From contig NZ_CP062698.1 in the NCBI RefSeq assembly GCF_018389385.1, forward strand, positions 1,677,501-1,741,500: 64,000 nucleotides of DNA, in the 5' to 3' direction. The stretch is from Anthocerotibacter panamensis C109 (GTDB taxonomy: Bacteria; Cyanobacteriota; Cyanobacteriia; Gloeobacterales; Anthocerotibacteraceae). The position numbers and the translations under genes are program-made. Every line of letters starts with the position of its first letter. Within the stretch, counting starts at the first letter, position 1. Positions 1-64,000 of the stretch are shown piece by piece. Under the pieces are notes generated by a model. That model was not told the origin of the DNA. It did no database searches and was given only the letters and a program-made list of their open reading frames with translations.

Positions 1-43
1 TCTGTAACGATTTTGAGTCCATCTGGAGAATATGGAGTAAGAC

Positions 44-1570
44 ATGGACTTTCCCTGGCTGAGTCTGATTGTGTTCCTGCCCACGCTTGGGGCCTTGGGT
101 CTGACCCTCTGGCCGAAAGAGGTTGACCACGCCTTCGCCCGCCTGTGGACTTTGGGGGTAAGCCTGATGACCGCCGGGGTCAGTCTGGGGATGGCCCTCC
201 AGTACGATTTCAGCAGTACTCATGCCCAATTCATAGAGCGCCATGGATGGATTCAGCCTTTGGGGATCAGCTATACCCTGAGCGTGGACGGCATAAGTCT
301 GCCGATGGTCCTCTTGACGAGCCTTTTGGTCGTCCTCTCAATCCTCACCAGTTGGAACCTCAAGGAGCGGCCCCGGTTCTACTATGTACTGTTGATGCTG
401 CTCACCACTGGGGTGCAGGGCGCTTTCCTGGCGCAGGATTTACTGTTGTTTTTCCTCTTCTATGAGCTGGAACTCATTCCGCTTTACTTCCTGATTGCGG
501 TCTGGGGCGGGGCTCGGCGCGAGTACGCAGCCATGAAGTTCCTGCTTTACACGGTCTTCTCGAGCGTCTTCCTGCTCATCGCGTTTCTTGGGATCTATTT
601 CGTCTCCGGGCTCCACACTTTTGATGTCCAGGCTTTAGCCAAGCCTGCTGTTCCCTACTCCATGACCTTTCAGATCCTGACCTTGGTCTCGCTCACGGTC
701 GGTTTTGGCATCAAGATTCCCATTGTTCCCCTCCACACCTGGCTCCCTGATGCCCACGTCGAGGCTCCTACCTCTGTCTCGGTCCTCCTCGCAGGTGTCC
801 TGCTAAAGCTCGGGACCTATGGCATTCTGCGCTTTGGGATTGGCCTCTTCCCGGATGCAGCGGTCAATTTGTCCTGGGTACTCGCGACCTTGGCGGCTAT
901 CAATGTCGTCTACGCCTCGTTTGCAGCACTGGCGCAGACCGACATGAAAAAAATGATTGCCTACTCTTCTGTGGCCCATATGGGTTATGTGCTCCTAGGC
1001 ATTGCCACACTCCAAGAAACGGGCCTCCAAGGAGCGGTCTACCAGATGGTCTCCCATGGGGTCATCTCGGCGCTCTTGTTTATGCTGGTCGGTCTGGTCT
1101 ACGAACATGCCCACACTCGCGACCTCAACAAGCTGGGCGGGCTCTTTGACCGCTCGCGGGGGCTACCCTTAGTGGGAGCTTTCATGGTGGCAGCGGCGAT
1201 GGCGAATGCCGGGATGCCGGGGATGAGCGGATTTGTCGCTGAATTTTTGGTCTTTAAAGGCGGTTGGGCACAGTTCCCACTGGCGACCGCGCTGTGTATT
1301 TTTGGGACGGTCCTCACCGCCATCTACCTACTACTCCTGCTGAAAAAAGCCTTCTTCGGATCGATACCCACCCATAGGGAAGAAATTTCCCAGCCTAAAC
1401 CTATGGCCTACTTCCCAGCTACCGTCCTCGCCTTCTGCATGGTCGGCCTCGGTCTTCTCCCAAACTTGATGACCCAGGTCAGTGCCGCTTCGGTCACTGC
1501 TTTGGTCAACCAAATGAATACGGGAGCTGCTGTCGCTGAGGTGGTAAAGGTGCCCCAGGCCACGCCCTGA
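44..1570 (+). CDS. ndhD: NAD(P)H-quinone oxidoreductase subunit 4 (NdhD/NuoM family)
   Basis: This 508-residue polytopic membrane protein is the proton-pumping, antiporter-like subunit 4 of NDH-1, which works in respiration and cyclic electron flow. The protein is hydrophobic throughout and carries family hallmarks: the conserved glutamate helix (LLLFFLFYELELIPLYFLI), the loop HTWLPDAHVEAPTSVSVLLA, and KKMIAYSSVAHMG. The length matches cyanobacterial NdhD (about 500-530). The ATG at 44 follows GGAG at 34-37 with normal spacing. The last 34 codons or so are of interest because 102 bp of them (1406-1507) recur almost unchanged at 3733-3834, beyond the restriction-modification cassette. A strong hairpin terminator follows. 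Which NdhD paralogue (D1, D2 and so on) this is cannot be settled from sequence reading alone. Confidence 0.95.
   Translation: MDFPWLSLIVFLPTLGALGLTLWPKEVDHAFARLWTLGVSLMTAGVSLGMALQYDFSSTHAQFIERHGWIQPLGISYTLSVDGISLPMVLLTSLLVVLSILTSWNLKERPRFYYVLLMLLTTGVQGAFLAQDLLLFFLFYELELIPLYFLIAVWGGARREYAAMKFLLYTVFSSVFLLIAFLGIYFVSGLHTFDVQALAKPAVPYSMTFQILTLVSLTVGFGIKIPIVPLHTWLPDAHVEAPTSVSVLLAGVLLKLGTYGILRFGIGLFPDAAVNLSWVLATLAAINVVYASFAALAQTDMKKMIAYSSVAHMGYVLLGIATLQETGLQGAVYQMVSHGVISALLFMLVGLVYEHAHTRDLNKLGGLFDRSRGLPLVGAFMVAAAMANAGMPGMSGFVAEFLVFKGGWAQFPLATALCIFGTVLTAIYLLLLLKKAFFGSIPTHREEISQPKPMAYFPATVLAFCMVGLGLLPNLMTQVSAASVTALVNQMNTGAAVAEVVKVPQATP
1406..1507 (+). repeat. ndhD 3'-end direct repeat, copy 1
   Basis: 102 bp inside ndhD that match 3733-3834 with three mismatches by hand count. 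The similarity stops abruptly at both edges. The last ~20 codons of the two reading frames differ, so this is not a simple duplication of the whole gene end. Confidence 0.9.
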
Positions 1571-1597
1571 AAATGTTACATGCTTGAACTCCAATCG

Positions 1598-1628
1598 GCC
1601 CTCTTCCTCGGAAGGGGGCTATTTTTTT
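1598..1628 (+). terminator. Rho-independent terminator after ndhD
   Basis: GCCCTCTTCC at 1598-1607 pairs with GGAAGGGGGC at 1610-1619 (one G-T wobble), and is followed by a T-run at 1622-1628. It lies 27 bp after the ndhD stop codon and separates it from the oppositely oriented methyltransferase gene. Confidence 0.8.
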
Positions 1629-1638
1629 AGATTGCTCG

Positions 1639-2538
1639 TTAATTTGAGGCGGGAGTATTTGAGTGGACTTCGATCACTCTTTGCCCGAGCCACTCTGCAA
1701 CAGTCGGGACGACTGCATTACCAAGGAGCCGCCCTCTACGACCGTCCATCCGGGAGGAAACCCCATAAGCCTTTCCCACTCTGTCCACGTCAAGTTTCTC
1801 GCCACAGAGTATTGGCCTGTCTGAATGACCGCCTTGATGTCCTCCAGTTTGGGCACGTAACGTGGGGCAGATGCTCTTTGCCATGGTGTACCCGAAGCCA
1901 CCGCGACGTTGTACCACAAGCGGAGCGTTTGAGATAGTGCTCTTACGAACCTGGGATCTAATTTTCGTCCGGCTCGGTTCTCTCTCCTGACGATCCCTAT
2001 ACAGTTCGCGGCTGTCAGTAAAGATGTGATAGGCACGTTCTGATCTAAAACTTGCGATAAAGAACACTCGATCACGATGGTGGGGCAAACCCGCATCGGC
2101 AGCGTTAAACGATAGCCATCCCCCCAAATACCCGTTCTCTTCGAGCTTGTCGATAACTGTCTCAAGAGCGGTTCCGTGCTCTGCTGAGAGGAGACCTGGG
2201 ACATTTTCCAGGACCAGCCACGTCGGTTGAACTTCTGCAACGAGTTCCATAAACGTGTAGAACAGACCGCTTCGTTGGCCTGCAAGGCCTTTTCGGTCAG
2301 TATTTGCGTGGCTGAGGTCTTGACAGGGCCATCCAGCACACCAAAGGTCGGCAGGAGGGATAGCTGAAGCTCCAAGGGTGGTGATGTCGTCATGAAGAGG
2401 TACCAAGGGCCAATGGCGCTTAAGGATTTTCTGGCAAAAGGTGTCGATCTCGCATTGAAAAACAACTTCCATCCCAGCTCTTTCAAAGCCAAGATCGAGG
2501 CCACCTATACCGGCAAAGAATGAAGCGACTCGGAGCAT
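1639..2538 (-). CDS. DNA (cytosine-5-)-methyltransferase of an R-M cassette
   Basis: This is a C5-cytosine DNA methyltransferase that would protect host DNA from the nuclease encoded by the divergent pair downstream. It shows motif I (SFFAGIGGLDLGFERAG) at the N-terminus, the catalytic PC motif (GWPCQDLS) near residue 70, ENV (motif VI), an HHRDRVFF motif VIII variant, and motif X (GNAVVPTVAEWLG) at the C-terminus. The stretch expected just before motif X, LTWTEWERLMGFPPGWT, lies in another frame (about 1747-1805). This suggests two compensating frameshifts, so the 299-residue frame may encode a protein with a scrambled segment next to its recognition domain. The gene diverges from the HTH regulator across about 150 bp. 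Its base composition is more AT-rich than that of its neighbours, as expected for acquired DNA. Confidence 0.85.
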   Translation of the reverse strand: MLRVASFFAGIGGLDLGFERAGMEVVFQCEIDTFCQKILKRHWPLVPLHDDITTLGASAIPPADLWCAGWPCQDLSHANTDRKGLAGQRSGLFYTFMELVAEVQPTWLVLENVPGLLSAEHGTALETVIDKLEENGYLGGWLSFNAADAGLPHHRDRVFFIASFRSERAYHIFTDSRELYRDRQEREPSRTKIRSQVRKSTISNAPLVVQRRGGFGYTMAKSICPTLRAQTGGHQGGHSDRPILCGEKLDVDRVGKAYGVSSRMDGRRGRLLGNAVVPTVAEWLGQRVIEVHSNTPASN

Positions 2539-2691
2539 TGCGCTAAATATAGCAGGATCGGCAGGTTGCAGGAAGTTCCATCGGAAACAAACACTACCTT
2601 ATTTTACCCTAATCATTACTTTGTGGACGATTATCGTCCACGAATTTTATTCGAGCATTGGTAGCATCAGCCTGAAGTTACAGATTAGTTA

Positions 2692-2940
2692 ATGCGCATG
2701 GATTTAGATAAGGCAAATATTAGCGGACCAAAGATCAGGAAAGAGCGGCTGAGGAGGCAATGGGATCAGGTGGAGTTGGCTGCTGCTCTTACCGATTACG
2801 GTATCACTTTGGAGCGCTCCGATATTTCGGAAATTGAACTCCAGAAGAGGGGTGTCAAGGACTACGAGCTTGATGCCTTTGCAAAGGTATTTGACATTGA
2901 TCCTATTTTTTTGCTGAGAGGAGAGGAAACCAATGACTAG
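2692..2940 (+). CDS. Xre/Cro-type HTH regulator, possible R-M controller
   Basis: An 82-residue protein made almost entirely of one helix-turn-helix domain: IRKERLRRQWDQVELAAALT followed by the recognition region ERSDISEIELQKRGVKDYEL. It precedes the HNH nuclease gene and overlaps it by 8 nt (nuclease ATG at 2933, stop of this gene at 2938-2940). This is the layout of controller (C) proteins that delay nuclease expression in type II R-M systems, although it is not an obvious member of the classical C.PvuII family. An alternative start is ATG 2698, two codons later. The role is inferred from position; the DNA-binding fold is visible. Confidence 0.75.
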   Translation: MRMDLDKANISGPKIRKERLRRQWDQVELAAALTDYGITLERSDISEIELQKRGVKDYELDAFAKVFDIDPIFLLRGEETND

Positions 2941-3706
2941 AGAGAAGAAAAGCCGTGGGCGGCAAAAATTCCTACCTCTCGTCCCTGTGAGCCAAGGTTC
3001 TGTTCCGGGAGATGTCAATCGGGAACAGTGGCTTGCAGCGACCTGTGCAGGGTTCGTTTCCACCAGCGGTGCTAATAAAGAGTACTACCGGGTAGTGCTT
3101 GAGGTGCTGTGGCCCACCGGTCATGGAATTCCTGGCCCCTACGTTACTACCGAGCAGTTGCGTGATGCCGTTAATGTATATAGGTTGAGCAGACACCAGG
3201 GCGGTCAGCCATACAAACCTTACATTGATGTCTTCCGTCGGGTAAGGGAGTTACAAGGGGAGGAAGGTGTAGTGGGCATTGGCCGAGAGGGCAACACCTA
3301 CCAGTTGGTTGATTTGACCCTCGGCAAGAAGCGGAAACCTCGAACTAAGCTCATGGACGATCTGTGGGAGCAAATTTTGGCTAAGGCCTACGGACAGTGT
3401 GCCGTGTGTGGAAGGGGAGAGCCAGAGGTCCGACTGGAGCAGGACCATAAGATCCCACGCGTGAGGAGTGGAGGTGATGAGGAAGAAAACTGGCAGCCTT
3501 TGTGCGGAGAGTGCAACAACTTCAAATCCACCTCCTGCCGGGGCTGTAAGCTTGATTGCACCCAGTGCTCATGGGCTTTCCCAGAAGAATTTGCTCCGCT
3601 TAGGTTGTCGGCGGCGAATATTCAACGTATCAGGGCACATGCTTTAGAAATAGGTGTTGATCCCCACGATCTGCTAAATCAGGTTGTAGCTGCCTCCCAA
3701 TTGTGA
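2933..3706 (+). CDS. HNH-family endonuclease, probable type II restriction enzyme
   Basis: A 257-residue protein ending in an HNH/zinc-binding nuclease module. The module has CAVCGRG, then EQDHKIPRVRSGG with the catalytic histidine, NWQPLCGECNNFKSTSC, and a further pair of cysteines (CRGCKLDCTQC), enough to hold structural zinc. The N-terminal ~140 residues have no recognisable motif and would carry DNA recognition. The gene is translationally coupled to the HTH gene and lies beside a C5 methyltransferase, which supports a restriction role in the cytoplasm. The stop codon (TGA 3704-3706) overlaps an ATG that opens the ndhD-like remnant. Cleavage specificity cannot be read from the sequence. 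Confidence 0.8.
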   Translation: MTREKKSRGRQKFLPLVPVSQGSVPGDVNREQWLAATCAGFVSTSGANKEYYRVVLEVLWPTGHGIPGPYVTTEQLRDAVNVYRLSRHQGGQPYKPYIDVFRRVRELQGEEGVVGIGREGNTYQLVDLTLGKKRKPRTKLMDDLWEQILAKAYGQCAVCGRGEPEVRLEQDHKIPRVRSGGDEEENWQPLCGECNNFKSTSCRGCKLDCTQCSWAFPEEFAPLRLSAANIQRIRAHALEIGVDPHDLLNQVVAASQL

Positions 3707-3888
3707 TGGGTATTACCTTGGCATACTCCCTAGCCTACTTCCCAGCTACCGTCCTCGCCTTCTGCATGGTCGGCCTCGGTCTTCTCCCAAACTTGATGAC
3801 CAACGTCAGTGCTGCTTCGGTCACTGCTTTGGTCACGGTGCAAGCCCAAGTCGCACAGGTAGCTCAGACACCGCATATGGCCCCTTAG
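3706..3888 (+). pseudogene. ndhD 3' remnant downstream of the R-M cassette
   Basis: The frame opens at ATG 3706, overlapping the HNH stop. After ten unrelated codons it reproduces the last transmembrane segment of NdhD (AYFPATVLAFCMVGLGLLPN), then ends with a different tail (about 17 codons) from that of the intact gene. It could still be translated as a ~60-residue membrane peptide, but it lacks everything else of NdhD. Either the R-M cassette inserted with a long target duplication, or this is the tail of a second, tandem ndhD paralogue whose body was replaced by the cassette. Confidence 0.85.
3733..3834 (+). repeat. ndhD 3'-end direct repeat, copy 2
   Basis: Near-identical to 1406-1507 (three mismatches). 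Together the two copies bracket the methyltransferase, regulator and HNH genes. Confidence 0.9.
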
Positions 3889-3921
3889 AAAGTCTCTCTA
3901 GGTCTACAGGGGCCGCTTTTT
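3879..3921 (+). terminator. Probable terminator after the ndhD remnant
   Basis: GGCCCCT (3879-3885) pairs with AGGGGCC (3908-3914), followed by GC and five T. The loop is long but contains a small internal pairing. It would be the terminator of the original gene end. Confidence 0.55.
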
Positions 3922-4080
3922 GTACGGGTAGAACAAGAACCTGTGCTTTCTTAGGACACTACTGGCTCTAGATAGCTTATGCTTGGAGCATTAGAGCGCC
4001 ATGGGAAAAGTTTGCTGTGGAAAGCGGGTGAAAGGGTGATTTGTGAACCGAACGTTTTTCCATGGAGAGGGGAGTAATAA

Positions 4081-4527
4081 CCATTAGAATCCCTCCTCAA
4101 AAATATAGAAGCCGACTGGGTGGAACGTAAAGCGTCCAGTTCTGATCGGGATAAAATTTGTTAGGCTATTTGTGCTTTTGCAAATGACTTACCTGACAAC
4201 AAAAAGCCCGGTGTTCTTTTCATTGGTGTTAATGATGATAGCTCATGTACCAATCTAAATATCACCGATCAATTATTACGCACGCTCTCCGATATACGCT
4301 CCAATGGGAACGTATTACCTATTCCTGACATGGTTGCTCAGCAAAGAACCATTGGCGGATGCAGTCTTGTAACGATACTTGTCCACCCTGCTGATGCTCC
4401 TCCTGTTAGATATAAAGGTCAGGTTTGGATACGTGTAGGTCCACGAAGAGCGATTGCTTCGCCTCAAGAAGAACGACGGCTAGCTGAAAAGCGCAAATAT
4501 AGTAAGCTCAAAAGACATGTAAAATAG
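4081..4527 (+). pseudogene. AlbA/Schlafen-type ATP-binding regulator, broken
   Basis: Read in one frame from 4081, the sequence gives an AlbA_2/Schlafen-type N-terminal domain: LESLLKNIEADWVERKASSS, an ICAFANDLPD-like helix, PGVLFIGVNDDSS, and VWIRVGPRRAIASPQEERRLAEKR. An in-frame TAG (4147-4149) stands where CAG would continue the ICAFAND helix. After EERRLAEKR the frame runs into the left inverted repeat of an IS630 element at 4498 and ends with ten foreign codons. No start codon is evident within the preserved part (upstream stop TAA 4078-4080). These proteins are often annotated as transcriptional regulators or defence-related ATPases; only the first ~140 residues remain. Confidence 0.75.
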
Positions 4528-5591
4528 AGGAGGAAGGACAGAAGCGAGGCAAAAATGGACGCACTAAATGCTTTTTTAGATGGCAATCCCGACCCACGGG
4601 AGTACAAGAGAGCCTTGGCAGTGAAAATGGCTCTTCAAGGCTATCCGTATGCAGAAATCATGAGCCTACTCAATGTTTGTGCTGCGTTTATCAGTAAATG
4701 GAAATCTAATTTCCTATTTGCTGGGGTGGAAGGATTAAAGTTAGCCTATCGCGGTTTTCCTGGTCGTCTTAACCCAGAACAAAAGGAAGAAATAATTACT
4801 TGGTTGCAGCAAAGAAATTATTGAAATATCGAAGCGTTGGCAGACTTTATCTATGAGCATTATCAAGTTGAGTTTTCCTCACGGCAAAGTTATTCTGCTT
4901 TATTGCATAAAGCAGGTATTACTTGGAAAAAAGCTCAAGGCGTGAATCCTAAAAAAGACGAAGAGCAAATTGCTTCAAAAAAAAGAAATTATGGAGAAGC
5001 TTAAAGCGTGGGAACCCGAGGTGAAAGCTGGACGGGCTGTGGTTCTTACCTTGGATAAGTGCCATCTTAATTGGGGAGATATGAAGAGTTATGTTTGGGG
5101 TAAAGTTGGTGAAAAGGCTCAAATTCCCATAGTCAATGACCGAGAGCGCTAGACATACTATGGAGCCTTAAATTGTATGAGTAGTAGGTTTCATATCATC
5201 CCTTCTAAGAAGGGAGATTCACAGGAAACCATACACTTTATCAAGTATTTACAAAAAGAATATCCAGGCATTAAGTTGAAATTGTTTTGGGATGGAGCGA
5301 GCTACCACGATTCAGAGGATATTAGAAATTTTTTGTCAGAGGAAAATAAAGGTCTAGAGCGCAAGGATTGGAAAGTAGAATGTATACAATTTGCTCCTTA
5401 TGCCCCAGAGCAAAATCCAACAGAAGATATTTGGAGATGTGGCAAAAAATTCATCCGAGAGTGTTGGCACTTATGCAAATCATTTGTGGCTGTGAAGTTT
5501 ATATTTGAGTGGGGGCTAAAGCATGAAGTATTTGATTTTCCTAAAGTACGAAAATACAGAAAAATGCTACAACTCATGTGAGTTTGCTATA
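4498..5591 (+). mobile_element. IS630-family insertion sequence, decayed
   Basis: A roughly 1.09-kb element. The left end TATAGTAAGCTCA (4498-4510) is matched in inverted orientation by the right end (5579-5591, reverse complement TATAGCAAACTCA), 11 of 13 bases. IS630 elements insert at TA, and both ends carry TA. The transposase frame inside is broken three times, so the copy is not autonomous. Its left end cuts the AlbA-type pseudogene and its right end cuts the 3' end of a toxin-immunity gene. Confidence 0.75.
4555..5581 (+). pseudogene. IS630-family transposase, three lesions
   Basis: The N-terminal HTH part (residues 1-89) starts at ATG 4555. It is followed by a TGA at 4822-4824 where tryptophan is expected, a frameshift in the A-run around 4975-4985, and a TAG at 5150-5152 where the family reads RERQTYYGALN. 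The catalytic core is recognisable: TLDKCHLNWGD (first aspartate; the usual glutamate after it is lysine here), LFWDGASYHDS (second aspartate) and YAPEQNPTEDIW (third acidic residue). This is the DDE/D transposase of the IS630/Tc1-mariner superfamily, certainly inactive as it stands. Confidence 0.9.
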
Positions 5592-5864
5592 TTGAGATAG
5601 ATATTCCTTTTGTAGATCTTTAAGAAACTCTTTAGCATCATGGGTGTTTTCTACATGCCATGCGAAGCTTTTTTTAATAATATCTACTACTTCCATATTT
5701 CCTTGCAATGCTGCTTCGATCCCTCCTGAAATTGTAGCAAGACATTCTTGATGATAGTCAGGATCGCACTCAGTTACAAAAACCATCTGAGCAACGCCTT
5801 CTTCAATGGTTTGGTCTGAGAAGTAGCCATTAAGAATTTCTGTTAGGTTAAGTTGCCAGCTCAT
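5574..5864 (-). CDS. Putative immunity protein for the orphan toxin
   Basis: A 96-residue acidic protein (MSWQLNLTEILNGYFSD...) without a recognised domain. It starts 14 bp after the stop of the RNase A-like toxin module on the same strand, the standard toxin-immunity order, so it is inferred to bind and neutralise that toxin. Its last codons (SKLT and stop) come from the right inverted repeat of the IS630 element: the transposon landed at a TA near the end of the gene and supplied a new stop. The native C-terminus is therefore lost, and whether immunity survives is unknown. Confidence 0.6.
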   Translation of the reverse strand: MSWQLNLTEILNGYFSDQTIEEGVAQMVFVTECDPDYHQECLATISGGIEAALQGNMEVVDIIKKSFAWHVENTHDAKEFLKDLQKEYLSQYSKLT

Positions 5865-5878
5865 GTTTAACTCCTATG

Positions 5879-6736
5879 TTAAGGGATTGGAAAAGCCGAC
5901 TGAATAACATAGCCACCGTGACCGTCTGCTTTAATAATTATTCTAACATTGCTAAGAGAATAAGGTATTACTTCTACTATATTGCTGGAAGTACGGTGAT
6001 AACCTTTACCAAGGTTACCAAGTCCAGGAGCGCAGTCAAATGCTTGAGTTTTTCCAGCCTTGGGGCTTGTCGATAGCCATACCACAATTTCATCCTTTTT
6101 AGCCTCAATCGCTTCACCAATTGCTGGCTCCATTTTTATGCGGTCAATAAATTTTGTTGCTACTTGTTTTCCATCTATTACTCTTTGTTCCACTTCAGCT
6201 AATGGCTTGTCTGGCCCGTGTTCTTTTAAAGGGTGTGATGGAGCATCGAGTTTTCCTTTGGAATTGAAAATCTGTCTTCCTTCTGTCGCTTTTAATCCTC
6301 CTGGCTGAGAGAGCTTTGTGTACTGTCCATGGGGACGGTCCAAAACCTTCTCGACCGCCTCCAAACCCTCCCCCATAGCTTCGGACGCCTTGTGTTTAAG
6401 AGTAGGATCGAGCTTGTGGATCTGTTGCGTCAGCGCCTCAATGCGTTGCAGTAGATGCTCTACTTGCTTGGCATTACGGGCAGCTTTGATGGATTTACCC
6501 ACCGCATCGCCCAAATAAGGCACCATCGAGACAAGTGACAATCCTGCATCCAAGTAATCCCCTTTTGCCAAGCTAATCGCCGCACTGATCCCATCCGAGA
6601 TAGGCGTAGGTTCAGAATCTTTACTAGCTATGATGGATGAATTCTGCTGTATGCAATACTCGAATCTTTGTTCTAGAGTATGTATTGTTTGAGATCCTGA
6701 GTTATCAAATTTAGAAGTATTTGAAAAACATGCCAA
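5879..6736 (-). CDS. Orphan polymorphic toxin module, RNase A-like C-terminus
   Basis: The reading frame has 285 codons, but the first ~42 residues look unrelated to toxins and overlap the previous immunity gene by 64 nt. From residue ~43 it copies the pre-toxin segment of the upstream full-length toxin (PTPISDGISAAISLAKGDY), encoded by a 149-bp repeat. The C-terminal ~130 residues resemble the bacterial CdiA-CT RNase A-like family: HPLKEHGPDK with the candidate catalytic histidine, VATKFIDR, a GKGYHRTSSN segment and a terminal GGYVIQSAFPIP strand. It is probably a silent C-terminal cassette that becomes active by recombining through the repeat into the complete gene. Its own start codon and secretion signal appear to be missing. 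Confidence 0.65.
   Translation of the reverse strand: MACFSNTSKFDNSGSQTIHTLEQRFEYCIQQNSSIIASKDSEPTPISDGISAAISLAKGDYLDAGLSLVSMVPYLGDAVGKSIKAARNAKQVEHLLQRIEALTQQIHKLDPTLKHKASEAMGEGLEAVEKVLDRPHGQYTKLSQPGGLKATEGRQIFNSKGKLDAPSHPLKEHGPDKPLAEVEQRVIDGKQVATKFIDRIKMEPAIGEAIEAKKDEIVVWLSTSPKAGKTQAFDCAPGLGNLGKGYHRTSSNIVEVIPYSLSNVRIIIKADGHGGYVIQSAFPIP
6462..6610 (-). repeat. Toxin recombination repeat, copy in the orphan module
   Basis: 149 bp matching 7794-7942 with about four mismatches. It encodes the pre-toxin linker (SLAKGDY, VPYLGDAVGKSIKAARNAKQ) that joins the trafficking part to interchangeable C-terminal toxins. Confidence 0.9.
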
Positions 6737-7014
6737 TCATTAGGTTCATCTGCCCAGTTGAACAGTGATGATTCGCTAATAGCATTGACTAATGGGTGAG
6801 ATGGATCACTATTCATATCCTGTAAAGCTTTTATCAAGTCATCTACATAGCTGTTACCAACTTCTCGTTGTAAGCGTATAGCTGATGATCGAGCCATTTT
6901 AGGAAGATCAATTTGGAAAAACAAGGAATCCCACTCCTCGGGAAGTTCGTCAATTAAGTAGTGGCAGGTAAATTCAGCCTTAATTGCTTGATGGATATTC
7001 ACAAGATGCGTCAT
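6673..7014 (-). CDS. Putative immunity protein for the full-length toxin
   Basis: A 113-residue acidic, probably helical protein (MTHLVNIHQAIKAEF...). It begins 13 bp after the stop codon of the full-length toxin on the same strand. No family was recognised, which is normal for toxin-specific immunity proteins. Function is inferred from position, size and charge. Its 3' end overlaps the nominal start of the orphan toxin frame, showing that the orphan module was pasted directly behind it. Confidence 0.6.
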   Translation of the reverse strand: MTHLVNIHQAIKAEFTCHYLIDELPEEWDSLFFQIDLPKMARSSAIRLQREVGNSYVDDLIKALQDMNSDPSHPLVNAISESSLFNWADEPNDWHVFQILLNLITQDLKQYIL

Positions 7015-7027
7015 TGTAGTTCTCCTT

Positions 7028-8341
7028 TCAGGGTTTGGGGAAATAAGTTACAAGTCTCCACTCACCTATACTCCGTACATACTCCCATACTATCTGAGCC
7101 TTTGGTAATATGGCAGGATCATTTATGGGAACCCTATGCTTAGGGTTATCAGGGTTTTTGATCAGCTTATCTGTGATTGCCTCCCTTTGAGGCACCATAG
7201 ATTCACCAAACCCCCTTACACGGTTGGTTGTAACGGTTAGCTCGTGGCGAACTGGCTCACCTGTAGCAGGATCAATATAAGTCGGTTTACCTGTAATAGG
7301 GTCAGGAAACGTTGGCACTTTACCATTTTTAAGATCTACTTCTAGCGCCTTACGCCCTCGTCCAATTGCTTCGGCTTCAACTTCGGGAGATGTAAAGCGT
7401 GATGCTCTCTCAGGAAGCTTTTTGCTGGTTTTGCCATCTGGTTTCAAACCTGATTTAACACGTTCAGCCTGCTGAGCCTCGGTAGTCTGGTAGCCATGAT
7501 CTGCGTGCCCGTGCCCATGCGTTGCTTTTTGGGGATTAATAGGCTCAAGCATTTGGTCTGCCTGTGACACGGTTTGCTCTGCTCTGTTCCTACTATTTTC
7601 TTTGTACCACTCTTCCCGCGTTGTAGCTCGCTCTCCAGGCTTAGGCGTGTACCCTCGCTTGACCTGCCTACCTTCAGTCCCCAATGCCTCCCCGACTTTA
7701 GCCGCCACTTCAGGGAGTGCCGTTCTTCGTGCGCTACCCGACAAGTGTTGAAGGCGTGTGGATACCTCACGAATACGCTCAACTAGCTTTCCAACTTGCT
7801 TGGCATTACGGGCAGCTTTGATGGATTTACCCACCGCATCGCCTAAGTAAGGCACCATCGAGACAAGTGACAATCCTGCACCTAAGTAATCCCCTTTTGC
7901 CAAGCTAATCGCCGCACTGATCCCATCCGAGATAGGCGTAGGATCAGCAATCCCTGCCAGATCTGCTGCTGCCTGTGCCATCTCCAGCGCCATTTCCCGG
8001 TTGAGATGGGATAGCTCTTTCTGGGCTAGCTCCAACGCCTCATCCGCCTTGGCTGCACCCTTGAGTGGGTTCAGTTGAACCAATTCCTGTCGTTGGGCTT
8101 CCGTACTGACAGATGGAATCTGGATAGGAGATAGTCTACGCTCACCGGATGCGGGCTCACCGGGCACTTGCTTCAAAGGGTGATTGGTGAGGAAATCATC
8201 GGGTAGCGGGGTGTACGTTAGCACGGGTGGTCCATCTTCCACGGGCTGCGCTTGAACCACCGGCGGTTTAGTAGAAGGCTTGGGCGGCTGCGGGATGTGG
8301 TCGGAGGAGGGCTTGGGAATACGCGACGCATAGATGGACAT
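7028..8341 (-). CDS. Polymorphic toxin with pre-toxin domain, unknown C-terminal toxin
   Basis: 437 residues in three parts. Residues 1-50 are proline-rich (IPQPPKPSTKPPVVQAQPV) with no signal peptide. Residues ~90-180 contain the pre-toxin segment PTPISDGISAAISLAKGDY and VPYLGDAVGKSIKAARNAKQ shared with the orphan module. The C-terminal ~150 residues (from RASRFTSPEVEAEAIGRG to VRSIGEWRLVTYFPKP) would be the toxic domain, perhaps a nuclease, but I cannot assign a family. The lack of a signal peptide suggests delivery by a contractile or other dedicated secretion system rather than Sec, which is inference. The gene is followed by its presumed immunity gene and then by the orphan cassette. Confidence 0.65.
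   Translation of the reverse strand: MSIYASRIPKPSSDHIPQPPKPSTKPPVVQAQPVEDGPPVLTYTPLPDDFLTNHPLKQVPGEPASGERRLSPIQIPSVSTEAQRQELVQLNPLKGAAKADEALELAQKELSHLNREMALEMAQAAADLAGIADPTPISDGISAAISLAKGDYLGAGLSLVSMVPYLGDAVGKSIKAARNAKQVGKLVERIREVSTRLQHLSGSARRTALPEVAAKVGEALGTEGRQVKRGYTPKPGERATTREEWYKENSRNRAEQTVSQADQMLEPINPQKATHGHGHADHGYQTTEAQQAERVKSGLKPDGKTSKKLPERASRFTSPEVEAEAIGRGRKALEVDLKNGKVPTFPDPITGKPTYIDPATGEPVRHELTVTTNRVRGFGESMVPQREAITDKLIKNPDNPKHRVPINDPAILPKAQIVWEYVRSIGEWRLVTYFPKP
7794..7942 (-). repeat. Toxin recombination repeat, copy in the full-length toxin
   Basis: Partner of 6462-6610, in the same orientation, 1,332 bp apart. Homologous exchange between the copies would delete the first C-terminal toxin and its immunity gene and fuse the orphan RNase A-like toxin to the full N-terminus. 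Confidence 0.9.
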
Positions 8342-8681
8342 GGTTATTCCTAAGCATTGGCGGCTTCAGGATGATAAGTAGACTTGGGACACTACACTGA
8401 GCTTGAGAATAGGCGTTCATAGCCCTGGAAGACTATTAGAGATTCTACGCAGAAAACCAGTGCAAGGATTGGGAGCATGCCACCTTTTATAGACTGGCCT
8501 AGCGGTGAGCCTTTTTGTAAAAGTAAGGTACTCCCGATTTAATCTTCCTTGCGGGTAATCTTATGCCAGAAGTATGCGCTCCAGGCCCCTTCAACTGCCC
8601 GCCCGCCCAAGAAACCCCTACGCAACAACAAGCCAGGGGAGCGAATAAGCAATAATAGATCGGCCCGATTTGCGCACTGCT
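8342..8681. other. Intergenic region between the toxin locus and carB
   Basis: About 340 bp separating the divergent toxin and carB genes; it must hold both promoters. I see no convincing paired -35/-10 boxes, no RNA gene and no conserved leader. The six-frame readings here look non-coding. Confidence 0.5.
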
Positions 8682-11942
<3,261 letters not shown>

Positions 11943-11979
11943 GGGGTGGAGTTTGTTACACTGTGTAAAGATTTCCTGA

Positions 11980-13341
<1,362 letters not shown>

Positions 13342-13529
13342 CTGGAATTCCGGTTTCTCTGGTACTCCAGGGAAGCCCGGATTCACTTTTTCCGGGGTGG
13401 GTACTGCGGGGTGGTCAGACTCCGGCGGCTTCTGAGCAGGGCTTTTTCACCAGTGACTTTGCTCTTTTGGGAGGGCAAGACGGGCTTACCGCCGACCAAG
13501 GAAATCCAACACCCTGGTTTTGGACAGCT

Positions 13530-14894
13530 TTAATCCACAAACCCGTCAGACAAGCACTGGGGTGCTGGGCGTGGCGCAAGAAGCGCGTTGACAACAAAAG
13601 GGCGCAAGACTTGGCGGTCAGCCCCGAGCTGCATGACAAGGCTGGCGCGCTCGAGTAGCGGGGAGATAAATAGTTCTGGGTGCAGGGACTTCCAGAAATA
13701 TTCCACGAAGGCATCGACTTCAGTTTCGCTCATGCCTCCATGCCCCTGTTCGCGCAGGCGCTGTTCGGCTTGAGCCCGCCACAGGCGGCTCAGACGAAAA
13801 TCTGTCGGATGCAAAACCCAGAGCCGGTCCAGATAGTTCCAGAGTGGGAGGTAATGGGCTAGTTCTCGGTTGACCCTGAGCGCCCACGCTTGGTCCGCCT
13901 CGGTCACTATCGGCCAGGGAGCACCGGCTAGGACTTCTTCCGCCACAGGGCTACAACCGACAAACCATCCCTCGAAGAACACTACATCCACCGGACCTGA
14001 GACCCAACGCCAGCCCACCGGCAGCGTCCGGCGGTTGACAGTATGAATCGTACCTAGGTCCCAATGGGCTTCGCTGCCCGCCACGGTGAGCGTGAAGGAC
14101 ATCCCCTCGGTCAGCGCCACCGGCAGATCAGCTACCGGCACCCCCACCCCGCTGTCCGGTAGGGGCAGGGGCACCCCGTCGTGCTCTAGGTGCACCAGCG
14201 TGAGGGTCTGGTTTTGAACTTGCCCCCAAAGACGCATCCCCGGCTGGAGGTCCACCCAGTTGAAGCGCTCCCCCACGCCCCCGTAGGCTCCTTTGTCAAA
14301 TCCGGGCACCCAGACCCCTGTTCCACCCGCAGCCAAAGCGTTCAACACGCTGTCCGCCAAAGCCAAGTCGTGGGTGCCGGGAGGTCCGCGCCAGCTAAAA
14401 CCAGGTTCAGTCTGCCGGAGGGTGGCCCGCTCGGAGCGCGTCTGATAAAAATCATCCAGCGAGACAGTGACAGCCTTGAGCCCCAACCCTGCCAAGATCA
14501 GACAGAGTGCCTGCCCCAAGGTGGACTTACCCGTCCCCTGTGCCCCCAAGAGCCCTACCATCAGCGCTCCTTGCGCCGTACAGCCGGTCCTAGCCTCTAA
14601 AGCCAGCGGGAGCCACAAGTCCCATAAGAGCCGGGGGTCTTCTCGCCCCAGGCAAGCGTGCTGAAATGCGCGGACAGCTTCGTAAGCTCGGGGGAACGCC
14701 GCAAACCGCGCTTGAACCTGCTGTTGGTCAATGCTAAAAGTCCGCGCCTCGTCCGCCAAAAATTGTGCGGCTAGAGCAGCTACCTCGGCTTCAGTGGGTT
14801 CCAGCAAGATAGCCCGTAGCAGGTCCACTGTAGTGTAGCAAGCTGTACAGCTATCAAAAAGCGTCAAATATAGATTATCTTTAATGCTGATCAT
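13530..14894 (-). CDS. D-glycerate 3-kinase with an extra internal domain
   Basis: A plant/cyanobacterial-type glycerate kinase that phosphorylates glycerate to 3-phosphoglycerate, the last photorespiratory step. The P-loop GAQGTGKST is at residues 117-125, followed by VTVSLDDFYQT, WVPGFDKGAYGG, VDVVFFEGWFVG and VDAFVEYFWKSLHPELF, all family signatures. At 454 residues it is longer than usual. About 80 residues (roughly 211-292) between FDKGAYGGVGER and GWRWVSGPVDVV have no counterpart I know; they alternate short hydrophobic strands and turns and look like a small beta-rich insert. The start at 14894 lies 17 bp from the divergent TPR gene, so the true start may be a little further in. Confidence 0.88.
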   Translation of the reverse strand: MISIKDNLYLTLFDSCTACYTTVDLLRAILLEPTEAEVAALAAQFLADEARTFSIDQQQVQARFAAFPRAYEAVRAFQHACLGREDPRLLWDLWLPLALEARTGCTAQGALMVGLLGAQGTGKSTLGQALCLILAGLGLKAVTVSLDDFYQTRSERATLRQTEPGFSWRGPPGTHDLALADSVLNALAAGGTGVWVPGFDKGAYGGVGERFNWVDLQPGMRLWGQVQNQTLTLVHLEHDGVPLPLPDSGVGVPVADLPVALTEGMSFTLTVAGSEAHWDLGTIHTVNRRTLPVGWRWVSGPVDVVFFEGWFVGCSPVAEEVLAGAPWPIVTEADQAWALRVNRELAHYLPLWNYLDRLWVLHPTDFRLSRLWRAQAEQRLREQGHGGMSETEVDAFVEYFWKSLHPELFISPLLERASLVMQLGADRQVLRPFVVNALLAPRPAPQCLSDGFVD

Positions 14895-14911
14895 CTTGGA
14901 AAATTCGCCCT

Positions 14912-15706
14912 ATGCGCTCCTGGTACCGATTACTTGTTTTGTTCCTGGTCAGTTCCCCGCTGCCGGTGGTGGCGCAGACCCTCAGTTGTGGTGATTTGAA
15001 ACCCGCCACCCAAGCCTATCGCAATGGCGAATATGACAAAGTTTTTGCCTTGCTCGATCCGGTCATCAAGGCCGATCCCACCTGCTCCAAAGCATTGCTT
15101 ACCCGAGCAGCAGCACGCTATAAGGCCAAGAACTTTGGTGGGGCCAAAGAAGATTACAATCAAATCCTGAAAAAAGACGACAAATCCTCCCGTGCCTACG
15201 GTGGACGGGGCATTATCTACTATGAAGAGGGTGACCTGGGCCGCGCTGAAAGTGATTTCACCAAGGTCATCGAACTGGACCCCGGCAATGCCAACGCCTT
15301 TTTCCAACGAGCCACTGCTCGCCAGCGCTTGGGCAAAATCGACGAGGCCATCGCCGACTGGAATACGCTTTTGCTTATTGATCCCACCGGGGGGAACGCA
15401 GTCTCAGCCAACCTAGATCTGGCGCTGTTGCTGTTCTTCAAGCGTAAGTACTCCTTGGCGCTCACAAGCTGGCAAAAGGCAGCAGAGCTGGACAGCAAAT
15501 CCTCCGAAGCGCTGGCGGGTCAGGCCATTGCCCACTTCCGTATGGGGCAGAAAGAAGAGGCAGATAACGCGCTCAAGGCCGCTCTCGTCCTGGAACCACG
15601 CTACAGCAGCGACCCGAACTGGGTCTTGAGCAACAAGGACAAAGGACCGGGCTGGAACCGGATAGCAGCGGACGCACTCCGGGAACTGCTCGCGACCAAG
15701 CCCTAA
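14912..15706 (+). CDS. Exported TPR-repeat protein
   Basis: 264 residues with a Sec signal peptide (hydrophobic core LLVLFLVSSPLPVV, cleavage near AQT). About five tetratricopeptide repeats follow; typical units are AYGGRGIIYYEEGDLGRAES and AFFQRATARQRLGKIDEAIA. It would act in the periplasm or at the outer membrane as a protein-protein scaffold. A specific partner cannot be named; the neighbours (divergent glycerate kinase and a thioesterase downstream) give no functional link. Confidence 0.85.
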   Translation: MRSWYRLLVLFLVSSPLPVVAQTLSCGDLKPATQAYRNGEYDKVFALLDPVIKADPTCSKALLTRAAARYKAKNFGGAKEDYNQILKKDDKSSRAYGGRGIIYYEEGDLGRAESDFTKVIELDPGNANAFFQRATARQRLGKIDEAIADWNTLLLIDPTGGNAVSANLDLALLLFFKRKYSLALTSWQKAAELDSKSSEALAGQAIAHFRMGQKEEADNALKAALVLEPRYSSDPNWVLSNKDKGPGWNRIAADALRELLATKP

Positions 15707-15806
15707 ATATTCCCAGAGCATGGGCTTCTCGCTGGCCCAATCCCTGAGAAGTGGCTCGCCCGGTCATTAGGATAGTGCCCCAGGACTATTGTTGCGGAAT
15801 CTAACT

Positions 15807-16559
15807 ATGTCCTCATCCATCCAAAAACCGCCCTGGATTTTACAGTTGGGCTCACGGCCCCAAGCGCGGTTACGGCTGTTCTGTTTTCCCTTTGCTGGCG
15901 GTGGGAGTCTAGTTTTTCGGGGCTGGAACCAGCTTTTACCCCCGGAAGTTGAGGTCTGCCCGGTCTTGTTACCGGGGCGTGAACAGCGTTTTTTTGAACC
16001 ACCCTTCACCTGTCTGACGTCTCTTGTGGAGACCTTGGCGCAAGTCCTCTCTAGTGACCGGCCCTTTGTCTTCTTTGGTCATAGTATGGGAGCTATGGTG
16101 AGTTTTGAACTCGCTCGTCAGTTGCGCCGAGAGGGCCGTCCGCTCCCTAGCCATCTGCTGCTCTCCGGTCACCGTGCCCCCCATCTACCCGCCACCGGGC
16201 GACTGCTCTACCGGTTACCTGAAGCCGAGTTTCTAGAAGAACTGCGCCGCCTGAACGGTACACCGCAGGCGATCTTAAATAACCTGGAACTGATGCAGGT
16301 CCTGACACCCACCCTGCGGGCCGACTTTGAACTTGTGGATACCCATCGCTATCAAGCAGACTTGCCCCTTGCGTGCCCCATCTCTGTCTTTGGGGGATTA
16401 AGCGACCCCAGAGCCTGCGAAGACCGCTTGACCCCCTGGAGAGAACATACTCAAGGACGGTTCTCGCTCCAGATGTTCCCTGGCGATCATTTCTTCCTCC
16501 AGAGCGCCCGCGAGCCCCTCTTGCAAGCCATCACCGCTCATTTGCAGCCCCTGCTCTGA
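15807..16559 (+). CDS. Type II thioesterase (GrsT/alpha-beta hydrolase)
   Basis: A 250-residue member of the external thioesterases that remove misprimed acyl groups from carrier proteins of NRPS or PKS assembly lines. It shows FCFPFAGGGSLVFRGW at the N-terminus, PGREQRF, the nucleophile elbow FFGHSMGAMVSFELA, an aspartate in GGLSDPRA and the catalytic histidine in FPGDHFFL. ATG 15807 is chosen; a TTG six codons earlier is also in frame. No NRPS or PKS gene lies in the window, so its carrier protein is encoded elsewhere or it serves another acyl-carrier system. Confidence 0.88.
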   Translation: MSSSIQKPPWILQLGSRPQARLRLFCFPFAGGGSLVFRGWNQLLPPEVEVCPVLLPGREQRFFEPPFTCLTSLVETLAQVLSSDRPFVFFGHSMGAMVSFELARQLRREGRPLPSHLLLSGHRAPHLPATGRLLYRLPEAEFLEELRRLNGTPQAILNNLELMQVLTPTLRADFELVDTHRYQADLPLACPISVFGGLSDPRACEDRLTPWREHTQGRFSLQMFPGDHFFLQSAREPLLQAITAHLQPLL

Positions 16560-17081
16560 GTGCAGGTTCTGGACTGCTAGCTCCAACTGCTCCACCCGTG
16601 TCCGAAAAGCCAAAAGCAATTCCTCCCCGACCTCCGAAGCCTGATCGCCAGACAGGATGCCGACCTTATAGATACAGATCTGGAGTTCGATCACCAGTTT
16701 GCAGTAGCCCTCGGCATAGGTAGCAGCCCGACTGGCTAGAGCCTGGAACTGTAATCCCTGGCGTGTCAGATGCTCCTGGCGAGCACAGAGCCTCTGAATG
16801 CGCTCTTGCAGGGCAAGCAACGGCTTCGGAGCCAATTCCTGCAACTCCAGCAACTGCTCTACTTGGATCTCATCGGCTCTGACCACAGCAAAGTATTCCT
16901 CCGCTTGAAGCTGCTGTCGGGCAGATTCTTGCGTCAATTGGCTCGCTGCCTGGGCGCACGCTGTTTTGAGCGGGTGCAGGATCGCAGTATAGTCTGACGG
17001 ACTGGGCTGGGCTGGGGCGGGACAAGAAAGATGTGGCAGAAGTGCGCGGCAAAACGTGCGTACGGAGTCCAGAAGGGTCAT
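16398..17081 (-). CDS. Hypothetical helical/coiled-coil protein
   Basis: 227 residues from ATG 17081 (MTLLDSVRTFCRALLPHL), which follows a GAGG ribosome site with 8-nt spacing. The longer open frame upstream of this ATG is AT-rich and probably not translated. The middle is Gln-, Glu- and Leu-rich and likely forms long helices (LLELQELAPKPLLALQERIQ). The last ~50 codons run antisense to the 3' end of the thioesterase gene, an unusually long 162-bp convergent overlap, so the C-terminal part may not be conserved. No family recognised. Confidence 0.5.
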   Translation of the reverse strand: MTLLDSVRTFCRALLPHLSCPAPAQPSPSDYTAILHPLKTACAQAASQLTQESARQQLQAEEYFAVVRADEIQVEQLLELQELAPKPLLALQERIQRLCARQEHLTRQGLQFQALASRAATYAEGYCKLVIELQICIYKVGILSGDQASEVGEELLLAFRTRVEQLELAVQNLHSEQGLQMSGDGLQEGLAGALEEEMIAREHLEREPSLSMFSPGGQAVFAGSGVA

Positions 17082-17278
17082 CTGGGTTACCTCGGGGAGA
17101 AGCAGTAAGAAGATGTTTTGATAATCCCTGAAAATACGGAAAGATGCAACAGCAATAACGTAGCAAATAATACAGTAATTTTCATTTTGATAATTCTTGA
17201 CCGTAAGTTCACAATTAAATACGATTATTTCTGGCTTTATTGCTTTTAGCAGCAAAAAAAATAAGTAAATATACGGGT

Positions 17279-18628
17279 TCAATCATCTTTCATTCCGAGG
17301 TTCTGACGCGTCTGCGCGGGCGTATCCCCCAGCTGATAGCCCTGAAAGGCGAAAACCCCCAGCAGCGCGAGGAAGGCTGTCACTAAAAAGACCACCCGCA
17401 CGCCCAAGGGTTGTACAGCCGTGTAGCCGTAGCGCTCAAAAATAAACGGTAGGACCAAAGCCGCCAGCGAGGGCCCCAGCCCGACAGCCAGAGAGAAGGC
17501 CCCGTAGTAGATGGCTTCCCGGCGTGCCCCAGTCAGCATCGCATCGTAGTCCACCACACTGCCCATCATGGCGTAGACCAACACAAAGTAGCCGCCCAGA
17601 AACGGCCCCAAAAGCGCAAGGGTCAACAGGGCCTGCGCGAAGAGCGGCACTCCAGGGACCAGCCCAACCCCGAAAGTCAGCGCCGAAGTCCCCGCCAGCC
17701 CGAGCATCGCAGCCACCAGCAGATAGCGACAGGGAAAGCTGCGGGCCAATCGGTTCCACAGGGGGGCGCTGAGTACCATCAGGAGTACCACCACCCCCTG
17801 AAAGAGGCTCACCTCTTGCTCGCCCCGACCCACCACCAAGGTCACAAAGTAGGGCAAGTCAGCCAAGAGCATCGCGTAAGCAGTATAGATAAGTAGCGCT
17901 GAGGCAAAGAGAATCAGAAATGGCTGATTGCGAAAAGTCAGGCGCAGACTTTCACCGATAGGGAGCGGTTGAGCCTCAGGGATTCCCCGCTCCCGAAAAG
18001 CTAAGAGCGTGAGCCAGACTGTACCCAGGCCCATCAACCCGACGACCAGACCCATAGTCGGAGGACCGACTGCGGCAAAAAGCGGGCCGACCACCAGAGC
18101 ACCAGCCAGGACTCCCGCCACCCCCAGAATGTTCTTCCACATGCTGAGGCGTAACCGTTCGGTCGCCGTGTCGCCCATCTCAGCCAGACTGCTGTCATAG
18201 GGGATACCCACCAGACTCAATCCTGTATAAAACAGGATAGTGACCCCCAGAAAGTACACCGCATTGAGGAGCCCAGATCCCTGGGCCGGGGGGGTCCACA
18301 CGAGGACCAGCGCCAGGGCTGCTACGGGTGTCGCAAAGAGCAGAAATGGTCGACGACGGCCCCAGCGATTTTGGGTCACGTCACTCCAGTACCCGATGAC
18401 AGGGTCGATGATGGCATCCCACACCCGGCCTAGGGTAAGGAGCACCCCCACCAGCGTCACCGACAGATACTGCGTCCGACCCGATCCCGGCGGCGGAGCC
18501 CAGAAGTACAACAGCCATGTGGAGACCGTCACACTCATCAAGTTCAGGCCAATAGAGGCACAACTGTAGAGGAGGGTCTGTGCCAGGGTGAGCGGGCGAG
18601 TAGGCGGGGGGGTAAACATATCGGGCAT
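17279..18628 (-). CDS. MFS transporter of the GPH (MelB-like) sugar:cation symporter type
   Basis: 449 residues with 12 predicted membrane helices. The cytoplasmic loop WDAIIDPVIGYWSDVTQNRW followed by GRRRPFLL is the signature of the glycoside-pentoside-hexuronide:cation symporter family. It probably imports or exports a glycoside or a related solute across the inner membrane; the substrate is not readable. Start ATG 18628 (MPDMFTPPP) is chosen, with ATG 18619 three codons later possible; the frame extends further upstream but into the neighbouring promoter region. It is divergent from the beta-propeller gene. Confidence 0.85.
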   Translation of the reverse strand: MPDMFTPPPTRPLTLAQTLLYSCASIGLNLMSVTVSTWLLYFWAPPPGSGRTQYLSVTLVGVLLTLGRVWDAIIDPVIGYWSDVTQNRWGRRRPFLLFATPVAALALVLVWTPPAQGSGLLNAVYFLGVTILFYTGLSLVGIPYDSSLAEMGDTATERLRLSMWKNILGVAGVLAGALVVGPLFAAVGPPTMGLVVGLMGLGTVWLTLLAFRERGIPEAQPLPIGESLRLTFRNQPFLILFASALLIYTAYAMLLADLPYFVTLVVGRGEQEVSLFQGVVVLLMVLSAPLWNRLARSFPCRYLLVAAMLGLAGTSALTFGVGLVPGVPLFAQALLTLALLGPFLGGYFVLVYAMMGSVVDYDAMLTGARREAIYYGAFSLAVGLGPSLAALVLPFIFERYGYTAVQPLGVRVVFLVTAFLALLGVFAFQGYQLGDTPAQTRQNLGMKDD

Positions 18629-18692
18629 CCTATCCAGTCTTTGCGCTTCTGACAAGGAACGTTTGCACAACAAAAACCCTAAAATAGAACCT

Positions 18693-19628
18693 ATGCACAA
18701 ATTCCTATCCGTTCTGGTTGCTCTCGCCTGCCTATCCATGCCCTTGAGGGCCGAAGAATTTTTGCTCCTGGATCAAAATGGTCCGCGACTGCGCCGGGTG
18801 GATGCCACCAGTGCCCAGACTCTGAGCCAAATCGAGGTGAATCTGGACCCGGTGCAACTCATCGCACGCGACCAGATCTATGTCCTAGACGGACAGAGCC
18901 ATCAACTTTTTGCCTATGACAGCAAAACTTTGGAACAACGACAGGCCGTTTCCCTGCCCACCAACCCGGTCACCTTGGTCGCAGATGATGAATATCTGTG
19001 GGTCCTCCACAGCCGTTCGTTCAAACTGACCCAAATCAGACGCCAAGACCTCACCCTCGTCGGCTCCCCACAACCGCTTGGGGAGGCCAGTCCCTTCTTG
19101 CTCGACCCAGGACTGGCGCTGGGAGGAACCCACCTCTGGGTCACCAATCCAAGTAAAGGTCAACTACTCGATCTAGACCGCCAGACCCTCAAACCAGCTC
19201 AAATCCTCACCCTGGGCTCGCCCACCTATTTGATGCCCCTTGCCGCCCTAACTGACCGGGTCTACGTAGTCTTGGGCGAGACCCTCTACATGTTGGATGA
19301 CAAAGGCATCACCCTCAAACAAGTTCCCTTGCGCGAGGAACGCTTCTCCGAACGGCCTGTGGTCATCACCCAATTGCTGGTCAACGAGGAACGTCTCTAT
19401 GCTGTCGAGCCCAATAACCGGCAGATTTTTGTCTTTGAGCGCTCCACCCTTGAGCGCAAGCCCCCGCTAAAATTTGGTCGCACCTTGGGCCAAGTGAGCA
19501 TGGACAACAAGGGCCGTCTCTTGGTGCCTTTCCCGCAGTTGGGCTTACTGTCCATTATCAACCGGGATGAAGTCGTCACCCGCCGCGTTGGTGGTACGCC
19601 CCTCCAGGCAGGGCTGGTAAACAACTAA
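18693..19628 (+). CDS. Exported beta-propeller-like protein
   Basis: 311 residues. ATG 18693 opens a signal peptide (FLSVLVALACLSMPLRA). The rest consists of repeated strands of the NHL/YVTN type, e.g. IYVLDGQSHQLFAYDSKTLE, LWVLHSRSFKLTQI and LYAVEPNNRQIFVFERSTLE, suggesting a six- or seven-bladed propeller in the periplasm. An in-frame GTG far upstream would remove the signal peptide from the N-terminus and is rejected. Function unknown; these folds usually mediate binding. Confidence 0.75.
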   Translation: MHKFLSVLVALACLSMPLRAEEFLLLDQNGPRLRRVDATSAQTLSQIEVNLDPVQLIARDQIYVLDGQSHQLFAYDSKTLEQRQAVSLPTNPVTLVADDEYLWVLHSRSFKLTQIRRQDLTLVGSPQPLGEASPFLLDPGLALGGTHLWVTNPSKGQLLDLDRQTLKPAQILTLGSPTYLMPLAALTDRVYVVLGETLYMLDDKGITLKQVPLREERFSERPVVITQLLVNEERLYAVEPNNRQIFVFERSTLERKPPLKFGRTLGQVSMDNKGRLLVPFPQLGLLSIINRDEVVTRRVGGTPLQAGLVNN

Positions 19629-20143
19629 AGTCAATAAAGTTTTTCTTTAGCAGTCATAAGATATTTTAAAGTTTTCCTGACAAAAGGTGTTACCTGAGAG
19701 AGATAGCTCCTACTTCCTGAGTATTATCTCTACTCAGATAGTATTTCTCAAGGTAGAATTTGTCTTTTTATTTCTGTGTATAAATCTACTTCTTTGACCA
19801 CAATAAGGCAAATTTTTATAAGTTGCTCCGCTCTGCATTGCTTTACCAGCTATCTATTGACTTTTAAAAATTTTCCCTTGGTTCAGATCCCGATCCCCTA
19901 TAAATAGCGTCTATGAGCCTCATTATAAGTACTGATGGCGTCCTCAAAGGACTGCTGAGCGCAGGTCAACAAAATTATGAGAGAAATTTTGCTGTTTGTA
20001 AATAGATTTTTGGCGGGAAATGTATCAACAGAGACAGCACGATATTGATCCCCTGAATCTAATGGTTATACCTTGAGTCTAATGGGTAGCATGAGTCCTC
20101 TGGATAAAATGAACCCAGCCAACCACTTCCGATGAGGGTAAAC
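19629..20143. other. AT-rich intergenic region
   Basis: About 500 bp with no plausible gene. It is much more AT-rich than its surroundings. The only notable feature is two close copies of a TCTAATGG element near 20057 and 20077. No tRNA-like T-arm (GGTTCRANTCC) or clear terminator was found. Confidence 0.5.
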
Positions 20144-20341
20144 ATGAAACCTCCCGAAGGCTTGCGCCTCAGCATTGAAAAACTCATGCTGAGTGTTACT
20201 GATAACTTAGACCCCTTTATTGGGTTAAAGCTCACCAATCTCACCCTACAAGTGGCTGAACTTTCTTACATGATGGGCCATCAGGACGGAAACCGCGGTT
20301 CCACTGAGTGCAGCGCCTGCCCTTTCAAGGGGTTATCCTAA
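20144..20341 (+). CDS. Small hypothetical protein
   Basis: A 65-residue protein starting at ATG 20144 (MKPPEGLRLSIEKLMLSV) behind a GAGGG ribosome site; an ATG twelve bases upstream overlaps that site and is less likely. It ends with a short cysteine-containing tail (ECSACPFKGLS). No family recognised. Its stop overlaps the end of the convergent DUF751 gene by 9 bp. Confidence 0.5.
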   Translation: MKPPEGLRLSIEKLMLSVTDNLDPFIGLKLTNLTLQVAELSYMMGHQDGNRGSTECSACPFKGLS

Positions 20342-20530
20342 GCGGAGCATGGCTCTCAGTGTCGCGACCAGACCCACGGCTCCTCCGGTCAAGACGACGA
20401 TCAAGAGCGCTGCTGTCACGGGATTACGCCAGATGGGTCGCAGCCAGCTATAGGTAGACAAGAAGTTGTTCAAGAAAGACCCAGCCAGAAAAACGGGCCA
20501 CTTGCCGATGGTCTTAAAGAAATCGCCCAT
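20333..20530 (-). CDS. DUF751 (Ycf33-like) small membrane protein
   Basis: 65 residues: MGDFFKTIGKWPVFLAGSFL, then one C-terminal membrane segment (AALLIVVLTGGAVGLVATL) ending in LRAMLRLG. This is the pattern of the DUF751/Ycf33 family, conserved in cyanobacteria and plastids, whose function is not established. The upstream extension of the open frame is not used because the family begins at this ATG. Confidence 0.75.
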   Translation of the reverse strand: MGDFFKTIGKWPVFLAGSFLNNFLSTYSWLRPIWRNPVTAALLIVVLTGGAVGLVATLRAMLRLG

Positions 20531-20678
20531 GGGACGGTCACGTGTAGTCCTTGACCAGTATAGTCCATCCCTCTGGCCTAACCCGGAACACAGAGGGGAT
20601 GGAGGGCAAACGAGCGGGTTAGATTGCCAGCAGTGTCCCCAAGGTCCGCTACACTGGTTTCGTTGCTGGGGATGCATT

Positions 20679-22193
20679 ATGGTTGCCGCTGGTTGCCGCG
20701 TCAGTGGGATTTTACTCCATCCGACGTCGTTCTCGGGAGCGGGAGGAATTGGGGATTTTGGACAGAGAGCCTACGAGTTTATCGATTTTTTGGTGGCGGG
20801 CGGGCAACGCCTGTGGCAAGTCTTACCGCTAGGACCGACGGTACTGGCAGCAGGGAACTCTCCCTACATGAGTTCCTCGGCGTTTGCTGGAAACCCTCTG
20901 CTCATCAGTCTGGAGTCTTTGGTAGAAGAAGGGCTGCTAGAGCCCGACCAACCCATCGCTCCTGCGGGCTGGGACCGGGGTACGGTGGACTTCAAGCGGG
21001 TGACCTTTCATAAGCTGCCCCTCCTGCGCGTCTCCTTTAACCATTTTTTGGAAAAGCCGGAATTACATCCGCCCTTTGTGGAATTCTGTAGGGCACAGGC
21101 ATCCTGGCTGGACGATTACGCCCTCTTTACCGCCCTCAAGACCTACTACGGTGATGCAGTCTGGAGCCAGTGGCCGCGGCCTTTTTTGACCCGTGACCCC
21201 GAGGCGTTGGCTGAAGTTTCAACCTTGCTCAAGCCCCAAATCGAGTTTCACAAATACCTCCAGTACCAGTTTGACCGTCAGTGGCTCAAGCTCAAGACCT
21301 ACGCCAATGAGCAGGGAGTGCGCATCATGGGCGATATCCCTATCTATGTGGCCTACGACAGCGCTGATGTCTGGTCCCACCCAGAACTGTTTGAGTTGGA
21401 AGATCTGGACGAGGGCGCTAGACCGGTAGCCGTGGCGGGAGTCCCCCCGGATTACTTCAGCGACACAGGCCAACTCTGGGGCAATCCCCTCTATAACTGG
21501 AAGGCGCTCCATCAAACTCAGTACCACTGGTGGGTAGAGCGGTTTCGCGGGACGCTGCGCTGGGTGGACTTGGTGCGCATCGACCACTTCCGGGGCTTTG
21601 AAGCCTATTGGCGCGTCCCTGCAGACGAGCAGACGGCCATCAATGGCACGTGGACTCCCGGTCCGGGCGCAGACCTCTTTATTGCGCTGAAGCAGGCTTT
21701 GGGTAAGCTGCCGATAGTGGCGGAGGACTTGGGGGTCATCACCCCAGAAGTTGAGCAGTTGCGCGACCAGTTTAATTTTCCAGGTATGCGGGTCCTGCAA
21801 TTTGCTTTTGGCTCAGACAGCGGCAACACCCATTTGCCTTTTAACTATGTCCGCAACTGCATCGCCTACACCGCTACTCATGACAACGACACCTGCTTGG
21901 GTTGGCGGGACGACCCGATGGTTAGTGCACATGACAAGCGGATGTTGATGGCTTACATGGGCAAGTGGAACTTGGACGATGTGAACTGGGATTTTATCCG
22001 TATTGCCATGCAGTCGATAGCCGACACGGTTATGGTCCCACTCCAGGATGTCTTGGGTCTGGGTTCTCAGCATCGGATGAACATCCCCGGCACCGCATCA
22101 AGCAACTGGTCCTGGCGCTACGACCCCAACCAACTTACCCCTGACCTGGCTCGTTGGCTGCTGCGTCTGACGCGCCTTTACGGGCGGGCGTAA
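20679..22193 (+). CDS. malQ: 4-alpha-glucanotransferase (amylomaltase)
   Basis: 504 residues of the GH77 family, which transfers maltooligosyl units during glycogen turnover in the cytoplasm. Motifs: GIGDFGQRAYEFIDFL, WQVLPLGPT, the nucleophile region LVRIDHFRGFEAYWR, the acid/base region PIVAEDLGVITPEV and AYTATHDNDT. ATG 20679 follows GGGGA at 20668-20672 and matches the family N-terminus; the longer open frame upstream overlaps the DUF751 gene antisense and is rejected. Confidence 0.96.
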   Translation: MVAAGCRVSGILLHPTSFSGAGGIGDFGQRAYEFIDFLVAGGQRLWQVLPLGPTVLAAGNSPYMSSSAFAGNPLLISLESLVEEGLLEPDQPIAPAGWDRGTVDFKRVTFHKLPLLRVSFNHFLEKPELHPPFVEFCRAQASWLDDYALFTALKTYYGDAVWSQWPRPFLTRDPEALAEVSTLLKPQIEFHKYLQYQFDRQWLKLKTYANEQGVRIMGDIPIYVAYDSADVWSHPELFELEDLDEGARPVAVAGVPPDYFSDTGQLWGNPLYNWKALHQTQYHWWVERFRGTLRWVDLVRIDHFRGFEAYWRVPADEQTAINGTWTPGPGADLFIALKQALGKLPIVAEDLGVITPEVEQLRDQFNFPGMRVLQFAFGSDSGNTHLPFNYVRNCIAYTATHDNDTCLGWRDDPMVSAHDKRMLMAYMGKWNLDDVNWDFIRIAMQSIADTVMVPLQDVLGLGSQHRMNIPGTASSNWSWRYDPNQLTPDLARWLLRLTRLYGRA

Positions 22194-22206
22194 CACCTGC
22201 TGTACC

Positions 22207-22240
22207 AACTAGGCTAGCAAGGCAAGCTGCTGGCCTAGTT
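22207..22240 (+). other. Perfect-stem hairpin after malQ
   Basis: AACTAGGC (22207-22214) pairs perfectly with GCCTAGTT (22233-22240), with further AGC/GCT pairing in the loop. It lies 14 bp after the malQ stop but lacks a T-run, so it may be a processing or stability hairpin rather than a classical terminator. Confidence 0.45.
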
Positions 22241-22475
22241 ACCTCGAACGCACGCTGATTTGACAAAATACACTGTAATGACTAAAGTGTACATACGTAA
22301 GTACTTCTATCGTAGTAAGCAGTAGAAAGTGATCAAAAGGAGTTCTGAAGTGGCACTCAGAACGTAGAGGTAAGCACATGTCTTCCTCAACCCACACATA
22401 AGGCGAGCCGTCCCCCAATGCCTTACGGTGTGAGCCATGACTGGTTCGGCAGGCCATAGGCAATGCCATAACTAA

Positions 22476-22988
22476 TTACTTGCCCCACATAAGTTCTCCT
22501 TTCCTGAGATTTTTTAGAGTAGATGGCTTAGTTCCTCTAAAGAAAGTGAATCCTGTCCAAACGCCTTCAAATTGTTGGGTGACAAGCCGGTACTTAGGCT
22601 TTTCTAGGCTGAGGTACTTAACGTAACGGCGGCGGAAGCTTATCTCCCCTGTCTGCTGATTCTCGGCTGATGACTCCCATATCTCAAAAGGATCCGCAAT
22701 CAGCTCAGGGATAAATGGGAAAGCTTTTTCCCTGCCATCAAACCTTTGTTGGCTCTCAATAATGTGCTCTATAAGTATGTTGTTAATCACAACAAATTCA
22801 CCAGCAGGATCCATAAATGATGCGCTATCTCCCTGAAGTACATTTTTCAGAATTTGCCTGAGTTCCTGTTCACTTCTAGCTTCTGCTACTTCTATTGCTT
22901 TGGGAGTGTCGCAAGGTAAAATCAACGCCCTACCCAACATTGTGGGAGTAGAACCTAGTATTTCAACCCACTGCCCACCGCCTGTCAT
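22476..22988 (-). CDS. PBECR2-like nuclease domain protein (stand-alone toxin?)
   Basis: 170 residues. The C-terminal ~110 residues fit the PBECR2 pattern (phage-Barnase/EndoU/ColicinE5-like nucleases): NNILIEHIIES with the conserved histidine, DGREKAFPFIPELIADPFEIW, a basic strand RRRYVKYL, and the end KNLRKGELMW. Such domains usually sit at the C-terminus of polymorphic toxins or phage head (MuF) proteins. Here the domain has only ~60 preceding residues and no obvious immunity partner, so it may be the detached end of a larger toxin. The assignment is from motif memory and needs a profile search. Confidence 0.5.
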   Translation of the reverse strand: MTGGGQWVEILGSTPTMLGRALILPCDTPKAIEVAEARSEQELRQILKNVLQGDSASFMDPAGEFVVINNILIEHIIESQQRFDGREKAFPFIPELIADPFEIWESSAENQQTGEISFRRRYVKYLSLEKPKYRLVTQQFEGVWTGFTFFRGTKPSTLKNLRKGELMWGK

Positions 22989-23441
22989 GAGAGGTTGTTC
23001 TCAAATGCCTCGGCTACTAACTTTGAAGGATGGGTATATTGTTGCCGGTGTAACGAGCAGAGCATCGGGCTGAGGGTATTTCTAGAGGAAACCGCAACTA
23101 ATCATAACTGTACCCAAGGACTATCAGAAAAAATATGGTTCTATGGGCACGGGAAGGCTGACTGACTCCCAGCTTAACGTGAGTTCGACGGAGGTTAGAA
23201 GAAGGGCTGGGGTTCAGGCTCCCAAACGACAGAGGGTTTGTCTGGCTCTCTTACTCTAAGGGTGGAGATTCAGAAATGCTTCGGCTGAAACCCCATCCAG
23301 GGTAGGATTTCAGAATCCAGACCCTCACAAAACTGTGTCGAGCGATGCGGTTTTAATCGTCAAAGATAAGAGGATCAAAGATCGCTTGATACTGTGAGAG
23401 ACTTAATTTAATATAAAGGTATAAATGCATTAAAATACTCT
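22989..23441. other. Intergenic region, no gene seen
   Basis: About 450 bp without a convincing reading frame. The last 40 bp before the next gene are very AT-rich (TATAAA, TAAAAT) and probably contain its promoter. The middle has short imperfect inverted repeats (for example TTCAG/CTGAA around 23270-23310) but nothing I can name. Confidence 0.45.
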
Positions 23442-23810
23442 ATGAATCGAAAAAAAGCTTTGATAACCACGTCTGCTACAGCCCTTGTATTAGCTTTACC
23501 GCAGTCTTCACAAGCACAGACGGGCACTACTTGCATTCAGGTAACCATTGTTTACACTAACGGTACATCAGGAACAGGCGGCGCAATAGTATCGATAGCT
23601 GGTCCTGCTTACGGTGGCTTCCAATTCTTTCCTCCTTCAGGTATTGCGCAGCTTTTAGATTATCAGTCGCCCAGTTTTCCTGGAGGTACTCCTAGCTATG
23701 TATCTACAGTCGGGCCAGCGACAACCGTTACTTTGATAACTCAGAGTGGGTTTAACATCAGCGGAATTGGTAGCCATGCGGGTTGTGCGAGAGGAGTTGT
23801 AGCAAAATAA
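23442..23810 (+). CDS. Small exported protein, unknown
   Basis: 122 residues with a clear signal peptide (KKALITTSATALVLALPQSS, cleavage near AQT). The mature part is Gly/Ser/Thr/Pro-rich with two cysteines (CIQVTIVY and HAGCARG) that could form one disulfide. AT-rich compared with nearby core genes. No family recognised. It is followed by another exported protein in the same direction. Confidence 0.6.
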   Translation: MNRKKALITTSATALVLALPQSSQAQTGTTCIQVTIVYTNGTSGTGGAIVSIAGPAYGGFQFFPPSGIAQLLDYQSPSFPGGTPSYVSTVGPATTVTLITQSGFNISGIGSHAGCARGVVAK

Positions 23811-23873
23811 AAAACTTTTTCAAACTCAGGATAAAGTGTTGTAAAAAAGCTGTTTAGGCATCAGGAGAACGCG

Positions 23874-24395
23874 GTGAAAAGAAGTTGGCTTATTGGACTA
23901 CTTGTGTTAAGTTCATCAATTGTGCCTACAGAGGCGCAATCGGTTCAGGTAGCTGACTCGATACCTGTAAATATTTCCACAAAACGCGCTACTGAACGAG
24001 GGATTTTGGTGCTTCAACCAGACCATACAGGTATCCTCTATGATGCTAAAGGAGCTTATTTAGAGACGCTCCAGCGAGTTGGATCGGGGCCAGACAACTA
24101 CGCCTATGTGGGTGCGGTCTACACTGGGGCTGTTTTTTTCAAGATCCCTTCTAAGGCTCTGAGAGAGCCTATGGGTCTACTTAGGAAGATTGAAGAACCT
24201 CAAGGGATTGAAGAGGTTTATGTATCACAAGTGCACGCTTTAGTAACGGAAGGCAATTCCGAAGAAGCGCTCGAACATATTGATCTCAGTCTACAAGTGC
24301 TTCCTAACAGTGCACGTTTGCATCAGGAACGAGCCTATATTCTGCCTCTACCGCTCCCTTTATGCAGGGTTAGCTTGATAATGCCAGCACATTAA
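23874..24395 (+). pseudogene. Exported TPR-like protein, 3' end replaced
   Basis: Begins with a signal peptide (SWLIGLLVLSSSIVPTEAQ) and continues to a TPR-type helix pair (NSEEALEHIDLSLQVLPNSA, then RLHQERAYIL). After that point the frame runs into antisense ISL3-transposase sequence and ends with ~18 meaningless codons. The natural protein would have carried more repeats. It is probably co-transcribed with the preceding small exported protein. The start may be GTG 23874 (GTG AAA AGA). Confidence 0.65.
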
Positions 24396-24534
24396 GCAGC
24401 GAAGTCGGAAATTCAAGAAATTCCTGAAGCCATACGCTACACGCTTTATAACCTTTAGCTTATTGTTGATTCCTTCCACAACACCATTCGTCGTTCGCCG
24501 CTCAAAGTAGTTGATAATCTCTCCAAACCATCGC
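24360..24534 (-). pseudogene. ISL3-family transposase, C-terminal remnant
   Basis: About 57 codons reading WFGEIINYFERRTTNGVVEG and then INNKLKVIKRVAYGFRNF, ending shortly after LRCLMCWHY. This is the conserved C-terminus of ISL3 (IS204/IS1001/IS1165) DDE transposases, including the glutamate in VEGINNKLK. The rest of the element is missing. It joins the truncated TPR gene on one side to the truncated AAA ATPase on the other. Confidence 0.85.
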
Positions 24535-24659
24535 TTCATCATCAAGAGCGCCTGAAGCAAACTCGATTTCCCGGAACTGTTTGTTCCCCAAAAACCCGTG
24601 ATGGGAGCAAAGCGGATTTCGCCTGTATCCGCCCAAGATTTAAAATTTTGAAGGCGCAT
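24535..24659 (-). pseudogene. AAA ATPase N-terminal stub
   Basis: From ATG 24659 the frame gives MRLQNFKSWADTGEIRFAP and a P-loop region ending in TNSSGKSSLLQAL, which matches the N-terminus of SMC/RecF-like AAA ATPases of the DUF3696/OLD-like kind. After about 42 residues it is cut by the ISL3 remnant. It begins 22 bp after the HerA-like gene on the same strand, so the two probably formed an operon. Confidence 0.75.
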
Positions 24660-24681
24660 TCCGGTGAGCATAAACGTGAAC

Positions 24682-26319
24682 CTAGAAACCCAGGTCCATC
24701 TTAGCCAGCTCCGCCTGCTCCAGGACTTCCGCTGTCGGGCGCGTCTCCCACAGCTCCGCCCCAATCTCCCGATAAAACTGACTGTCATAGGCGCGGGTCC
24801 GAACTACGACCGGCATCGGGACTGCATAGCCCAAGATCAGCGCCTGCTGTTTGGGGTCCATCTGCGCCAACACCGTGCGCAACGCCTGCCCGCCCGACAT
24901 CCCTGTGAAGATAGCCTCAATATCTTTGTCATCATTTAATGCTGCTGTGATGCGTGTCCCCATCTGCGACATGACCTCGTTATCAATTCCCGAAGGACGC
25001 TGGTCCACCACCAAAAGCGTGACAAAATATTTACGCATCTCGCGCGCAATCGTCCCAAAAATCGTCGAGCGTGACTGACGTGGGTCAAGGAAACGGTGTG
25101 CCTCCTCAATGGTGATCATCAATTGGCGGGGCTTATCCGCCGCACTTTTGCTCTGGAGGTACTTCTCTGCTTTTTTGACGTAGTGGGCGTGCAGGCGGCG
25201 GGTGATGATGTTGGTGGCGAGCATGTAACCCAACAGCGAGCCCTGAGAACCAAACTCAATCACCACATGGCGACCAGCCGCTAGAGTCTGGACTAACTCC
25301 CCAATGTAGTCGTGGGGGCAGACCTGCTTGATATATTTCAGGTCTTCGAGCTTGAGCAGTTTGCGCTGGAGCGCCATGATTGAGGGAGCATTGCCCATGT
25401 TTTCCTGGCAAAACTCTTGGATCTCCCCGTTAGACATCCCGCCTAGACGACTGATCCAGCTAGGACCAAAGTGGTTTCTGAGGATAATCGCATTCTCCAG
25501 GCTGGTCTCAGAGACATTGAGTTCGTTGCGCACCAGCGCCAGGTCTTCGATTTCTATCTGGTCAAGACTGATGTACATCTCCTGAGAACCGCGCACGCCC
25601 CGGCGCTTGGTCGAATCCGGGTCGAGGCTGAAAATCTTCACCTGACCGGGAAATAGCTGCTGTAAACCTTTGACGGTGGAGACCTCCTTGCCCTCTTTAG
25701 CCGCTTCCCATCCGTACTCCGAGTGCATATCAAAGATGAGATTCACCGCTGCTTCTTTCTGGATCGTGCCGCAGAGAATGAGGCGGGTGAGAAACGATTT
25801 GCCCGTGCCCGACTTGCCGAAGATACCGTTGGAGCGCTCGACAAAACGCTCTAGATCCAGACAGACCGGCACGTCCATATCCAAAGGCTGACCGATGTAG
25901 AAATTCTTGCGTGTCGGGTCGCTCTCCAGCCCAAAAACTTTAGCGAAGTCCGTCGAGCTTGATTCATAGACCTTGGAGAAGTGGGAAGGGACCGTCTTTA
26001 CCGGGCGCAATTCTGCGCAATTCCCCCCTTCCAACATCAACATCGGGGTGACTTTGACCGTACCGTAGATGCCCGTGCCCATCAGAATTTCAGCGAGGAA
26101 ATCATCCTCTGCATTGGGGGGATTCATGAGAATCTTGGGCGAGGCTGTACCCAAGATGACATCAGTGAGCATCGAGAAAAATTGGGTGGACTTGCCCCGG
26201 ATGATGACAAACTTGCCGACTCTGATATCTTCGACACTGATGGTGGGATCGAGGCGGACTTCCAATCCCGCACTCAGAGAACCCGTCACGACCAAGCCCA
26301 GGCACGTCGATTCTGTCAC
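24682..26319 (-). CDS. HerA-like (DUF87) hexameric ATPase
   Basis: 545 residues. It shows Walker A (GIFGKSGTGKSFLTRLIL), an FDMHSEYGWEA strand typical of the HerA/FtsK superfamily, Walker B followed by acidic residues (LMITIEEAHRFLDP), and an arginine-finger region. An N-terminal HAS-barrel-like part precedes it. HerA proteins are DNA translocases acting in repair or, with varied partners, in phage defence. Start: GTG 26319 with a GGAG site 5 nt upstream is preferred over TTG 26334. The gene downstream was an AAA ATPase, now cut by an IS remnant, so any HerA-AAA function is probably lost. Confidence 0.85.
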   Translation of the reverse strand: MTESTCLGLVVTGSLSAGLEVRLDPTISVEDIRVGKFVIIRGKSTQFFSMLTDVILGTASPKILMNPPNAEDDFLAEILMGTGIYGTVKVTPMLMLEGGNCAELRPVKTVPSHFSKVYESSSTDFAKVFGLESDPTRKNFYIGQPLDMDVPVCLDLERFVERSNGIFGKSGTGKSFLTRLILCGTIQKEAAVNLIFDMHSEYGWEAAKEGKEVSTVKGLQQLFPGQVKIFSLDPDSTKRRGVRGSQEMYISLDQIEIEDLALVRNELNVSETSLENAIILRNHFGPSWISRLGGMSNGEIQEFCQENMGNAPSIMALQRKLLKLEDLKYIKQVCPHDYIGELVQTLAAGRHVVIEFGSQGSLLGYMLATNIITRRLHAHYVKKAEKYLQSKSAADKPRQLMITIEEAHRFLDPRQSRSTIFGTIAREMRKYFVTLLVVDQRPSGIDNEVMSQMGTRITAALNDDKDIEAIFTGMSGGQALRTVLAQMDPKQQALILGYAVPMPVVVRTRAYDSQFYREIGAELWETRPTAEVLEQAELAKMDLGF

Positions 26320-26465
26320 CCTATCTCCCCGCAACCTTCTTGACAGGCTAACACTAAATATGAAAACCAGTCCAGGGTTTCAGCCGACAGGTACACTAAA
26401 TACGAACTTGGCAGAGCCAGCCCGTCCTTTCGTTTACCATAGAAATAAGGATTCTTGAGTTCACC

Positions 26466-26849
26466 GTGTCTGATTGGCAAGCACAAGCACTTCACCTCGA
26501 CCAACAGTTATCCAAGCGGCATATCCCTCTGGACCCCGCTGGGTATTTTATTATCTATGTGGACCACCAGGAAAAGCTGATCTGCGCCCGACACTTTCTG
26601 GTCACAGTCAATGAACGGGGGCTCGCTATTGACCCGACCACCGGTAAGCCCATCAGTGCCAAAGCTCCCGCCCCCAATCCACTCAACAAAGTCTTTCAGG
26701 CGCGGACAGCCAAAGAGATGTGTGTGCACCTCTTCGAACAAGAAGACCAACCCCTCGTCACCTACTTTAACCACGCCGCCTACCTCGGTCGCGAATTTCA
26801 ACGGGCGGAATATGCGCTCTTGCACGGGACGGAATATATCCAGGATTAA
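26466..26849 (+). CDS. DUF4346 domain protein
   Basis: 127 residues conserved in cyanobacteria: LDPAGYFIIYVDHQEKLICA, RTAKEMCVHLFEQ and HAAYLGREFQRAEYALLHG are the family blocks. Function unknown. The start is GTG 26466 (VSDWQAQ); no ATG is available near the conserved N-terminus. An IS6-family element begins about 20 bp after its stop. Confidence 0.85.
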   Translation: MSDWQAQALHLDQQLSKRHIPLDPAGYFIIYVDHQEKLICARHFLVTVNERGLAIDPTTGKPISAKAPAPNPLNKVFQARTAKEMCVHLFEQEDQPLVTYFNHAAYLGREFQRAEYALLHGTEYIQD

Positions 26850-26869
26850 CGCTACCGGACGGGGTGCTA

Positions 26870-27708
26870 AAGTTGAGGGGGGAGTCGTCAAGGCAGTGGC
26901 GATCCGCACACACTTTCCCTGACATCTGGTCAGTTTTTGATCAACCTGCTGCCGCGAACCCTGTGATCTCCCGCCAACTTGTCAGGCGCTCCTGCAGGGT
27001 CTGACGGTAGATTGCCGCACTCAGTCGATGGCGGTGCGGACAAAAATGCTGGCGGATCGGGCCGTAGGCCGACAGAAATCTCTGGGCATGACCGACCGAT
27101 TTGAAGCGCCGCATCCGTCGTTCCCGCTCCCGAGTCGGCTGGTGGGAATTTTCGGCCTGATTGTTCAAGCCCTTGTGCTGCCGGTGTTCCACGGATTTCA
27201 AGATCTCTTTCTTGGCTGCCCCATAGCTGGCCAGTTTGTCGGTCACGATCACTCGCGGCACGTACCGCAATCCCTTCAGCAGTTTACGGAAGAACTTCTT
27301 GGCCGCCGCCTGGTTGCGACGCTTCTGCACCAGGATGTCCAGGACGTTCCCTTCCTGGTCCACCGCCCTCCACAAATAGGAGGTCTGGCCATTGATTTTG
27401 AGGACCACTTCGTCGAGATGCCACTTGTCGCCGGGTTGTGGACGGCGGTGGCGGATCTGGTTGGCGTAGACCTGGCCAAACTTGCGGCACCAGGCGCGGA
27501 CAGTTTCGTAGGTGAGGGTGATGCCGCGCACGGCCATCATCTCTTCGACATCCCGGTAACTGAGGCAGAAGCGGAAGTAGAGCCAGACGCAGTGGACGAT
27601 GATCTCGGGCGGAAAGCGGTGGCCACGATAGAGGGAAGCAGATTTGCTCATCGTTCCAGCCTGCCCGAGGATTGCCCTGGACGGCCACTCCCTCAACTTG
27701 ACAATGCC
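26870..27708 (-). mobile_element. IS6-family element, copy 1 (transposase intact)
   Basis: Defined by comparison with copy 2. Its right end carries the terminal repeat (27690-27708, reverse complement GGCATTGTCAAGTTGAGGG). At the left end only the inner part survives: the outermost ~10 bp of the repeat are missing, so sequence identity starts at 26870. The transposase is complete. It forms direct repeats with copy 2 around a 591-bp cargo. Confidence 0.85.
26941..27651 (-). CDS. IS6-family (IS26-like) transposase
   Basis: 236 residues from ATG 27651 (MSKSASLYRGHRFPPEIIVH). DDE motif: WHLDEVVLKINGQTSYLWRA (first aspartate), VIVTDKLASYGAA (second) and NNQAENSHQPTRERER (glutamate). It catalyses replicative or conservative transposition with cointegrate formation. 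The longer open frame upstream reads through the element's terminal repeat into the SRPBCC remnant and is not the gene. The codon use is GC-rich and unlike the host, suggesting recent acquisition. Confidence 0.95.
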   Translation of the reverse strand: MSKSASLYRGHRFPPEIIVHCVWLYFRFCLSYRDVEEMMAVRGITLTYETVRAWCRKFGQVYANQIRHRRPQPGDKWHLDEVVLKINGQTSYLWRAVDQEGNVLDILVQKRRNQAAAKKFFRKLLKGLRYVPRVIVTDKLASYGAAKKEILKSVEHRQHKGLNNQAENSHQPTRERERRMRRFKSVGHAQRFLSAYGPIRQHFCPHRHRLSAAIYRQTLQERLTSWREITGFAAAG

Positions 27709-28223
27709 GGCGGCGGGCCCATGGCCGCTCCTACGGCGAGACGGTGCAAAGCCGCATGAATTCCTGACTCGAACGACGGCTTGAAGGTTAGGCGGTAAAC
27801 CCAGGCCAGCGGCCCCGCGACGATCAGAGCATGGTCGATCCGCGTGCCACTGTGCGTCGGTGTGAGCACATGCGTCGCCGTCAGGGTCGCGAGGGGCAAC
27901 CGGGTCACCTCGGTGTAATGCTGGTTCGTCGCCACGTCTGTGAACACCCACGGAAAAGCCGGCCCGCTCGCACCTTGGTTGCTTCCTGTCGTTCCCGTCT
28001 CGAATGGCCCGTTGATCTTCCGACTGGTGACCAGGTGGTCCCAATTCGGCGTACGCTCTGAGTCCTCATACCAGCGCCAGATCTGCTGCGGCGTCGCCCG
28101 CGATACTTCGCTCGCGTCAACCTGCCACGAGGGAACGAGAGATGCGGCGACGGTCAGAAACACGGCGGCTGATATAGCGATGGCGCCAGCTACCCATATC
28201 GCGCTGTTCACACAGACCTTCAT
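27693..28223 (-). pseudogene. SRPBCC/polyketide-cyclase-like membrane protein, truncated cargo gene
   Basis: From ATG 28223 (MKVCVNSAIWVAGAIAISAA): one N-terminal membrane segment, then a START/SRPBCC-type domain (TPQQIWRWYEDSERTPNWDH, TRIDHALIVAGPLAWVYRL). The last codons (ALSS and stop) are read from the IS6 terminal repeat, so the native C-terminus has been cut off. Only this gene lies between the two IS6 copies. A palindrome directly before the start suggests control by a TetR-type repressor. Confidence 0.75.
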
Positions 28224-28224
28224 A

Positions 28225-28265
28225 TTGACGGTGTCAATATTGCCACTGAATATGGACGGTGTCAA
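28225..28265. promoter_or_regulatory. Twin operator-like palindromes before the SRPBCC gene
   Basis: TTGACGGTGTCAA (28225-28237) is a 5-3-5 palindrome immediately upstream of the start codon. A second, near-copy GGACGGTGTCAA lies at 28254-28265. Such TTGAC-N3-GTCAA sites are typical of TetR-family operators. No repressor gene is in the cargo. Confidence 0.55.
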
Positions 28266-28299
28266 TAAAAAATCTTATTAGCTTGGGATGGCTCGCAAG

Positions 28300-28954
28300 G
28301 GCATTGTCAAGTTGAGGGGGGAGTCGTCAAGGCAGTGGCGATCCGCACACACTTTCCCTGACATCTGGTCAGTTTTTGATCAACCTGCTGCCGCGAACTC
28401 TGTGATCTCCCGCCAACTTGCCAGGCGCTCCTGCAGGGTCTGACGGTAGATTGCCGCACTCAGTCGATGGCGGTGCGGACAAAAATGCTGGCGGATCGGG
28501 CCGTAGGCCGACAGAAATCTCTGGGCATGACCGACCGATTTGAAGCGCCGCATCCGTCGTTCCCGCTCCCGAGTCGGCTGGTGGGAATTTTCGGCCTGAT
28601 TGTTCAAGCCCTTGTGCTGCCGGTGTTCCACGGATTTCAAGATCTCTTTCTTGGCTGCCCCATAGCTGGCCAGTTTGTCGGTCACGATCACTCGCGGCAC
28701 GTACCGCAATCCCTTCAGCAGTTTACGGAAGAACTTCTTGGCCGCCGCCTGGTTGCGACGCTTCTGCACCAGGATGTCCAGGACGTTCCCTTCCTGGTCC
28801 ACCGCCCTCCACAAATAGGAGGTCTGGCCATTGATTTTGAGGACCACTTCGTCGAGATGCCACTTGTCGCCGGGTTGTGGACGGCGGTGGCGGATCTGGT
28901 TGGCGTAGACCCGAGGATTGCCCTGGACGGCCACTCCCTCAACTTGACAATGCC
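28300..28954 (-). mobile_element. IS6-family element, copy 2 (internal deletion)
   Basis: Both terminal repeats are complete (28300-28318 and 28936-28954, GGCATTGTCAAGTTGAGGG). Relative to copy 1, about 193 bp are missing between the positions equivalent to 27473 and 27665, with a CC/CG microhomology at the joint. Otherwise the copies differ by only a few bases. Confidence 0.9.
28380..28934 (-). pseudogene. IS6 transposase with N-terminal deletion
   Basis: Same as copy 1 from VYANQIRHRRPQPGDKWHL to the end, but the first ~60 residues, including the N-terminal zinc-finger/HTH part, are deleted. The DDE residues remain; DNA binding should be lost. Confidence 0.9.
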
Positions 28955-29484
28955 ACTTCGCCCGCCCCGAGCTGCATACCGCTCGCTATCTACATCCCAA
29001 GGTGCTTACGGTGAATTCCCTGACCAAAGTTTACGGACTGAGTTGGGCGCGCTGTGGTTGGGTCTTTGCGCCCCCTGCGGTGACCCGTGCTATCGGTCAT
29101 GTCCTTTTGACGACTGCGGGTAGCGCACCCCCGTCCTCGGCAGCCCTTGGTTTGGCGGCCTTCGCGGCACATGAGCAACTGTGGCAGCGCAGTCATCAGT
29201 GGGCGACAACGAACTTCCAACGGGTAAAGCAGTGGCTAGACGCTCAGCCCCATCTCTACTGGCAGGCTCCCCCCCATGGACTTTTCGGGTTTGTGTGGCA
29301 CCGCTCTGGGGAGAATTTGCGCTCCCGGATTGAACAGGGCTGTGCCGACCGGGGGGTCCTCGTCGTGCCGGGACAATTTTTTGGGGCACCCACTGGTTTT
29401 CGACTCGCTTGGAGCTGTCACGAGACGCTGTTAGAAACTGGGTTACAGCAACTGGAGGCAGTAATGGTTGGGGAACCCCCCTAA
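28955..29484 (+). pseudogene. PLP aminotransferase, class I/II, 5' part deleted
   Basis: The frame begins exactly at the IS6 end and reads HFARPELHTARYLHPKV, then the PLP-lysine motif NSLTKVYGLSWARCGWVF, and continues through a normal fold-type I C-terminal domain to FRLAWSCHETLLETGL. The N-terminal half is absent: upstream of the IS6 pair lies the unrelated DUF4346 gene. IS6-mediated adjacent deletion is the likely cause. The nearest in-frame start (GTG 29002) would give a non-functional stub. Confidence 0.85.
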
Positions 29485-29546
29485 GGTAGTAGCTGTGCGC
29501 TAGTCCGGCCTTCTATCTTGAGGGGTAGCCCGTAGGAGAGACGTCT

Positions 29547-29957
29547 ATGCGCTCAGTTTTTGCTATTTTTTTGCTTGCCTTTAGCCTAGGTCTGCCGGTC
29601 TTTGCTCAAGACATGGACCACGATGCCGTCACCGGGACAGGAGCGGTCGCTGTCAACGTCACAGACCAGAAGGTCCAAGACGGCATGGTGGTATTAGCGC
29701 AGGTCGTTAGCCCCGGTCCCGGTTGGATAGTACTGCACCAGGACGAAGCGGGTAAACCTGGTCCTGTCCTCGGCTACGCACCCGTCAAGGCCGGGGCCAA
29801 CGAGCAGGTGATGGTCTCTGTAGGGGAGGCTCTGAGCGGGTCCAAGGTCTGGGCTATGCTCCACAAGGATGCGGGGACGCTGGGGACCTATGAGTTTCCG
29901 GGGGCTGATGCGCCGGTCTTAATCCAAGGAGCCCTCGTGCCCTTCACGGTCCAATAA
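29547..29957 (+). CDS. Exported DUF7282-like protein
   Basis: 136 residues with a signal peptide (FAIFLLAFSLGLPVFAQ) and a mature beta-rich domain: WIVLHQDEAGKPGPVLGYAP, KVWAMLHKDAGTLGTYEFPG. This pattern resembles the DUF7282 domain of exported proteins. Strong AGGAGA ribosome site upstream. Function unknown; the domain name is from memory. Confidence 0.65.
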   Translation: MRSVFAIFLLAFSLGLPVFAQDMDHDAVTGTGAVAVNVTDQKVQDGMVVLAQVVSPGPGWIVLHQDEAGKPGPVLGYAPVKAGANEQVMVSVGEALSGSKVWAMLHKDAGTLGTYEFPGADAPVLIQGALVPFTVQ

Positions 29958-29958
29958 A

Positions 29959-30369
29959 TCAGGAGCTAGGAGTCATACGGTCCTTGCGCCCCGCCACAAA
30001 GAGAGGGCGATAATCCCCAGGGAGTTGGGCGAGGACATCGTCGATTTCGCCCTTGGTGACAGCCTCCTGGAGCACTTCGATGACGACTCGGGCATGATAG
30101 GCGGCTTGGGGCTGCTCCACTTCCTCACGCTCACTGACGCGCTCAAAGAATTCATCCAGAGAAAAACGTTCTCCCATTCCAGACCAGGGATGTTGGAGAT
30201 ACTGAGCAATCCTGCGCGGCAGTTGGGCGGCTAGATGGTTGGGTTCGCCTCCGGCGAGCCGTTCTGCCAGTGTCTCCAAAGTGGCCTGGATCGCCCGCTC
30301 GGCCTCAGGGCGAGAACTGAGGAGGGCGCGGTGCCGGACCTGTCCAACAAACTCTTCAAATTTCATCAT
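29959..30369 (-). CDS. DUF2267 family protein
   Basis: 136 residues with two similar helical halves: KFEEFVGQVRHRALLSSRPE with LETLAERLAGGEPNHLAAQL, then FSLDEFFERVSEREEVE with GEIDDVLAQLPGDYRPLF. This is the DUF2267 fold, found in many bacteria, function unknown. Two consecutive ATG codons (30369 and 30366) follow a GGAGG site; the second has the better spacing. Confidence 0.85.
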   Translation of the reverse strand: MMKFEEFVGQVRHRALLSSRPEAERAIQATLETLAERLAGGEPNHLAAQLPRRIAQYLQHPWSGMGERFSLDEFFERVSEREEVEQPQAAYHARVVIEVLQEAVTKGEIDDVLAQLPGDYRPLFVAGRKDRMTPSS

Positions 30370-30491
30370 GATCCTCCAGTTGAAGCAGGGGTCTATCTCC
30401 AGCCTAGACAGCCTATGCAACTTTGGGGATCTACCCCAAGACACGCCATGCGGTAGAATAGGCCCCAATCAGGTGTCGGGGAGTGGACTCT

Positions 30492-32330
30492 ATGTGCGGG
30501 ATTGTTGGCTATGTAGGCTTTCAGAACGTAGTACCCGTACTCATTGGCGGCCTCAAGACCCTGGAGTATCGCGGCTATGACTCAGCGGGCATCGCCACAA
30601 TCGCCGAAGACCACCTGCACCTGATCCGCGCTAAGGGGAAGCTGCGGAACCTCGAAGAGAAGATCAACGGTCACACTCCGGGCTCGACCATCGGCATCGG
30701 TCACACCCGCTGGGCCACTCACGGCAAACCCGAGGAACACAATGCACATCCCCACACCGATAGCCGGGGCGGTTTGGCGGTTGTCCAAAACGGGATTATC
30801 GAGAATTATGTCGTGCTGCGCTACGACCTCAAGGACAAGGGGCATAGCTTCAATTCCCAGACCGATACCGAGGTCATTCCCCATTTGATTGAAGAAGCCC
30901 TCCTGCTCGAAAGGGGCAATTTACTGCACGCGGTCCTCCGGGCGGTGCGGCAGTTGGAGGGGGCGTTTGCGCTGGTCATTATAAGTAAGGAGCATCCCGG
31001 CGAGTTGATTGCGGTGCGGCAGCAGGCTCCAATGGTGGTTGGGCTGGGGACGAAAGAAAATTTTTGTAGTTCCGACGCCATTGCCCTAGTCCAGCACACC
31101 CAACGCATCCTCACGCTCAAAGATGGCGAAGTCGCCCGCCTCACCGCCGACAGTGTCAACCTTTACACTTTTGCTGGCAAACCCGTCCACCGCTATGCGC
31201 AAGTCCTCAACTGGAACCGCAGTCAGGTAGAGAAACAGGGCTTCCGCCATTTCATGCTCAAAGAGATCCACGAGCAACCAGGGGTGATTCGCGCCGCCTT
31301 AGCACGCCATTTGGTAGAGGACCGCGTGGAACTGCCCTTGCCCCCGAAATTTCTGGTCGGGATTGACCGGATTCAGATCGTTGCCTGTGGGACGAGTTGG
31401 CACGCAGCGCTTGTCGGCAAGTTTCTCTTGGAGGAATTGGCGCAGATACCCACCGAAGTCAGCTACGCTTCAGAGTTTCGCTATGCGCCGCCGCCCATGG
31501 ATGCAAGCACGTTGGTCCTTGGTGTGACCCAATCGGGGGAGACGCAAGATACGCTCTCAGCCCTTGATGTAGCCGTAAAAAAAGGCTGCAAACTGCTGGG
31601 TATCACCAACCGCCCCGAGAGTCGCCTGGGCCATTTTATTGAAGAATTGGGACCAAAGCGCGGGGCACTCCTCGACATGGGCGCCGGAATCGAGATCGGC
31701 GTGGCAGCAACCAAGACCTTTACCGCCCAACTGATTCTCTTCTATCTCGTTGCCCTGACGCTGGCAGCCCTGCGGCGTCCCGAGTACGAGCAGGCTGCGC
31801 TCCTTACAGCCTTGACTCAGTTGCCAGCACAGTTGGAGCTGATTCTAGATGCTCAACTGGCCTGGATCACAGAGAAGGCGCACGAGGTAAACCACCTCCA
31901 CAATTTTATCTTTATCGGACGGGGCATCAATTATCCCGTTGCTTTAGAAGGGGCCTTAAAACTCAAAGAAATCAGCTATATCCCGGCCATGGGCTACCCT
32001 GCGGGCGAGATGAAGCATGGTCCAATTGCCCTGTTGGATTCCTCTTGTGCCGTAGTAGCTGTGGCGATGCCGGGTCGGGTCTACGAAAAAGTCCTCTCCA
32101 ACACGCAAGAGGCCAAAGCTCGAGATGCGGTCTTGATTGGAGTGACGCCACGCACGGCTCTGGCTGAGGATACTTTTGATATTCTCCTGCCGGTCCCTGA
32201 AGTGCATGAATTGGTCTCTCCGCTCATCACCACGGTCCCTTTACAATTATTGGCCTACTTCATAGCAGCGCACCGGGGCTTGGATGTGGACCAGCCGCGG
32301 AATTTGGCGAAGTCGGTCACGGTGGAATAA
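30492..32330 (+). CDS. glmS: Glutamine-fructose-6-phosphate aminotransferase (isomerizing)
   Basis: 612 residues. It makes glucosamine-6-phosphate for peptidoglycan and LPS. ATG 30492 is required because Cys2 (MCGIVGYVG) is the N-terminal nucleophile of the glutaminase domain; the in-frame GTG at 30483 would block it. Glutaminase motifs GHTRWATHGKPEEHNAHPH are present; two SIS isomerase domains follow (CGTSWHAALVGKF, GVTQSGETQDTLSAL, IGRGINYPVALEGALKLKE), ending in DVDQPRNLAKSVTVE. No riboswitch-ribozyme was recognised upstream. Confidence 0.97.
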   Translation: MCGIVGYVGFQNVVPVLIGGLKTLEYRGYDSAGIATIAEDHLHLIRAKGKLRNLEEKINGHTPGSTIGIGHTRWATHGKPEEHNAHPHTDSRGGLAVVQNGIIENYVVLRYDLKDKGHSFNSQTDTEVIPHLIEEALLLERGNLLHAVLRAVRQLEGAFALVIISKEHPGELIAVRQQAPMVVGLGTKENFCSSDAIALVQHTQRILTLKDGEVARLTADSVNLYTFAGKPVHRYAQVLNWNRSQVEKQGFRHFMLKEIHEQPGVIRAALARHLVEDRVELPLPPKFLVGIDRIQIVACGTSWHAALVGKFLLEELAQIPTEVSYASEFRYAPPPMDASTLVLGVTQSGETQDTLSALDVAVKKGCKLLGITNRPESRLGHFIEELGPKRGALLDMGAGIEIGVAATKTFTAQLILFYLVALTLAALRRPEYEQAALLTALTQLPAQLELILDAQLAWITEKAHEVNHLHNFIFIGRGINYPVALEGALKLKEISYIPAMGYPAGEMKHGPIALLDSSCAVVAVAMPGRVYEKVLSNTQEAKARDAVLIGVTPRTALAEDTFDILLPVPEVHELVSPLITTVPLQLLAYFIAAHRGLDVDQPRNLAKSVTVE

Positions 32331-32358
32331 TATTTATTTCCTTGTTTTAAGCTAATAA

Positions 32359-32727
32359 TTGCTGGGAGAAGTCTTGGCCCCAATGCCTCTTCCCCTATTT
32401 TTTTCGGTAAATAAATTTTGGCTCCCCCCACCTAGAATACGAACGCCTCATCCTCACCCCATCTGCGTCATCTGCGGACACATCCCTGCCTTTCGGCATG
32501 GCGCACGCAATATTCGTGTATTTGGTTCCATGGCCCGCAACGAAGCACGCGAAGACAGTGATGTAGACCTGCTTGTAGAATTTGAGCCAGGACGCAGCCT
32601 CCTAGATCAGGTAGACCTGCGCCTAGACCTACAGGAACAACTACATCGGCAGTTCGATATTGTGACTGAACCTGGACTCCATTGGTTCATCCGAGACCGC
32701 ATCCTGAAGGAGGCCATTCCCCTATGA
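32359..32727 (+). CDS. MNT-type nucleotidyltransferase (antitoxin side of HEPN/MNT pair)
   Basis: The core GARNIRVFGSMARNEAREDS followed by DVDLLVEFEPGRS has the GSxAR...DSDxDL signature of minimal nucleotidyltransferases, which AMPylate HEPN toxins in type VII toxin-antitoxin pairs. The first ~50 codons (proline-rich) do not look like the family N-terminus, so the real start is uncertain and the 5' end may be damaged. It overlaps the HEPN-like frame by 4 nt (ATGA). Confidence 0.7.
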   Translation: MLGEVLAPMPLPLFFSVNKFWLPPPRIRTPHPHPICVICGHIPAFRHGARNIRVFGSMARNEAREDSDVDLLVEFEPGRSLLDQVDLRLDLQEQLHRQFDIVTEPGLHWFIRDRILKEAIPL

Positions 32728-32936
32728 CTCCCTCCAAAGACCCCCGATTGTATATCATCCAAATCCTCGAAAGTATCCGTAAAATCCAGCAGCTATCTAA
32801 TACTATTGCTCCAGTTTTTACATCTCCAGCAGAACAGAAAATTACTCAAATTACCTATGCAGTAATTCGTAAACTTGCAAATAATCCTGTAGCTGTGCCG
32901 ACTACTGCACACCACAGCGTCCTAGGTTGTACCTAG
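32724..32936 (+). pseudogene. HEPN (DUF86)-like toxin, truncated
   Basis: Begins at ATG 32724, coupled to the MNT gene. The first ~45 residues (DPRLYIIQILESIRKIQQLS) fit the N-terminal helix of DUF86 HEPN proteins, but the frame ends at 70 codons, before the RxxxxH/N catalytic motif. It stops inside the 3' end of the convergent nucleotidyltransferase gene. The toxin is almost certainly inactive. Confidence 0.6.
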
Positions 32937-33877
32937 GTCAAAATCATCGTCCCCGGCGGATAGACACCCCCCGGCAAGACCCCGTCCACCAGGGAATCTT
33001 CCGCCAGGATTGCCCCACTCCCAATTTGAGCTTTAGCACCTAAGCGGCACCGCGCCCCGATGTAGCAAGGGGCGGTGAGTTGAGCAGCAGGGTCAAGGGT
33101 GGCCTCAGGGTGGACCCAGACTCCCGGAGCTATTTTTTGAGCACTCAGATCAAAAGGCATCAACCCCTTGAGCACATCCAGATGCGCCTGCCAATATTTC
33201 TGAGGATTACCGATATCGAGCCAGTAGCCCTCGCTCACAAAGCCCGCCATGCCCTCAGCCGAAGCGACCAATGCCGGGAAAAGTTGCCGCTCGAAGCTCC
33301 AGGGTACAGCGCTCGGGACGTGTTGGAACGCCTCCGGTTCCAGTACGTAAGTCCCAGCATTGATAGTGTCGATGCCCCACGCTTGAGCCTGTTCAGCGGT
33401 TGGTTTCTCGCGGAAGCTTAAAATGCGCCCTGCCCCATCCAATTCGACTAGCCCAAAAGCCGTGGGATCAGCTACCCGCGCCAAGGCAATGGTTCCTATA
33501 GCCCCCGAATGGCGATGAAAATCAATCAGTGTACCCAGGTCGAGGTCGGTCAAAATATCGGCATTAAAGATCAGCAGCGGGGCTCCCGAAAAATAGGGTT
33601 CCCCCAGTTTCACCGCCCCGCAGGTATCCAGGGGCACTTCCTCGACGCTGTAGCGCAATCGAACGCCCCAGTCGCTCCCATCTGCAAAATAGTCCTGAAT
33701 TTGGCGGGCTTCGTAGTGGACATTGAGAATGATATCGGTGATACCCGCCTGACGGCAGCGCTCGATTAGAAAAGCCAGGAAAGGCCGTTCAAACAGTGGC
33801 ATCATCGGTTTAGGGGTCCGATGGGTGAGCGGCCTGAGGCGGGTACCTTTGCCCCCAGCAACAATGACAGCCTGCAT
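32933..33877 (-). CDS. NDP-sugar pyrophosphorylase (mannose-1-P guanylyltransferase-like)
   Basis: 314 residues: an N-terminal nucleotidyltransferase domain with AVIVAGGKGTRLRPLT and TPKPMMPLFERPFL, the metal-binding aspartate region LLIFNADILTDLDL, REKPTAEQAQAWGIDTINAG, and a short C-terminal left-handed beta-helix (hexapeptide-like GVWVHPEATLDPAAQLTAPC). It makes an activated hexose (GDP-mannose or dTDP/UDP-glucose) for surface polysaccharide; which one cannot be read. It is divergent from the LCP gene. Confidence 0.85.
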   Translation of the reverse strand: MQAVIVAGGKGTRLRPLTHRTPKPMMPLFERPFLAFLIERCRQAGITDIILNVHYEARQIQDYFADGSDWGVRLRYSVEEVPLDTCGAVKLGEPYFSGAPLLIFNADILTDLDLGTLIDFHRHSGAIGTIALARVADPTAFGLVELDGAGRILSFREKPTAEQAQAWGIDTINAGTYVLEPEAFQHVPSAVPWSFERQLFPALVASAEGMAGFVSEGYWLDIGNPQKYWQAHLDVLKGLMPFDLSAQKIAPGVWVHPEATLDPAAQLTAPCYIGARCRLGAKAQIGSGAILAEDSLVDGVLPGGVYPPGTMILT

Positions 33878-33914
33878 CCGTTACTCCTTAAGCGGTTTGA
33901 CAACAGCGGTATAA

Positions 33915-33932
33915 TTTACATTAGGCTGTAAA
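33915..33932. promoter_or_regulatory. Inverted repeat in the divergent promoter region
   Basis: TTTACA-TTAGGC-TGTAAA, a perfect 6-6-6 inverted repeat in the AT-rich part of the region between the divergent nucleotidyltransferase and LCP genes; TGTAA recurs at 33939. Possible operator, 38 bp upstream of the minus-strand start. Confidence 0.35.
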
Positions 33933-34069
33933 TAGTCTGTAATATTTTGTTCGGACATTCGCAACCTCGCATTTTTTTGGCATCAGCGTTTATTGTACTG
34001 GCTTCCTAACGCAAAGGTTTAGATGGCCCCAAAACCTGCCTTCACCAACTTGCTGAGCATTACCCACCC

Positions 34070-35341
34070 ATGAAGCGGCCCCTCTTTTGGGCAGTCACGG
34101 CCCTATTGATGTCCATGTCCGTCGGAGCCGTGCTGCTCATGTCCAACTTGCGGCCTTTCCACACGGCCATGACGCAGGAGCAACAAGAGGCCATGAGTCG
34201 TCTGCGTCAAAGGCCCAAACTCGGTCAGTCGCTGAATATTCTGGTCCTCGGTACAGATATCGTCCCCTCCAAGCAGTGCAACGAAAATAATTTCTGTACC
34301 CCTTCCAATTCTTTGGATGGGCGCTCGGACACGATCATGCTCGTCCGCTTCGCGCCAGAGGCGGGCAAGGTAAATGTAATCTCGATCCCCCGCGATTCCC
34401 GAGTACTTATCCCCGGCTACGGTAAGCGCAAGATCAACGAAGCCAATATCAATGGCGGGGCAGCCCTCGCGGCTGAGACCGTGAGCAATCTCCTCGGCGG
34501 GGTGCCCATCAATCACTACGTGCGTATCAACCCCCTCGGCGTCATCGACCTCATCGACAGTGTGGGCGGGGTCCGCGTCTATGTGAAAAAGGCTATTCGC
34601 TACAGCGACGATACGCAGCACCTCTACATCAACCTCCCCCAAGGCTGGCAGACGTTGGGCGGTCAACAAGCGCAGCAGTACTTACGCTTTCGCCATGATG
34701 AACTTGGGGATATCGGTCGGGTCCAGCGCCAGCAAGAAGTGATCCGCGCGCTTGCCGAAAAAGCCCTGCGCCCCGATACGCTAGTCCGACTGCCCGATAT
34801 TTTCCAGGTCATCCAGCGCAATGTAGATACCGACCTGAGTGTGGGTGACCTGCTGACCCTGGCCCGGTTTGGGCTCAATGTGGACCGCGACCGCGACCTA
34901 CAATTGGTTTTACTGCCGGGACGCTTCAGCACTCCAGGGGAATTTTCAAGCAGTTTTTGGATTCCTGACGAACAGAAAATCCAAGGGCTGAGTGCGCGCT
35001 ACCTCGGGCAGGGAGACGCATCCGCCACAGAAGTCCCCTCCACCCTGAGCGCCCGTATTGCCGTCCAGAATGCCACAGGGGCACCTATCTCCAGCACGCG
35101 GATTCGCCAGTATTTCCGGGAGCAGGGCTTCGAAAATATCACCGTCACCGCTCGCTATCCGACCTTCTTGTGGCGCACAGAGATCATCGCACAACAGGGC
35201 GATATCCCTCTGGCTGAGGCCGTCCAGAAAATGTTGGGGGTAGGCGGTGTGCGCAAAGATTCCACCGGGCAGATCAGCTCTGATATCACCATCCGGCTGG
35301 GCAAAGACTGGGCCGCACAGCACCTCGCCACCCCTTCATAG
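34070..35341 (+). CDS. LytR-CpsA-Psr (LCP) family protein with LytR_C domain
   Basis: 423 residues: one N-terminal membrane anchor (FWAVTALLMSMSVGAVLLM), the catalytic LCP domain facing the periplasm (SLNILVLGTD, DGRSDTIMLVRF, VISIPRDSRVLIPGYG with the lipid-phosphate-binding arginines, QQAQQYLRFRHDELGDIGRV), and a C-terminal LytR_C domain (ARIAVQNATGAPISSTRIRQ). LCP enzymes attach glycopolymers to the cell wall or surface. The adjacent sugar nucleotidyltransferase supports a surface-polysaccharide role. Confidence 0.92.
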   Translation: MKRPLFWAVTALLMSMSVGAVLLMSNLRPFHTAMTQEQQEAMSRLRQRPKLGQSLNILVLGTDIVPSKQCNENNFCTPSNSLDGRSDTIMLVRFAPEAGKVNVISIPRDSRVLIPGYGKRKINEANINGGAALAAETVSNLLGGVPINHYVRINPLGVIDLIDSVGGVRVYVKKAIRYSDDTQHLYINLPQGWQTLGGQQAQQYLRFRHDELGDIGRVQRQQEVIRALAEKALRPDTLVRLPDIFQVIQRNVDTDLSVGDLLTLARFGLNVDRDRDLQLVLLPGRFSTPGEFSSSFWIPDEQKIQGLSARYLGQGDASATEVPSTLSARIAVQNATGAPISSTRIRQYFREQGFENITVTARYPTFLWRTEIIAQQGDIPLAEAVQKMLGVGGVRKDSTGQISSDITIRLGKDWAAQHLATPS

Positions 35342-35371
35342 ACCCAACCGCAGAGCACCAGCAGCGACGGG

Positions 35372-35752
35372 TCAAGCGCCGATTTGCTCGGTGTACTCTT
35401 CGGCGGTGAGGGTGTCTTCCAAGTCCTCCGGTTCGGCGAGGGTAATTCGCAGGAGCCAGCCATCCCCGTAGGGATCGTCGGCAATCGTCGCCGGGTCTTC
35501 CACCACAGCGGCATTGATGGCGAGGACCTTCCCGCTGAGCGGAGCATAGAGTTCCTCTACAGCCTTGACTGATTCCACGGAGCCAAAAGCTTCACCTTTT
35601 TTCAGTTCTGCGCCTTCCTCGGGCAACTGCACAAAAACAATATCGCCCAGTTGTTCCACAGCAAAAGCAGTGATACCAATAGTGACCTCATCCCCCTCAA
35701 CCTTGAGGTATTCGTGGGAGTCTACGTATTTCAAATCCTTGGGAAAGTCCAT
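35372..35752 (-). CDS. gcvH: Glycine cleavage system H protein
   Basis: 126 residues. It carries the lipoyl-bound aminomethyl group between GcvP, GcvT and Lpd. Family features: YVDSHEYLKVEGDEVTIGIT, GDIVFVQLPEEG, and the lipoylated lysine in GSVESVKAVEELYAPLSG. ATG 35752 (MDFPKDLKY) is the family start; the open frame continues upstream without support. Together with the glycerate kinase it belongs to photorespiratory glycine/glycerate metabolism. Confidence 0.96.
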   Translation of the reverse strand: MDFPKDLKYVDSHEYLKVEGDEVTIGITAFAVEQLGDIVFVQLPEEGAELKKGEAFGSVESVKAVEELYAPLSGKVLAINAAVVEDPATIADDPYGDGWLLRITLAEPEDLEDTLTAEEYTEQIGA

Positions 35753-35924
35753 GCTCGCTGGTTCCTCGTTTTTCCAGATTGTACCGCTCTCGTACCCCCA
35801 TGCAATACTGCCCCGTGAAATCTGGTTCGTAGGTTCCTGTCGCGGGGAATCCTTGACTTTGTGATAACATCCTTTATGGGATTTTTGGTGCTTTGCCCCC
35901 AAAGCCTAGTGAGGAGGTCACCTC

Positions 35925-37052
35925 TTGGTTCCCATTCTCGATTTGAGTGCACAGACAGCCCTGCTCCGGCCTGAGATTGAACGGGCCTTTGCTGAGATTC
36001 TTACCAGTGGGCGGTTTATTCTAGGTAGCCAGGGGGAACTACTGGAGCAAGAAGTTGCTCAAGTTTGCCAGAGCCGCTATGGGATCGCGGTGGCTTCCGG
36101 GACCGATGCCCTACACCTGATTTTGCGCGCCTGTGGCCTCAAGCCGGGGGATGAGGTCATCACTTCGTCTTTTAGTTTTATCGCCACCGCCGAAGCTATC
36201 TCCTACTGCGGGGCAACACCGGTCTTTGCAGACATCGACCCGAGGACTTTTAACTTAGCCCCCCAATCAGTAGCCCAACGAATTACCAAGCGGACTCGGG
36301 CTATTCTTCCTGTCCATCTTTTTGGACAGGCGGCGGATATGGACCCCTTGCTGGAATTGGCCCGCGATCATCACCTTTTCGTAATCGAGGATTGCGCTCA
36401 AGCCATCGGCACCCTCTATAGAGGTCAGGCGGTCGGCAGTTTAGGGTTGGGCGGATGTCTGAGCTTCTATCCCACCAAAAATCTCGGAGCCTTTGGAGAC
36501 GGGGGCATGGTGGTCACTTCCTCACTAGGCCTCAACCACCGCCTGAAACAATTGCGCACCCACGGCTCCAAAACTCGTTATCTGCATGAGGAAGTGGGCT
36601 ATACCTCCCGCCTTGACGAACTCCAAGCGGCAGTCCTACGTATCAAGCTCCCCCACCTTGCCCGTTGGAACGCAGCCCGCGCTCAGGTAGCGCAGTTCTA
36701 CAATCAGAGCTTTGCCGACTTGCCCGTCCTCACGCCCTACTGCGCCCCCTTCTCCAACCACACCTACCACCAATACACCCTCAGGACGGCCCACCGCGAC
36801 CAAGTAGTGGCCGAACTGAAAGCCTTGGGCATTGGCACCATGGTCTATTACCCTGTCCCTATCCACCTGCAAAAGGCTTACCGTGCCCTCGGCTATCAAC
36901 CGGGTGACCTGCCGCATACAGAGCGGGTAGCCCAAGAAGTCTTCTCGCTCCCTATCTTCCCTGAGATGACCCATGAGCAGCAGGAGCAGGTGGCTCAGGC
37001 AGTCCGTAAAGTGCTCTGGCAGCAGCCGGTGGACCCTGCTTTCTCGCTCTAG
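35925..37052 (+). CDS. DegT/DnrJ/EryC1 sugar aminotransferase
   Basis: 375 residues of PLP fold type I. It aminates keto-sugar nucleotides for surface glycans. Motifs: SGRFILGSQGELLEQEVA, VASGTDALHLILRA, VIEDCAQAIGTLYRG, and SFYPTKNLGAFGDGGMV with the PLP lysine. The start is TTG 35925 (VPILDL): a strong GAGGAGGT site at 35911-35918 stands 6 nt before it, and no ATG or GTG is nearby. Confidence 0.92.
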   Translation: MVPILDLSAQTALLRPEIERAFAEILTSGRFILGSQGELLEQEVAQVCQSRYGIAVASGTDALHLILRACGLKPGDEVITSSFSFIATAEAISYCGATPVFADIDPRTFNLAPQSVAQRITKRTRAILPVHLFGQAADMDPLLELARDHHLFVIEDCAQAIGTLYRGQAVGSLGLGGCLSFYPTKNLGAFGDGGMVVTSSLGLNHRLKQLRTHGSKTRYLHEEVGYTSRLDELQAAVLRIKLPHLARWNAARAQVAQFYNQSFADLPVLTPYCAPFSNHTYHQYTLRTAHRDQVVAELKALGIGTMVYYPVPIHLQKAYRALGYQPGDLPHTERVAQEVFSLPIFPEMTHEQQEQVAQAVRKVLWQQPVDPAFSL

Positions 37053-37067
37053 CTCATGGAGATGTCA

Positions 37068-37745
37068 TCAAGGAACCCTGGCTTCCTTGAGCTGCCAGGG
37101 GACCAGCCGCTCCCAGCCCCGGCCTTTGCGGACTATCGTGGGTTCCTCGGTCAGGTCCACAATCGTTGAGACCTGAGTGCCCGGTTGCGACCCGTCATCA
37201 AGGATGATGTCCACCAGACGGTCAAAGCGGTCAAACAGCTCTACCTGCGTGATGGTGGTGTCCACTTCCTGCATGGTCAGAGACTCGTCCTCCTCAAATC
37301 GGGGGAGGTAGGCGGAGGTGGAAATAATCGGGTTCTCCAGGGCTGCTAGCAGGTGCTGACAGACGTGGTGATCAGGGACACGGATGCCCGTAGTTTTGCG
37401 CTTGGGGTCCAGGACCAACTGAGGGACAAGCTTGGTCGCAGGCAATAAAAAAGTGAAGGGACCGGGGATCAGACTGCGCATGATCCGGTAAGCTTCATTA
37501 CTCACCGGGGCATAGCGGGCAATGTCTGTCAGGGAAGGGCACAAAAAAGTAAGCGGTTTACCCGTTGCCAATTGTTTGAGGTGCCGGACACGCTGGATCG
37601 CAGACTTAGCCTGCAAGTCACAACCGATGGCGTAGGTCGTATCGGTTGGATAGAGCATCACTGCCCCTGTCCGCAGTGCCTTGGCGATCTGTGCAATCTG
37701 GCGGGGCTGGGGTGATGTTGGGTGAAGGGTATACATTTGAGCCAT
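37068..37745 (-). CDS. YrdC/Sua5-YciO family protein
   Basis: 225 residues with the YrdC fold: GAVMLYPTDTTYAIGCDL, RHLKQLATGKPLTFLCPSL, LIPGPFTFLLPATKLVP, TTGIRVPDHHVCQHLL and STIVDLTEEPTIVRKGRGW. Members make threonylcarbamoyl-AMP for tRNA t6A, or belong to the related YciO branch with unclear function. The short length and the KQLATGKP variant in place of KxRP point toward the YciO branch. It converges with the DegT gene. Confidence 0.85.
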   Translation of the reverse strand: MAQMYTLHPTSPQPRQIAQIAKALRTGAVMLYPTDTTYAIGCDLQAKSAIQRVRHLKQLATGKPLTFLCPSLTDIARYAPVSNEAYRIMRSLIPGPFTFLLPATKLVPQLVLDPKRKTTGIRVPDHHVCQHLLAALENPIISTSAYLPRFEEDESLTMQEVDTTITQVELFDRFDRLVDIILDDGSQPGTQVSTIVDLTEEPTIVRKGRGWERLVPWQLKEARVP

Positions 37746-37825
37746 GGTCCTACCTCCTACGGTTACCTTAGCTGCTTTGCCGATAGCTTCCTAGTCTCTA
37801 CAGCCCAAAGTCCCCGCTGTCAAAA

Positions 37826-37848
37826 ATCATACTCATTATGAGTATGAT
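37826..37848. promoter_or_regulatory. 23-bp perfect palindrome upstream of srx
   Basis: ATCATACTCAT, a central T, and its exact complement (11-1-11). It ends 32 bp before the srx start codon and lies in the region shared with the divergent YrdC-like gene. The size and perfection suggest the operator of a dimeric repressor (Fur/PerR or ArsR type would be natural candidates for a peroxide-defence operon). Confidence 0.65.
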
Positions 37849-37880
37849 AGATACATGCAGTTACATCACGGTCTTAAACC

Positions 37881-38144
37881 ATGGCAAAAGTTCAGAACAT
37901 CCCCATCCACCAGATCCTCCGTCCCCTACCTCGTCAGAACGACCCAGCTAAAGTGCAAGCATTGATGGCTTCCATCCAGGAGATTGGTCTGCAAGAGCCC
38001 ATTGATGTCCTGGAAGTAGACGGGTTCTACTACGGATTCTCGGGCTGTCATCGCTATGAAGCCTGTTCCCGCTTGGGCCATGAGACCATCAAGTGCCGGG
38101 TCCGCACCGCCCCGCGTGCAGTACTTAAGCAGCATTTAGCCTGA
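37881..38144 (+). CDS. srx: Sulfiredoxin
   Basis: 87 residues with the ParB/sulfiredoxin fold: QILRPLPRQNDPAKVQALM, IQEIGLQEPIDVLEVDG, and the active site YGFSGCHRYEACSRLG, where the F-x-GCHR cysteine reduces cysteine-sulfinic acid in 2-Cys peroxiredoxins using ATP. dps follows 81 bp downstream in the same direction, and a long palindrome precedes it, so both are probably a peroxide-responsive unit. Confidence 0.9.
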   Translation: MAKVQNIPIHQILRPLPRQNDPAKVQALMASIQEIGLQEPIDVLEVDGFYYGFSGCHRYEACSRLGHETIKCRVRTAPRAVLKQHLA

Positions 38145-38225
38145 ACTTGACCATGACTGTGCAGGCAGGAGCATGTCATGCTGGAACCAGCCGCCCGCTT
38201 AAACTTCTGAACCAAAGGAGCCACT

Positions 38226-38696
38226 ATGCAGCAGATCAATCTGGGTATTGACGCACATGACCGGGCAGGAATTGTGGAGGGACTCTCCCGCTTGCTCGCC
38301 GACACTTACACGCTCTATCTCAAGACGCACAACTTCCATTGGAATGTCACGGGGCCGATGTTCAATACCCTACACCTGATGTTTGAGACTCAGTACACCG
38401 AGTTAGCCCTAGCCGTGGACCTTATCGCCGAGCGTATCCGCTCTCTGGGTTTTCCAGCACCCGGCACCTACAGTGAATATGCCCACTTGAGTTCGATACC
38501 CGAGACTCCGGGCGTCCCCAAGGCCGAGGAGATGATCCAACTGTTGGTGGAGGGTCAAGAGGCTGTGGTGCGTACCGCCCGTTCTATCTTTCCCCTCGTA
38601 GATAAAGTCAACGACGAACCCACGGCTGACCTGTTGACCCAGCGCATGCAGGTCCACGAAAAAACCGCCTGGATGCTCAGGAGTCTACTGGAGTAG
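38226..38696 (+). CDS. dps: Dps-family ferritin-like protein
   Basis: 156 residues forming the four-helix Dps fold: [20 protein letters not shown] with the ferroxidase histidines, then [20 protein letters not shown] with the acidic ligands, and a C-terminal helix ending in [12 protein letters not shown]. Dps dodecamers oxidise and store iron and protect DNA from peroxide. The AAAGGAG ribosome site upstream is good. The gene follows srx, which supports joint control by oxidative stress. Confidence 0.94.
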
Positions 38697-38712
38697 GCTA
38701 AACCACTGAATT

Positions 38713-38744
38713 CCAGGAAGTTCTCGTTGTGCAGGGCTTCCTGG
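38713..38744 (+). terminator. Hairpin after dps
   Basis: CCAGGAAG (38713-38720) pairs perfectly with CTTCCTGG (38737-38744), 16 bp after the dps stop; only a weak T-rich tail (CATTTC) follows. Confidence 0.5.
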
Positions 38745-39139
38745 CATTTCAGACGAGACCAGCCGCGCCAGCGTCCACGGTCAAAGTTGGTTGGCTATGC
38801 TGAAGCAGGGATAAAACGAGGGCCGTGGGAGCCAAATAATCGGTACGCATGGACTGTGCTTTAAGCCAGTAATGGGCCTGCTACTTTTAGAGGCTGATAT
38901 CTATGGTCAGGTGGATCAGGAATGCTCACAATGGCGAGGAAGCTGAGCGTTCCCACAACGCTTTCGTGTGTCCTGTTCCGCCTCGACACACCAGAGCTAC
39001 GCCCTGCTGTTGGCGGCTATTCGGGATAATAACCTGGAGGTTGAGATATAGCACCTGCCTGGACTGTGCCCCCTCGGGCAAGGGGTGCGCTAGGAAGGGT
39101 ATAGTGTAGAAAGATTTTGTGTTGTTCATCAGGTCTGGT
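38745..39139. other. Intergenic region upstream of tig
   Basis: About 395 bp with no credible gene, tRNA or repeat seen. A TATAGTGTAGAAAG stretch at about 39100 is a possible -10 region for the tig-clpP-clpX operon, 30-40 bp before the tig start. Confidence 0.45.
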
Positions 39140-40564
39140 ATGAGAGTTACGCAAGAGAAGTTGCCCAACTCCCAGGTTGGCTTGGAGATTGAAATTGATG
39201 CCGCCCGCGGGCAACAGGTCTATGAGCAGACGGTGCGAAAATATATGAAGTCGGCGCGGATCCCTGGCTTTCGCCCCGGCAAAGCCCCGCGTCCCATCGT
39301 ATTGCAGTTTTTGGGTAAGCAGGTGCTCAAGGCTGAAACCCTCGAAAAGCTCCTAGATGAGACCTTCAAAGAGGCTGTCGAACAAGCGCAGGTCACAGTC
39401 CTCGGCAACTATCAGGTCCTCGACAAATTTGACGCGTTGCTCCAAGCCTTTGAACCCGGTCAGGCATTGACGTATAAAGCAGCGGTGGATGTACAGCCCG
39501 AAGTGCGGTTGCGCGAAGACTACAGCGCTCTGAAGATTCGCCATGTAGCGACCACCTTTGATCCCGCTTTAGTGGACCAGACCCTCGAAGATGCCCGCGA
39601 GCGTAAGGCTACCTATGAGCCCGCCCCAGAGCGCCCCGCGCAGATTGGGGATGTGGCGGTGATTGACTTTGTCGGTCGGACGCTGGAGGGCGCAGAAATT
39701 GAGGGGGCCAAGGGCACGGATTTTCAGCTAGAACTCCAGACAGACCGTTTTATTCCTGGCTTCATTGATGGCATGGTCGGCATGACCCTCCACGAAACCC
39801 GCGAAGTCGGAGCCCGCTTCCCCGAAGGCTACGCCAAGCCTGAACTCTCTGGAGTCGAGGCTCGCTTCACCATCACGCTCAAAGAACTCAAGGACAAGAC
39901 CCTCCCTGAACTGAACGACGAACTTGCCCAAGAATTAGGCGAGGTAGACACCCTCGACCTTTGGCGCGAGCAAGTCGAGAAGCAACTGAGAGCGCAGACT
40001 GAGGACCGCAACCGCGATGCCCGCGATGCCGCACTCCTAGATGAACTCCTCAGCGGCACCACCGTAGACCTGCCACGGACGCTGATCGAGCAGGAGTTCC
40101 GTTTCTTAGCCGAGCAGTACACCCAAAACCTCACCAACCGGGGTATCAATCCCGACCTGCTTTTTAAAGAGGAAAACCTCCCCTTCCTGCGCGAACAAAT
40201 CAGTCAAGAAGCCATCACCCGACTCCAGCGCACCCTAGCGCTAGCCGAAATAGCCAAGCGCGAAGAGATCACCGTTTCAGACGATGAAGTTACCCCGCGC
40301 TTGGTCGAATACGTCCGGGGGCTCAAGCAAGAAGTGGAGCGCGAAGCGCTGATCAATCTGGTCCGCGATGAACTGTTGACCGAAAAGATCCTAGACTGGC
40401 TCGCAGAACACTCTACAATTGAAGAAGTGAGTGAAGAAGCGCTGGCTGCTGAAGCTACCTCTACACCTACAGGCGAACTAGAAGCAGAGATCGTGGCGTC
40501 CCAACCCACAGAACAACTCGATACCGCTACCGTAGACCTATCCGATAAGGAGCTTCAGGAATGA
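39140..40564 (+). CDS. tig: Trigger factor
   Basis: 474 residues. It is a ribosome-bound chaperone and prolyl isomerase. The ribosome-binding signature region [19 protein letters not shown] lies near residue 45, the PPIase domain around [20 protein letters not shown] near 170, and the helical arm domain follows; the C-terminus is acidic. ATG 39140 (MRVTQEKLP) is preferred over the in-frame TTG upstream. The stop codon overlaps the clpP start (ATGA), so the two are translationally coupled. Confidence 0.96.
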
Positions 40565-41220
40565 TCCATCCGCTAATCAGTGCATTACCTCGGGGCTATA
40601 CCATCAGCGATGTTATCCCTATGGTCGTGGAGCAATCTTCCAGGGGAGAGCGTGCCTTTGACATCTTCTCGCGGCTGTTGCGGGAGCGTATTATTTTTCT
40701 GGGTACGCCTATCGATGACATGGTCTCTAATCTGACCGTGGCTCAGTTGCTCTTCTTGGAAGCAGAGGACCCGGAGAAAGATATTGCCCTTTACATTAAC
40801 TCTCCTGGCGGGTCCGTGACAGCGGGCATGGCGATCTATGACACGATGCAGCACATCCGGCCTAAGATTTCGACCATTTGCGTAGGACTTGCCGCCTCCA
40901 TGGGAGCCTTTCTGCTGTCTGGAGGAGCCGATGGTAAGCGTCTCAGCCTGCCCCATGCCCGGATCATGATTCACCAGCCTTTGGGCGGAGCCCAAGGCCA
41001 AGCGACGGATATTGAGATCATGGCCCGGGAGATCCTCTATCACAAGCGCAAGCTCAACGAGATCCTTGCCTACCACACCAAGCAGCCCTTGGAGCGCATC
41101 GAGCGCGATACTGACCGTGACTTCTTTATGTCTGCGGAGGAAGCCAAGGACTACGGACTCATCGATCAAGTGATCGCCAAACGCGTCCTCTCGACGGAAG
41201 GACTCTCCGTGGTACGCTAA
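40561..41220 (+). CDS. clpP: ATP-dependent Clp protease proteolytic subunit
   Basis: 219 residues. Catalytic serine in [14 protein letters not shown], histidine in [14 protein letters not shown] and aspartate in [11 protein letters not shown]; the oxyanion strand is [16 protein letters not shown]. It forms the tetradecameric protease core partnered with ClpX. Cyanobacteria have several ClpP paralogues; the copy in an operon with tig and clpX is the ClpX partner. Confidence 0.96.
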
Positions 41221-41245
41221 TCCATCCCCTACCAGGAACAGGTGC

Positions 41246-42562
41246 ATGGCTCCTAAAAACTACGACGCGCATCTCAAGTGCTCCTTCTGCGGCAAGTCCC
41301 AGGAGCAGGTCCGCAAGCTAATTGCCGGACCGGGGGTCTACATCTGCGATGAGTGCGTAGACTTATGCAACGAGATCCTGGATGAGGAACTCTTCGATGG
41401 CCCCGCTGCTACCCCCACCACAGGTAAGCGCGGGGCAACCCGTCCGACTCCCCGCAAAGACCACGTCCTCCCCAAAAAACTGCCCAAACCTTACGAGATC
41501 AAGGCTCATCTTGATGCTCACGTCATCGGGCAGGACAATGCTAAAAAAATTCTCTCCGTGGCAGTCTACAACCACTACAAGCGCCTCTCCTCGCAGCTAG
41601 AAGCCAGCTCAGATGTAGACCTTCAGAAGACCAACATCTTGCTTATTGGTCCCACGGGCTGCGGTAAAACGCTATTAGCTCAGACGCTCGCTCAGGTCCT
41701 CGATGTGCCTTTCGCCATTGCGGATGCAACGACCCTGACCGAAGCGGGCTATGTCGGCGAAGATGTCGAGAATATTCTGCTACGCCTTTTACAGATGGCT
41801 GATGGGGATATCGAAAAAGCCCAGCGCGGGATAATCTACATCGATGAGATTGACAAGATCGCCCGCAAATCCGAGAACCCCTCGATTACCAGGGATGTCT
41901 CCGGGGAGGGCGTCCAGCAAGCACTTTTGAAGATGCTCGAAGGGACCGTCGCCAATGTGCCCCCGCAAGGAGGCCGCAAACACCCTTATCAGGAATATAT
42001 TCAAATCGACACTACCAATATTCTCTTCGTTTGTGGCGGGGCTTTTGTGGGTTTGGAGCGGGTCGTAGAGCAACGCACCGGGAAGAAGTCCATCGGTTTT
42101 ATGCAGCCGGAGAGTCAACAACGCGAGAAACGCCTCGTCGAGTCGCTGAAATCCCTGGAGCCGGATGACTTGGTCAAGTTTGGCCTCATCCCTGAATTTA
42201 TTGGTCGGATTCCCTCGGTCGCAGTCCTAGAGCCCCTTGATGAAGAAGCGCTCAAAGCGATTCTCACGGAGCCTAAGAACGCGCTACTCAAGCAGTACTG
42301 TCGTCTATTACAGATGGACGGGGTGGAGCTCGTCTTTGATCAAGAGGCCATTGACGCCATCGCCAAAGAAGCCTACCGCCGCAAAACCGGAGCCCGTGCC
42401 CTCAGAGGTATTGTCGAAGAGTTGATGCTCGACATCATGTATGAGTCGCCTTCCCGCCCGGATATCGCCCGCTTTGAGGTGACCCGAGAGATGGTCGAGT
42501 CGCGCTCCACAGCGGATCTTTTGATCCATCCGAGTTCCCTCCCGAAGTCGGAATCGGCGTAA
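41246..42562 (+). CDS. clpX: ATP-dependent Clp protease ATP-binding subunit ClpX
   Basis: 438 residues. N-terminal zinc-binding domain [15 protein letters not shown] with [11 protein letters not shown]+ core with Walker A ([18 protein letters not shown]), pore loop GYVGEDVE, Walker B ([13 protein letters not shown]), and the C-terminal small domain ([19 protein letters not shown]). It unfolds tagged substrates for ClpP. It lies 25 bp after clpP, third gene of the tig-clpP-clpX operon. Confidence 0.97.
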
Positions 42563-42683
42563 ACCAGTCAGCTTAATGCTTCTTTCCCTTAACTCTCCTG
42601 CACAGGAAACAGGCGGGTTTTGGACATCTTCCAGAAGGGTCACGCCTACGGCTACCATAGAAAGACCGTGTAGCCCGTGCCCT

Positions 42684-44477
42684 ATGACCCTGCCCAGCCA
42701 ATACGACCCCTTTACCACAGAGCCCCGGTGGCAACAATACTGGGCGGAACAGGAGTTCTATAAAGCCCAACCCCAGTCCGGGAAAGAACCCTACACGATT
42801 CTTATTCCGCCGCCCAACGTCACCGGCAACCTGCACATCGGACACGCCCTGACAATGTCCACCCAGGATGTCCTGATCCGCTATCATCGGATGCTGGGCT
42901 ATGACTGTCTGTGGTTACCGGGGACCGACCACGCTGGGATTTCTACCCAGGTCGTAGTTGAGCGCGAATTGGGACGCGAAGCTCTGGGGCTGCAAAAAGA
43001 ATTCGGTGCCCTATCTAAAGAACAACAGAAACAGGTGAGCCAGCAAGGGAGCCATCTACGTAAAGCCATGGGCCGCGAAGCCTTCCTGCAACGAATCTGG
43101 CAGTGGAAGGAGCGCTCCGGCGGGCAGATTATTCACCAACTCAAGCGCCTTGGCTGCTCCTGCGATTGGAGCCGCGAACGCTTCACCATGGACTCTGGCC
43201 TCATTCGAGCAGTGACGACCGCCTTCGTGCGCATGTATCGAGCGGGCCTGATTTATCGTGGGGAGTATTTGGTCAATTGGTGTCCTGGTTCTCAGTCTGC
43301 TATCTCTGATCTGGAAGTGGACACCAAAGAAGTCAAGGGTTTTCTGTGGTACTTTCGCTACCCTGTCATGGGTGAAGCGGGCCGCTATTTAGTCGTGGCG
43401 ACCACACGCCCGGAGACCATGCTGGGCGATACCGCTGTGGCGGTGAACCCAGGGGACGAACGCTACCGCGACCTCGTGGGCAAAACGCTCCTCTTGCCGA
43501 TCCAGGACCGCCCGATTCCCATCATCGCTGACGAACTGGTAGACCCGACATTTGGTACCGGCTGCGTGAAGGTCACCCCCGCTCACGACCCCAATGACTT
43601 CGCCATCGGCAAACGGCACAACCTTCCTTTTATCAACATCCTCAACCCTGACGGGACGCTCAACGAAAATGGCGGACCCTTTGCAGGTCAGGACCGTTTC
43701 GAGGCCCGTCAAAACGTAGTCCAGTGGTTCGAGGAGCACGAGCTATTGCAGAACATGGAGCCCTACACCCACCATGTTCCCTACTCCGAGCGGGCTGGGG
43801 TGCCGGTGGAGCCCTACCTCACGACTCAGTGGTACGTAAAGATGGAGCCTCTGGCTGAACGGGCACTGGAATTCCTGACGCGCCAGCAGCCCCATTTCGT
43901 GCCTGAGCGTTGGGAAAAAGTCTACCGCGACTGGCTGGAGAATATCCGGGATTGGTGCATCTCCCGTCAGTTGTGGTGGGGCCATCAGATCCCCGCTTGG
44001 TACGTAGTGGGCGAAGAAAATACCGAGCCCATCGTCGCGGTGGATGAAGCTGAAGCCTACGCGTTAGCTCAGGAGCGCTATGGAGACGAGGTCCAACTAC
44101 AGCGCGACGAAGACATGCTCGACACGTGGTTCTCGGCGGGGTTGTGGCCCTTCTCGACGATGGGTTGGCCGGAGGCGACGGCAGACTTGGCTCGTTACTA
44201 CCCCTCTTCGGTCCTGGTCACTGGCTTCGATATCATCTTCTTTTGGATCGCCCGCATGACGATGATGGCGGGTCAGTTGACGGGTGAAGTGCCCTTTAAG
44301 GATGTGTACATCACGGGTCTGGTCCGCGACGAGAAGGGCCAGAAGATGTCTAAGACCAAGGGCAACGGCATCGACCCCTTAGAACTGATGGACAAGTACG
44401 GCACGGATGCGGTGCGCTTCACCTTCCAAATGGAGCTGATTGCGGAACGGCTGGACAGGGCATCTGCCCATCTGTGA
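42684..44477 (+). pseudogene. valS: Valyl-tRNA synthetase, 5' part of a disrupted gene
   Basis: From ATG 42684 ([20 protein letters not shown]) the frame is a normal ValRS: HIGH motif ([15 protein letters not shown]), [10 protein letters not shown], the editing domain ([20 protein letters not shown]), and KMSKS ([19 protein letters not shown]). After TDAVRFTFQ at 44428 it enters ~16 foreign codons and stops at 44477, so the anticodon-binding domain and C-terminal coiled coil are missing. Deleting one 1,044-bp unit would join 44428 to 45473 in frame and restore a 919-residue enzyme, the usual length. As an essential gene it must exist intact in living cells, here in a variant form or elsewhere. 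Confidence 0.9.
43784..44428 (+). repeat. valS internal direct repeat, copy 1
   Basis: 645 bp that recur without any difference I could find at 44828-45472 (offset 1,044 bp). It covers the end of the editing domain through the KMSKS region. Confidence 0.95.
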
Positions 44478-44827
44478 CTACAGACCAATGTAAAACGCCA
44501 GCTGACCCGCCGCAGCGTCGTAAAGACGATGCGCGACCAAGTCTGTCGCCAACGGCCAAAGCGCTGGAATGCTGCGTGTCGGCTGTCATCGCACTGGGTG
44601 GACCTCCAGGCAAGCCCTGAGGGCTAAGCGTGGGCACAGCGTTCGTCACCAAGCCGTGGGCTCGAAGATTTTCTCCGGCTAGAATCGAAGCGCTCGAGCG
44701 CTGTTCGGGAGAGCAATCCCAGATGCCTCGGGCGAGCAGAAGCGAGCGGGCGGCATCGCATCCCACGTCAGTGAAGCGACCGCACGCAACCACTCGAGCA
44801 AGGCCTGGGCGATTCCCTACTCCCGCT
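44429..44827 (+). other. Degraded valS-like filler between the valS repeats
   Basis: 399 bp. The first ~200 bp can be aligned, with many mismatches and small indels, to the valS sequence directly after the second repeat: for example CTCCAGGCAAGCCCTGA occurs at about 44606 and at 45607, CTGGAATGC at about 44563 and 45577, and GGCTAGAAT at about 44679 and 45664. The last bases (TTCCCTACTCC at 44813-44823) repeat the sequence just before copy 1. So the filler looks like a corrupted version of valS, not a foreign insert. Reading frames here are not credible genes. Confidence 0.7.
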
Positions 44828-45472
44828 CTCCGAGCGGGCTGGGGTGCCGGTGGAGCCCTACCTCACGACTCAGTGGTACGTAAAGATGGAGCCTCTGGCT
44901 GAACGGGCACTGGAATTCCTGACGCGCCAGCAGCCCCATTTCGTGCCTGAGCGTTGGGAAAAAGTCTACCGCGACTGGCTGGAGAATATCCGGGATTGGT
45001 GCATCTCCCGTCAGTTGTGGTGGGGCCATCAGATCCCCGCTTGGTACGTAGTGGGCGAAGAAAATACCGAGCCCATCGTCGCGGTGGATGAAGCTGAAGC
45101 CTACGCGTTAGCTCAGGAGCGCTATGGAGACGAGGTCCAACTACAGCGCGACGAAGACATGCTCGACACGTGGTTCTCGGCGGGGTTGTGGCCCTTCTCG
45201 ACGATGGGTTGGCCGGAGGCGACGGCAGACTTGGCTCGTTACTACCCCTCTTCGGTCCTGGTCACTGGCTTCGATATCATCTTCTTTTGGATCGCCCGCA
45301 TGACGATGATGGCGGGTCAGTTGACGGGTGAAGTGCCCTTTAAGGATGTGTACATCACGGGTCTGGTCCGCGACGAGAAGGGCCAGAAGATGTCTAAGAC
45401 CAAGGGCAACGGCATCGACCCCTTAGAACTGATGGACAAGTACGGCACGGATGCGGTGCGCTTCACCTTCCA
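44828..45472 (+). repeat. valS internal direct repeat, copy 2
   Basis: Partner of 43784-44428; it continues directly into the authentic 3' part of valS. Confidence 0.95.
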
Positions 45473-46487
45473 GTCAGCTATTTCCGGGGCGGGACAGGAC
45501 ATCCGCATGGACTACAACCGCAAAACCCAGGAATCGCCCAGCGTCGAAGCGGCGCGCAACTTCGCCAACAAGCTCTGGAATGCAGCCCGCTTCGTACTGC
45601 TCAAGCTCCAGGCAAGCCCTGAACAGCGGGAGCAAGCGTTCCAACAAGCCCTGGCTGAAGACAGGCTAGAATTGGCCGACCGCTGGATTTTGGGACGGCT
45701 GAATAAAACCATTGCCCAAGTCCACGAACTGATGACGGCGTATGAGTTAGGCAACGCCGTCAAACTCATCTACAGTTTCATCTGGGACGACTATTGCGAT
45801 TGGTATATCGAACTGGTCAAATCCCGGTTCGGTACCCCCACGGGCGCAGTAGCAGAATATATCTTGCTTGAAGTGCTCACCGCGAGCGTCAAGTTGCTCC
45901 ACCCTTGGATGCCCCATATCACTGAAGAGATCTGGCAGGCAGTCGCCCAAGCTGAAAACACCTCGATTTCGATTCAGCCCTATCCCACAGTTCGCCCTGA
46001 GTGGGTAGATGATGCGGTAGAGACCAATTTCGCGCTGATCAAAGGCATTGTCCGCACCATTCGCAACCTCAAAGCCGAGGCGGGGCTGGCTCCGGGGCAG
46101 CCCGTCCCGATCCATCTGGTGACCGCTTCACAATCCGCACATCAACTTCTGGAGCACAATCAGTCCTATCTCAGCCTAGTTAAACTCTCCGCTATTGACC
46201 TCCATGAGACCTTCCCTCAGCTAGAGGAGAAAGTTTTTGCGGGCGTCGAGGGTCCGGTAGAAGTCCTCCTACCCCTAACAGAATTGGTGGATCTGGCTAA
46301 TCTACGGGTCAAACTGGAGCGCGACCTCACCAAAAAAAACAAACAAGCCGAAAGCCTGCGCCAACGCCTCAACAGCCCCGACTACCGCGACCGCGCCCCT
46401 GAGGATCTCGTCCAAAAATCCGAACAGGAACTGCACGAGCTAGACCAGCAAACTGTTACCCTCAAGCAGCGCCTAGCCGTTCTTTAA
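44844..46487 (+). pseudogene. valS: Valyl-tRNA synthetase, 3' part of a disrupted gene
   Basis: 547 codons from a chance GTG. They repeat the region from [20 protein letters not shown] through KMSKTKGNG and continue through the anticodon-binding domain (FANKLWNAARFVLLKL, IWDDYCDWYIELVKSRFG, LHPWMPHITEEIWQ) to the C-terminal coiled coil (LRVKLERDLTKKNKQAESLR). It has no HIGH motif and cannot work alone unless it complements the 5' fragment, which is unlikely. Confidence 0.9.
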
Positions 46488-46490
46488 ATT

Positions 46491-46607
46491 GTGAAAATCC
46501 GTGAGCTTACTGTCCAAAACTTCCGAAATCTAACGGTACTAATGAGAAGTAACGGCACAGCAAAGACGACCGTTCTGTTAGATCAATTTCGCTCTGATGG
46601 AAGATGA
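46491..46607 (+). pseudogene. RecF/OLD-like ATPase N-terminal stub
   Basis: A 38-codon frame starting at GTG 46491, 3 bp after valS. It reads MKIRELTVQNFRNLTVL, then a damaged P-loop NGTAKTTVLLDQF, then a stop. This is the opening of SMC/RecF/OLD-type AAA ATPases (IxxFRxxxxxx...NGxGKTT), with most of the strand and part of the P-loop deleted. It is the second such stub in the window (see 24535-24659). Confidence 0.6.
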
Positions 46608-46667
46608 CTTTTTGGGGTGACTTGCGTCATGGTGTGGACAGACATCCACGCTGGAGGCGGACGCACC

Positions 46668-46853
46668 ATGTTACCTATTCCAACCTCTGGTCGATTATCC
46701 AAGCCCCTGGTCGGTTGTCCCCACTGCCGCGACCTGCTTGATTGGTACCGCACTAAAGGTACGTTCCCCCTACAGTATCGTTGCACCGTGTGCGGTCATA
46801 GTTTTCAGGTCGCCCCACGCGATCTGACCCGGCGCAAACAGACGATTGCCTAG
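46668..46853 (+). CDS. Small zinc-ribbon protein
   Basis: 61 residues from ATG 46668 with two CxxC knuckles (VGCPHCRDLLDWYRTKGTFP, then YRCTVCGHSFQV), a zinc ribbon of the kind found in small regulators. GGAGG lies 11 nt upstream; an in-frame ATG at 46629 would lengthen it by 13 residues. Role unknown. Confidence 0.6.
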   Translation: MLPIPTSGRLSKPLVGCPHCRDLLDWYRTKGTFPLQYRCTVCGHSFQVAPRDLTRRKQTIA

Positions 46854-46917
46854 CGCTGGTCCCCTAGCTTGATGAGGGCGACGGGGTGCCCACGTTGCAA
46901 GTTGACTGATAGCGGTT

Positions 46918-47496
46918 GTGGAGGTATCTGTGCTTTATCTGGTTAGCTATGAACTAGAAAAGCCTCTGGACGAATATCCTGAATTCTCGGACTTCATGGA
47001 TAGGCATCTCCCCCGCGCCCGTGTCCTGGAGAATACTTGGCTGCTGACGGTCTACGACCCCCCCTACGACCTACAACGACAGATGAAGCGCTGGTTAGGG
47101 CCATTGGATCGGTTTTATATTGCCGATATCTCCAAAGCTCTGCTGGCTTGGTCGGGGTTAGCGCGGGAGGTAGCCGAATTCATCCGGCATAATACAGCAC
47201 CGGTAGCTCAGGTGAGAGAGCGGGAATTGCTGATTGTCGCTACCGATCCTGGCGTCGCGTTAGGAAACGGGTCCGCCCCCCATCAAGCCCTGGGAGTCTG
47301 GCAGCCTCTATTGGGCAACCTCTGGCAGGTGGTGACCGATGCCCCTCCCGAAACTGTGACCCAATGCCTGCGCGAGGAACTAGGTCCGGGACCGCCCCTG
47401 CTGATCGTAGACGTTTCCTTAGCCCCGGCAGCTTGGTCGCACCTACCTGAAGAAACGGGTGTCGCCTACACCCGCCACGGGATTCAAGAACGTTAA
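46918..47496 (+). CDS. Tandem SinR/Cas2-like ferredoxin-fold protein
   Basis: 192 residues. Residues ~5-80 fit the small 'SinR family' proteins related to the Cas2/VapD fold: LYLVSYELEKPLDEYPEF, ENTWLLTVYDPPYDLQRQM, DRFYIADISKALLAWSGL. Residues ~100-180 repeat the same strand-helix order (LLIVATDPGVALG, NLWQVVTDAPPETVTQCL, PLLIVDVSLAPAAWSHL), so the protein looks like an internal duplication with a diverged second half. A catalytic aspartate as in Cas2 is not evident. GTG 46918 is the nominal start; GTG 46930 (LYLVSYEL) is an alternative. Followed by a strong terminator. Confidence 0.6.
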   Translation: MEVSVLYLVSYELEKPLDEYPEFSDFMDRHLPRARVLENTWLLTVYDPPYDLQRQMKRWLGPLDRFYIADISKALLAWSGLAREVAEFIRHNTAPVAQVRERELLIVATDPGVALGNGSAPHQALGVWQPLLGNLWQVVTDAPPETVTQCLREELGPGPPLLIVDVSLAPAAWSHLPEETGVAYTRHGIQER

Positions 47497-47497
47497 A

Positions 47498-47520
47498 GGC
47501 CCCCGTAGGGGCCATTTTTT
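47498..47520 (+). terminator. Strong bidirectional terminator
   Basis: GGCCCCCGTAGGGGCC hairpin followed by ATTTTTT, directly after the SinR-like gene. In the opposite direction it ends in CTTTAAC and may also serve the convergent fasciclin gene. Confidence 0.85.
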
Positions 47521-47523
47521 AGA

Positions 47524-48060
47524 TCAAGGTAGGATCACCTTATCGATGACATGGATAACTCCGTTGCTCGCTTCCACATCAGGCAGGGTGACTTGGGCAT
47601 TGTTCACCATAATGTTCTTGCCTTCAACCACCACTTTGACCGGAGAGCCTTCCACAGTTTTTACTTCGCCGGACTGGAGGGCATCAGAAGTAACTTTACC
47701 TGCAACCACATGGTAGGTGAGGATTTGGACCAATTTGGCTTTATTCTCAGGTTTGAGCAGGTTCTCTACCGTGCCTTTGGGCAAGGCGGCGAAGGCGGCA
47801 TCGGTGGGGGCAAAAACAGTGAAAGGGCCTTCACCCGTCAGGACATTGATCAGATCCGCCGCCTTTAAGGCAGCCGCGAGGGTCTTAAAAGAACCATTGG
47901 CAACAGCGACTTCCACAATATTCCCCGTCGCAGCAGCGACAAGGTTAGTCTTCACCTCGCCAGCAAAGACTGGAGCAGCCACTGGAAGGCTGACCAAAAA
48001 CGCCATACTCACACCAGCCATTTTCCCGAACAGACCCAAAGCAGTTGCTTTCATGCTCAT
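47524..48060 (-). CDS. Exported fasciclin (FAS1) domain protein
   Basis: 178 residues: signal peptide ([20 protein letters not shown], cleavage near VFAGE) and one FAS1 domain with both hallmark boxes: [20 protein letters not shown] and the YH motif [13 protein letters not shown], ending in [13 protein letters not shown]. Such proteins are secreted adhesins or surface factors in cyanobacteria. ATG 48060 follows GGAG with 5-nt spacing. Confidence 0.92.
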
Positions 48061-48202
48061 TTGCGCTCCAAAAGTAGCCACTATCTGTTAATTGGGACGA
48101 TGTTCTGTACGCGAATGTTTCCCAAAAGACCTGCACAGAACGAACATACCGTATTCTCCAGTAAGTTTATAAAGACAAGTTATGGATTCTTGCTAGGTAC
48201 AA

Positions 48203-48229
48203 CAAAAAGGGCTGGTTCCAAACCAGCCC
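48203..48229 (-). terminator. Terminator of glpX
   Basis: On the minus strand GGGCTGGTT-TGG-AACCAGCCC is followed by TTTTTG, 18 bp past the glpX stop. Confidence 0.85.
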
Positions 48230-48246
48230 CCAGTATTCACAAACGG

Positions 48247-49290
48247 TTACTTCAGTTGTAGCAGAGCGTGCTTCTCCAAATCGCTCATGTGCACCGTGTC
48301 CACAAAGCGCACGGTTTTGGATTGACTAGAGACGACCATCGTCTCAGTGCGGACACCACCGCCGAAGAAGCGGACGCCTTTGATAAAGTCGCCATCGGTG
48401 ATGCCACAAGCAGCGAAGATCAGGTTGTTGCCGGAGGCTAATTCCGAAGCGTCGTAGACCTTGTCCGGTTCGGAGATGCCCATATCCAGTAACTTCGCTT
48501 TGATATCCGCTTTGGTCCCTGAGAGCAGACCCGTCTTGACGACATCCGGGTCATAGATGAGGCGACCTTGGAAGTGTGCTCCCAGACAGCGCAGGGCGGC
48601 GGCAGAAATAACCCCTTCGGGGGCTGCCCCAATACCCATGAGTGCGTGGACACCTGTGCCACTGATGCCTGCTGAGAGTGCAGCGGAGATATCCCCATCT
48701 GAGATCAACTTGACTCGAGCACCTGTGCTACGGATCTCTTCAATCAGAGCGTTGTGGCGGGTGCGCTCCATGACGATGACCACCAGATCGCTGACGGCAC
48801 GGTCCAGACATTCGGCGATGATCTGTAAATTTTTGGTCGCGGAATAGTCCAGGTCCACCTTGCCTTTGGCCTGCGGCGGGGCGGCGAGCTTTTGCATGTA
48901 GAGGTCCGGGGCGTGAAAGAGCCCCCCTTTCTCCGCAATAGCCAGGACTGCCATCGAGCCGTTGCGCCCCTCCGCCACCAGGTTGGTGCCTTCGCAGGGG
49001 TCTACGGCAATGTCCACTTCGACTAATTCTTCGAGGCGGCAAAACTCAGCGGCATCCGGGCGGGTGCAGACCCCGACCTCTTCCCCAATGAAAAGCATAG
49101 GGGCATCGTCGCGCTCCCCCTCGCCAATGACGATTCGCCCACGCATGTTGATGTTGTTCATGCGGTTACGCATGGCCTCAACAGCCACACCGTCCGCCTC
49201 ATTCTTGAGACCTTTGCCCATCAGGCGAGCGGAGGCGATTGCCGCTTGCTCCACTACCTCGATGATTTCCAAACCCAGCGTTTTTTCCAC
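48247..49290 (-). CDS. glpX: Fructose-1,6-/sedoheptulose-1,7-bisphosphatase, class II (GlpX)
   Basis: 347 residues. In cyanobacteria this enzyme (F/SBPase) serves both bisphosphatase steps of the Calvin cycle. Signatures: [40 protein letters not shown] (metal site), [20 protein letters not shown], and [14 protein letters not shown]. Start ATG 49290; a TTGAAA/TACACT promoter lies 30 bp upstream and a clear terminator follows. Confidence 0.96.
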
Positions 49291-49320
49291 AAAATATCCT
49301 TTACATGCGCCCTACCCAAG

Positions 49321-49350
49321 AGTGTAGGGGTTTGGGTGCTGTAATTTCAA
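49321..49350 (-). promoter_or_regulatory. Sigma70-type promoter of glpX
   Basis: On the minus strand TTGAAA (49350-49345), an 18-bp spacer, and TACACT (49326-49321), about 30 bp from the start codon. Confidence 0.45.
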
Positions 49351-49445
49351 TCCTAAACGGCCCCTGCACCAAAGAATCTTTCAGCCACAAAACCCGCCCG
49401 GTTACCCAGGCAGGCTATGATCCCGTTGGGAAGTCGGTTGTGGGT

Positions 49446-50054
49446 CTAGTAGCGGATGGTAAGAGAATTTTGTAGCTTGAGATCAATGGGGTTGGCTTGG
49501 TCGATGACGACTACCTGAGGGGCTGTCACATTCCCGACTGCCGCGCCCGCTGCGGCTCCGACTAAGGTGCCACCCAGACTGACTCCGCCGGTCAAAGCTC
49601 CAATCAAAGCTCCGCCCGCCGCGCCAATGGCAGCATCCCCAGCTATTGCTCCAGCTCCGGTCTCTCGGGGATCTTTTTGGTCATGGATGATCTTGGAGAC
49701 GGCTCTCAGCGGATAAGTCCGCCCCCGGATAACGACAGCGTCAGCATAGAAACGCAACCCGCCCTTGACAGGACGAAACGTTCCTCGGACCGTGCTACCT
49801 TCCGGGATAGCAAGGTTGTCATCGCCGTCATAGAGGTCTTCGGAGACTGTCATGGAATATTGACGGGTACGACCAGGATCTAGAAAAAGTGTATCTTCAT
49901 CAGAGGGCGGGGTGACGCTGATCTGCTTGCCCGCACTGATGCGGGTCACGCCTACATTAAATTGGCGGGTCTGAGCTGTGGCGGCGGGGATCACCACCAA
50001 GCTTCCAGTGACCAGGACCCCAGCAAGGGCTATGGAAAGCAGAGACCTGTTCAT
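49446..50054 (-). CDS. Exported protein with glycine-zipper segment
   Basis: 202 residues from ATG 50054 (GGAG 9 nt upstream): signal peptide (SLLSIALAGVLVTGSLVVIP), a beta-rich middle (IPEGSTVRGTFRPVKGGLRF), and a Gly/Ala-rich stretch (AIGAAGGALIGALTGGVSLG) typical of glycine-zipper membrane-inserting segments. It is probably outer-membrane or periplasmic. No specific family named. Confidence 0.7.
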   Translation of the reverse strand: MNRSLLSIALAGVLVTGSLVVIPAATAQTRQFNVGVTRISAGKQISVTPPSDEDTLFLDPGRTRQYSMTVSEDLYDGDDNLAIPEGSTVRGTFRPVKGGLRFYADAVVIRGRTYPLRAVSKIIHDQKDPRETGAGAIAGDAAIGAAGGALIGALTGGVSLGGTLVGAAAGAAVGNVTAPQVVVIDQANPIDLKLQNSLTIRY

Positions 50055-50410
50055 AGGTATTCTCCAAACAAAGGTGTGCCAGGAATCAGGTATTGTTCTT
50101 CTGCCATCGCTTCCCCTAGCTTGGCGGAGGTCTGCCACGCGGAGGAAATTCAGCAGCGCACAATCAAGTACAGAACACAGGATGTCCTGTTATGGGTCAT
50201 CCTAGCAAATGCTGTCCATCTTTTCTGCTATCAGGGACGCAGCGAAGAATGCGGCTGGAGTACTTGTCAAACTCCAGCACTCCTGATAACTACGCCCAGT
50301 TTAGGGAACTAGGGGTATTGTGCAAGCTTCCGGTCTGCACCGGCAAAGTATGTTGCCAAAGGGGACAGCCCCCGCGCACAATCGTTGTAGGCCCTTACAC
50401 ACCCAGACCC

Positions 50411-51412
50411 ATGCAAGAGCAGCTAAAAGCCCTGGAAGACCAAGCTCTCTCCACGATCAGCAGCGCCCATTCTCTGGACGACTTGGAGCGCTTGCGCGTG
50501 CGCTTTTTGGGGAAAAAAGGTGAGCTATCCGCCATCTTGGGAGGCATGGGCCGCTTGAGTGCCGCTGAACGCCCGGTCATCGGGGCTGTCGCCAACACCG
50601 TGAAAGCCAAAATCGAGGAACATCTCCAGCAGCAACGCCTGGACCTGGAAGAGAAAGCCATCCAGGAGCAACTCGCTAGCGAACGGGTGGATGTGACGAT
50701 GCCGGGACGCTACTTGCCTCAGGGGCGCATTCATCCGCTGCAATACACCATGGACCAGATCACGGACCTCTTTATCGGGTTGGGCTATACCCAGGTAGGT
50801 GGGCCGCACGCTGAGACCAACTACTACAACTTTGAAGCACTCAATTTCCCGCCCGACCACCCCGCCCAGGACATGCACGACACCCTCTACTTAGAGGATG
50901 GACGCTTGCTCAGGACCCACACTTCCCCTGTCCAGATCCGCTATATGGAGACCCACGAGCCGCCCCTGCGCATTGTTGTTCCCGGTCGGGTCTACCGCAA
51001 GGACGCCCTAGACGCGACCCACTCTCCGGTCTTCCATCAGGTCGAAATCCTAGTTGTAGGCGAAGACATTACCTTTGGCGACCTCAAGGGCACGTTGAGC
51101 CTCTTTATCGAGCAGCTTTTGGGCAAACGTCCGATGCGCTTTCGTCCTAGCTACTTCCCCTTCACCGAGCCCTCGATGGAAGTGGATATCTGGTGGGAGA
51201 CGGCTGTAGGGAAGGGCCGTTGGATGGAAGTCCTCGGGGCCGGGATGGTCCACCCCAATGTCTTTAAGTCCGCTGGTTACGATCCTGAAAAAGTCCAGGG
51301 TTTCGCAGCCGGGATGGGGGTCGAGCGCCTCGCCATGCTGACCTACAATATCGACGACATTCGCCTTTTGTATACTTCCGACAAACGCTTCTTAGAGCAG
51401 TTTCCGGGCTGA
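50411..51412 (+). CDS. pheS: Phenylalanyl-tRNA synthetase, alpha subunit
   Basis: 333 residues. N-terminal coiled coil ([20 protein letters not shown]) and the class II catalytic core: PRxH-like motif region with [29 protein letters not shown] (motif 2), [28 protein letters not shown] and [16 protein letters not shown] (motif 3). ATG 50411 gives the family N-terminus; the long open frame upstream is not supported. pheT is not in the window. Confidence 0.96.
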
Positions 51413-51464
51413 GGACAATCGAGTACCTGAGGGCAACTACACAACGCCCACCCCTAAGCTATAG

Positions 51465-51755
51465 CGTGCATTTAAGCTGAGCGACGCTTGTTATCAAGAA
51501 GTTTTCCTGGAGGAGCCCCGGCTCTGGATTGAGGAAATTGGTCTGGGGTTGGGGTTATAGATGGGGTATTGGTTGAAGCTGGAGTGCCCTTGGCTGCGCT
51601 GGTTTGACCAGGTAGGGCAGTGGATTCCCACGCCCGAAGAGCGCGAAGCCCAAGCCCATCAACAGGCAGAACAACTCGTAGAAACAGAACGCCGCCATAT
51701 AGCCTTATTGGTAGAGCAGCTACAGGCCTTGGGTGTCGATCCCGATCTCTTATAA
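51465..51755 (+). pseudogene. Uma2-family endonuclease, C-terminal remnant
   Basis: The frame reads ACYQEVFLEEPRLWIEEIGL, then an in-frame TAG (51558-51560) where tryptophan is usual, then LRWFDQVGQWIPTPEEREAQ and the common tail LVEQLQALGVDPDLL. This is the end of a DUF820/Uma2 protein, abundant in cyanobacterial genomes; the nuclease core is gone. Confidence 0.75.
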
Positions 51756-51864
51756 GGAGCCAGACACAGACCCATTGAGTATCCCTGGGAGTATCCCTGG
51801 TAACCTCATTGCTACCCCCCAACCTGTTATGACAGAAACAGCCTGTTCTCTAGGAACGTTACCC

Positions 51865-52542
51865 ATGACTTTGACAACCAGCTATGTTCAGGAAATTGAA
51901 GCGCTCGATGTCCCCACAGCCATCCACCAGCGCCGTTCCATCAAAAGTTTTAGCTCCGATCCCATCGCCCCCGAACTCCTTGAGCAACTCCTCGAACTGA
52001 CCGTAGCCGCTCCTAGCAGCTATAACCTCCAAGATTGGCGCATCATTCTAGTTCAGGACCCCGCCCAAAAAGCCGCGCTCAGTGCCGCTTCTTGGGGCCA
52101 ACAAATGGTCGTCCAAGCTCCGGTGACATTTGTTTTCGCCGCAGACCCCAATGCTTGGCAGAAAAACCTGCCGCTCATCCTTGAGGAAGGCTTGCGTAGC
52201 GGAGCCTGGAGTGAAGGAACGGCTAGCTATTTCAAGCAGGCCATTCCTCAATTTCAGACTGCCCTCAAGGATAAAGCCCGCGAGTACGCGATCAAAGACG
52301 CCATCATCGCTGCGACCCACACCGCTCTTGCCGCAGAGAGCCTGGGGCTGTCCACTTGTTTCATGAACGGCTGGATCGAAGAGCAGGTGAAAGCGATCAT
52401 CGGTGCAGAAGACCCGGACTTGGCGATTGCCCTGTTGCTACCCGTAGGCTACAAAGCTGAAGCACGTCTAAATCCAGGCCGTCTACCCTTCAGCGTCAAT
52501 GTCTCTATCGACCGTCTGAATAATCCCTACCCCGGCGTGTGA
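51865..52542 (+). CDS. Nitroreductase family protein
   Basis: 225 residues of the FMN-dependent nitroreductase fold: AIHQRRSIKSFSSDPIAPEL at the N-terminus (FMN phosphate-binding RRS), TVAAPSSYNLQDWRIILVQD, AATHTALAAESLGLSTCFMN and a C-terminal LLLPVGYKAEARLNPGRLP. It reduces nitro compounds, quinones or similar with NAD(P)H. ATG 51865 (MTLTTSYVQE) is chosen; ATG 51829 in the same frame is possible. Confidence 0.88.
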   Translation: MTLTTSYVQEIEALDVPTAIHQRRSIKSFSSDPIAPELLEQLLELTVAAPSSYNLQDWRIILVQDPAQKAALSAASWGQQMVVQAPVTFVFAADPNAWQKNLPLILEEGLRSGAWSEGTASYFKQAIPQFQTALKDKAREYAIKDAIIAATHTALAAESLGLSTCFMNGWIEEQVKAIIGAEDPDLAIALLLPVGYKAEARLNPGRLPFSVNVSIDRLNNPYPGV

Positions 52543-52562
52543 AGGCTCTACCCAAGGCGGCT

Positions 52563-52784
52563 TCATTCAGGGATGTCTTTGATGATCATGACCTCGGTGG
52601 CCTTAATTAGGGCGGTGACAGTGTCGCCGGGGGCGAGGCGCAGAGCTTCGGCGGAGCGGCGGGTGATGACTGCATCTACGACCTGTTCGCCTACCTGTAC
52701 GGTGACTTCGGCCAGGATATCCCCGAACTGTATGGCGATGACTTTGCCGGTGAGTTGATTGCGTCCGCTGATCTGTTTAGCCAT
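52563..52784 (-). CDS. Molbindin/TOBE-domain molybdate-binding protein
   Basis: 73 residues forming one Mop/TOBE domain: ISGRNQLTGKVIAIQFGDIL, EQVVDAVITRRSAEALRLAPG, TALIKATEVMIIKD. It binds molybdate or tungstate as an oligomer. It is the last gene of the modA-modB-modC group, 4 bp after the ATPase gene, which itself lacks the usual C-terminal TOBE domain. Confidence 0.9.
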   Translation of the reverse strand: MAKQISGRNQLTGKVIAIQFGDILAEVTVQVGEQVVDAVITRRSAEALRLAPGDTVTALIKATEVMIIKDIPE

Positions 52785-52788
52785 GGAA

Positions 52789-53508
52789 TCACCAGGAGAA
52801 TTGGGTAGTTGGTTTCAGCGGAGGATAGGCAGGGTCGGCTAGGACAACCGTAGGGGCACCCACGGCCTGAATCGTTCCTGCCTGCAAAAGTACGACGGTA
52901 TCCGCAAGGCTCAGCGCTTCGGTACGGCTATGGGTGACCAGGACCATAGGCAGATCCAGCCGGACTTGGAGCGCTTTGAGTTCTTCTGCTAAGACCGTGC
53001 GCAGTTCGCCATCCAACGCATTAAAAGGCTCGTCTAGGAGTAAAAGATGTGGTTGGGGAGCGAGTGCCCGTGCCAGCGCAACCCGCTGCGCCTGTCCCCC
53101 GGAGAGTTGGTGTGCTCGGCGCTCTAAGAGCCCTTCCAGACGCAACATCTGCGCCAATTCAGCAATCCGCGCCTGCCGCTTAGCTTGCGGCCAGCGGTCC
53201 AACGCAAAGGCGATATTAGCCGCCACGTTCAAATGTGGAAAGAGCGCCGCACGCTGAAAAACATAGCCCACCCGTCGCTTTTGGGGTGGCAGATAGACAT
53301 CCGGGTGGGCGTAAAAAACTTCTGTGCCCAGCGCAACCTCGCCCTCCGTAGGCGTGACAAGGCCCGCAATACAGTCCAGGAGGGTGGATTTACCCGCCCC
53401 CGAAGGCCCAAAAAGCACGGTCAACCCTGCCGCAACCGCGAAATCTACTGCCAGCCGGAAGTCCCCCCGGCTATAGTTCAAGCGAACTGTGAGCAAGGGT
53501 GCTACCAT
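52789..53508 (-). CDS. modC: Molybdate ABC transporter, ATP-binding protein (short ModC)
   Basis: 239 residues from ATG 53508. Walker A (VLFGPSGAGKSTLLDCIAG), Q-loop (RRVGYVFQRAALFPHLNV), ABC signature (HQLSGGQAQRVALARALA), Walker B (PHLLLLDEPFNALDGELR) and H-loop (VLVTHSRTEALSLAD). It is about 100 residues shorter than typical ModC because the TOBE domain is encoded separately. It overlaps modB by 7 nt. Confidence 0.92.
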   Translation of the reverse strand: MVAPLLTVRLNYSRGDFRLAVDFAVAAGLTVLFGPSGAGKSTLLDCIAGLVTPTEGEVALGTEVFYAHPDVYLPPQKRRVGYVFQRAALFPHLNVAANIAFALDRWPQAKRQARIAELAQMLRLEGLLERRAHQLSGGQAQRVALARALAPQPHLLLLDEPFNALDGELRTVLAEELKALQVRLDLPMVLVTHSRTEALSLADTVVLLQAGTIQAVGAPTVVLADPAYPPLKPTTQFSW

Positions 53509-54161
53509 CGACTGCCCAGCCGGTTGGTGAACCATAAAACGCCCAGTGAAGTCACCGTGAGTAACACCACCAACCCCAGCGCCAACCCATCCTCGCCACT
53601 CTGCGTAGCCTGATAGATAGCAAGCGGCATCGTCTGCGTCTTACCAGGAATATTCCCCGCCAGCATCAAAGTCGCCCCAAACTCACCCAAAGCCCGAGCA
53701 AAGCTGAGGATCACCCCAGCCAAAAGCCCTTTCCAGGCCAGAGGCAGCGTGACTTTAAAAAACGTCTCCCAAGGGGATTTGCCCAGCGTGTACGCCACTT
53801 TTTCGTAGGTGGGGTCCACACTCTCCAGCGCGGCGCGGGTGGTCTTGACCATCAAGGGTAACGCCATCACTACCGCTGCAATCACCGCCGCCTGCGGGGT
53901 AAACAAAGGAGTCCAGCCCGTCCATGCCCAGATATACTGCCCCAACCAGCCCCTGCGCCCAAAGACCCCCAACAAATAAAAACCCACCACAGTCGGCGGC
54001 AGGACCAAAGGCAGGGTGAAGACCGCATCGACGAGGTCACGCCCCGGAAAGGAAGCCCGCGCTAGCCCATAGCCCACCGCTGTACCCACAACAGTCACAA
54101 TTACCGTCGCCACCAAAGCAACAGCCAAGGAGAGACTCAGCGAAAACCAGGGGTCCGTCAC
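53502..54161 (-). CDS. modB: Molybdate ABC transporter, permease
   Basis: 219 residues with five to six membrane helices: ATVIVTVVGTAVGYGLARAS, TLPLVLPPTVVGFYLLGVFG, and the ABC-binding EAA loop region AYTLGKSPWETFFKVTLPLA followed by FARALGEFGATLMLAGNIPG, which is diagnostic for ModB. It overlaps modA by 4 nt. Confidence 0.95.
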   Translation of the reverse strand: MTDPWFSLSLSLAVALVATVIVTVVGTAVGYGLARASFPGRDLVDAVFTLPLVLPPTVVGFYLLGVFGRRGWLGQYIWAWTGWTPLFTPQAAVIAAVVMALPLMVKTTRAALESVDPTYEKVAYTLGKSPWETFFKVTLPLAWKGLLAGVILSFARALGEFGATLMLAGNIPGKTQTMPLAIYQATQSGEDGLALGLVVLLTVTSLGVLWFTNRLGSRW

Positions 54162-54907
54162 GGCAAAAAGCCTTTGTTCCTCAGGATATCCTGACCGACC
54201 CGACCCTTGACATAGCGAATAAATTCCCGGCCCAACACGGGTTGTTTACTGCCCTGCACCAAGGCCAGAGGATAGATGATAGGCTCACTGTAATCCACCG
54301 GGACCAGGAAGCCCACATCCACGTTGGCGCTGCTGCGGGCATCCGTACTGTAGACGATCCCCGCGTCCACATCACCCCCCGCCACGTAGGTCAACGCCTG
54401 CCGGACATTTTCTGCGAACACCAGCTTTTGGGCACTGAGTAGAGCATCATAAAGCTTTGCCTTCGTCAGCGCCTGCGCCGCGTATTGCCCCGCCGGAACC
54501 GATGGGGGATTGCCCAGAGTCAGCTTTTCTACGCTTGCCAGTTGTTCAAAAGTAGTAAGACGGGTGCTTCCTTTGGGGACGATTACGACCAACCGATTGC
54601 GGGCGAAGGGTTGGATCGTGTCTCTGACCAGTACATTCTTTTGGTCGAGGTCATCGATCTGTTTGCGCGCCGCCGAAGCAAAAACATCCACCGGAGCCCC
54701 CTGAATGATCTGTTGGGCCAACTGTCCCGAGGACGCGAAGTTGAGTACTATTTTGTCGGTAGGATGCTCCTTCTCAAAAGCCGCCGCAATCTCCGTAAAC
54801 GCTTCCTTGAGGCTAATCGCCGCCGCAACCGTGAGTTCTGCCGCCCCAACCGGGCGAACCAGAACGGCAAATCCTAGGAGTAATAACCAGAACCGGGCAA
54901 ATTTCAT
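54158..54907 (-). CDS. modA: Molybdate ABC transporter, substrate-binding protein
   Basis: 249 residues from ATG 54907 (GGGGAT upstream): signal peptide (FWLLLLGFAVLVRPVGA), then the binding-protein fold with LTVAAAISLKEAFTEIAAAF, NFASSGQLAQQIIQGAPVDV, FASAARKQIDDL and AGIVYSTDAR. It captures molybdate in the periplasm. First gene of the modA-modB-modC-TOBE operon. Confidence 0.94.
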   Translation of the reverse strand: MKFARFWLLLLGFAVLVRPVGAAELTVAAAISLKEAFTEIAAAFEKEHPTDKIVLNFASSGQLAQQIIQGAPVDVFASAARKQIDDLDQKNVLVRDTIQPFARNRLVVIVPKGSTRLTTFEQLASVEKLTLGNPPSVPAGQYAAQALTKAKLYDALLSAQKLVFAENVRQALTYVAGGDVDAGIVYSTDARSSANVDVGFLVPVDYSEPIIYPLALVQGSKQPVLGREFIRYVKGRVGQDILRNKGFLP

Positions 54908-55016
54908 CAAAACATCCCCACCCCATAGATTAGATGGACCCGTCAAATTTTGGAGCCCTCCTATCCAACACAATACGTTCACACCATTTAAAGTGCAAAG
55001 ACCCATAGGAGCGCGT

Positions 55017-55745
55017 TCAGGCCAAATTCAGATTACTCAATACCATCCATACCCCCGCCCCCAGCAAAATCACCCCACTCACCTGACTCAACCCTGCCCC
55101 CCAAGAGCGTAGCGCCAGAAAGCCTTTGATGGTGTGGGTGAAAATGGCTGCCACCGCCAAAGGTAGCCCATGCCCCAGCGAGTAAGCAAACAGGAGCACC
55201 GCCCCCAAGAGCGGACTCTGCGCGGTACTGACAAAGCCCAGCAGCACGACCAGGACAGGCGACGAACAGGGCGAAGCTACCAGTCCAAAGCTCGCTCCGA
55301 TAAAAAGCGCCCGCAGGTTAGGGGGGGGCTCGTAGTCCGCAAGACCGGGGATCTCCGGCCAGCGAAACTGCAAGACTTCCAATTGCACCAGCCCCAAATA
55401 CACCGCCACCAGCCCCATGACCACAAAAAACGTCCCCCCCAGGGGTAACTTGCCGTAGACCGTCCCAATCCAGCCCGCCACTAGACCCAACGTCGTCAGG
55501 GTCAGCGCCAGCCCCAAAATAAAACTCAGCGCGCGCAGTAAGTTCTGCCGTGGGGTCTGCGTGTCCTTACTCTTACCTGCCAAGTAGCCAATGGTAATGG
55601 GTAGCATCGACAGGATGCAGGGGCTAAAGCTGGTCAACAGTCCGGCTAAAAAGACAATCCCCACCGAGAGCGGCGTCACTTGAGACAGTTGGCTGGTTAC
55701 CAGATCCGTCAGATAGCGCTCCCATGTGTATAGCAACTGAGCCAT
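55017..55745 (-). CDS. CcdA/DsbD-like thiol-disulfide transmembrane protein
   Basis: 242 residues with six membrane segments and the two CcdA cysteine motifs: LLTSFSPCILSMLPITIGYL and FGLVASPCSSPVLVVLLGF. These proteins pass reducing power across the membrane for cytochrome c maturation. ATG 55745 follows AGGAG with 7-nt spacing. modA is downstream on the same strand, 110 bp away, probably a separate unit. Confidence 0.92.
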   Translation of the reverse strand: MAQLLYTWERYLTDLVTSQLSQVTPLSVGIVFLAGLLTSFSPCILSMLPITIGYLAGKSKDTQTPRQNLLRALSFILGLALTLTTLGLVAGWIGTVYGKLPLGGTFFVVMGLVAVYLGLVQLEVLQFRWPEIPGLADYEPPPNLRALFIGASFGLVASPCSSPVLVVLLGFVSTAQSPLLGAVLLFAYSLGHGLPLAVAAIFTHTIKGFLALRSWGAGLSQVSGVILLGAGVWMVLSNLNLA

Positions 55746-56167
55746 GACCACTCCTGTCGTTCACAGCCATTTTAATAGATAGAACAAGTACAAGGAATCG
55801 GGGCCGCGCTCCATCAACATATGCTGTCTGCACTTCGTAGTCAATGTTCTGTTGCCAGGACCGCAGGTATTTGGGCATCTTCCACAACATCGCAGGCAAC
55901 CGTCCCTAAAAAACAGGATGGGTCTCCATAACTCCGTATAATTTCTCCTAGATCTCTAGAACGCTGAACGTCTATATTCCCACTTGAAACCTGGTCCCCG
56001 TATTCATTCTTTCTTTATACCGCTCCGCACCGTCTAAGGTGCACATGGCGTATTCTTTGGTCAAGCCTAGTGCACTTCAACTTTGAATGGGCGCTTTCTG
56101 CTAGTAGTAGGGACTAGCGGTAACTCTTCACCTCAGATTGCCTATACTCTAAATGAGGTAAAAACTG
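55746..56167. other. Intergenic region between ccdA-like and AAA genes
   Basis: About 420 bp. It should contain both divergent promoters, but I see no definite boxes, no RNA gene and no repeat. Six-frame readings look non-coding. Confidence 0.45.
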
Positions 56168-58135
56168 ATGGAATCCACTCGTCACACTTCCCAGTCTACA
56201 GCCAATACCGATTATCTGATGGCACTGGTCATCAGTCTGTGCGAGGCCATCGAGCGCTATCACGCTTATCGACAGGGTCGGGTGCCAGAACCTATATCCG
56301 ACGCGGAGGCTAATCTTAATGCCCTCGCGGCTTCTATGTCCCCTCCTCCTGCCTTCGAGGAAGTCTCAGCCAGCTTTGGCCTCTCCCTATTCGAGCGCAC
56401 TATCTTGGCGATGAGTACAGCTTGGGTCATCCACCCCAACTTCGCAGGTCTGTGCGCCACTGTCCAAGCAAATCCTAAGCTGAGTTACCCTACCTTTAAT
56501 TTAGCTTTTAACGTTTTTTCTGATAAACAGTGGAGTGCTCTCACCCCCCAAGCCCCGCTGCGTCGCTGGCATCTCATCACCCTCGGTCCCGGACAACCTA
56601 TCTCGCTGTGTCCGATTTACATCGACGAGTGCATCTTGCACTATCTGTGCGGGGAGCCTTATCAAGACCAACAGTTATTGAGCAAGATCCAGCCCCTTCC
56701 CGGCGACCTGTTCGACTATCCGCTCCAGCCCACCCATGACCAAATCGCCCGCCGCCTCACCGCCACCTGGAACAACCTCCACACCCTGCCCATCATTCAA
56801 CTGTGTGGCTCCGAGGTTGCGGATAAATGGGCTATCGCCCGCCACGCCTGTACTCGGCTCAAGCGCCCCCTCAAAGTCCTCTCTTCGCGCCGCCTGCCAA
56901 CCGACTCCGAAGAATTGCATCAACTCATCCGCCGCTGGGAACGAGAAGCTATCCTGACGCGCTGTGTTCTTCTGCTTGACTGCGACCAGCACAATACCGG
57001 CAACGCCCTCCAAGAAACTGCACTGGCTCAATTTCTCCAAGAAACAACAGCCCTAGTTATCCTCAGCAGCGAAGAGCGCCTCTGCTCCCTGCGCCGCCCT
57101 ATGGTCACTTTTGATATCCCCAAACTCACCCCCGAGGAACAACAGGTGGTCTGGCAAACTGCCCTCGGCCCCATCATCGCCCAAATGAACGGTCAGGTCG
57201 AGCATTTGGTTGCCCAATTCAACCTTAGTACCCCCGCGATTCAGACCGCCAGTCTCGAAGCCCAGGGCCAACCCGAACCGGAAACCGCCCTTTGGGAAAT
57301 CTGCCGTTCTCTGGCTCGTCCCCGTCTCGACGACCTTGCCCAACGCATTGAAGCCAGTGCTTCCTGGGAAGACCTCGTCTTGCCCGATGCACCCCGTCAA
57401 GTCTTAGAGGACCTCGCCGCCCATCTGCGTCAGCGCACCAAGGTCTACCAGGAGTGGGGTTTTGCGAAAAAAGGCAGCCGGGGGTTGGGCATCAGTGCCA
57501 TGTTCGCAGGAGCTAGTGGCACCGGCAAGACCATGGCTGCTGAAGTACTCGCCCGCGAACTGCGCCTCGATCTCTACCGCATTGACCTGAGCGCCGTGGT
57601 GAGCAAATACATCGGAGAGACCGAGAAGAACCTACGCCGCATCTTCGATGCCGCCGAAGCCGGGGGAGCAATCTTGCTGTTCGATGAAGCGGATGCCCTC
57701 TTCGGCAAGCGCACCCAGGTCAAAGACAGCCATGACCGCCATGCCAACGTTGAGGTGAGCTATCTCCTACAACGCGTGGAAGCCTACCAGGGCTTGGCAA
57801 TCCTCACCACCAACCTCAAAGATTCGGTGGACACAGCATTTCTGCGGCGCATCCGCTTTGTGGTCACGTTTTCTTTTCCCAATCTGACGCAGCGAGCAGA
57901 AATCTGGCAGCGCGTTTTCCCCACACAGACGCCGACCGAGGGATTGGATATGAAGAAACTCGCCCGCTTAAACGTAGCCGGGGGGAATATCCGCAACATC
58001 GCCATGAATGCGGCATTTATTGCAGCGGATGCCGGGGAGCCAGTGATGATGAAGCATATCCTTTTGGGGGTGAAGCGAGAGTACCTCAAGTTGGATAAGA
58101 CGTTGACAGAGGCGGAGGTGCAGGGTTGGGTCTAG
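56168..58135 (+). CDS. AAA+ ATPase of the eCIS-associated (Afp15-like) type
   Basis: 655 residues. The C-terminal AAA+ domain shows Walker A (FAGASGTGKTMAAEVLAREL) near residue 450, YIGETEKNLRRIFDAAEAGG, Walker B (AILLFDEADALFGKR) near 503, sensor 1 LTTNLKDSVD and a two-arginine FLRRI region. The long N-terminal part has the degenerate ATPase/winged-helix arrangement of the ATPase encoded in extracellular contractile injection system clusters. No sheath, tube or baseplate gene is in the window, so this copy is solitary; it may serve a system encoded elsewhere or have another role. Confidence 0.75.
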   Translation: MESTRHTSQSTANTDYLMALVISLCEAIERYHAYRQGRVPEPISDAEANLNALAASMSPPPAFEEVSASFGLSLFERTILAMSTAWVIHPNFAGLCATVQANPKLSYPTFNLAFNVFSDKQWSALTPQAPLRRWHLITLGPGQPISLCPIYIDECILHYLCGEPYQDQQLLSKIQPLPGDLFDYPLQPTHDQIARRLTATWNNLHTLPIIQLCGSEVADKWAIARHACTRLKRPLKVLSSRRLPTDSEELHQLIRRWEREAILTRCVLLLDCDQHNTGNALQETALAQFLQETTALVILSSEERLCSLRRPMVTFDIPKLTPEEQQVVWQTALGPIIAQMNGQVEHLVAQFNLSTPAIQTASLEAQGQPEPETALWEICRSLARPRLDDLAQRIEASASWEDLVLPDAPRQVLEDLAAHLRQRTKVYQEWGFAKKGSRGLGISAMFAGASGTGKTMAAEVLARELRLDLYRIDLSAVVSKYIGETEKNLRRIFDAAEAGGAILLFDEADALFGKRTQVKDSHDRHANVEVSYLLQRVEAYQGLAILTTNLKDSVDTAFLRRIRFVVTFSFPNLTQRAEIWQRVFPTQTPTEGLDMKKLARLNVAGGNIRNIAMNAAFIAADAGEPVMMKHILLGVKREYLKLDKTLTEAEVQGWV

Positions 58136-58173
58136 TGGGAAGCACAAGGGTGAAATCACCAGCCGCTTTAGCC

Positions 58174-58821
58174 TTAGGCAAACGCCGGACACGTCACGTT
58201 TGTGCCCCCCAGCCCGCAATATCCGTTCGGGTTCTTAGCTAAGTACTGCTGATGGTATGCCTCTGCATAGTAAAACTCAGGCACATCCAGGATCTCCGTC
58301 GTAATCGCCCGATACCCCGCTCCCTTCAGTGCCTGCTGATAGCTATCCCGCGAAGCCTCTGCCATAGCCCGTTGTTGCGCAGAGTAGACATAGATGCCAG
58401 AGCGGTACTGCGTACCTGCGTCGTTGCCCTGACGCATCCCTTGTGTCGGGTCATGGCTCTCCCAGAAGACCTTGAGGAGCATTTCGTAGCTGACCACCTC
58501 CGGGTCAAATACGACCAACACCACCTCATTGTGACCCGTCATCCCTGAGCAGACTTCTTCATAGGTGGGATGGGGCGTGATCCCCGCCGCATAACCTACA
58601 GCAGTCGAGAAGACCCCCTCTTGTTGCCAGAACTTGCGCTCTGCCCCCCAAAAGCACCCCAGCCCAAATAGAGCCATTTCTAGTCCGGCAGGAAAAGGAG
58701 GCTTGAGTGGATTTCCATTAACATAGTGACGAGCAGGGACAGATATCGCTTCAGCCCGACCTGGGAGGGCGTCCTTAGGGGTGGGCAGGGTCATTTTTTT
58801 GCCAAATCCGAATAGCCCCAT
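58174..58821 (-). CDS. msrA: Peptide-methionine (S)-S-oxide reductase
   Basis: 215 residues. Catalytic GCFWG motif ([16 protein letters not shown]), [40 protein letters not shown] and a C-terminal tail with two cysteines ([15 protein letters not shown]) for resolution. It repairs oxidised methionine. The N-terminal ~40 residues ([20 protein letters not shown]) are the usual extension of the longer MsrA class. Confidence 0.95.
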
Positions 58822-58966
58822 GGGTATCGTTCCTTATTACTGACACACTCTATTCATTTTACTCCGCCGCCCCAGCGTAGGTTTCCCCGTTGGGCAGACG
58901 ATAATAGGTACCCAGCAGAAGCCAATTCAGGTAATGTGAGCATAGACGCTCCTACGCGAGGCCCCG

Positions 58967-59818
58967 ATGGCATCCCTGGATTTTGTGAAATACCACGGCT
59001 TGGGCAACGACTTTGTCCTCATCGACAATCGCCACTGCCCGCAATTGCTGCTGACCCGGCAGCAGGTAAAAGCCGTGTGTGACCGAAATCGGGGTATTGG
59101 CGCGGACGGGGTGATCTTTCTCCATGCCCATCCTGACCCCGAACTTAGCGCAGAGATGGTCATTATCAATAGCGATGGCTCCGAAGCTCAGATGTGCGGC
59201 AATGGCATTCGCTGCCTAGCCCGGTTTATGGAGTGTTTGGGCATCCCCTCCCATGAGGGTACCTATCCGCTATGGACCAAAGCAGGACTGATTGTGCCAA
59301 CTTTGCTCCCCGATGGTCAAGTGCGGGTGGATATGGGCAAACCCTTGCTCTTGGCGGCGGAAATTCCGACCACTTTGGCAGCTCCTGGGGAGCACGTCTT
59401 GAATGTTCCCTTGGTCGTCGAGGGCTTCACGAACCCGGTCACCTGCGTGAGCATGGGCAATCCCCACGCTATCTTTTTTGTCCAAGCCGTACCTGAGGAC
59501 TGGCAGCAGGTGGGCCGCCGAATTGAATTAGACCCCCGTTTCCCTGAGCGTACTAACGTCCACTTCGTCACCGTAGAGGATGACCACACCCTGCGGGTCA
59601 AAGTCTGGGAGCGCGGAGCAGGGCCGACCTTGGCCTGTGGGACGGGGGCTTCAGCAGTCCTAGTGGCAGCAGTGCTCACCGGACAGGCCAAATCTCCGGC
59701 TCAGGTGTGGCTACCGGGAGGATCGTTGACGATTACTTGGACGGGCGATACGGTCTTGATGGAAGGTCCGGCGCAGCTTGCGTTCCACGGCACCCTAGAC
59801 GTAGCTACTTTTAGCTGA
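58967..59818 (+). CDS. dapF: Diaminopimelate epimerase
   Basis: 283 residues. The two catalytic cysteines lie in SEAQMCGNGIRCLARF and GPTLACGTGASAVLVA; the N-terminus KYHGLGNDFVLIDNRH is the family start. It makes meso-DAP for peptidoglycan and lysine; lysA lies 2 kb downstream. GAGG precedes the ATG. Converges with the channel gene 2 bp away. Confidence 0.96.
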   Translation: MASLDFVKYHGLGNDFVLIDNRHCPQLLLTRQQVKAVCDRNRGIGADGVIFLHAHPDPELSAEMVIINSDGSEAQMCGNGIRCLARFMECLGIPSHEGTYPLWTKAGLIVPTLLPDGQVRVDMGKPLLLAAEIPTTLAAPGEHVLNVPLVVEGFTNPVTCVSMGNPHAIFFVQAVPEDWQQVGRRIELDPRFPERTNVHFVTVEDDHTLRVKVWERGAGPTLACGTGASAVLVAAVLTGQAKSPAQVWLPGGSLTITWTGDTVLMEGPAQLAFHGTLDVATFS

Positions 59819-59820
59819 GC

Positions 59821-60711
59821 CTACGCGTCAGAGACCACCTCATGGAAGCGAGAGAAGTCAATTGTGCGCTGACCGTCTGGGGTCTGGCTGACAATATCCA
59901 CGAAACGCATGTTCCAGAGGATTTCCTCGGTGACAAAAGAATGGCGGGCGTGGATAGTTTGGTAGACGGTCTCGTCGATGCCGGTGAGGGTGACTATTAG
60001 TTCGGCTTGGATGTTGCGTAGGGATTCAGGGGTCGCACTGTAGAGCGGGCTGGTTTCATCAATGACATGCATCGCAGTCCAGGTAAGCGCGAAAATAGGA
60101 GAGCGACCACGGACCAGCTTGAGGTCATAAAACCGGCGCATGAACTGACCCTCGCGGGAATATTCGTCCATGAGTAGCGTGACCTGCAAATTGGCCTCCA
60201 AGATCTGATTGCGCCGCTGGTTCGCCGCCCGAAACATCAGCGTAGGCATCCCTTCGCGCAGCGTGATGACCGCCATATTACTAAAGAGGACGCGAGCAGT
60301 AGGCCGGGAGAAGCGAGCAAAGAGCAGCCCTGTCGCCACCGCAGAACCCAATAGCCCGACAAATACTTCAACACAGACTACCACATTGGTATAGAACGTG
60401 CGCGGGCTCAATACGCCATACCCCAGCGTCCCGAGCGTCTGCACGCTGAAGAAAAAAGCATCGGCGAAGGAACCGGGCTGACCTCCGGCAATATCGTCCC
60501 CACCCGCTAGATAGGCCAGGGCAAATAGGGTGTTGATAGCGATGTACCCGACACTGACCAGGACCAGAAACCAGGGCCAAGAGACCCGCAACAACCCGTG
60601 ATACAGGTCGAAGCCCAGGGAAATCGGTTCACCCAACCGTACAAATTCGAGTTGCTTGCCGCTGCGGTTTACAAATCGGGACTGTGCGTAAGGGCGTTGG
60701 ATTTTAGCCAT
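59821..60711 (-). CDS. KirBac-type inward-rectifier potassium channel
   Basis: 296 residues: slide helix and first membrane segment (WFLVLVSVGYIAINTLFALA), pore with selectivity filter TLGTLGYG (a TLGYG variant of the usual TIGYG), second membrane segment (EVFVGLLGSAVATGLLFARF), and the cytoplasmic immunoglobulin-like domain (REGMPTLMFRAANQRRNQIL, SPIFALTWTAMHVIDETSPL). Inner membrane, gated from the cytoplasm. Confidence 0.92.
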   Translation of the reverse strand: MAKIQRPYAQSRFVNRSGKQLEFVRLGEPISLGFDLYHGLLRVSWPWFLVLVSVGYIAINTLFALAYLAGGDDIAGGQPGSFADAFFFSVQTLGTLGYGVLSPRTFYTNVVVCVEVFVGLLGSAVATGLLFARFSRPTARVLFSNMAVITLREGMPTLMFRAANQRRNQILEANLQVTLLMDEYSREGQFMRRFYDLKLVRGRSPIFALTWTAMHVIDETSPLYSATPESLRNIQAELIVTLTGIDETVYQTIHARHSFVTEEILWNMRFVDIVSQTPDGQRTIDFSRFHEVVSDA

Positions 60712-60932
60712 GGGTGTTGGTCACGAGGAGGATTTGGCGGTGGATGGAACGGCTAACTGGGCTTTATTTTAGAGCCAACCCCCCCTGCTGTGCCCTACAT
60801 CATGTTGCAAACGTAAAAAAGCCTTCTCCTGCGACCTCGGTCTGTAGTCGCTGTGTTGTCTGGATTCTGGGAGTTGTGCGTATAATATTCCACAACAACC
60901 CGCTTCCAAAACAGAAGATGTGCTCCTTGACC

Positions 60933-61298
60933 ATGAATAAGCAAAAAGGTTCCGAGCAGCCTAAAGACCACCGCATGGGCGCCACTATTACCATCTGGAC
61001 CTGCACGACGCTGATGATGGTTGTCCTGGTTACCTCGCTGAGTGAAGGGCTCCAATCCGTTGGTCCCGAGATCCTAAGCAGCAGCGTAGCCCTAGTCTTC
61101 GCGTTTATGCCAGCAGTCTGTCTGGTGGGGGCGGCTCTGGCGACCGGGGCTGTGTGGTATTTCGGTGGCCGTACCGCAACGCCTACTGAAGCAACGACAG
61201 CCCTAGAGGAACGGGTGATGAACCTGGAGACGATCATCACCTATGAAGGCAATGACCTCCAGACGAAAATCCAGAAACTGCGCACCCCGAGAAACTAA
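60933..61298 (+). CDS. Small membrane protein with C-terminal coil, paralogue A
   Basis: 121 residues from ATG 60933: two membrane segments (TIWTCTTLMMVVLVTSLSEG and SSSVALVFAFMPAVCLVGAA), a short linker, and a C-terminal helix ERVMNLETIITYEGNDLQTK. The open frame reaches much further upstream but without coding character. Its C-terminus matches that of the next gene, so the two are paralogues. Function unknown. Confidence 0.6.
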   Translation: MNKQKGSEQPKDHRMGATITIWTCTTLMMVVLVTSLSEGLQSVGPEILSSSVALVFAFMPAVCLVGAALATGAVWYFGGRTATPTEATTALEERVMNLETIITYEGNDLQTKIQKLRTPRN

Positions 61299-61492
61299 AG
61301 GGCCAGGTAACGGCAAAAACAGCTCACAAGATCTAAACGTTTGCGCGAGAAATTTATAACCAAATCTAGCAAACTGATTAAACTGTAGTGAAAACTAGCC
61401 CCGATCTGAAGGCTCAGGTCCAATGCCTGCGCTGCTACAGACCGACCAAAAATCCACGCCCCCCGACAGTCCATGCCACTAGGAGTTACTTC

Positions 61493-61819
61493 ATGTCCCG
61501 CCCTGATGACCAACCTCGTGATATCCGCCTCAAAGCTACTTCAATGATTTGGGGCTTTGCCTTGGGGGGGCTAGGTATTTCTATCCCGCTCACGGCTGTT
61601 ACCCAAAGTGGTCAGACTATCCCGCTTATGGTTTTGATGGCCGCAACGATTTCCACCGCCGTAGTCTGGAAGACCACTTCTGGAGCGGGTACTGCCCAAC
61701 TGCCTCCGAGTTCACTCAAACAGATCGAAGAGCGTCTAAGTAATTTGGAGACGATTGTCACTTTTGAAGACGATAACCTCAAGGCCAAGATTGACCGCCT
61801 GCGCTCGCGGATCGACTGA
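61493..61819 (+). CDS. Small membrane protein with C-terminal coil, paralogue B
   Basis: 108 residues from ATG 61493, AGGAG 7 nt upstream. Two membrane segments (MIWGFALGGLGISIPLTAVT and TIPLMVLMAATISTAVVW) and the C-terminal helix ERLSNLETIVTFEDDNLKAK, closely similar to paralogue A. The stop is 43 bp before lysA; the two may be co-transcribed. Confidence 0.65.
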   Translation: MSRPDDQPRDIRLKATSMIWGFALGGLGISIPLTAVTQSGQTIPLMVLMAATISTAVVWKTTSGAGTAQLPPSSLKQIEERLSNLETIVTFEDDNLKAKIDRLRSRID

Positions 61820-61862
61820 CAGCGGGTGGGGTAAAATTTGGGAAGTGCTATCCAGGACTGTC

Positions 61863-63185
61863 ATGCCCTCTCCCAATCAGCAGATCCGGCCCCTCACCGC
61901 CCAGGTGAATGCGCGGGGCAACCTGGAAATCGGTGGCTGTGATGCGACAGACTTGGTAGCAGCCTATGGCACGCCCCTCTACGTCTTGGATGAGGTCACC
62001 CTGCGTACCGCCTGCCGGGAATATGTCGAGACCCTAAAGCGGGTCTATCCTGGTGAAGCCCTCGCCATCTATGCCTCCAAAGCCTGGAATATGCTGGCCC
62101 TATGTGCCCTAGTCCACCAAGAAGGTCTGGGCATCGATGTCGTCTCTGCTGGAGAATTGGTCACCGCGCTCCAAGCAGGCGTCCCCGCCGACCGGGTCTA
62201 TCTGCATGGCAACAACAAATCTGTCGAAGAATTGACCCTAGCCCTCGAAACAGGAGTCACCCTCGTAGCAGACAACTGGTGGGAACTCCACACCCTCACC
62301 GAATTGGGTGTCAGTCTCGGGACCAAGCCCCGCATCTTACTCAGGCTTACCCCGGGCATCGAATGCCACACCCACGAATATATTCAGACCGGTCACCTCG
62401 ATAGTAAGTTTGGCTTTGACCCGACCAACCTGGGGGACCTTTTCACCTTTCTGGAAGGAAATGAAACGCTCCAAGCAGTGGGCATTCACGCCCATATCGG
62501 TTCACAAATTTTTGAGCTACAGCCCCACCAAGACCTTGCTCGCCTGCTGGTTGAGATCTATGCCAAAGGCTTGCATTTTGGGCTACCCTTCCAGGAACTG
62601 AACGTAGGGGGGGGCTTGGGTATCTCTTACACCGAGAGCGACGACCCTCCTGCCATCAGCACCTGGGTGGAGACCGTAGCGGCTGGGGTCGCCCGCGCCT
62701 GCGAAGCCCTCAACCTGAGCTATCCCAAACTGATCTGTGAGCCGGGGCGCTCCATCGTTGGTCCCGCTGGGGTCACGCTCTACCGGATGGGTTCGCAGAA
62801 AGTGGTGCCGGAGGTCCGCTCCTACGTGACGATAGATGGCGGCATGTCCGATAACCCGCGCCCCATCACCTACGGAGCCCGCTACACTGCCCTAGTCGCC
62901 AACAAGCCCGAAGCCGCCCCTACCGAGACGGTCACGGTCGCCGGGAAACACTGCGAGTCAGGGGACATTTTGCTCAAGGATATCCAGCTTCCACCCACCG
63001 AAGCAGGAGATATCCTAGCGGTCTTCGCCACCGGAGCCTACAACTACGCGATGGCCTCCAACTACAACCGCCTGCCCCGCCCCGCTGCGGTCCTAGTCCA
63101 CGACCGTGAAGCCACTTTAGTCCTGAAGCGTGAAACCGTTATGGACCTCCTGCGCCAGGATCATTTACCCGAGCGTTTGACCTAA
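61863..63185 (+). CDS. lysA: Diaminopimelate decarboxylase
   Basis: 440 residues of PLP fold type III. PLP lysine in LAIYASKAWNMLALC, HIGSQIFELQPHQDLAR, GGGLGISYTESDDPPA, CEPGRSIVGPAG, and the second-subunit cysteine region AGKHCESGDILLKD. It decarboxylates meso-DAP to lysine. ATG 61863 is chosen since the upstream extension overlaps paralogue B in another frame. It acts directly after DapF. Confidence 0.96.
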   Translation: MPSPNQQIRPLTAQVNARGNLEIGGCDATDLVAAYGTPLYVLDEVTLRTACREYVETLKRVYPGEALAIYASKAWNMLALCALVHQEGLGIDVVSAGELVTALQAGVPADRVYLHGNNKSVEELTLALETGVTLVADNWWELHTLTELGVSLGTKPRILLRLTPGIECHTHEYIQTGHLDSKFGFDPTNLGDLFTFLEGNETLQAVGIHAHIGSQIFELQPHQDLARLLVEIYAKGLHFGLPFQELNVGGGLGISYTESDDPPAISTWVETVAAGVARACEALNLSYPKLICEPGRSIVGPAGVTLYRMGSQKVVPEVRSYVTIDGGMSDNPRPITYGARYTALVANKPEAAPTETVTVAGKHCESGDILLKDIQLPPTEAGDILAVFATGAYNYAMASNYNRLPRPAAVLVHDREATLVLKRETVMDLLRQDHLPERLT

Positions 63186-63261
63186 CCGATTTTGAGTGAG
63201 CCTGTCTGGAAAAAGCTACGCTGGGTCATGGTACTTAGTGTCAATCTCAGGTTGAGCCCCT

Positions 63262-63618
63262 ATGGAAAAAGTCAATCTTGCCCAAAAGTTTAGCCTTTTC
63301 CAGGAGCACTGGAGCCCGAAGGTTGTTGCCGGGTTGAATGGGCAGCAGGTCAAACTGGTGAAATTCCAAGGGTCCTTTGTCTGGCATCACCATGACCTAG
63401 AGGACGAGCTGTTTTTGGTGGTCAAGGGCCGGTTTTGTATGGAGTTCCGGGACCGGGTGGTGTGGCTGGAGGAGGGGGAGTTTTTGGTTGTACCACGGGG
63501 GATCGAACATCGTCCGGTAGCTCAAACAGAAGTACAGGTCCTCCTGTTTGAGCCCGCCACAACGCTCAATACTGGCAATGTGCGCAATGAACGGACTACT
63601 GAGGCTGGGGTTATTTAA
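63262..63618 (+). CDS. Cupin-domain protein
   Basis: 118 residues with a single cupin barrel: metal-binding motif 1 FVWHHHDLEDELFLVVKG and motif 2 GEFLVVPRGIEHRPVAQ. These small proteins may be isomerases, dioxygenases or storage folds; the substrate is unknown. Confidence 0.85.
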   Translation: MEKVNLAQKFSLFQEHWSPKVVAGLNGQQVKLVKFQGSFVWHHHDLEDELFLVVKGRFCMEFRDRVVWLEEGEFLVVPRGIEHRPVAQTEVQVLLFEPATTLNTGNVRNERTTEAGVI

Positions 63619-63657
63619 AGTTGGCCCGCTCCTCCCGCTTTAGCGCCAACACCAACG

Positions 63658-64000
63658 TTAATGCGATCCCCTGCCCACAGGCGCACGCGTAAAATCCAAT
63701 CGATAACGGTAGACCGTCACCGGGTGACCATTGCTCTGAAAATAGCGCTCATCCGTCGGTACCAGAAACACCGCCGTCATTTGCGTTGCTGTGAACTGCT
63801 GAGCCCCGGTTTGGCGATAGAGCGTCGTTGTCTCGATGTCTTTGGTAATGGGAGCCTGTCTGAGACCAGCTAGAATCTGACGGTAAAACTCCAACGTGTC
63901 AAACCCATGGGGGCTCGACTCCTCACTGTGGCGGCGCGTGATATAGAGGTCACCCCGCCGATTGCCGCTCAAAAAGATCGTTTGACGGTTGGGCTGACCG
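63658..64000 (-). CDS. Hypothetical protein, 5' end beyond the window
   Basis: An open frame that runs off the right edge on the minus strand (residues visible: QPNRQTIFLSGNRRGDLYIT, FDTLEFYRQILAGLRQAP, TAVFLVPTDERYFQSNGHPV, YRYRLDFTRAP). At least 113 residues; no start seen. No family recognised, although the mix of strand-like and polar segments looks like a genuine protein. Confidence 0.55.
   Translation of the reverse strand, partial: GQPNRQTIFLSGNRRGDLYITRRHSEESSPHGFDTLEFYRQILAGLRQAPITKDIETTTLYRQTGAQQFTATQMTAVFLVPTDERYFQSNGHPVTVYRYRLDFTRAPVGRGSH

Follow-up and report, generated by a model that had tools for sequence, protein, structure and literature searches.

Background

Overlaps between the start and the end of a contig, together with contig ends of low quality, are documented in long-read assemblies, the overlaps being a well-known fault where circular chromosomes are assembled (PMC4699355; PMC6966772). 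When the start/end overlap of a circular contig is left untrimmed, the same sequence flanks the seam and is accompanied by a low-quality tip, and both are found at the locus described here. The seam in this case lies inside the record, however, so that the record would have to have been rotated, or two contigs joined, afterwards. Raw PacBio reads, for their part, contain approximately 8% insertions, 3% deletions and less than 2% substitutions; reads of both platforms are noisy at their 5' ends, where those of PacBio have an insertion peak (PMC7671305). A tandem partial gene duplication or amplification likewise leaves part of a gene repeated exactly and in direct orientation, but the sequence between the copies at this locus is a noisy, insertion-rich continuation of the gene rather than a clean one.

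The gene in question is valS of Anthocerotibacter panamensis, a thylakoid-less cyanobacterium. Its product, valyl-tRNA synthetase (ValRS), is essential, and a record in which the sole copy of the gene is broken is therefore itself a signal of error. Together, the two halves of the gene exceed the curated cut-off of the model for bacterial valyl-tRNA synthetases (TIGR00422), although valS is here interrupted in the record whilst, on the evidence set out below, it is probably intact in the cell.

Structure of the interrupted valS gene

The window, that is, the whole stretch of 64,000 bp that was analysed, corresponds to bases 1677501-1741500 of a single-contig genome of 4,187,797 bp, rated 99.99% complete. 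Within it, sequence comparison identifies an exact direct repeat in valS, whose two copies of 645 bp are 100% identical, lie 399 bp apart (spacer, 44429-44827) and are offset by 1,044 bp (Table 1), as a previous sequence-only reading of the window had reported. Identity over such a length is far beyond chance. That reading had also described the arrangement as a tandem duplication of a 1,044-bp unit. The offset and the 645 bp of identity are confirmed; the idea of a clean unit does not survive, as the remaining 399 bp are a corrupted copy of the valS continuation, which had been missed.

Neither half could be a complete enzyme, as had been recognised: the first frame runs into a TGA 15 codons past its exit from repeat copy 1 and the second is missing the N-terminal half. 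By Pfam, each half contains a class I synthetase domain; the second alone has the ValRS C-terminal arm and the anticodon-binding domain as well. The first half matches TIGR00422 with 844.8 bits, rising to 1422.7 bits when neighbours in frame are included (cut-off 612.1). Dropping one 1,044-bp unit leaves an open frame of 919 amino acids, upholding the earlier claim that an in-frame ValRS is restored, and this protein shares 55-74% identity with its counterparts in ten relatives, to which it aligns without gaps at both repeat edges. A strong valS match in a stop-free frame was present in 35 of the 38 related genomes searched, the matches to this query being weak only in G017, G018 and G038.

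Table 1. Features of the valS locus, in window coordinates
Feature	Coordinates	Strand	Basis
N-terminal part of valS as written, to the TGA at 44475-44477; comprises repeat copy 1 and 15 spurious spacer codons	42684..44477	+	Frame and domain search
Repeat copy 1, 645 bp; probably the last polished stretch of one contig end	43784..44428	+	Exact repeat; contig-end role inferred
Spacer: noisy, insertion-rich copy of valS 45476-45790, probably an unpolished contig tip; end uncertain within the last ~75 bases	44429..44812	+	Alignment
Probable start of the other contig end: TTCCCTACTCC and a few stray bases	44813..44827	+	Sequence; role inferred
Repeat copy 2, 645 bp	44828..45472	+	Exact repeat
C-terminal part of valS: end of the catalytic domain, anticodon-binding domain and C-terminal tRNA-binding arm	44844..46487	+	Frame and domain search

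The spacer as a corrupted copy of valS

A genome-wide search with the 399-bp spacer returned one weak match (69%, E 0.005), which lies inside valS just downstream of repeat copy 2, the place expected if the spacer is a damaged continuation of the repeat. In a local alignment, valS 45476-45790 is collinear with spacer bases 6-384 with a score of 228, compared with 91 +/- 9.4 and a maximum of 121 for shuffled controls (n=500). Alignments of the spacer to the upstream sequence, and to reverse complements, gave no score above the shuffle range. The whole-genome search found no other copy of the spacer, and comparison with Rfam gave no match; a mobile element, an intron or an RNA family in the spacer is rejected on these two results.

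The alignment anchored at the start of the spacer sets 271 valS bases against 328 in the spacer: 226 match and 30 are substituted, while 72 bases are inserted and 15 deleted. Indels number about 59, or about one per five bases; they are mostly of 1-2 bases and evenly spread, and insertions exceed deletions nearly five to one. Identity is similarly even along the length, at 60-72% of columns in each 50-column block, and the switch from perfect to noisy sequence at 44429 is abrupt. At the far end, the spacer carries TTCCCTACTCC (44813-44823), an 11-base sequence that also spans the upstream boundary of repeat copy 1 (43777-43787); a few stray bases then lead into repeat copy 2. A two-part fit of the spacer, to downstream and upstream sequence, scores 242, barely above the 232 of the downstream sequence alone, and the exact seam is thus uncertain within the last ~75 spacer bases. 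The order in the record is consequently clean valS, repeat, noisy valS continuation, seam, the last bases before the repeat, repeat and clean valS; between the repeat copies there is nothing but flanking sequence copied again with errors of the sequencing type, the evidence for the upstream tip being the 11-base match.

Comparison with a sister genus allows noise to be told from evolution. The nearest relative compared belongs to the same family (G001, locus L100; 72% identical protein over this part), and corresponds by identity and coverage to the hit in Candidatus Cyanaurora vandensis. Natural differences between the two valS genes fall at codon positions 1, 2 and 3 in the numbers 17/7/43, whereas the substitutions in the spacer are distributed 12/6/12, with no third-position excess. 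Furthermore, the sister genus has another base at 67 sites, and there the spacer has the base of its own genome 56 times and that of the relative five times. Because of these codon positions and this agreement, the spacer is valS of this very strain bearing random errors rich in insertions; the same two grounds rule out an ancient paralogue and a valS fragment of foreign origin. The error pattern is that of uncorrected long reads.

Origin of the interruption

Since the spacer consists of this strain's own valS overlaid with insertion-rich noise, an assembly error, one of the options raised by the sequence-only reading, is strongly supported, and the interruption is almost certainly an artefact of this kind. 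Added here is a more precise version of that option, in which two overlapping contig ends were left untrimmed. Two ends covering the same part of valS, with a true overlap of ~0.97 kb, would have been joined end to end. One of them would consist of 645 polished bp and then ~380 bp of raw-read tip, unpolished and rich in insertions, presumably from a long-read platform, and the other would begin a few bases ahead of those 645 bp. In keeping with such an overlap, the same sequence lies on both sides of the seam, in direct orientation and identical over 645 bp. The weak point of this explanation is that the noise in the spacer is above the average error of raw reads (about 13%, PMC7671305), so that the tip would have to come from a poor read end. 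The abruptness of the switch to noisy sequence at 44429 also counts against it.

The likeliest event would be a failed circularisation of a long-read chromosome contig, after which the record would have been rotated, placing the seam inside it. The present ends of the record are joined by an open DnaJ-like frame and have no 14-mer in common, and the faulty seam is therefore not at the record ends; this fits a record that was rotated once circularisation had gone wrong. Two separate contigs mis-joined during assembly may account for the data as well as failed circularisation does. In either case the living cell would possess one normal valS, so that nothing unusual about the organism follows from the break.

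Alternative explanations and implications

A real tandem duplication of the valS segment, carried by all or part of the population, with subsequent decay of the part downstream of the first copy, would give the observed order of repeat, downstream sequence and repeat. In a true duplication, divergence should be similar along the copies and follow a natural pattern of differences. Instead, 645 bp at 100% identity adjoin a spacer with ~59 indels in 271 bases, a sharp line that natural decay would not draw; the excess of insertions over deletions and the flat codon-position profile are equally at odds with it, and a duplication present in all cells would leave no other valS to sustain the cell. 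This explanation is accordingly highly improbable. A variant amplified in part of the population, as the earlier reading had allowed, would give two clean copies, whereas one copy here carries roughly one indel per five bases; an unstable partial duplication that is resolved by recombination and whose spacer was rapidly scrambled is more improbable still.

The 399-bp piece between identical flanks might also be viewed as an element or foreign DNA inserted into valS with a target duplication, and another cassette in the window (1571-3732) does have a 103-bp flanking repeat. The valS spacer, however, is a corrupted copy of valS and codes for nothing recognisable, which leaves an insertion with scarcely any credibility. 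It is just as hard to credit that valS is a true pseudogene and that a second intact valS, the remaining option of the sequence-only reading, serves the cell. No support for this was found: a profile search of the single-contig genome detected no second valS, the other matches to the ValRS model reaching at most 331 bits against a cut-off of 612, as would be expected of related class I synthetases. With a genome so nearly complete and in one contig, the option is contradicted unless an unassembled replicon carries valS.

With an untrimmed overlap as the preferred explanation, the seam matters only for the quality of a single reference genome. Taken at face value, the record would lead to valS being annotated as a broken gene or a pair of fragments, and work on the gene content of an early-branching lineage could be misled by this. 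Even when no reads are at hand, a seam of this type can be spotted by its signature, an exact repeat after which the expected continuation appears as a noisy, insertion-rich copy.

Other features of the window and record

The record (G000:C1) starts inside a DnaJ-like gene that spans the join between its end and start (L017 at the start, L018 at the end), which is unusual for a finished chromosome. Near the beginning of the window, genes for a C5-cytosine DNA methylase and an HNH endonuclease (ORFs 1639-2538, minus strand, and 2933-3706, plus strand) lie between direct repeats of 103 bp (1406-1508 and 3733-3835; 97% identical), which represent the 3'-terminal part of an ndhD-like gene (44-1570). 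In the downstream copy the frame stays open to a stop of its own. The arrangement resembles a restriction-modification cassette whose insertion produced a long target duplication, its restriction-modification role being suggested by the domains.

A 176-bp segment (6440-6615 and 7772-7947; 91% identical) is common to the neighbouring minus-strand ORFs 5879-6736 and 7028-8341, whose C-terminal ends differ, a pattern like that of modular secreted or polymorphic-toxin-like proteins. The region 26870-28954 contains two near-identical stretches 1.4 kb apart, each a copy of an IS240/IS6-type transposase gene (DDE_Tnp_IS240), with ORFs at 26941-28044 and 28380-28934, both on the minus strand and the second shorter; this is an ordinary insertion sequence pair.
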